A DNA stretch of 24,743 nt, taken from the IMG/VR virus record IMGVR_UViG_3300034198_003482, positions 1 through 24,743 of that record. One strand, written 5' to 3'. This document shows, one piece after another, positions 1 through 24,743 of the stretch (position 1 is its first letter; every line of letters starts with the position of its first letter). The notes below the pieces were generated by a model. It ran no database searches. It had not been told where the DNA came from and saw only the letters and a program-made list of their open reading frames with translations. The stretch is from a virus. The translations under genes were made by a program, and so were the position numbers.

Positions 1-6
1 CATACT

Positions 7-456
7 CTATTTCTTTTTAGTCATCAAAGCCCAAGTCACCTTAGCAGGATACATTGCCTCAAGTTCCTGCTCGGTAATCTTGTCTTCATAGTACGCAGCC
101 ATTAGCGCATCTTCATCAACGACACGCACAGTTTTGTAAACAACATCTTCGAGTTGCTTGGTGGCGATAATCTCGTCTGCCTTTAGTTCGTCAATCTTGC
201 GAGTAGTGCGGCGTTGCTTTTCTAGGCGAACGACTTCATCGATTGGCTCGTCCAACTCAAGTTGAATGTTGCCCTTGTCGTCCTCATAGCCATCGGTGTC
301 CAACTGTGCGAACAACTTCTCACGCAGTTCTTTCTGGCGAGTCTCAAGTAGTTCTAACGAGTTCTTTACACGAATGTATTCACGAACCTGAGCAGTCAGG
401 CTGTCTGGGTTCTCAAATCGAGAACCATCTTCTGGAATGACGTTTGCCACTTCCAT
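7..456 (-). CDS. Hypothetical acidic coiled-coil protein
   Basis: I do not recognise a family for this 149-residue protein. It is rich in charged residues and largely helical in appearance. Residues about 18-52 (heptad-like, with many Leu, Glu and Lys) look like a coiled coil, followed by an acidic stretch near 52-75 and a second helical stretch near 76-100. It ends in a short lysine tail. No catalytic motif, membrane segment or signal peptide is visible. It follows the SNF2-type helicase by 8 bases, so it is probably in the same transcript and may work in DNA metabolism, but that is position-based inference only. The ATG at 456 has GAAGG directly against it, which is too close for a good ribosome site. 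A GTG at codon 3 (position 450) has a better spacing and may be the true start. Confidence 0.7.
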   Translation of the reverse strand: MEVANVIPEDGSRFENPDSLTAQVREYIRVKNSLELLETRQKELREKLFAQLDTDGYEDDKGNIQLELDEPIDEVVRLEKQRRTTRKIDELKADEIIATKQLEDVVYKTVRVVDEDALMAAYYEDKITEQELEAMYPAKVTWALMTKKK

Positions 457-464
457 CCTTCTTT

Positions 465-2051
465 CTATATCAGTTTGTTTGATAGGAAATTTATCAGACT
501 TCCTACCGTGAGGTCAACCCCACCTTGTGAGTTTATACCCGAACCATCCAAAATAGCACCAGCCACATTGCTTTTTTGTTTCAGCGTGTCGTACTGCCTT
601 TGTTCGATAGAGCCTAGCACAAGAATGTCTTGGATGGTAATAGTTTGCCAAGTGCTAGACGTGCGGTTGATGCGACCGTTCCTCTGAACAGCCAGACCAG
701 CAGACCAAGGCTGGTCGTAGTTCACTAGGAGGTTGGCTTGAGGTAAATCAACACCATAACCACCAGCATCAGAACTAACAAGAACTCTGGTAGCGGATTG
801 TGATTGAAAGGTAACTTTTGCTTCTTCTTTTTGTTTGGCACTCATCTCTCCTGTGTAAGGCACGGCATCAAAACCAATTGCTTTCAGACGTTCTACTATA
901 GCGTGAACCGAGGTCAAATACGAAGAAAAGACTACCGCTTTATAGGACGGGTCAATGTTCAGGTGGTCTGCCAGATAGGTAATCAGGGTGTCTAACTTAG
1001 GTGTCTTGTTCAGTGTGGGCAGGATGTGGTCAACGCCTTCTACGGTGTAGAGCGACGAGATGTAGGCACTGCCTGTGCCTGTCTGTTTGTCAAAGTTGTT
1101 AGCACTTACCTCAAAGATTTTAGGGTTAGAGCAGAACATACGAAGGGCTGAGATGCGAGACATAATCTGACCACGCATTGCGTTGGCTGGGTCGTTGGCA
1201 TCAAACGTTTGACCGTAATGGGCAGCCACGTTGAAGTTAGAACCAAACATCTCACGTGCCTCAATTAGCAGGAGTTGTAGGTCGCCAGCGATGTAGTTAT
1301 AAACTCGTTGCGATTTGGAGTCTAACTTGACCAAGATTGGCTCACGGTAAATAGCATCTGGCAGGTATGGCTTTACGTCATCATCCTTCTGGGATTTTCG
1401 GACCGATGATTGCTGAAGAACTTTGTGAAGAGTTGGCAGGTTGCGATACCGCTGAACACCGCCGAACTGATTGCGCACGATGAACGTCTTGTCGAAGAAG
1501 TCAAAGCGACCAAGTATCGAAGAATCCACAAACTGCATAATGGAAAAAATTTCTTCGGGCTTGCCGTTCTCGATAGGTGTCCCCGTGAGCGCAAAACGGA
1601 CAGGTATTGATTTGGCTAATTCTTTTACTCGTTTGGCTCTCTTGGCTCTGAACCCTTTGATGGCTGTCGCCTCGTCACAGATGATGGCGTCAAACTTAAA
1701 CTTCTTGATAACGTCCCAGTCATTGACAACTTGCTCATAATTCATAACAATATAGTTATGGTTCTTTGCTTGTGCGTATTGGTCTGTACGTTGCTTTGGT
1801 GTGCCATCTACTACTAAAACAGTAGAGTCACTAAACTTTTTGATTTCCTTTTCCCACTGATATTTCAGCGAGGCTAGGCAGAGCACTAAAACGGTGTTTG
1901 ATACGTCGTTGGTGTTTCGCAGTTCTTCGATGGCGGCGATAGTCATTGGGGTCTTTCCCAACCCCATCTCATAAGCGACGAGGACTTTTTTGACGTCAAC
2001 CATCTTGGCGACGGCTTCAGTTTGATAGGGCTTGAGAGTCCCAATGAACAT
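465..2051 (-). CDS. SNF2-type DEAD/DEAH-box helicase
   Basis: Superfamily 2 ATPase/translocase of the SNF2 type, common in phage replication blocks, where it probably remodels or unwinds DNA during replication or recombination. Counting from the start used here (528 residues), the order is: a Q-like motif LKPYQTEAV (6-14), Walker A MGLGKT (29-34), motif II DEAT (126-129, in place of DEAH), motif III TGTP (156-159), motif V DAGGYGVDL (428-436) and motif VI QRNGRINR (456-463), which supplies the arginine finger. The frame stays open to a TTG at 2111. I prefer the ATG at 2051 because GGAG lies 9 bases upstream of it, the protein then begins just before the Q-like motif, and the overlap with the primase gene shrinks to 35 bases. 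Both recombinase-like lobes are complete, and I see no nuclease domain fused to it. Confidence 0.92.
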   Translation of the reverse strand: MFIGTLKPYQTEAVAKMVDVKKVLVAYEMGLGKTPMTIAAIEELRNTNDVSNTVLVLCLASLKYQWEKEIKKFSDSTVLVVDGTPKQRTDQYAQAKNHNYIVMNYEQVVNDWDVIKKFKFDAIICDEATAIKGFRAKRAKRVKELAKSIPVRFALTGTPIENGKPEEIFSIMQFVDSSILGRFDFFDKTFIVRNQFGGVQRYRNLPTLHKVLQQSSVRKSQKDDDVKPYLPDAIYREPILVKLDSKSQRVYNYIAGDLQLLLIEAREMFGSNFNVAAHYGQTFDANDPANAMRGQIMSRISALRMFCSNPKIFEVSANNFDKQTGTGSAYISSLYTVEGVDHILPTLNKTPKLDTLITYLADHLNIDPSYKAVVFSSYLTSVHAIVERLKAIGFDAVPYTGEMSAKQKEEAKVTFQSQSATRVLVSSDAGGYGVDLPQANLLVNYDQPWSAGLAVQRNGRINRTSSTWQTITIQDILVLGSIEQRQYDTLKQKSNVAGAILDGSGINSQGGVDLTVGSLINFLSNKLI

Positions 2052-3015
2052 AAGCCGATTCTCCGTAAATCGATGATTTTGCGTTTTCCAGACCCCAAGT
2101 GATTTCCTCAACGGTCATCTCGCCAGGGTCTTTCTTAGTTGTCTGTGAGTAGTTAAAAAAGAACAGGTCTAGACCATACTTCTTTCCCCATACAAGCATA
2201 TCTTTATTGGCTTTATATCCTGCCTTATCGTTGTCAAATGCGGCAATAACTACATCAACTGACCGTAACAGTTTGATTTGCTTGTCTGAGATTGACGAGC
2301 CGCAAATGGCGACAGGAGTCTCGAATCCTGCCGAACTTAGTCGTGCGCAGTCTAAGGGTGACTCAACCACAATGGCAGTCTTGCCTTTTAGTCGTTGGAT
2401 ACCAAACAACGTAGTCGATTTCTGTAGCCCAGCAGGACGGTTGTAGAACGTCCTGTCGATAGTCCCTTTTTCTTGCCAGCCCAGCAACCTGCCGTCATCG
2501 GCATCTCTCAATGGAAGAATCCACGAACTGGTCTTTTCATCCCAGAGAATCTGGTATTGTTCCGCAATCTCTGGAATAATGTGTCGAGCCGCTAGTTCTG
2601 CTAGTGGTGGTTCGACAAATACCGCTAGACGAGCATTGGACATTGGGATTGGTTTTGGGGCAGGTTCGATGTAGGCAGGCAGGCTTTGTAGCATCTCCTG
2701 AAGTTTCTCTACCGATACCTCTGCGACTGATGATAGACAAACCCGTGCGGCGTTGTAGTCATACTCAGGCTTGTTGCTCCAAGCAGATGTTTTGTAGAGA
2801 CCCCTTACGTCGCAAACAAGTTGCAGCAGGTTGCCCTTATATCCGCAAGAAAAACAGATGTGAGCGCCAGTCTCAGAGTTAATCCACCAAGACGGAAATC
2901 GGTCTGGTTTTCCAGTCCGCTTTTCGTGCATTGGGCATAGTGCGGATACTTCTTCGCCACGGATGTCAAAGTCCATACCAACGCTGGCTAGAACGGTAAC
3001 AACGTTGAATCTCAT
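2017..3015 (-). CDS. DnaG-like DNA primase (CHC2 zinc finger and TOPRIM)
   Basis: Predicted primase that makes RNA primers for lagging-strand synthesis. The N-terminus has a CHC2-type zinc-binding site: C27, H30, C54 and C57, the last pair in CFSCGYKGN. A TOPRIM domain follows, with ESPLD (218-222, conserved Glu E218) and AFDNDKAG (259-266, the D261/D263 pair), and then KDPGEM (295-300), a motif usual near the end of TOPRIM primases. At 332 residues it is much shorter than bacterial DnaG (about 580-600) and lacks the C-terminal helicase-interaction domain. The RNA-polymerase core between zinc finger and TOPRIM is about 140 residues. The ATG overlaps the stop of the DnaB-like helicase by four bases (ATGA) and has no clear ribosome site, which points to translational coupling. 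Primase and helicase are separate polypeptides here, unlike T7 gp4. Confidence 0.92.
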   Translation of the reverse strand: MRFNVVTVLASVGMDFDIRGEEVSALCPMHEKRTGKPDRFPSWWINSETGAHICFSCGYKGNLLQLVCDVRGLYKTSAWSNKPEYDYNAARVCLSSVAEVSVEKLQEMLQSLPAYIEPAPKPIPMSNARLAVFVEPPLAELAARHIIPEIAEQYQILWDEKTSSWILPLRDADDGRLLGWQEKGTIDRTFYNRPAGLQKSTTLFGIQRLKGKTAIVVESPLDCARLSSAGFETPVAICGSSISDKQIKLLRSVDVVIAAFDNDKAGYKANKDMLVWGKKYGLDLFFFNYSQTTKKDPGEMTVEEITWGLENAKSSIYGESAYVHWDSQALSN

Positions 3016-4268
3016 GGGGTCGTCTTAGCGTAAGGAGTACAGTACTTACAAGTGGCGGCGTCAGCCTCGTCGTGGAAACAGCCTTGGTCCCAGAGCCAAG
3101 TGATGCTGGTTTCTTCTGGACCGCAGTTACGTGACTGAACAATCTTTAGTAGTCGAACTTGGTCGTTACCCTCGATAGGCTCAAGACCCAAGATAACGTC
3201 AGAGTCTTGGAAGAACGATGACGAATAACCGATTGAGTCAGCAGTTACTTTTCCGCCACGCATCTTCCACAAGAGAGTCTGGGTGGTGATGATGACAGGA
3301 ATGTTTAGGCGTTGCGCCATACGCTTGAGCGAGCGTGTGATATTGGTCAGTGCTTGTGGGCTATTGCTTTCACCAGTTACTTGGTCAATCATCAGATATA
3401 CACCATCGACAAACAAGATACTTGGCTTTAGTTGCTCTGCCTTAGCCAAGAGCGCATCTACGGTCAAACCATTGACAGCATCGACTAGGTGGAACGGGTG
3501 TTCGCTTTTCATTGTTGTCAAAAGGTCTTGGTAGCGAATTAGTTCGTCTGGGTCTAGAGTTCCTTGGCGCAAGCGAGCGGTCGAGATGTTGGCTCGCATA
3601 GCGTCGTGGCGTAGAGACTGTTCGTTATTGTTCATCTCAAAAGATTGGAACATAGGAACGAACCCTTTTGCGTGGGTGTTGATGGCTACCTTTAAAGCAA
3701 TCTGCGACTTACCAGTCTTAGGTGGCGCAATAAGAGTAATCAACTGACCGCCCTGTAACCCTGCTGTTGCTTGGTCAATCTTGGCAAAACCAGTAGGAAT
3801 ACCCAACAATACGGAGTTGAGTACGTTCTGGTAGTTGAGCAAACGCTGGTCTGGGTTAGTCGTCAAATCGACGTGAGTGGTTCCCTTGATACCTTGGTCA
3901 TTGACAATTGCAACTGTCTTTTCCATTTCAACAAGAGCGCCGTTGTGGTCATTGTTTGCTAGTTGCTCAACTACGCTCTCTACACCAGAGCGAGTCAGTG
4001 TGCGGCGACGGAACTCCACCATCTGGTCAATCAGATACTCAATGGTGTCCTGAACGTCATACACCTTGAAGTTAGGGAAGTTGTCTTTGACGGTAATTGC
4101 CGTAGGGACTTCGCTGTATGCAATGTAGTGGTCAGTTACAAACTTCCACACACGACGGACGTCGTCATCTACAACCCAAGATTCTTTGATGCCACGCTCT
4201 AGGACGGGAATCAGGTTGCGGTCACGGATAATTTTGCTTAGTAAGCGATGTTCGTTATCTACTGCCAT
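3012..4268 (-). CDS. DnaB-like replicative DNA helicase
   Basis: Predicted hexameric helicase that opens the replication fork. The 418 residues have a helical N-terminal part (1-125, resembling the DnaB N-domain) and a RecA-like core starting near LLGIPTGFAKID (154-165). The core contains Walker A APPKTGKS (181-188), Walker B SILFVD (283-288) and a TTQ motif (328-330). The C-terminus is unusual: after the core strand SITWLWD there is a cluster C397, H399, C407, C410 that could bind a metal. ATG start with AAGGA seven bases upstream. It lies between an unknown gene and the primase gene, close to the DnaC-like loader, so the window encodes loader, helicase and primase together. Identification as a DnaB-family ATPase is firm; the role of the cysteine tail is unknown. 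Confidence 0.93.
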   Translation of the reverse strand: MAVDNEHRLLSKIIRDRNLIPVLERGIKESWVVDDDVRRVWKFVTDHYIAYSEVPTAITVKDNFPNFKVYDVQDTIEYLIDQMVEFRRRTLTRSGVESVVEQLANNDHNGALVEMEKTVAIVNDQGIKGTTHVDLTTNPDQRLLNYQNVLNSVLLGIPTGFAKIDQATAGLQGGQLITLIAPPKTGKSQIALKVAINTHAKGFVPMFQSFEMNNNEQSLRHDAMRANISTARLRQGTLDPDELIRYQDLLTTMKSEHPFHLVDAVNGLTVDALLAKAEQLKPSILFVDGVYLMIDQVTGESNSPQALTNITRSLKRMAQRLNIPVIITTQTLLWKMRGGKVTADSIGYSSSFFQDSDVILGLEPIEGNDQVRLLKIVQSRNCGPEETSITWLWDQGCFHDEADAATCKYCTPYAKTTP

Positions 4269-4280
4269 TTTGTATTCCTT

Positions 4281-4697
4281 CTACAAGTTGTCTATCTCAA
4301 TACCCCACGAGCCATAACGTGCTACTCGTTCTCGTAAATCTACTACACCTTTCAAGTTGTTTCGATAAGGCAAGTCAGAGATAAAATCTTCTATGTCGTT
4401 ATATAACTCTGCGTAGTTAAACGGATTTCCGCCACGCCGTTCAAGCCGTTCCATAAATGAATCAAGGTCAGGCTGTGTCCAGAGTTCGCTCTTAAATGCA
4501 GCCAGTTCTACTGAAAGACCGTACTGGTTTGCTATATTCCACAATCTAGACAACGGCAGGCTGTTTGGAACAATACCTGTCCTTTTCATAGACCGATTGA
4601 GAAACCCTTTGTTTTCTTCTAGTTCCGATTTAGCAACAACGTCTATGATGACTATGATTCGTGGCGATGACTCATTTGAGAGGTCGCCGTTTTGCAC
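4281..4697 (-). CDS. Hypothetical protein of the replication block (possible HAD-like fold)
   Basis: No confident family. This 138-residue protein has an early beta strand RIIVIIDV (13-20), a middle helix-strand unit ending in LSVELAAF and a C-terminal segment with NLKGVVDL and RYGSWGIEID. This alternating pattern resembles the small HAD- or Rossmann-like proteins found in phages, but the usual catalytic DxD after the first strand is not present, so an enzyme activity is not supported. The start is GTG at 4697, which overlaps the stop of the upstream SWIM gene by one base (TAGTG) and has GAGG seven bases upstream. The protein sits between the SWIM zinc-finger gene and the DnaB-like helicase gene, so a replication-linked role is possible by location alone. 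Confidence 0.72.
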   Translation of the reverse strand: MQNGDLSNESSPRIIVIIDVVAKSELEENKGFLNRSMKRTGIVPNSLPLSRLWNIANQYGLSVELAAFKSELWTQPDLDSFMERLERRGGNPFNYAELYNDIEDFISDLPYRNNLKGVVDLRERVARYGSWGIEIDNL

Positions 4698-5005
4698 TAT
4701 AAAACCTCAATAACTGCGTACTTGATAATAAAATCTCTGAATGACTTTGAGTCTTTGGCGGCTTCTCTCACGAGTTCTTCGGTGGCATCTTCTCCAGCGA
4801 CTGTGATTGAGTAATGCCCGTTGTTCGCATCCGATGCGTTCCTTACAAACCGAACGTGCTTACAACGACCTCCACGCAAGAAGTTGGGGCAGGAACACCG
4901 CATTTTCTTGTGGTTATCCACATCTACCTGAACTTCGCATACAAAGTCTTCGGATAGGAACATTTGGATTGTTCGCCAGTCAATCCCCATAGAGGTGCCT
5001 TTCAT
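4697..5005 (-). CDS. SWIM-type zinc-finger protein
   Basis: Small protein (102 residues) with a SWIM-like zinc-binding motif, CxC-x8-CxH: C37, C39, C48 and H50 in CSCPNFLRGGRCKHV. SWIM fingers bind DNA or protein and are found alone as small proteins in phages. Here it is preceded by a short beta region (FVCEVQVDV) and followed by a helical acidic tail. The ATG at 5005 overlaps the stop of the DnaC-like gene by four bases (ATGA). An in-frame ATG at 4990 has AAAGG eight bases upstream and is a serious alternative start, which would remove the first five residues. Its place between the helicase loader and the helicase suggests a DNA-replication accessory role (inference). Confidence 0.8.
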   Translation of the reverse strand: MKGTSMGIDWRTIQMFLSEDFVCEVQVDVDNHKKMRCSCPNFLRGGRCKHVRFVRNASDANNGHYSITVAGEDATEELVREAAKDSKSFRDFIIKYAVIEVL

Positions 5006-5727
5006 CGTGATTTTCTTAGGTCCTTATTCATGATACGGACACGACTAAAGGCTTCGTAGGCGAAACTACCAACAGATTCGTCTTCGTAAGCCAAACCCCA
5101 GTCTTCTCTCATAATGTTACTGGTAACAATGGTCGGAAGACCCTTATCTAGGCGGCTACGGAGCAGTTCGTCAAAAGATTCGTTATCGTGCCGAGTGCCT
5201 GATTTCTTGCTCAAATCGTCCAAAACCAGGACACGAACGTTTAGCCAATCCTCCCTAGCACGACCGTGGAGACCGTCCAACTGGCGCTGGAGTTCCCTGC
5301 GCTCTTCGTTCTCGCCATCGTAGGTCGAGCGCTTTAGAGCCATAAACTCAGGGTAGGTCATAAACTGGGCGATTTTGAACTGGTAGCCAAAGTCTGACTT
5401 GGATACGTGCAGGATTTCACGCATTAGGTTTTCGTCGTCTGGTAGGCGCTTGATAAACTCGGCTAGGGCTACAACGGCGTGAGTTGTCTTGCCCTCTCCA
5501 GCAGAGCCGTCGAACAACAGACCGACCCCAGTCATACCCCGACCACCTGGGTTCATAATGATTTTGCCAGCCATTACGTTGTCTAGCCATTCGTCAATCT
5601 CGACTGGGAACTTGCCAGTTGAGTCAATGATGGTCTGCTTGTCCCAACCCTGAAACCCGATTGGGATGTGTAGAGTCCGAGTAAGCCAGTGCCGTTTTAG
5701 TGGGGATAGTTCGAGCATATTAAGCAT
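5002..5727 (-). CDS. DnaC/IstB-like AAA+ helicase loader
   Basis: Predicted AAA+ ATPase that loads the DnaB-like helicase onto DNA. In 241 residues it has Walker A GSAGEGKT (74-81), Walker B VLVLDD (166-171), sensor 1 VTSN (201-204) and arginines in AFSRVRI (226-232) in the arginine-finger position. This is the layout of DnaC/DnaI/IstB-type loaders. I favour a loader over a transposition ATPase because the next genes include a DnaB-like helicase and a primase and there is no transposase. The ATG at 5727 has AAGGA eight bases upstream. It overlaps the end of the winged-helix gene by eight bases. The ATG at codon 4 has no ribosome site and is less likely. The long linker between Walker A and Walker B (about 85 residues) contains a charged helical insertion near 133-160. 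Confidence 0.88.
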   Translation of the reverse strand: MLNMLELSPLKRHWLTRTLHIPIGFQGWDKQTIIDSTGKFPVEIDEWLDNVMAGKIIMNPGGRGMTGVGLLFDGSAGEGKTTHAVVALAEFIKRLPDDENLMREILHVSKSDFGYQFKIAQFMTYPEFMALKRSTYDGENEERRELQRQLDGLHGRAREDWLNVRVLVLDDLSKKSGTRHDNESFDELLRSRLDKGLPTIVTSNIMREDWGLAYEDESVGSFAYEAFSRVRIMNKDLRKSR

Positions 5728-6679
5728 TTGTTTCTTCCTTCAGTTTCTTTTCGTATTCTGCCAGCGCCTTGCGACCATACATCGAGTTGTCAAAAGTGCG
5801 ACCGTCAGAAGCATAAAGATACAGGTCAACTGGCTCGGTGTCAATATCGACATTGGCAAGTTGATTTCTTGTTGGCATACCCAAGTTAGATAGCGCTTTG
5901 TCCATATGCGTGGTAAACATACGCAAAAAGTACTTGTAAATCAACTTGGGTTGGTCGAGGCGGTGCTTGGATGGGTCGCCCATAAACATTCGCAGGATTT
6001 CCAACTCAATGACTGCGGTAATGCCGAACTTCTTGCGATTAGCCGCTAGAGCGCCACGCAGTTGCCCCGTGTTGAGCAGTCCTGGCAAATACGGGTATTT
6101 CTTTGCTAACTGGTACGAGAACTCCACAGCGACATCTGCTGGCGTCCATTCTTCCTCTGGACGGCGACCACGGGTCTTGGGGTCTCGTTTGTCTGTCGAC
6201 AACTTGTGCTTTACAGCCGCAGGCTTTTCGTCTGCGAATAGACCGACACCGCCAATTTCATCATCGCCAGTGGTGTCTTCGCCTTTAGGTTTCCAACGCT
6301 CCACAATAATCTCCTTCTGGTTGGGCATCGTCACGTGACCACTGTGACTATTTAAGTCATATAAGAATACATTAACTCCAGGTTTACTTATATGACTATC
6401 ACCTGTTGATGCCAAGTTTTCTTGGCATGGATACAAGGTATAAATGTTCCGTGAGAGTTTGCCACCATTTCGTTTTTTACGAAGAGTAGCGACCAAATCC
6501 TTCTTTTCTAAAGACCGAATGGCAAGCCTCAATGACTCACGGGTATAGCCTGTGAGTTCTCCGAGTACGACCATACTCGCATCCACTACTCCCTTTTTAT
6601 TGGCAAGTTGGTGTAATGCGATAAACGTGCGTAACTCCTTGGGGTCAAGCCCAAGTAAAATAGACGGGTCTAGTTCCAT
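5720..6679 (-). CDS. Winged-helix replication-initiator-like protein
   Basis: Probable DNA-binding protein of replication initiation. With the ATG at 6679 it has 319 residues. Residues about 12-85 form a winged helix-turn-helix: helix KELRTFIALHQLAN, recognition region LTGYTRESLRLAIRSLEKKDLV, then a basic wing RKKRNGGKLSRNIYTL. A charged low-complexity linker (about 115-180) leads to a helical C-terminal domain (about 180-265) rich in Lys, Arg and Tyr. The frame stays open further upstream to 6808, but that part is the shadow of the membrane-protein gene and contains no homology I recognise. The start at 6679 overlaps that gene's stop by one base (TAATG), suggesting coupling, because the ribosome site is weak. 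It is directly followed by the DnaC-like loader, the arrangement of phage initiator/loader pairs. Confidence 0.82.
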   Translation of the reverse strand: MELDPSILLGLDPKELRTFIALHQLANKKGVVDASMVVLGELTGYTRESLRLAIRSLEKKDLVATLRKKRNGGKLSRNIYTLYPCQENLASTGDSHISKPGVNVFLYDLNSHSGHVTMPNQKEIIVERWKPKGEDTTGDDEIGGVGLFADEKPAAVKHKLSTDKRDPKTRGRRPEEEWTPADVAVEFSYQLAKKYPYLPGLLNTGQLRGALAANRKKFGITAVIELEILRMFMGDPSKHRLDQPKLIYKYFLRMFTTHMDKALSNLGMPTRNQLANVDIDTEPVDLYLYASDGRTFDNSMYGRKALAEYEKKLKEETNA

Positions 6680-6945
6680 TATCTGCGGTATGAATTGTTG
6701 GTGACTACGGTCGGACGGTTCACCAAAAATACCACAAAAAGTGCTACACAGGAAGCAGCACAGGAACATACCCATAAAGTCATATTTTGAATCCCAAAAA
6801 TCCAGCATCCAAGAACTGAAAGTGGCAGGGTTAGGTAACGTTTTATTACCCTGTCTAGCCAGATAATTGGGATTACAGAGGTCAAAAACTCGACCACGTA
6901 GGCAACGGCTAAACCAGAAATTATTGTGTCAATAAGGATGTCCAT
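6679..6945 (-). CDS. Small membrane protein (holin candidate)
   Basis: An 88-residue protein dominated by hydrophobic segments. I count three likely membrane helices: about 4-28, about 36-52 and about 55-76, followed by a short polar tail ending in two arginines. Size, helix number and position just after the tail genes fit a holin. No endolysin gene lies beside it, and the M23 and lysozyme-like domains in the window are inside the tape measure protein, so the holin call is only a suggestion. Four cysteines cluster around the second and third helices (C47, C60, C62, C66), which is unusual. ATG at 6945 with AGGA seven bases upstream. Its TAA shares a base with the ATG of the winged-helix gene. 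Confidence 0.72.
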   Translation of the reverse strand: MDILIDTIISGLAVAYVVEFLTSVIPIIWLDRVIKRYLTLPLSVLGCWIFGIQNMTLWVCSCAASCVALFVVFLVNRPTVVTNNSYRR

Positions 6946-6957
6946 AGCGGCATCCTA

Positions 6958-8982
6958 CTACACAACGCCTACGCTTTCTATGCCAGCATATGTCGAAACT
7001 ACAAACGGGGTTCCGATTGGTAAAACTGTGGCTAGTTCGTCTGGGACTCTAGCCAACTTTTGGGCTTTGTTGGCATAGTAATAACTGACAGATGCGTGGG
7101 CTGTTCCTGCCCAGAAAGCACCGTAAGATGACGGATAACTGCCGTCAAAATAGTCTGTTGCTGCATAACTTGCCTCTAGTTGGCAAGCATCTACCAAGAT
7201 GGTTTTAGAACCAGTAGTTCCATAAAGTGATGCGGTTAGCACAGTGCTGGCACTAACTAAAGTAGAAGGAACCTGCAACGACACGGTAAATCTAGTCCAT
7301 CCGACAGATAGTCCGACAGCAACTGCTTTGGAAGCCGTAGTTGTGCCGTCATTTGCCGTTAGAGCCAAAGTCATACTTTGAGTTCCAGAAGTTACTTTTG
7401 CGTAAAAAGAGAACGTGTAGAACTGATTTGTTGGATTTCCTGCTGAAGTTGAGTACTTCAAAGTAGGACTAGCAGATGTTGTGGTTGTGCCGTCAGTAGC
7501 CAACTGAAGCATCTTTGTGCCATCCAGCACTTGGTTTAGAGTGGTTGATGGCGTAGTTGCAGTAGCGTGGTTGATTGTCCAACCAGTAGTGTTTACCTCA
7601 AACGAAGGGTTAGTAACTAGGTTTGTTTTAGTTGGCGCAAAGAATATGTCTACGCATCCTGCTTCGTGGTAATCCGTAATGGACGCCAAAGAAAACTGCA
7701 TCATATCTAAGTAGTAAGTTGCAGCAGTGCTGAAATAAAACGTTACAGCGGCATATTGAGCATTTGCTGGCGATGTTGTGGTAAATGTTTTTCTTGCCCA
7801 AGTAGTGCTGACAGCGGTAGAACTATCGCTGACTACATTGATGAAGTTGCCTTGGTAGTCATACCAGTAAATGCTTGGAGTAATGTAAGGGGTGCCAGAT
7901 GCGGATTTTACATAATAAGAAAAACTGTATGAGGTGCTTGCTGTTATAGGTATACCCAAAGTTGTTGGGGTAGAAGTACCATTTGCTAAAACTGCCCCAG
8001 CGGTAGAAACTACTATTTTTAGGCAATTGCCGTTGTTTACAGCGTTAGGCTCGGACGGTGTAACTGTAGTTGTTTCTAAAGAAATATCCATGTTACCCGT
8101 TGGCAACCAACGACCGTAATCGTTGTAAAAACTGCTGTCCTGAATAGTCAAAAACAAGTTTTTATTAGAAGTGATTGTTGGCGCAAAACCCGTTAGATTT
8201 TCCATCAAAGCAGAGACACTAGAGGCAGTTCCTTTTCGGCTATAAACATATAGCGCATCCCTAATAAGTTTTTTCTGTGTTTTTTCAGGCAAAGCCAATT
8301 CTGGTATCAAACCAAGTTCTTTAGCGTTATTTTCTAAGAAATTGGGATTGATGTTTTTTCCTGATGTGGTTGTGGCTAAAAAGTCGGTATAAGTCAAAAA
8401 CTGGTCATATGTAAATGAGAAAGGCTCCAAAAACAAATACAAGTCTGAATCTGTGTTTACCTCATCAAGAGGGCTATTAGTTGCCGAAGTATAAACACGA
8501 GGCAATAGTTCCATCACCTTATCGTGAGTAGAAACCAGTTGAAGGTTGTCAAAGGTAAAGGTACCGTGCTTCTTTGGCATCAAAGTGTAGGCATAGCCAG
8601 CAGGTACCCAAAGACCATCGCTGCCACGCAACCACATACCGTAAAATACGTATCCACCATCTGGCAATGGAATCTGATTAGCACCAGCCACGTCGTTATT
8701 TGCTAATGTGTCTGAATAATTATCTGACCCATCAAGATACTTTGTGCGGTTTAATGCTGTTAGGTACTTTTGCCAAATAATGATGCCGTCTTCGGCGGTT
8801 TCAGGAAAACCATCTGTGTTTCTTAATAACCGAACAGCGCTGTAAGTTCCAATAGCGTTTTGCCAAGATACCTGTATTTGCCCGTAATCAATCGCAGTTG
8901 CGGTCATTGGTTCAACAGATAGGGTTGACTTAGCAACGTCACCGTAAGTGGCTGCTCCGTATCTAAATGTGCCGTATTTCAC
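6958..8982 (-). CDS. gpI-like baseplate/tail protein with two carbohydrate-binding-like domains
   Basis: Large (674 residues) outer tail component. Residues about 15-140 contain a beta region resembling fibronectin type III (SVEPMTATAIDYGQIQVSW). Residues about 155-275 resemble P2 tail protein I: helical, with LPRVY (160-164), FLATTTSGKNINPNFL and IRDALYVYSRKGTASSV. Two jelly-roll-like beta domains follow, about 285-435 and 453-610, each with the strand pattern of carbohydrate-binding modules. A motif YFDGSYPSS...FWAGTAHASVS (611-633) comes next. Identification is by pattern recognition. I infer that it joins the baseplate to fibres or binds cell-surface sugars. GTG start at 8982 with AGGA five bases upstream. 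It follows the small fibre-like gene by a few bases, closing the structural block. Confidence 0.85.
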   Translation of the reverse strand: MKYGTFRYGAATYGDVAKSTLSVEPMTATAIDYGQIQVSWQNAIGTYSAVRLLRNTDGFPETAEDGIIIWQKYLTALNRTKYLDGSDNYSDTLANNDVAGANQIPLPDGGYVFYGMWLRGSDGLWVPAGYAYTLMPKKHGTFTFDNLQLVSTHDKVMELLPRVYTSATNSPLDEVNTDSDLYLFLEPFSFTYDQFLTYTDFLATTTSGKNINPNFLENNAKELGLIPELALPEKTQKKLIRDALYVYSRKGTASSVSALMENLTGFAPTITSNKNLFLTIQDSSFYNDYGRWLPTGNMDISLETTTVTPSEPNAVNNGNCLKIVVSTAGAVLANGTSTPTTLGIPITASTSYSFSYYVKSASGTPYITPSIYWYDYQGNFINVVSDSSTAVSTTWARKTFTTTSPANAQYAAVTFYFSTAATYYLDMMQFSLASITDYHEAGCVDIFFAPTKTNLVTNPSFEVNTTGWTINHATATTPSTTLNQVLDGTKMLQLATDGTTTTSASPTLKYSTSAGNPTNQFYTFSFYAKVTSGTQSMTLALTANDGTTTASKAVAVGLSVGWTRFTVSLQVPSTLVSASTVLTASLYGTTGSKTILVDACQLEASYAATDYFDGSYPSSYGAFWAGTAHASVSYYYANKAQKLARVPDELATVLPIGTPFVVSTYAGIESVGVV

Positions 8983-8989
8983 TTAGTTC

Positions 8990-9424
8990 CTAGGCGCTTC
9001 CACCATCAATAACAACCGCTTGTAAAGTTCCAGAGGGACTAACCGATACAAGCGTTGAACTGCCGTTTTTAAACTCAATAAGATTTGCTGTTTGACTAGA
9101 AATAGCCGAAACAGTGATGTTAGGAGTAGAGACGGAAGTAGTAGAGATTGTAAAGCCACCATTGCCTGTAAGACCATTCGTATATGAATAGTAGGCTGCT
9201 TTTTCGATGTTAAACAAACGAGCGCTAACAGTGCCGAATGATGTGGGAGTATTGAAGTTTGGAGTGCCCGAATACGACGTCGCAGTATCTGGCAGTGTGC
9301 CTAGGCTGCTCTCAATGGCTTCGATTTCATCGTAAGCACTGTTGATGTCAGCAGCCTGAACGGTGCTGGTAAGGTCTATTTTGCGAGCAAAAGCGACTTG
9401 ATTTGAGGGGTAACTTGCAGCCAT
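8990..9424 (-). CDS. Small tail-fibre-like structural protein
   Basis: A 144-residue protein with the usual plan of short phage fibre proteins: an N-terminal polar part with a helix AADINSAYDEIEAIESSLG (24-42), a Thr/Ser/Asn-rich middle, and a C-terminal beta segment LIEFKNGSSTLVSVSPSGTL (114-133) that resembles the repeat unit of beta-helical fibre shafts. It probably trimerises and is attached to the baseplate, though partner and receptor are unknown. ATG at 9424 with a strong ribosome site AGGAG six bases upstream, in a leader (GATAGGAGTCT) shared with the gp25-like gene. It lies between the spike-like and gpI-like genes. It is shorter than most fibres and might serve as a base for one encoded elsewhere. 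Confidence 0.72.
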   Translation of the reverse strand: MAASYPSNQVAFARKIDLTSTVQAADINSAYDEIEAIESSLGTLPDTATSYSGTPNFNTPTSFGTVSARLFNIEKAAYYSYTNGLTGNGGFTISTTSVSTPNITVSAISSQTANLIEFKNGSSTLVSVSPSGTLQAVVIDGGSA

Positions 9425-9451
9425 TTAAGACTCCTATCTACATATAAGTTT

Positions 9452-9465
9452 GCCTGATTACAGGC
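9452..9465. other. Short inverted repeat between spike-like and fibre-like genes
   Basis: In the 54-base gap there is a 5-bp perfect GC-rich stem (GCCTG/CAGGC) with a 4-base loop. On the minus strand it is followed by AAACTTATATG, not a clear U-run, and 20-odd bases later by the ribosome site of the fibre-like gene. It may be a weak attenuator or an mRNA-stability hairpin. Terminator function is not well supported. Confidence 0.3.
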
Positions 9466-9478
9466 TTATTTACAGGGC

Positions 9479-10213
9479 TTATTTGATTTCAGTGACGGTC
9501 ACGGTCATACCAGGTGTTTCAGGGACGGTTGGAGAGGACTGAGTTGGAGTGGAAAGAATCTGAACAGTCGAGGTAGATGTCCAATAAAACTCTATGTAAT
9601 CACCAGCAGTTATTTGCTGAAGGTAATTCCATGAAGGTAGTGAGTAGTGCATTTGATTTGATAAATCAACCGTTCCCGTACTTTGTGGGACATCCGCATC
9701 ATTTTGCCTAATCCAAATATCTACACTAGGACTGCCGTTTGATGCTTGATGAAGTTGAGCCGAAAACTGAATATTAAATAACCCAGAATTAGCAAAAGTT
9801 ATGCGTGTTGGTTTTCCAGAACCATTATTAGTAATTGAGACATTGTTAGCACCTAAAGTAGTGTTTAGTTCAATAGGTTGTGCTCCAGTTGTGCTTGTTT
9901 GTTGTGTGCCAGTTCGGTAATCAATAAAAGAGCCATAGTTTACTGGGGCTACAGTAGGAGAAAATGTTCCTGCCCAAATTGGGTAGAACAAATCTCCACC
10001 CTCAAACATAACGAACACACCAGACCCAACCGCAGGCAAGATGCTTGCTACGCCAGTGGGATAGACGCCCCACGCCCAGCCAGTCGGCGTTTCACCAAGA
10101 ACTTGAGGTATTTGTAGGCGCAAACGACCAGCGTTTAGTGGGTCTGTATTATCCAGAACCACTCCCCTATAAACCCCAAAAAACTTGGGATTGCCATATT
10201 CGTCTTTTATCAC
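9479..10213 (-). CDS. Baseplate spike-like protein: gp5/VgrG OB-fold fused to a C1q-like jelly roll
   Basis: Residues about 10-86 match the OB-fold domain of T4 gp5 and P2 gpV/VgrG-type spike proteins: GVYRGVVLDNTDPLNAGRL, RLQIPQ, and the motif PAVGSGVFVMFEGGD followed by PIWAGT. In those families this domain sits on the hub and starts the membrane-piercing needle. The C-terminal part (about 112-240) is not the usual beta-helix. It looks like a C1q/TNF-like beta sandwich (LGANNVSITNNGSGKPTRIT, FNIQFSAQLHQ, ITAGDYIEFYW), a fold common in trimeric phage appendages. The total length is 244 residues. I infer a trimeric tip with a globular end instead of a needle. GTG start at 10213 with AAGGG five bases upstream. 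It directly follows the gpJ-like gene. Confidence 0.83.
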   Translation of the reverse strand: MIKDEYGNPKFFGVYRGVVLDNTDPLNAGRLRLQIPQVLGETPTGWAWGVYPTGVASILPAVGSGVFVMFEGGDLFYPIWAGTFSPTVAPVNYGSFIDYRTGTQQTSTTGAQPIELNTTLGANNVSITNNGSGKPTRITFANSGLFNIQFSAQLHQASNGSPSVDIWIRQNDADVPQSTGTVDLSNQMHYSLPSWNYLQQITAGDYIEFYWTSTSTVQILSTPTQSSPTVPETPGMTVTVTEIK

Positions 10214-10214
10214 T

Positions 10215-12296
10215 TTAGCCCTTTGTTACGGTTACCTTGTAAGTGCTCTTAGTGACTCCATCTTGGGCAACACCAACAATAGTCAATGTCGTTGGGTTTG
10301 TTGGCAATGAAGTTGCTGCTGGAGAACCAGAAGTTACTACTGTGCCATTGATGGTAATTGACGATGCGGTTGAGTTGGTTGCTGTCACGTTTACCGTAGA
10401 TGTTCCAGAAGACACGCTTAGGTTATAGTTATGGAACGTAGAACTAAATGTAGGAGACAACGTTCCCGTGCTGAACGTTAAAGCACTCAAGTTGGGGTTT
10501 GTTGACTGGGCAGTAAGGGTCAAGTTAGATTGGGTAACTACAAACACCTCATTTGCCGCACCAACTACTGCGGTTCTAGATGCAGCAAGACCTGTGCGGT
10601 ATAGATACACGACCTTTAAGTTTAAAACACCTTCTACTGACCGCAAACGATACTCAACATCTTCTGGGTAAATAGTGTCCGCAAACAGCATTTGATTGTA
10701 AGAGAACCTAGACAATAAAGCATCTAGGATGTTTGCCCTAACCCGAGCATCTGTATAAGTAGGAAGAATGGTGTAACTAATAGACAGGCTTATTGGAACA
10801 TAGGTCACAGGTAATACAGTCACAGTTGTGCCGATTTGAATTTTATTAACTAAAAAGTTTTGAACAGATGTAATGAGTGATGTAAGTTCTGTTTGAACAG
10901 TCGTATTGGCGTTGTCAAAGCCAGGATAAAGGTCTGTATCGTAGGTGTTTCTTTGAGGAGCAAGGTACACGTTCACAGAGGCAGACAACTGAGCATCAGC
11001 GTTTGCCTTACCCACACCGTTTACAGTCAAAGCCAAGTTAGCGTAGTCTTTGAGAGTAACTGCTCGGTTTAGAGTGGTAAGGGCTTTAGGAGCATTTCTG
11101 CGGATGCTGTCGTTGCTTTCAGGGTCAGCGCCACCAAGACCTTGAGTAGCGTTTGTAATAGTCAGCAGTTGGTTGATAGCCGCCACTGACGAAGCGCTAG
11201 TCGCTGGAATTTTGTATAAGTTAAACACTTGATTAGTAGCAATGTTTCCTAAAGAACCGTCGCCAACAACGTAGTCTGCTTTAATTGGATAAGACTTTGG
11301 AGGAATTACACCCGAAATTCCATCGCCAAAAACAATAGTGGCAAAGTCATTTGAGTCAGTAGTCACAGAGAAAACAGGCGAAGTAGGTCCGTAATCAGTA
11401 AGGTTTTGGACTTGAGTCCATTGCTGATAGTACGTTCCATCCTGAACGTAAAGGGCTATGCTGCCATCAACTACTTGGTTGTTCTTTAGCATAAACGTTT
11501 GGTTTGGAGAACCGTCCGAAGTTCCTAGCAGTTCTCCTGCAACATCATATGCTCCGTTGGCTTCGTTTCCACTTCTTAGCGAAATGTGTTCGCCCTGATT
11601 AACTGAAATAAGCGTAGGGTTTGCTACTCCGTTAGACTGTGCTGCCACGCTTACATCGTTTGGAATAGTGTAGATAAGTTGTTTAGTCACATCGTTATAG
11701 GTAACGTTAGTCACTGCTTGAGTTCCAGCAGGAATAACGACCGTGTTTGGAACCGATGCTGTTCCTGTTACGCTGGCAGAAGTTGCGACACTGCTTGCTA
11801 CAGAAAATGTAGTCGAGTTAGCCGATAAAATAGTGGCTCCAGTAACGTTGTATGTACTGCTACTTACTGCAACCGTTACGATTTGACCTGCCGAAAAAGT
11901 ATTTGCGGCTGTATAAACAATCTTTGTTCCGTCTCCAGCAGCAGCAGTAACTGGTGCTGTTAGGTATTTAGCAGAACTTGAGATTAGAAGGCTGAGGGTG
12001 CTGCTGCGATATCCAGACGGAATGTATCCGTAAGAGTTGGCAATATTGATTAGGCTTTGGCGCTGAGTGGCTGTATTGATGTTAAGTTCATTAGCAATAC
12101 GGTCAATGTAGTAGTTAATGTTGTCGCCAAGATAAGAGAACGCTTCAACAAGGGCAACACCAAAGTCAGCAGGGTCATTTCCTGTCCATTGCGGGATACG
12201 AGACTGTATTCTTTTGATAAGTTCTTCCCGAATAGCGTAATAGTCTCTGCTTGTGTAATCTACAGAGATTGGAATGTTATTTGCTGGAGTTGTCAT
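10215..12296 (-). CDS. Baseplate wedge protein, gpJ-like
   Basis: Baseplate J/gp6-like wedge protein (693 residues) that links the wedge units. The N-terminus DYTSRDYYAIREELIKRI (13-30), DPADFGVALVEAFSYLGDNI (41-60) and the region QGLGGADPESNDSIRRNAP (385-403) are typical of the family. Two additions are visible. Residues about 119-182 form a small beta domain (GDGTKIVYTAANTFSAGQ, TFSVASS) inserted in the N-terminal part. Residues about 600-691 match a cadherin-like beta-sandwich domain (SALTFSTGTLSPTF, FHNYNLSV, ITING, DGVTKSTYKVTV). The latter is probably exposed and may bind other proteins or the cell surface. ATG start with GAGG seven bases upstream, overlapping the gp25-like stop by four bases (ATGA). 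Confidence 0.92.
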   Translation of the reverse strand: MTTPANNIPISVDYTSRDYYAIREELIKRIQSRIPQWTGNDPADFGVALVEAFSYLGDNINYYIDRIANELNINTATQRQSLINIANSYGYIPSGYRSSTLSLLISSSAKYLTAPVTAAAGDGTKIVYTAANTFSAGQIVTVAVSSSTYNVTGATILSANSTTFSVASSVATSASVTGTASVPNTVVIPAGTQAVTNVTYNDVTKQLIYTIPNDVSVAAQSNGVANPTLISVNQGEHISLRSGNEANGAYDVAGELLGTSDGSPNQTFMLKNNQVVDGSIALYVQDGTYYQQWTQVQNLTDYGPTSPVFSVTTDSNDFATIVFGDGISGVIPPKSYPIKADYVVGDGSLGNIATNQVFNLYKIPATSASSVAAINQLLTITNATQGLGGADPESNDSIRRNAPKALTTLNRAVTLKDYANLALTVNGVGKANADAQLSASVNVYLAPQRNTYDTDLYPGFDNANTTVQTELTSLITSVQNFLVNKIQIGTTVTVLPVTYVPISLSISYTILPTYTDARVRANILDALLSRFSYNQMLFADTIYPEDVEYRLRSVEGVLNLKVVYLYRTGLAASRTAVVGAANEVFVVTQSNLTLTAQSTNPNLSALTFSTGTLSPTFSSTFHNYNLSVSSGTSTVNVTATNSTASSITINGTVVTSGSPAATSLPTNPTTLTIVGVAQDGVTKSTYKVTVTKG

Positions 12297-12706
12297 TTAT
12301 TTACCTCTAACGGTTGCTTGGTTCCATCTACGGCTACTTTAGCCACGAGTCTCTTTATGTCGGTGCTTCCTGGTATTGAATAGGAAACATCTAAGGTCAC
12401 TACATTTTGACTTGCGTCAAAAGAACTCTTTACGTCCTTAAAAGACAGCGCTGGAAGTTGCACTGAAAAAGCAGCAATAATGTCGCTAGTAGTAGTGGCA
12501 GTAAACCCCTCAGATACATCAAACAGGTACTTAGGAATAGACGTTCCAAAAGTAGGTCGAAAAACTCGCTCACCCACCATTGTGCCAATAACGCTAGTTA
12601 CTCGGTCAGCCCAAATTTTTTGAGGGTCAGTAGTGTTATTCACACTGCCAAAAGAATTGATACTGAAAGGCAGAGCAATTGTATTTTCTATAATGGGCTG
12701 TGCCAT
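12293..12706 (-). CDS. Baseplate wedge protein, gp25-like
   Basis: GPW/gp25-family protein, 137 residues, close to the family's normal size (T4 gp25 is 132). The signature stretch is LPFSINSFGSV (12-22) followed by the helix QKIWADRVTSVIGTMVGERV (29-48) and FRPTFGTSIPKYLFD (49-63). In T4 and related particles gp25 joins the wedge to the sheath start and helps trigger contraction. ATG at 12706 sharing a base with the hub gene's stop (TAATG) and AGGAG four bases upstream. The downstream neighbour is the gpJ-like gene, the usual gp25-gpJ order. Confidence 0.92.
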   Translation of the reverse strand: MAQPIIENTIALPFSINSFGSVNNTTDPQKIWADRVTSVIGTMVGERVFRPTFGTSIPKYLFDVSEGFTATTTSDIIAAFSVQLPALSFKDVKSSFDASQNVVTLDVSYSIPGSTDIKRLVAKVAVDGTKQPLEVNK

Positions 12707-13989
12707 TAGACTCCTATCAATTCAGAGCCAAGTGATTTCCACCTAGCAGGGGTTTTAAGAAAACCGTGGTTTAACTCAGAATAAACTGGGCTTGGATTGT
12801 CTAAAACAACACTCACAGATTGAGTAACGGCAGTTTTTCCAGACAAGGCTTCTTCTACGTTTACTGTGCCCACTACTCCCACCACATCCTTTCGGACATC
12901 AGTAGTGTTGTCTTTCCCTAATCCATCCGATAAAACAGTCATCTCGATTTGGTAATCACCGATTAGTGCAAATCTGTGAATAACCTCTTTTACTACCCAG
13001 TACCCGTTAGTAGAGTCTCCCGTTCCCTGTATATAAACTGGAGAAAACGGTCTGATTCGTCCGTCTCCTTGACACTTTACTTTGGCTGGGATAGAGAATC
13101 TCGCTAAACTAGCCAATCCTTGTGCAGTCAGTTCTGCGGACTGCACATCATTGACAACCTGCTCACTGTGATGTTCTGTAAAAATAACGTCGCTCAAATC
13201 AGAGCGCAAAGCAATACCTACATCTTTAGGGTTAGAGGTGGCTACAAAGGCTTTACCCGTGATAGGGTCTACGCCCCCGACCTGCTTGTTTGCTCTAATG
13301 GCGGTACCCAACTCAACGTGGTCGCCACTAAATACCTTGAAGTAATCCAAATTACGGTCAAAGTACAGGCTATTAGTCGGCAACTGAGTACCGTATGAAG
13401 CAAGGATTGGAACATCCTGCATTGACTGGTCAATTAGTTTGTCTAATGGTCTAAAGTGCAAATCCAAGCCTTTTAGAGTAATTCCATAGCCAATCTTTTT
13501 TGCGTTAGTTACCAACCACTCCCAATAAGACTGGTTGTAAATAAACAAGTCATCAAAGCGCCTTTGATGGTTTTCTCCAACAAACCTAAGACCGTTTTCT
13601 TTAGCAATTATGGCGGCTACTTCTGGAATTGTCTTGAAAGAAAAGGCTCTAGAAACCTGCTCTTTTAGGGGAAAAGAAGAGCCTATACATTGAATCTCCA
13701 TTTCCTGCTTGCGTTGCGCTACGTTTTCCTTAGTAATGAGGTTTACATAACCGTACCACTCGTTGTCAGACTTGCCGTTAGACCATGTAAATTTGACTGG
13801 CTCACCAGTTTTTAGAACCGTAACCCAATACTCGCTCACCATCAAAAACTTTAGAGTAAGAACGTCATGGTGATATTGCTTTTGAACAAGATTGATGTGA
13901 GAAGGTTGTTTTACCAAAGAGGGTAGGTTCGGAAAAGACACGGAATAACGTGTCCCTCTTCTATACTGCGCAACCCCTGAATCAACCAC
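12706..13989 (-). CDS. Baseplate hub protein, gpD/gp27-like
   Basis: Probable hub protein (427 residues) that forms the ring under the tail tube and holds the spike. The N-terminal half has a split-barrel pattern (RYSVSFPNLP, LTLKFLMVSEYW, EPVKFTWSNG). The middle resembles gpD/VgrG hub proteins: FSFKTIPEVAAIIAKENGLRF (116-136) and SYWEWLVTNAKKIGYGITLKG (154-174). ELTAQGLASLARFSIPAKVKCQGDGRIRPFSPVYIQG is typical of the late-control-D C-terminal region. An extra tail of about 75 residues after the conserved core (TVLSDGLGKDNTT onward) has no recognisable domain. GTG start with AGGA six bases upstream, overlapping the LysM gene by eight bases. The alternative, a minor tail protein of another fold, is less likely given the wedge genes next to it. 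Confidence 0.85.
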   Translation of the reverse strand: MVDSGVAQYRRGTRYSVSFPNLPSLVKQPSHINLVQKQYHHDVLTLKFLMVSEYWVTVLKTGEPVKFTWSNGKSDNEWYGYVNLITKENVAQRKQEMEIQCIGSSFPLKEQVSRAFSFKTIPEVAAIIAKENGLRFVGENHQRRFDDLFIYNQSYWEWLVTNAKKIGYGITLKGLDLHFRPLDKLIDQSMQDVPILASYGTQLPTNSLYFDRNLDYFKVFSGDHVELGTAIRANKQVGGVDPITGKAFVATSNPKDVGIALRSDLSDVIFTEHHSEQVVNDVQSAELTAQGLASLARFSIPAKVKCQGDGRIRPFSPVYIQGTGDSTNGYWVVKEVIHRFALIGDYQIEMTVLSDGLGKDNTTDVRKDVVGVVGTVNVEEALSGKTAVTQSVSVVLDNPSPVYSELNHGFLKTPARWKSLGSELIGV

Positions 13990-14257
13990 GAGGAATCCTT
14001 ATTTTAGTTCCAACTCCAATGTTAAATGGGTCTAGGATTTCAGGGTTGATGTCCATAATGTCAGACCATCTGGCTGGATTGTCCAAAAACTTATTTGCGA
14101 GTGCGTCAATGCGGTCGCCTTCAGCCCAAATATAGTAAATAAAATTTACAGTCTTTTTAGGAAACTTTCTAAACACGGCAATTGTTGAAGTTTTGCTTCT
14201 AGAATCAATTGCTTTTGTAATAGTTCCTGTGGCATATCTGCTGTTTGTAAAAATCAC
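13982..14257 (-). CDS. LysM-domain baseplate protein
   Basis: A 91-residue protein whose C-terminal half (about 42-89) is a LysM domain: YIWAEGDRIDALANKFLDNP, RWSDIMDINPEI and VGTKIRIPRG. Small LysM proteins next to hub genes act as baseplate adaptors, as in T4 gp53 and the LysM end of Afp7 in contractile injection systems. Here LysM probably binds other baseplate proteins and not peptidoglycan (inference). GTG start at 14257 with AGGAGA about seven bases upstream. It follows the CIS-tube-like gene by 18 bases, and the pair may be a two-gene version of Afp7. Confidence 0.87.
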   Translation of the reverse strand: MIFTNSRYATGTITKAIDSRSKTSTIAVFRKFPKKTVNFIYYIWAEGDRIDALANKFLDNPARWSDIMDINPEILDPFNIGVGTKIRIPRG

Positions 14258-14275
14258 TTACTTGTCTCCTAAAAC

Positions 14276-15826
14276 CTAAATTTGACTAGCAAAATCTGGA
14301 ATACGGTTGAGTTGAAGTCGCATTGTTGTAAAAGTCGGAACCATACGACTGTTAAAAATGATGTGTCTAATTGACATACCGTTAATGATTCCTAGATACC
14401 GCAAACTTTGACCCAAATGAAGTTCTACTGGCATTGCACCTAAGTATCCAATATCTGCCGTTTGAGTAGAGGTTCCGTCAAATGTTGCAAATGTTCGCAG
14501 ATAAGTTGTTGCTTGATAGCCCAACAAGGCACGAAGCAAAAACTCTACATCGTACATAGTTCCAAAATGGTAAATTCTAACTAGGTCATTTTCATTGGGT
14601 TGGTTTGACGATTTGTCGTAGATATCATCTACACTCAAACCTAGCGATAGCCCATAATTAGGGTCAAGGTACTTCATATCAAACATTCGGTTGATAATCA
14701 GGTCAAAACTAATAGTGCTTTGAGTAACGCCAATGCCACCAATAAGACCAAATTGCTCTGAACCAGAGACTTCATAACCAACATCCACATCTGGTGTTCC
14801 TTGGTAGACCATATCTAGGCTCGCTGGGTTATACATAAATTGAAAACCGTATTTTTGCTGGTCAAGCGCAACGTCTCCAACCGTGTCCCCTTTAGAGTCT
14901 GTAGGAACCAATGCCGCAGTTGGCGTCAAAGTTTTATTGCTACCTTTTTGTTTATTAAATAAGTCTGCTCTAGGAACAATCATCCCTTTGTGGCTGACGG
15001 TGCTTGGTACTTGAGTCGATGTCGTAATGTCAAATGCTTGAGACCATAGGTTCATGGCATCGCTAACCAATTTAGGCGAATTTGCTTGTCCAGACATAGC
15101 CGCATACTTTGTTTTATTCAGTTCGTATGAAAAATTTTCTTGAGAACTAAAATAGGCTTCTTTTGGATACGAAGCGTTGTATTTGAGTCCTGATTGAGAG
15201 AGGATAAGTATGCCTTTTTCAATTTGGTCAAACGCTAAGGCAGAATACGGGTTTGGAGTAGTTCCTGTGCTGCTTTGAACTAAATCACTCAAAGATTGTG
15301 TCCAAACTTTTATCCTAGAGTTGCTGTCATCAACCAACGTCTGGTCAGCAACTAAATTTGCTTTTATTGTAACGACTGCTGCGTTTATGTCAGTACAAGC
15401 AACGTCTCTTACTTTTTGACCTGCGTGAGGACCACTAGGGTATAAGGTATCTCCTTCTTTCCATTGAGCACCGCCTGGAAAGTTATAGGCATAAACTTGG
15501 TCAAAAGCAACTACAGTAGAGACGTAAGGGTTGTACTGAACAGGCAATGTTAGTAAGTATGGGTTGATTCCTTGGCTGGCGGCAGACGCATCAGTCCCCG
15601 TGTATGCGGCGTACCCATTGACATATTTTACATAGGCGTTGTATTGATTAGCCCTAGTAGACACCGCTTTAGCAAGGACAACTTGTTGCTCATAATAAAT
15701 AGCAGTTTGTAGCCATTCTTTTTGAGCGGCATATTTGTCTAATTTTGTGGCAGTCGTACTATCAATGATTTGTTGGTCTCTAGAAGTAATTGATTTATAG
15801 TCGGCTTCAGTTATTTGATAACCCAT
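14276..15826 (-). CDS. Baseplate protein with C-terminal CIS-tube-like domain
   Basis: A 516-residue structural protein. Its N-terminal part (about 1-290) is mostly helical, with a coiled-coil-like start (residues 10-60) and many Tyr and Ala, and matches nothing I know. The C-terminal part (about 322-512) has the pattern of the CIS-tube domain of contractile injection systems: KYGFQFMYNPASLDMVY (325-341), GVTQSTISFDLIINRMFD, MPVELHLGQSLRYLGIINGM and MVPTFTTMRLQLNRIPD. In Afp7/PVC7 this domain is fused to LysM, while here LysM is encoded by the next gene. I infer a place between tube end and hub. ATG start with GGGAG six bases upstream, overlapping the tape measure stop by one base (TAATG). 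Confidence 0.78.
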   Translation of the reverse strand: MGYQITEADYKSITSRDQQIIDSTTATKLDKYAAQKEWLQTAIYYEQQVVLAKAVSTRANQYNAYVKYVNGYAAYTGTDASAASQGINPYLLTLPVQYNPYVSTVVAFDQVYAYNFPGGAQWKEGDTLYPSGPHAGQKVRDVACTDINAAVVTIKANLVADQTLVDDSNSRIKVWTQSLSDLVQSSTGTTPNPYSALAFDQIEKGILILSQSGLKYNASYPKEAYFSSQENFSYELNKTKYAAMSGQANSPKLVSDAMNLWSQAFDITTSTQVPSTVSHKGMIVPRADLFNKQKGSNKTLTPTAALVPTDSKGDTVGDVALDQQKYGFQFMYNPASLDMVYQGTPDVDVGYEVSGSEQFGLIGGIGVTQSTISFDLIINRMFDMKYLDPNYGLSLGLSVDDIYDKSSNQPNENDLVRIYHFGTMYDVEFLLRALLGYQATTYLRTFATFDGTSTQTADIGYLGAMPVELHLGQSLRYLGIINGMSIRHIIFNSRMVPTFTTMRLQLNRIPDFASQI

Positions 15827-18762
15827 TACATACTCCCTGCGTTAGAAACTAAGGTGTCTTCTTCAAGATACTGCTTTATCAAGTTAGCCAAACGTCTTGC
15901 TTCTTGCTCAGTGGCTTGTGCTACAGTTACGTTTACCACTACATTTGCCCTTGTTGATTTCTCAGCAATCATCTTGTTTTGACGATATTCACGTGCTTGG
16001 TTAGCATCAAGAATCGCCTCACCAGCGTGAACGTTTACAGGCTGGTCGTGAGAAACATAATTCATACCCGAACTTGCACTGGCTTTACCTGTCAAATACT
16101 TTTTGTAAGAACCATCTACATAGGCAGGTTCCCAAGACCAGTCAGTGCCTTTTTTAGATAGGTCGTAAGCAATACGGGCGTTCATTACTGGGTCAAGAGC
16201 ATCTTTGGCATTTGCTAGATGATAAGCCCTCTTTAAGTTTTCTCCGCTTTTGCTTCCCATATCGATTTGGAAAAGACCGTAGGTATCTCTGCCACCCATA
16301 CGTTTATGCAGGTCTGATTTACCACGTGACGCTGCTTGGACAACAGCCTCAGCAGTACGCAGCGCATCTCCTCTAAAACCAGCGGTAAGCAGGGCTTGTC
16401 GTGAGTTGCTAGTCCAGCCAGACGACGACTTACCAGACGAGTCTCCAGCAGTAAGGCTTAGGTAATTAGACGAGTTTCCACCACCAGCGATGTCAGCAAA
16501 ACCAAGACTCTGCCTAAATGACACTGGAATTACAGACTTATTAGCAGCAGAAGAAGGACCTGTTTGTGAGGCGCTGTTGCTCGTGCTTGAGTTAGTAGTG
16601 TCTGAGGCAGGTGTGGCAGAACCAGATGGCTTCCATTTTGTTGGGAAACCTCCTGCTAAATGAGGCGTAGGGTCAACAGCAGCAGCCGTTGGTTGAGCAT
16701 TAACTGCTTCACACAAAGCAAGGTGAACGTGTGCCCCAGAAACATTTCCAGTTTTACCAGATGAACCGATTACGGTTACACCCTGAGAAACCATCTGCCC
16801 AACTTTTCCACTAAAATTGCTTAGGTGGCAATACACAGTCGAAAGTTTTGGACCGTGTTGAACAACTACGTATTTACCTAACTCAGAGTTTTGTTCTTGG
16901 TAAGCAATCTTTCCATCAGCAGATGCGTAAACTGGCGTTCCTTCTTGACACCACCAGTCAAGACCACCGTGAGCACCAGACCAAAGAGAAGGGTCTTTAG
17001 CGCCCCAGCCAGCGCCCAGTTGTTGAAACTTTTTTACTGGAGGAACTAGGTTGATAGTGCTAGTCGTCATTGACAGTTTGGTTGGCGCAGAGTTACCGCC
17101 ACCTTTACCGTCAAACATTCCGCCAATAGCACCGCCAGCCATACCGCCAAGCCAACCACCTAGCGCACCGCCTACAAAAGTACCGACAGGTCCAATAAGG
17201 CTTCCTAGCGCACCGCCAGCAATTGCTCCAGCAGTGCTTCCTACACCTGAACCAATAGACGCTCCTTGATGAGAGGTTCCTATTCCTTGCAGGGCTTCCA
17301 TTCCCCCACCAATAACCGCTCCAGTGATACCTAGTTTGCCAATTCCAGATTTAGCAAACCCTCGTAAAGCACCCTTAAATCCTCCGCCAGTGGCATAGGA
17401 CCCAGCCTTACCGAATATGCCTCCAAAACCACCACCGCCAAAGAAACCCTTGCCGCTACCGCCGCCGCCAAAGAATCCTCCGCCAGCGCCACCCTTGCCC
17501 ATCATCATTCTCATCATCAAAAGATTTTGACCAGTGTCAAGAAGTTTGCTGCCCATTTGAGTAAAGCCACTACCAGCGTTGCTGCCTTGCAAAGTGTCAA
17601 AGTAAGACTTTAGCCCACCAACAGTAGGAGTCAGTTGGTTGATGGCAGAGTTAAGTGCCTCAATAGAACTGGCTGCGGTGTTCATACCGTCAATGTACGA
17701 TTTCTCAGCAACCTGCATAGAGTTTGTGTTGGAAGCATTAATTCGTTGTAGAGCGTCTTGTGGGTTAGCGTTATTGATGCCAGCCTTTTTCATCAACGAT
17801 GACATAGCAGCGTTGTTAGACAAATCCATGTTGTTGCCCTTGGCTTTTTCAACCAAGTATTGCTTGACCAATTGTTGCTGGTCATCGGTCAGTCCCATAG
17901 CCTTTAGGTCAACACCAAGGTAGCCTCTACGGAAAGAGTCATTGACTCCTTCCACGGTCATCTTACGACCATTACTAAGACGGTTACCAACGTCCTGCAA
18001 AATAGAGCCAATAGAACGTTCTTTGCCCGTACGTGGGTCGGAGGTAAAAATACCTAATGTTTGCATTAGATTTTTAGAACCAGCGCCTGTTGTAAATCCA
18101 GAGATGGCTTGGGCTGCCGCCATATTGTCCATGTTTAAATACTTGGCGGCATTTCCAACGGCAGCCAAGGTCTGGTTATACGTGCTGCCCTGCATAGTAT
18201 TGACGTTCATACCCTGCATAGCAAGGTACTGCGATACAGCAGCAGGTGAGCCAGGCGACGTAATGCCGCCGCCCATTGCTTTAAACGTAGCGCTTTCTAG
18301 CGCACTGCGAGGACCATTAAATCCGCCCATAACCGCAGCGTTGTAATAACTGGTGGCTTGTTGGATTACAGGGGCGGTGCTCTGCATCATACCGCCGACG
18401 CCGCCAATAATAGCCTGACCAGCCTGTATGCCGCCCATAGCCAAACCAGTGCGGTAGTTAGCCTTGTCTTGGGCTTGTTGCAGGGCGTTTATCTTGTCAA
18501 GCCAAGGCATCATCGAACCGTAAATACGGTCGTGAATAGCCTCGTTACCAAAACGAGCGTCGTTGCTACCTAGTTCAAGTCGATTACCTGATTTAGTTCC
18601 AGAAGGCTTTACTACTTTGTCTAAAGCACCTGCGGCTTTTCCAGATGAAGAAGCGATTCGGTCTACTGATTTTTCGGCTTGACCAAGCAAAGAGACGATT
18701 TTTTGAACGTCAACGGAATAAGACTTTAGGCTGTCTGCCAGTCCTTTTTTGCCCATAGCCAT
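15826..18762 (-). CDS. Tape measure protein with M23 peptidase and lysozyme-like domains
   Basis: Sets tail length and probably opens the cell wall during DNA entry. The 978 residues run as follows: helical N-terminus (1-130); Ala/Met/Gly-rich helical region (130-420); glycine-rich FFGGGG segment (423-460); hydrophobic glycine-zipper stretch (480-550) that could insert in a membrane; M23 (lysostaphin-type) endopeptidase domain (about 575-700) with H598, D602, H646 and H678-V-H680, the expected zinc and catalytic residues; Ser/Thr linker (710-785); lysozyme-like domain (about 787-890) with DTYGLFQID (826-834); and a C-terminal helix. The lysozyme-like domain shows VVQAASRG (807-814) where active enzymes have AESGG, so the catalytic Glu appears to be Ala811. 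ATG at 18762 with AAGGA seven bases upstream. It follows the tail assembly chaperone, the conserved order. Confidence 0.93.
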   Translation of the reverse strand: MAMGKKGLADSLKSYSVDVQKIVSLLGQAEKSVDRIASSSGKAAGALDKVVKPSGTKSGNRLELGSNDARFGNEAIHDRIYGSMMPWLDKINALQQAQDKANYRTGLAMGGIQAGQAIIGGVGGMMQSTAPVIQQATSYYNAAVMGGFNGPRSALESATFKAMGGGITSPGSPAAVSQYLAMQGMNVNTMQGSTYNQTLAAVGNAAKYLNMDNMAAAQAISGFTTGAGSKNLMQTLGIFTSDPRTGKERSIGSILQDVGNRLSNGRKMTVEGVNDSFRRGYLGVDLKAMGLTDDQQQLVKQYLVEKAKGNNMDLSNNAAMSSLMKKAGINNANPQDALQRINASNTNSMQVAEKSYIDGMNTAASSIEALNSAINQLTPTVGGLKSYFDTLQGSNAGSGFTQMGSKLLDTGQNLLMMRMMMGKGGAGGGFFGGGGSGKGFFGGGGFGGIFGKAGSYATGGGFKGALRGFAKSGIGKLGITGAVIGGGMEALQGIGTSHQGASIGSGVGSTAGAIAGGALGSLIGPVGTFVGGALGGWLGGMAGGAIGGMFDGKGGGNSAPTKLSMTTSTINLVPPVKKFQQLGAGWGAKDPSLWSGAHGGLDWWCQEGTPVYASADGKIAYQEQNSELGKYVVVQHGPKLSTVYCHLSNFSGKVGQMVSQGVTVIGSSGKTGNVSGAHVHLALCEAVNAQPTAAAVDPTPHLAGGFPTKWKPSGSATPASDTTNSSTSNSASQTGPSSAANKSVIPVSFRQSLGFADIAGGGNSSNYLSLTAGDSSGKSSSGWTSNSRQALLTAGFRGDALRTAEAVVQAASRGKSDLHKRMGGRDTYGLFQIDMGSKSGENLKRAYHLANAKDALDPVMNARIAYDLSKKGTDWSWEPAYVDGSYKKYLTGKASASSGMNYVSHDQPVNVHAGEAILDANQAREYRQNKMIAEKSTRANVVVNVTVAQATEQEARRLANLIKQYLEEDTLVSNAGSM

Positions 18763-18764
18763 AG

Positions 18765-18920
18765 TTATTTCCTTACAACCTTGCCGTTTTCTCTGGCTAT
18801 TTCTAGCCAGTTAGTTCGTTCTCTTGGAGTCATTTCTTTGATGTCTGAAAGACTCCAATTAGAGAACGTCCTACTAATCAGTGACCATTCGCCAACTAAA
18901 CGTTGATAGTCCGCAGTACT
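18765..18920 (-). CDS. Tail assembly chaperone, +1 frameshift extension
   Basis: A 51-codon open stretch in the +1 frame relative to the chaperone gene upstream, with no ATG, GTG or TTG before its conserved part. It encodes STADYQRLVGEWSLIS, then FSNWSLSDIKEMTPRERTNW, and ends in VVRK. The WSLSDIKEMTPRERTNWLE part is typical of the second half of phage tail assembly chaperones, which is usually made only by ribosomal frameshifting. A shift at TTT TAG would join it to residue 270 of the first half and give a 321-residue fusion. Its stop is two bases before the tape measure ATG. The ATG inside (18833) could start only a 22-residue peptide, which would cut the conserved region. Confidence 0.82.
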   Translation of the reverse strand, partial: STADYQRLVGEWSLISRTFSNWSLSDIKEMTPRERTNWLEIARENGKVVRK

Positions 18921-18930
18921 AAAAGCGAAA
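18918..18930 (-). promoter_or_regulatory. Predicted +1 programmed ribosomal frameshift site
   Basis: On the minus strand the chaperone's zero frame ends TTT CGC TTT TAG. The last sense codon is in a run of four T, so tRNA-Phe can re-pair one base forward while the UAG stop waits in the A site. This is the logic of the bacterial RF2 site (CUU UGA). Reading then continues AGT ACT GCG in the frame that encodes the MTPRER segment. A second possible slip is TTT to TTC at the preceding TTT C. An AGGAG sequence lies 11 bases upstream of the slippery TTT, a longer spacing than in RF2. A -2 slip is not supported by the pairing. Confidence 0.7.
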
Positions 18931-19731
18931 CAACGCTCCTAGATTTAGCGGAACCACAACCTCTCCGCCGCAATCTGGACAGGTCAACTCCACATCTTTA
19001 AACTGTGGACCTGGGCTGCGCTTGGTTAATTCAGCCCCGATAGCACGACGGTCTAAAATACCCAAGTTTAGGATTTGGTTTGGGCTAATGACAGGGCTAT
19101 CGTCGATTTGTAGAACCGTTTGTTTCAACAAGATGGTTGTCAGTTCTGCTACGGTTTTGTTTTCGTCTTCTGAAATAAGACGGGCAGTTATTCCTGTAGG
19201 TAGAGTGACGGTGTATTTGTGCTTACCTTGGACAACGAATGTGCGGTCATTGATTGGGTCTACCAATGCTTTGACCGACACTTCCGCATCCAAATCAAGA
19301 GTGACATCTTTGTAATCTTCGCAACCAGCACACCAAGCACCGACTTCTGGATGTTTACCAAAAGTGGCTCGGTAGATGCCCAACAACAAAGAGTCTCGGT
19401 CTCCTATTAGTAGGTGGTCAAGAACCTCATCAGTTACTGACTGATTGCCGACCCTTACTACTGCTCGACTAAGAACAGTATTGAGGATTCGTGCTGGGTT
19501 AGAGATTTTAGAGATAGCCTCTTCATCTCTACCCGTTAGTTCACGGACTTCTGCGGTCTTGATGACCTCCCCAGTGGGTGTTACATACCCACCAGGAAGG
19601 GTCACCAAGGTATCCGAAGGAGAAGTGATTACTGCTGGTTCAATGGCTGGTGCGGTGTCTTCTAATACTTTGCCAATTAAGTCATTGGCAAGAGTTGCGT
19701 TTGTTGCAGCATTTAGCGAGTTATTTTCCAT
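18919..19731 (-). CDS. Tail assembly chaperone, zero-frame product (T4 gp26-like, zinc ribbon)
   Basis: Folding partner of the tape measure protein. The 270-residue zero-frame product has LPGGYVTPTGEVIKTAEVRE, LTGRDEEAI (65-73), LLIGDRDSLLLGIYRATFG (107-125) and two cysteine pairs, C134/C137 and C251/C254, which could form a zinc ribbon. The GRDEE and GDRD..LL..R motifs recall the T4 baseplate-chaperone family (PF12322-like, from memory). It lies between tail tube and tape measure, exactly where frameshifted chaperones are encoded, and its stop TAG is part of the predicted +1 slip site. ATG at 19731 with AGGA seven bases upstream. Two products are expected: the short 270-residue form and a rarer 321-residue fusion. 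Confidence 0.85.
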   Translation of the reverse strand: MENNSLNAATNATLANDLIGKVLEDTAPAIEPAVITSPSDTLVTLPGGYVTPTGEVIKTAEVRELTGRDEEAISKISNPARILNTVLSRAVVRVGNQSVTDEVLDHLLIGDRDSLLLGIYRATFGKHPEVGAWCAGCEDYKDVTLDLDAEVSVKALVDPINDRTFVVQGKHKYTVTLPTGITARLISEDENKTVAELTTILLKQTVLQIDDSPVISPNQILNLGILDRRAIGAELTKRSPGPQFKDVELTCPDCGGEVVVPLNLGALFRF

Positions 19732-19753
19732 TTTGTTTTCCTATGGGTTGTTG

Positions 19754-20392
19754 TTAGATGGTTTTGGCGTTAGTGAAGTGACCGTTGGTGCTTAGGTCGC
19801 CCCAAGTCATGTCAAATCCTTCGTGAACTAGAGTGATTTGCTCAACCAAGATAGCGTTGTCAGCGGCGTTTAGGTCCGAATAAGCAACGCTTGCAGGCCA
19901 GGCATTGTAGAAGTTAAAACGCATAACTACTTCATCTGTGGTTGTAGTTCCACCAGTTTGGTTAGTGAAGAACTCTTCTTTAGCAGTTCCACCAGCACCA
20001 GCAACTGGGTGGTTTAGAACAGCCACCTCAACATCACAACGGAAGTTCTGGTTAGCAGTAGCAATCGAGCCGCCGCTTACCGTGGCAAACAAGTGCTTCA
20101 TCCAATCCCAGTTCTGTGAGGTACCAATAATGGCACCACGCTGAAGAGTTAGCGGAGCAAAGGTTGTTTGACCAGGAATCTGGTGAACAGTTGTGTTGTA
20201 GCCACCTTCACGGTAAGGAATAGCGTCAGTGGTAACCGACAAACCTGACACAGAAGTAAAGCCAAAGGTCAGAGGCTTGGCAAAGGAACTCATTCCAGTG
20301 ACACCCTGCAAAGGCTTAATTGTTACTAGAAATCTAAAATTTCTAATAGGGTCGGTCTTTAGCGAAGACCTGTTGTTGATAACTGTAGCCAT
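19754..20392 (-). CDS. Tail tube protein, gp19-like
   Basis: Inner tube subunit of the contractile tail, 212 residues. The opening TDPIRNFRFLVTI (13-25), then FTSVSGLSVTTDAIPYREGG (45-64) and the motif FAPLTLQRGAI (78-88), followed by a WDWMKHLF segment (94-101), are the standard order of T4 gp19/tail-tube proteins (PF06841 type). The end contains ITLVHEGFDMTWGD, also typical. It assembles as stacked hexamers inside the sheath. ATG at 20392 with AGGAG six bases upstream, in a leader nearly identical to that of the sheath gene 15 bases upstream, consistent with high and matched expression. Confidence 0.94.
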   Translation of the reverse strand: MATVINNRSSLKTDPIRNFRFLVTIKPLQGVTGMSSFAKPLTFGFTSVSGLSVTTDAIPYREGGYNTTVHQIPGQTTFAPLTLQRGAIIGTSQNWDWMKHLFATVSGGSIATANQNFRCDVEVAVLNHPVAGAGGTAKEEFFTNQTGGTTTTDEVVMRFNFYNAWPASVAYSDLNAADNAILVEQITLVHEGFDMTWGDLSTNGHFTNAKTI

Positions 20393-20407
20393 TGGTTTCT
20401 CCTTAGA

Positions 20408-21928
20408 TTAGGCTGCTGCTTTTTGGGTTAGGTTGATGACCACAAATTCGGCTGGGTACTCAAGAGCAACACCGACCTCTACGTGGAGTTCGCCATTAGC
20501 AATGCTGTTGGCGGTGTTATTGCTGGCATCGCACTTTACATAGAAAGCCTGTGCAAAACTAGCGCCTCGCAAACCGCCTGCGTTCTTGTACAACTGCAAG
20601 AAGTAAGTCAAGGTTGCGTGAACCTTTGCCCATAAATGAGTGTCATTGTTTTCAAAAAGAGCAAACTGAGTAAGGTTTTCAAAATTTTGCTCTAAGTAGT
20701 CCAACGAACGACGCATATTTACATAGCGGTTTGGCGAACCGTCTTGAAGCAAGGTACGAGCACCCATTACCACAAAGCCAGCGCCAGGAAGGTTACGGAT
20801 AGCGTTCACAGGCAAATCAGCACTGTTTAGCGCATCCAACTCGGCAGGAGATGGGCTGCGCTCTAGTGCAACAACCCCCTCAAGGCTGTTCTGGATACCA
20901 GCAGGAGCCTTGAATGGACCATCAGACTTGTCAGTAGCAATGAAACTACCTGCAACAGCACCTGCTGGACCAATCAATCGAATAGAGCGAGTGCTACGAC
21001 CAATTGGGTCTTGGATGTAAACGTTCGGGTAATAAACTGCACCATAGGCTGAAGCAGTCAAACCAGATACATAGGTAATCGCATCTGCTGGAGCAAGTCC
21101 ACTAGCCGTGTCAAGAACAGCAAAGCCATTATTTACTCCTGCCCAAGCAGTCAACGCTGACTGAACCGTAGCACCATTAGTTGCGCCAAGAATCTTTACG
21201 ATTTCTGGGCTAAAGATAACTAGCGGACGAGCCACAGAGTCAAATGGGCTAGTGCCATCAGTAGCAAGTTGGGCTGTATAGTCAGAAGCAACAGGAGCCG
21301 TGCCATCGCTTCCGCTTACCAATGGGTAAATAGCGGCTAGGGGAGCGTGGGTATTGTCTGCAACAGTAATGCTTACAAAAGCGCTCTCAAGAGAAACTAC
21401 GTTAGCCACGTAGTCACTGCTAGAAGGTTGGTCAAAACGAACGTTGCGGAAAGTTTCCAACAAAGTATCGTTAGTAACGTTTGATGCGGTGCCTGCTACG
21501 CCTTCTAGATATATGAACAAATCGTAGTAGTTAGCGGTTTTAGCGGCTTTTAACTGTACACGAAGGTTATTACCATCAGCGCCCTTTGCTTTTGCAGTAA
21601 CAGTCGCCACAGTTCCTGAACCAACAGCACGTGTGACAGATACAGAAGCAGTAGCAGCGTCCGAGTGAAGCACACGCTTGACGTAAAGTTCAGAACCACC
21701 ATTTAGGAAGAACTGACCTACACCAAAAGTGGCTGGATAGTTTGCGTCATAACCACCGAAAAGTCTGACAAAGTCAAACCACGAGGTTACTTTAGTTAGA
21801 GTGTCTGGACCTTTAGCAAATACAGCCAAAACAGCACCAGCCGCATTAGCGGTAGGGGCTTCAGCAATAGGCGCAGCCACTGTAGATAGAGATTCATTTA
21901 GATAAATCCCTGGGCGACCATATGACAT
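20408..21928 (-). CDS. Contractile tail sheath protein
   Basis: Major sheath subunit, 506 residues, within the usual phage sheath range. The N-terminus YGRPGIYLNES (3-13) is the arm that links subunits. It is followed by PTANAAGAVLAVFAKGP and TSWFDFVRLFGGY. A variable beta domain lies near 95-200. The C-terminal part has INPxR-type features: RNLPGAGFVVMGARTLLQDG, YVNMRRSLDYLEQNFENLTQFALFENND and a final domain ending GVALEYPAEFVVINLTQKAAA. Contraction of this protein drives the tube through the cell envelope. The ATG at 21928 has a very strong ribosome site, AAAGGAG five bases upstream. It precedes the tube gene, as in nearly all myoviruses. Confidence 0.96.
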   Translation of the reverse strand: MSYGRPGIYLNESLSTVAAPIAEAPTANAAGAVLAVFAKGPDTLTKVTSWFDFVRLFGGYDANYPATFGVGQFFLNGGSELYVKRVLHSDAATASVSVTRAVGSGTVATVTAKAKGADGNNLRVQLKAAKTANYYDLFIYLEGVAGTASNVTNDTLLETFRNVRFDQPSSSDYVANVVSLESAFVSITVADNTHAPLAAIYPLVSGSDGTAPVASDYTAQLATDGTSPFDSVARPLVIFSPEIVKILGATNGATVQSALTAWAGVNNGFAVLDTASGLAPADAITYVSGLTASAYGAVYYPNVYIQDPIGRSTRSIRLIGPAGAVAGSFIATDKSDGPFKAPAGIQNSLEGVVALERSPSPAELDALNSADLPVNAIRNLPGAGFVVMGARTLLQDGSPNRYVNMRRSLDYLEQNFENLTQFALFENNDTHLWAKVHATLTYFLQLYKNAGGLRGASFAQAFYVKCDASNNTANSIANGELHVEVGVALEYPAEFVVINLTQKAAA

Positions 21929-21971
21929 GGTTTCTCCTTTGATTGGGGTTAGTTAGGGAAGAGGGTCCGTA

Positions 21972-22631
21972 TTATTCGGGAATTGTGTGCATACCAATTC
22001 CGATAAACGTAGGGTCGCCTGGACGTCCCCCAGCATCGGGTTGAGATGGCTTGTCGAGTTTTACTTGTTGAACTTTTTTTACTAGGTAGAACGCATCCTG
22101 TGCGATTTCCGTAGAAACTCGAACAGTCACTGCATTTACAAACAAGCGCTTTGCCTGCTCGGTTACGTCTCTTTTGGAGACGTCTAAGACGTCCAGACGA
22201 CGGACTGTGCCATCGTCAAGTTCTAGGACGCCAAATCTAAAAGGTAGTTTGCTGTAAAGCAGTTGGGCAATAATTTCACGGTCATGTCTTGGCTGACGTG
22301 AGTAAGTGGTGATTTGATAGTCAATCATTGCTGGAATAGGCAGGTGTGTCATTGCTGTTTCAACACTGTGGTCATAGCCAACAGGCAAACTATCAAAATA
22401 GTAGGGAGGCAGCGGAACAATACCCCTCATTTCACGCTCGCCATCTTTTTGAACGTCAATCATGTCGATGGTGATGTAAGGGTAGTTTTGAGGGCGAAGT
22501 TCTTGGTCTGGCTGACCAAAGAATACGCCTACCTGACGAGGAGCAGAATCATTGGTGGCTCGCTGGTCGTTTACCACGATGCCTTGAATCTTATTGCGCA
22601 AGGCGTTGTCTTCAGACAAAAGAAAAGTCAT
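21972..22631 (-). CDS. Putative tail terminator / neck protein
   Basis: A 219-residue protein directly upstream of the sheath gene. It contains NYPYITIDMIDVQKDGEREM, a tyrosine- and proline-rich loop (VPLPPYYFDSLPVGYD), a strand-helix unit MIDYQITTYSRQPRHDREII and a C-terminal beta part VRVSTEIAQDAFYLVKKV. The pattern resembles tail-terminator or tail-completion proteins of myoviruses, which cap the tube and sheath at the head end. The call rests on resemblance and position. The frame is open to a TTG at 22637, but the ATG at 22631 has GGAGG seven bases upstream and an ATGA overlap with the previous stop, so I use it. The last 25 residues are Pro/Gly-rich and probably flexible. Confidence 0.7.
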   Translation of the reverse strand: MTFLLSEDNALRNKIQGIVVNDQRATNDSAPRQVGVFFGQPDQELRPQNYPYITIDMIDVQKDGEREMRGIVPLPPYYFDSLPVGYDHSVETAMTHLPIPAMIDYQITTYSRQPRHDREIIAQLLYSKLPFRFGVLELDDGTVRRLDVLDVSKRDVTEQAKRLFVNAVTVRVSTEIAQDAFYLVKKVQQVKLDKPSQPDAGGRPGDPTFIGIGMHTIPE

Positions 22632-22939
22632 AGCCAACCCTCCAACTGTCGTTCTAGGCTGGCAATAAAGGCTTTTTGACCCATTCGTTGGTCGTTTCCG
22701 TGCTTACGGATTACTGCCGTTGGACGGGTGTTTTCATCGCCATATTCGTGAATGTGAGCCTGAGTGTGTTTGTCCTCATCAACAGAAACCTTGAATTCGC
22801 CGCCCTCGTAATCAACGTGCAAGCCAGCGGCTACGCTAGGGTGCCACCCGTGCTGAATAGCGCTCGTCTTTAACTCGTGCTCCATATAAAGAGCAGAGTG
22901 ATTGGCGGCGGTATGTATAGCGTTGTAAATGTGCTTCAC
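22628..22939 (-). CDS. Putative neck / tail-completion protein
   Basis: A 103-residue protein with an N-terminal helix (residues 3-30), a short strand pair AAGLHVDYEGGEFKVSVDED (37-56) and a histidine-rich middle (HTQAHIHEYGDE, 58-69). Its plan, helix then strands then EYGDENTRPTAVIRK, recalls HK97 gp10-type head-tail connector proteins, but that is a loose likeness. Position between the small neck gene and the tail terminator candidate supports a head-tail joining role. GTG start at 22939 overlaps the previous stop by four bases (GTGA). The ribosome site is weak (AGG nine bases away), so coupling is likely. Confidence 0.65.
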   Translation of the reverse strand: MKHIYNAIHTAANHSALYMEHELKTSAIQHGWHPSVAAGLHVDYEGGEFKVSVDEDKHTQAHIHEYGDENTRPTAVIRKHGNDQRMGQKAFIASLERQLEGWL

Positions 22940-23130
22940 TGCTTTTTGCCTATTGACTTGGGGATTTGATGTTGCTGATTTACATAACCTGCCGCTATTT
23001 GGGCTACCATTGCCTCTTGGCGGTTATTAGGACGATACCCAGTGGCTCCTCGAACGAACTCTTTACGTTCGTCAAATAGGTAGTAGTCGTTGACCCTATC
23101 CCACCAAGGCTTGAAATCCCTAGCAAACAT
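22936..23130 (-). CDS. Small hypothetical protein at the head of the tail operon
   Basis: A 64-residue protein I cannot assign. It starts with an aromatic, charged segment FKPWWDRVNDYYLFDERKEF, has a short RGATGYRPNNRQ turn, an Ala/Val helix (37-50) and a basic end IPKSIGKKQ. No metal site or membrane segment is visible. It is the first gene after the terminator-like hairpin at 23204-23233 and is followed by a GTGA overlap, so it probably opens the neck/tail transcription unit. The ATG at 23130 has only a weak ribosome site (GGGG seven bases upstream), but no better start is available. Confidence 0.65.
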   Translation of the reverse strand: MFARDFKPWWDRVNDYYLFDERKEFVRGATGYRPNNRQEAMVAQIAAGYVNQQHQIPKSIGKKQ

Positions 23131-23154
23131 CGCAAAACCCCAATCAGAGGCGGC

Positions 23155-23160
23155 AGTATA
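23155..23160 (-). promoter_or_regulatory. Possible -10 promoter element
   Basis: On the minus strand TATACT lies 24 bases upstream of the ATG of the small gene at 23130 and downstream of the hairpin terminator. This is where a promoter for the neck/tail genes would be needed. There is no good -35 hexamer 16-18 bases upstream, so the call is weak. It could depend on a phage-encoded or activated polymerase. Confidence 0.25.
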
Positions 23161-23203
23161 ACTAACAAGTTAGAAGGTTCCGCACGGATACCTACAACTA
23201 AAG

Positions 23204-23233
23204 GATAAAGAAATGCCCCGCTAAAAGCAGGGC
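23204..23233 (-). terminator. Rho-independent-like terminator after the lysine-rich cassette
   Basis: On the minus strand, GCCCTGC TTTTA GCGGGGC forms a seven-base-pair stem (one U-G wobble) with a five-base loop at 23215-23233, followed by the U-rich ATTTCTTTA. It lies about 60 bases after the last lysine-rich gene and in the largest gene-free gap of the window (165 bases). It would separate transcription of the head-side genes from the neck/tail genes. The U tract is imperfect, so read-through is possible. Confidence 0.65.
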
Positions 23234-23295
23234 AAATCAAAGTTATTTTTGTATCCGACAGAACGTCCGACAGCGTTTCAAATATAACGATTTCG

Positions 23296-23529
23296 TTACT
23301 TTTTGTCCTTGATACGCTTTGCCAAAGCATTGTCCTTTTTAGTGTCTTCCTTTTTGGACATTGACTTGTCTTTGTCCATCTTGGCGTCTTTCTTTTTGAA
23401 CTCAGACTTTTGAGCAGGGGTCATACCCTTCATCGTCTTTTCGTCTTGCTTTTTGTCAGCCTTTGAGCCGATGTAGCCCTTTGACTTCTTACATTCGGCA
23501 CATTTGCCGCAGGTGCACTTTTTAGCCAT
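23296..23529 (-). CDS. Lysine-rich mini-protein with N-terminal cysteine cluster
   Basis: A 77-residue, extremely basic protein: about a third of residues are Lys, mixed with Asp, Glu, Ser and Met. The N-terminus carries C5, C7, C10 and C13 (CxCxxCxxC), a likely metal-binding knuckle. The rest looks disordered and could bind DNA or RNA. Function unknown. It is the last gene of the lysine-rich cassette and is followed by the terminator-like hairpin. ATG at 23529 shares a base with the previous stop (TAATG). AAAGG lies nine bases upstream. Its cysteine pattern resembles that of the 18-residue micropeptide three genes upstream. Confidence 0.72.
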   Translation of the reverse strand: MAKKCTCGKCAECKKSKGYIGSKADKKQDEKTMKGMTPAQKSEFKKKDAKMDKDKSMSKKEDTKKDNALAKRIKDKK

Positions 23530-23843
23530 TATTTCTTGCCTTTCTTGGCATCTAGTCGCTTTGACATTGCGGCTGCTTTCTTTTTAGCATCCGCCTTGCT
23601 ACTGGCTCCCCACGCTTGGAGAGATAGTAGAAGTCTTGTTGGGTCTCCATTAGGCTTGCGCTCTGGGCCAGGAGAACCGCCCATACGAGCCAAGAATGAG
23701 GCTCTACGAGGGTTGTCTCCAGACTTTACTGGAGCCTTAAGGTCTGAGCCAGGGTGCGACTTCTCGTAGGACCTACGCCCCTTTTCGTTCAGTCCGCCTT
23801 TAGCGTTCTGACCAGCCTTCTTTTGCCATGCTTCACTAGGCAT
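23529..23843 (-). CDS. Lysine-rich protein (DUF6321-like)
   Basis: A 104-residue basic protein. The first part, SEAWQKKAGQNAKGGLNEKGRRSYEK, then HPGSDLKAPVK (31-41), NPRRASFLARMGG (45-57) and the Ala/Lys tail ending AMSKRLDAKKGKK form a pattern I associate with small phage proteins of the DUF6321 type (from memory, not searched). No function is known to me. The sequence GGLNEKGRRSYEK looks like a short helical, DNA-contacting motif, but that is a guess. ATG at 23843 shares a base with the preceding stop (TAATG). Its placement in a row of basic mini-genes between head-side and neck genes suggests a virion-associated or packaging-linked role (inference). Confidence 0.75.
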   Translation of the reverse strand: MPSEAWQKKAGQNAKGGLNEKGRRSYEKSHPGSDLKAPVKSGDNPRRASFLARMGGSPGPERKPNGDPTRLLLSLQAWGASSKADAKKKAAAMSKRLDAKKGKK

Positions 23844-24007
23844 TATTTCTTCTTCTTTCTAGAAGCAGCCATGTTATCTACGAGATTAGGGTATGGGCGA
23901 CCAGCAGCCTTAGCACGAGCCTTTGCTGATGATTTTTGAGACTTAGACAACGCTTTGTCTTTTTTAGTAGGGTCTGGCGTATCCCAGACTTTCTTTTCTT
24001 TAGCCAC
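23843..24007 (-). CDS. Basic mini-protein with GRPYPNLVDN motif
   Basis: A 54-residue gene on the minus strand, starting GTG at 24007. It encodes AKEKKVWDTPDPTKKDKAL, then SKSQKSSAKARAKAAGRPYP and NLVDNMAASRKKKK. Residues 33-46, AAGRPYPNLVDNMA, resemble a recurring phage mini-protein family with an S-x-x-Q-K-x-x-A-K-x-x-A-K-x-A-G-R-P-Y-P-N pattern (from memory). It is strongly basic and probably binds nucleic acid. The GTG overlaps the last codons of the 18-residue micropeptide gene in another frame. Its TAA shares a base with the next ATG (TAATG). AAAGAG about eight bases upstream may act as ribosome site. The overlaps at both ends and the conserved-looking core argue that it is real in spite of its length. 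Confidence 0.72.
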   Translation of the reverse strand: MAKEKKVWDTPDPTKKDKALSKSQKSSAKARAKAAGRPYPNLVDNMAASRKKKK

Positions 24008-24056
24008 GGGGCTGCTCTTTACCGCACTTGCAGTTTTCGCACTTGCAATCCGTCAT
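24000..24056 (-). CDS. 18-residue cysteine-rich micropeptide
   Basis: A 57-base frame beginning with ATG at 24056, overlapping the HNH-like gene's stop by four bases (ATGA) and ending inside the start of the next mini-gene. It encodes MTDCKCENCKCGKEQPRG. The cysteines C4, C6, C9 and C11 (CxCxxCxC) form a compact metal-binding pattern like that at the N-terminus of the mini-gene ending at 23296. The spacing of stops and starts fits the coupled style of the whole cassette, which supports translation. It could also be a leftover N-terminus of a longer gene. The ribosome site is weak (AGG ten bases upstream), so translation would depend on coupling. Confidence 0.5.
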   Translation of the reverse strand: MTDCKCENCKCGKEQPRG

Positions 24057-24343
24057 TTCTTTTTACCTGCTCTCCGCTTGTTTTCTTTAGCCACGTTCTT
24101 ACTGTGGCTCATTGCTTGTAGGTTAGACCCACGGTCATCACCTGAACGACCTTTGTTGTTTTTGTGGTCGACATCTGTATCTTTGCTCAATTTCCCGTGT
24201 TTGTCTTCATAATCGGCACGGGCTTTGTTTTTGCTAGTGGTGTGCCATTTGCCATCTTTGCCTTTAGTTTTATAGACATAGATGGGTCTGCCACCATTGG
24301 CATCTGAACCCTTGTATGGTCCAAACCTCTTGGTCTCAGCCAC
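24053..24343 (-). CDS. Small HNH-endonuclease-like protein
   Basis: A 96-residue basic protein with an HNH-type core: TDVDHKNNKG (56-65, first His H60), then GDDRGSNLQAM (68-78, Asn N74), and SHSKNVAKEN (79-88), where the third position looks like Asn83 instead of the usual His. The N-terminal part (FGPYKGSDANGGRPIYVYK) has the strands often seen before such cores. HNH proteins near packaging genes can help terminase cut DNA, and others are homing endonucleases. The missing zinc cysteines and H-N-N arrangement leave activity uncertain. GTG start at 24343 shares a base with the preceding stop (TAGTG), with GGGG six bases upstream. Confidence 0.72.
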   Translation of the reverse strand: MAETKRFGPYKGSDANGGRPIYVYKTKGKDGKWHTTSKNKARADYEDKHGKLSKDTDVDHKNNKGRSGDDRGSNLQAMSHSKNVAKENKRRAGKKK

Positions 24344-24561
24344 TACTTGCCCCTGATTTTTGTAATCTTTTTAGGACCCTTGCCAGTAGTGCCGAACTTA
24401 GCCGAGGTGTTACGAGCCGCCACATCGTGCTCGTTTTTAGGTAGAGCGCCTTGGTGATAAGACTTGACAGCCTTTTCTGTTCTACCGTTGTGGTCTTTAG
24501 GGTTTTTTTCGTTAGCCTTTTTTTGAGGCTTTGGTGCTGGTACGTGTGCTTTTTTTGCCAT
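24343..24561 (-). CDS. Lysine-rich mini-protein
   Basis: A 72-residue protein rich in Lys, Asn, His and Pro: AKKAHVPAPKPQKKANEKNP, then HNGRTEKAVKSYHQGALPKN (24-43) and a tail GPKKITKIRGK. No domain recognised. The low-complexity basic composition suggests disorder and nucleic-acid binding (inference). It begins at an ATG at 24561, inside the 3' end of the preceding mini-gene. AAAGG is nine bases upstream. The 50-base overlap with that gene is longer than elsewhere in the window. Confidence 0.7.
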   Translation of the reverse strand: MAKKAHVPAPKPQKKANEKNPKDHNGRTEKAVKSYHQGALPKNEHDVAARNTSAKFGTTGKGPKKITKIRGK

Positions 24562-24679
24562 TTTTCTTCACCTTTTCTGGTAGTTCTTTGCCTTTAGGAG
24601 TGTGCTCTTCCCATTTCTTAGCCATCTGTGGGTCATTGGCATACATCCACTTACGTTGTGCTTTTGATAGAAAAGGCAT
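24512..24679 (-). CDS. Basic mini-protein with AQRKWMYANDP motif
   Basis: A 55-residue gene starting ATG at 24679. It encodes PFLSKAQRKWMYANDPQMAK, then KWEEHTPKGKELPEKVKKNG and a Lys/Ser/Thr tail. The pattern SKAQRKWMYANDP...AKKWEEHTPKGKELPEKV is very like a small protein seen in many phages, where it usually reads S-x-A-Q-R-x-x-x-x-A-x-x-P-x-x-A-x-x-W-x-x-x-T-P (from memory). Its role is unknown to me. AGGA lies eight bases upstream. It shares a base with the upstream gene's stop (TAATG) and its last 16 codons overlap the next gene in another frame. Confidence 0.78.
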   Translation of the reverse strand: MPFLSKAQRKWMYANDPQMAKKWEEHTPKGKELPEKVKKNGKKSTRTSTKASKKG

Positions 24680-24743
24680 TATGCGTTTCCTAACGTAGTT
24701 ACTGTTCCTGATGAGCCTCGGTACTTGAGAGCACCAGCCTCAA
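24679..24743 (-). CDS. C-terminal end of an upstream gene (partial)
   Basis: The last 20 codons of a frame running off the right edge, encoding EAGALKYRGSSGTVTTLGNA and ending with TAA at 24679, which overlaps the next ATG (TAATG). The ending KYRGSSGTVTTLGNA looks like that of a phage structural protein, perhaps a capsid or decoration protein, given that head genes normally lie upstream of neck genes. Too little is present to name it. Confidence 0.6.
   Translation of the reverse strand, partial: EAGALKYRGSSGTVTTLGNA

Follow-up and report, generated by a model that had tools for sequence, protein, structure and literature searches.

A phage tail-chaperone gene that is probably read in two frames through a slip forward of one base on TTT followed by C

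Introduction

The DNA stretch of 24,743 nucleotides analysed here (the window) poses a question about one of its minus-strand genes: a long reading frame with similarity to T4 gp26 ends at a TAG, and a second frame, displaced by +1, runs on beyond it and encodes a further conserved segment. Are the two frames read as one protein, and if so, at which codon does the ribosome change frame? Tail assembly chaperone (TAC) genes of the lambda G/GT type are known to yield a short and a long form (PMC5009743), and a preliminary description of the sequence had proposed that this gene is a TAC with a programmed +1 shift, placed on the codon directly before the stop by analogy with the RF2 gene. We examined the gene, its neighbors and 140 related loci.

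The Locus and Its Two Reading Frames

Direct reading of the minus strand confirmed the layout given in the preliminary description: the zero frame ends ...GGA GCG TTG TTT CGC TTT TAG, the +1 frame runs open between 18938 and the stop ending at 18765, and in the window this frame has no ATG, GTG or TTG ahead of the ATG within WSLSDIKEM, and thus no start before its conserved segment. Near the end of the zero frame there are two in-frame TTT codons (18930-18928 and 18924-18922), of which the preliminary description took only the second into account as a slip codon. By the ORF map and Pfam matches, the gp26-like gene sits between the tail tube and tape measure genes (Table 1), which is the usual slot of a TAC gene; the same order of tube, gp26-like and tape measure genes is found in four Streptomyces phages (L052-L055), in L138 and in Listeria phage LIS04 (L183). 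As a separate observation on the window as a whole (1-24743), GATC does not occur in it at all, against about 95 occurrences expected from base composition, which suggests that a GATC-directed restriction system of the host is being strongly avoided.

Table 1. Coordinates of the features discussed in the text (positions in the window)
Feature	Position	Strand	Basis or remark
Zero-frame ORF, 270 aa, T4 gp26 family (T4_baseplate), candidate 'G'-type TAC	18919..19731	-	Pfam, phrog_150, AF2 model
+1-frame segment, 53 codons + stop, candidate 'T'-type extension	18765..18926	-	GW(S/T)L..IK.L..RER.NWL domain
Zero-frame stop TAG	18919..18921	-	Two codons past the proposed slip codon in the window
Tail tube protein, gp19 family, directly upstream of the zero-frame ORF	19754..20392	-	Pfam Phage_T4_gp19 1e-28
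Tape measure protein, M23 + lysozyme-like domains, directly downstream	15826..18762	-	Pfam 1.4e-22 and 2.8e-10; phrog_167 2.3e-24
Proposed slip tetranucleotide UUU_C	18927..18930	-	UUU 18930-18928 -> UUC 18929-18927
Zero-frame A-site codon CGC at the proposed shift	18925..18927	-	A-site codons in relatives
Stop-adjacent TTT, slip codon of the preliminary description	18922..18924	-	Not conserved
AGGAG	18936..18940	-	Upstream of both TTT codons, by 5 nt for the conserved one and 11 nt for the stop-adjacent one

The zero-frame protein, which carries a CxxC pair on its C-terminal side, matched Pfam T4_baseplate (2.4e-10; 40.9 bits against a curated cut-off of 24.5) and the baseplate hub family phrog_150 (2.1e-8). 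An AlphaFold2 model of the zero-frame protein alone had a mean pLDDT of 90.8, and its top structure matches in BFVD were T4-like baseplate hub assembly proteins, with Bacillus phage BCD7 also matched. The closest folds in the PDB were YqbN (3klu, Z 5.8), which we take to be a prophage TAC homolog, and the HK97 TAC (2ob9, Z 4.7, Foldseek probability 0.89), the next row scoring 2.5; with Z-scores under 8 these matches to TACs are modest. A search of the PDB with the family profile found no sequence relatives.

For the second half, the +1 domain of the relatives gave weak matches to Pfam Phage_P2_GpE (0.019) and to the tail protein family phrog_6416 (0.0022), and an hhalign comparison with P2-type GpE (82.5%, E 1e-5) showed a weak but consistent likeness; the GpE match in the P2 record is the E' half of E+E', for which the annotation gives a -1 frameshift immediately ahead of the tape measure gene. 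T4 gp51 was considered as a source of the +1 domain and rejected, as no adequate match was obtained: there was none at E<=1 among the T4 ORFs of the gp26/gp51 region, and phrog_634 reached only E 0.14-0.24. The matches support a TAC with short and long forms as the product of this gene, its resemblances to TACs and to P2 GpE both being modest.

Relatives and the Conserved Frame Break

The 140 relatives comprised 47 usable IMG/VR records, a further 80 IMG/VR records from a family alignment search (which gave 460 confirmed candidates), four Streptomyces phages out of six matching records, and nine bacterial-genome loci, mostly of Streptomyces, Nonomuraea and Saccharothrix. The IMG/VR relatives are related among themselves and their counts are not fully independent; statistics on the site were taken over 106 distinct contexts and over clusters at 80% identity (69) and 60% identity (31). 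A BLAST search among phage records other than those of Streptomyces phages identified no relatives save for Listeria phage LIS04, whose match was weak and local, and a search of NCBIfam yielded nothing useful.

In 139 of the 140 relatives the same domain of ~45 residues (consensus GW(S/T)L.EI..LS.RER.NWL) lies in the +1 frame just past the zero-frame stop, the exception being L145, where it lies in the -1 frame. A profile of this domain matched the +1 reading of the window and of all 139 of these relatives, with a worst E-value of 3.7e-16, which is a completeness check and not independent proof, since the profile contains most of the sequences tested with it. As judged by this comparison the frame break is genuine and more than chance, and the central proposal of the preliminary description, a programmed +1 shift in a TAC with a conserved second half, is upheld. 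In two lineages (L039-L042 and L046) an upstream stop closes the +1 frame at a distance of as little as 4 codons from the zero-frame stop, and a shift site elsewhere would have little room.

Existing annotation of the Streptomyces phages treats the second half as a hypothetical gene of its own in BRock (L052 3812-3994, with the start placed inside the conserved domain), LuckySocke (L054 3857-4012) and GiJojo (L055 3809-4006), and omits it in pSt2308 (L053). In all four it would be better annotated as a +1 joined gene; for annotators, a short or missing gene between a 'baseplate protein' and the tape measure gene would be the second half of a fusion.

The Proposed Slip Site

An in-frame TTT is present zero to three codons before the stop in every one of the 106 contexts, and likewise in 69/69 clusters at 80% identity and 31/31 at 60%. 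The base that follows it is C in 67 of the 69 clusters, and in the two remaining lineages the TTT is followed by a stop codon (TTT TGA in L039-L042, TTT TAA in L046). Among the 106 contexts the next zero-frame codon is CGN in 78, CAR in 22, CTN in four and a stop in two, with arginine always encoded by CGN and never by AGA or AGG. As the C is kept while the encoded residue changes among Arg, Gln and Leu, it is the nucleotide and not the amino acid that is under conservation, as a need for the P-site tRNA-Phe to re-pair with UUC would predict. At three further Phe positions that are well conserved in these genes, TTT is the codon in 51/68, 43/60 and 29/43 sequences. The proposed slip codon is TTT in 7/7 actinobacterial genome loci and in 4/4 Streptomyces phages, where TTT makes up 15% and 22% of Phe codons, respectively.

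By these comparisons the conserved candidate for the slip site is UUU_C, two codons before the site chosen in the preliminary description; in the window it reads TTT_CGC (18930-18925, minus strand), with a CGN codon in the A site, and the gene is probably read in two frames through a slip forward of one base at this point. Only the invariance of the site was used here, given that synonymous-constraint z-scores were higher in other columns through shared codon bias. We also considered avoidance of in-frame UUU_C elsewhere (16 seen against 36.8 expected) and rejected it as support, as the xxT_TTC register is equally depleted (19 against 44.9) and the avoidance is not frame-specific.

Alternative Readings of the Frame Break

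The preliminary description had placed the slip at the stop itself, with tRNA-Phe moving from TTT (18924-18922) to the overlapping TTT and the A site being occupied by UAG. The window does have TTT_TAG, UUU_U permits re-pairing, a TTT precedes the stop in 10 of the 106 contexts and a CTT in four more, and in L039-L042 and L046 the conserved TTT itself stands directly before TGA or TAA. However, the codon before the stop is variable (TTC 46, CTC 12, TTT 10, GAG 6, GAC 5, GAA 5, and others including CGC), and most of these other codons are unable to re-pair in the +1 frame; five relatives at 57-58% identity (L057, L058, L063, L065 and L066) have TTC there. Alignment of homologs, the check that had been suggested, showed the +1 frame to be conserved (139/140) and the TTT TAG, together with the codon before the stop in general, not to be. 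A stop occupies the A site of the conserved TTT in only 2/106 contexts, and a slip at the stop leaves the invariant upstream TTT and its following C unexplained in genes whose stop comes one, two or three codons later. Since RF1 also recognizes UAG, RF2-type feedback could not operate at a UAG site. We regard a shift of this kind as improbable, though TTT_TAG could add minor slippage in the window phage alone.

Stimulators of the kind that would accompany an RF2-like site were also sought. The AGGAG to which the preliminary description had drawn attention does lie 11 bases upstream of the stop-adjacent TTT; with respect to the conserved TTT its distance is 5 nt, and relatives do not keep it (e.g., TTA GGT ACC TTA TTT CGC), the mean anti-Shine-Dalgarno energy at this spot being only about -4 kcal/mol. 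It was rejected as a Shine-Dalgarno stimulator on account of this lack of conservation. A strong Shine-Dalgarno-like stretch, GGCGGAGAGGT (18957-18969 in the window), recurs at the corresponding position in relatives, some 28-36 nt ahead of the slip codon, with a mean anti-Shine-Dalgarno energy of about -8.5 kcal/mol over the 106 contexts; at that distance it is too far away for an RF2-type effect. Downstream RNA gave a mean folding z of about -1.0 over 36 contexts with no clear element, and around the slip site the relatives' contexts revealed neither a conserved Shine-Dalgarno-like stimulator nor a strongly structured one.

It is very unlikely that the two frames are separate genes, the +1 segment being translated by reinitiation or from a start codon of its own. 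Some relatives do have an ATG, GTG or TTG in the +1 frame, the annotated second half of BRock being started in this way, and in some distant loci, L152, L160 and L162 among them, the second half starts at a separate ATG that overlaps the stop of the gp26-like gene (ATGA). The start codons of the closer relatives are nevertheless scattered in position, not conserved and often within the conserved segment, while several lineages, the window included, have none before the domain; moreover, separate genes would leave the fixed UUU_C unexplained.

Even less credible is entry into the same frame by transcriptional slippage or by a -2 ribosomal shift. Frame +1 is equal to frame -2, and the TAC of phage Mu uses -2 (PMC5009743, PMC3498833), but there is no homopolymer run at the slip site (TTGTTTCGC), and where the E-site codon is TTG or TTA, the commonest ones, tRNA-Phe would face a mismatched UGU or UAU after a -2 move, whereas a +1 move gives UUC. 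A sequencing indel or pseudogene, with nothing in its favor beyond the frame break itself, has a negligible probability, since the same break is found in 139 other records, complete phage genomes among them, with the downstream domains intact, and no close relatives that lack the frame change were found.

The Same Domain Pair in Distant Loci

In a number of distant contractile-tail loci (L148-L151, L157, L173-L177, L179 and L180) the +1-domain profile identified the second-half domain at the C-terminus of a gp26-like protein encoded by a single ORF; some of the single matches are weak, and the +1 domain and these in-frame fused versions gave an hhalign value of 96.5%. Such in-frame fusions show that the two halves belong in one protein. 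L147 carries the second-half domain in the +1 frame after TTT TTT TGG (a weak match). The comparison indicates that the same domain pair is linked in several ways, of which the putative UUU_C frameshift is one.

Several further arrangements were observed. In L145 (4001-4863, a Lysobacter MAG) and L172, the genome is GC-rich and the gp26-like gene ends with nine T (GCT TTT TTT TTG), the second-half domain being in the -1 frame; this is possibly a version of the gene pair that relies on a -1 frameshift or on slippage in transcription. The gp26-like gene of L185 (a Bacillota genome) ends GAT TTT TTC CTT, which contains the canonical -1 heptamer T_TTT_TTC, and past this end the -1 frame stays open. 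Listeria phage LIS04 (L183 2285-3244, SP15-like) has about 230 unannotated bases between its 'baseplate hub' and tape measure genes, in which the +1 frame is open and encodes a similar W-T-D-x-E segment; its zero frame ends GAG TTT TTT AGT ACC CGA TTC TAA, with a possible +1 site on TTT.

Proposed Mechanism

We consider it highly probable that the gene is the TAC gene of a contractile-tailed phage, giving a short form of 270 aa that ends at TAG and, by a programmed +1 slip at UUU_CGC, a long form of 321 aa. The majority of ribosomes would terminate at TAG and release the gp26-like protein, and a fraction would slip at UUU_CGC, where the P-site tRNA-Phe, before CGC is read, would leave UUU and re-pair with the overlapping UUC, which its GAA anticodon matches perfectly. 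Translation in the +1 frame would then add 53 residues, with a predicted junction ...NLGALF/AFSTADYQR.... For the window phage, the predicted tryptic junction for a UUU_C slip is ...NLGALFAFSTADYQR, and a slip on TTT_TAG would instead give GALFR and FSTADYQR; the junction peptide predicted for the fusion, ...GALFAFSTADYQR, would be incompatible with a slip at the stop-adjacent TTT_TAG. If the two products divide their work as lambda G and GT do, the tape measure protein would be coated by the short form, and tail tube subunits would be recruited through the added domain of the long form.

What is new here is a broad family of bacterial viruses with a UUU_C site in a gp26-type gene and a relaxed A-site codon, although our coverage of the literature was incomplete and an earlier report is possible. 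The family, which counts 140 loci with the window and forms 69 clusters at 80% identity, offers a large body of sequences for comparing a +1 site across viruses of bacteria, and its UUU_C site appears to depend on neither a stop codon nor any obvious stimulator. It also suggests gp26-type proteins as TACs. A broader proposal, on which we are evenly divided, is that the T4 gp26 family is the long-missing TAC of T4-type contractile tails, its phage members using a bare UUU_C P-site slip, the +1 element that has been proposed for archaeal viruses and is known from eukaryotic ones, and other parts of the superfamily using a -1 slip, an in-frame fusion or adjacent genes.

Comparison with Known Systems

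The zero-frame protein of the window belongs to the Pfam family of T4 gp26, which PMC3004832 lists among hub assembly chaperones; in T4, however, genes 26 and 51 are separate and on opposite strands, and a 2016 review treats T4 as the exception to G-T frameshifting. Lambda G/GT and P2 E/E' share with the window the position of the gene and the short and long products, and the +1 domain resembles P2 E', whereas their shift is -1 and on another slip sequence. The RF2 gene (prfB, CUU_UGA) and a Listeria phage site (CCC_UGA) (PMC5009743, PMC10885494) likewise shift by +1 near a stop codon, but there the A-site stop is part of the site, a context that the window family offers in only the two cases given above.

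The closest parallels at the slip site are found outside bacteria. Slippage on UUU_C has been shown for influenza PA-X, and a wider UUU_C class was predicted (PMC3498833), a prediction that now becomes testable in bacteria; UUU_CGN is prevalent in plant amalgaviruses (PMC5052127), and the passage of that paper dealing with PA-X cites a shift of only about 1-2% on UUU_CGN in reticulocyte lysate. As in the window, the P-site codon moves from UUU to UUC with CGN in the A site and no obvious stimulator, but the ribosomes are eukaryotic, the genes are unrelated, and the zero frame continues well past the site, unlike in the window family where a stop follows within 3 codons.

For the HF1-type haloarchaeal myoviruses, a TTT-CGC motif has been proposed for a +1 TAC frameshift (PMC7230728), and the part of PMC5009743 that mentions the TAC of HSTV-2 cites it as very likely +1. 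In the HSTV-2 record (L190 6983-7814), which annotates a joined TAC, we read TCC TTT CGC AGA near the first stop; this site shares eight bases, TCCTTTCG, with the influenza PA-X site. The HSTV-2 TAC was rejected as a homolog, neither half having a significant match to the gp26-family or +1-domain profiles. The HF1 group and HSTV-2 have in common with the window a TAC gene between tube and tape measure genes and a proposed +1 shift with TTT-CGC close to the first stop, and they differ in being archaeal viruses and in that the A-site codon of the window family is relaxed, with CGN, CAR, CTN or a stop following the conserved TTT.
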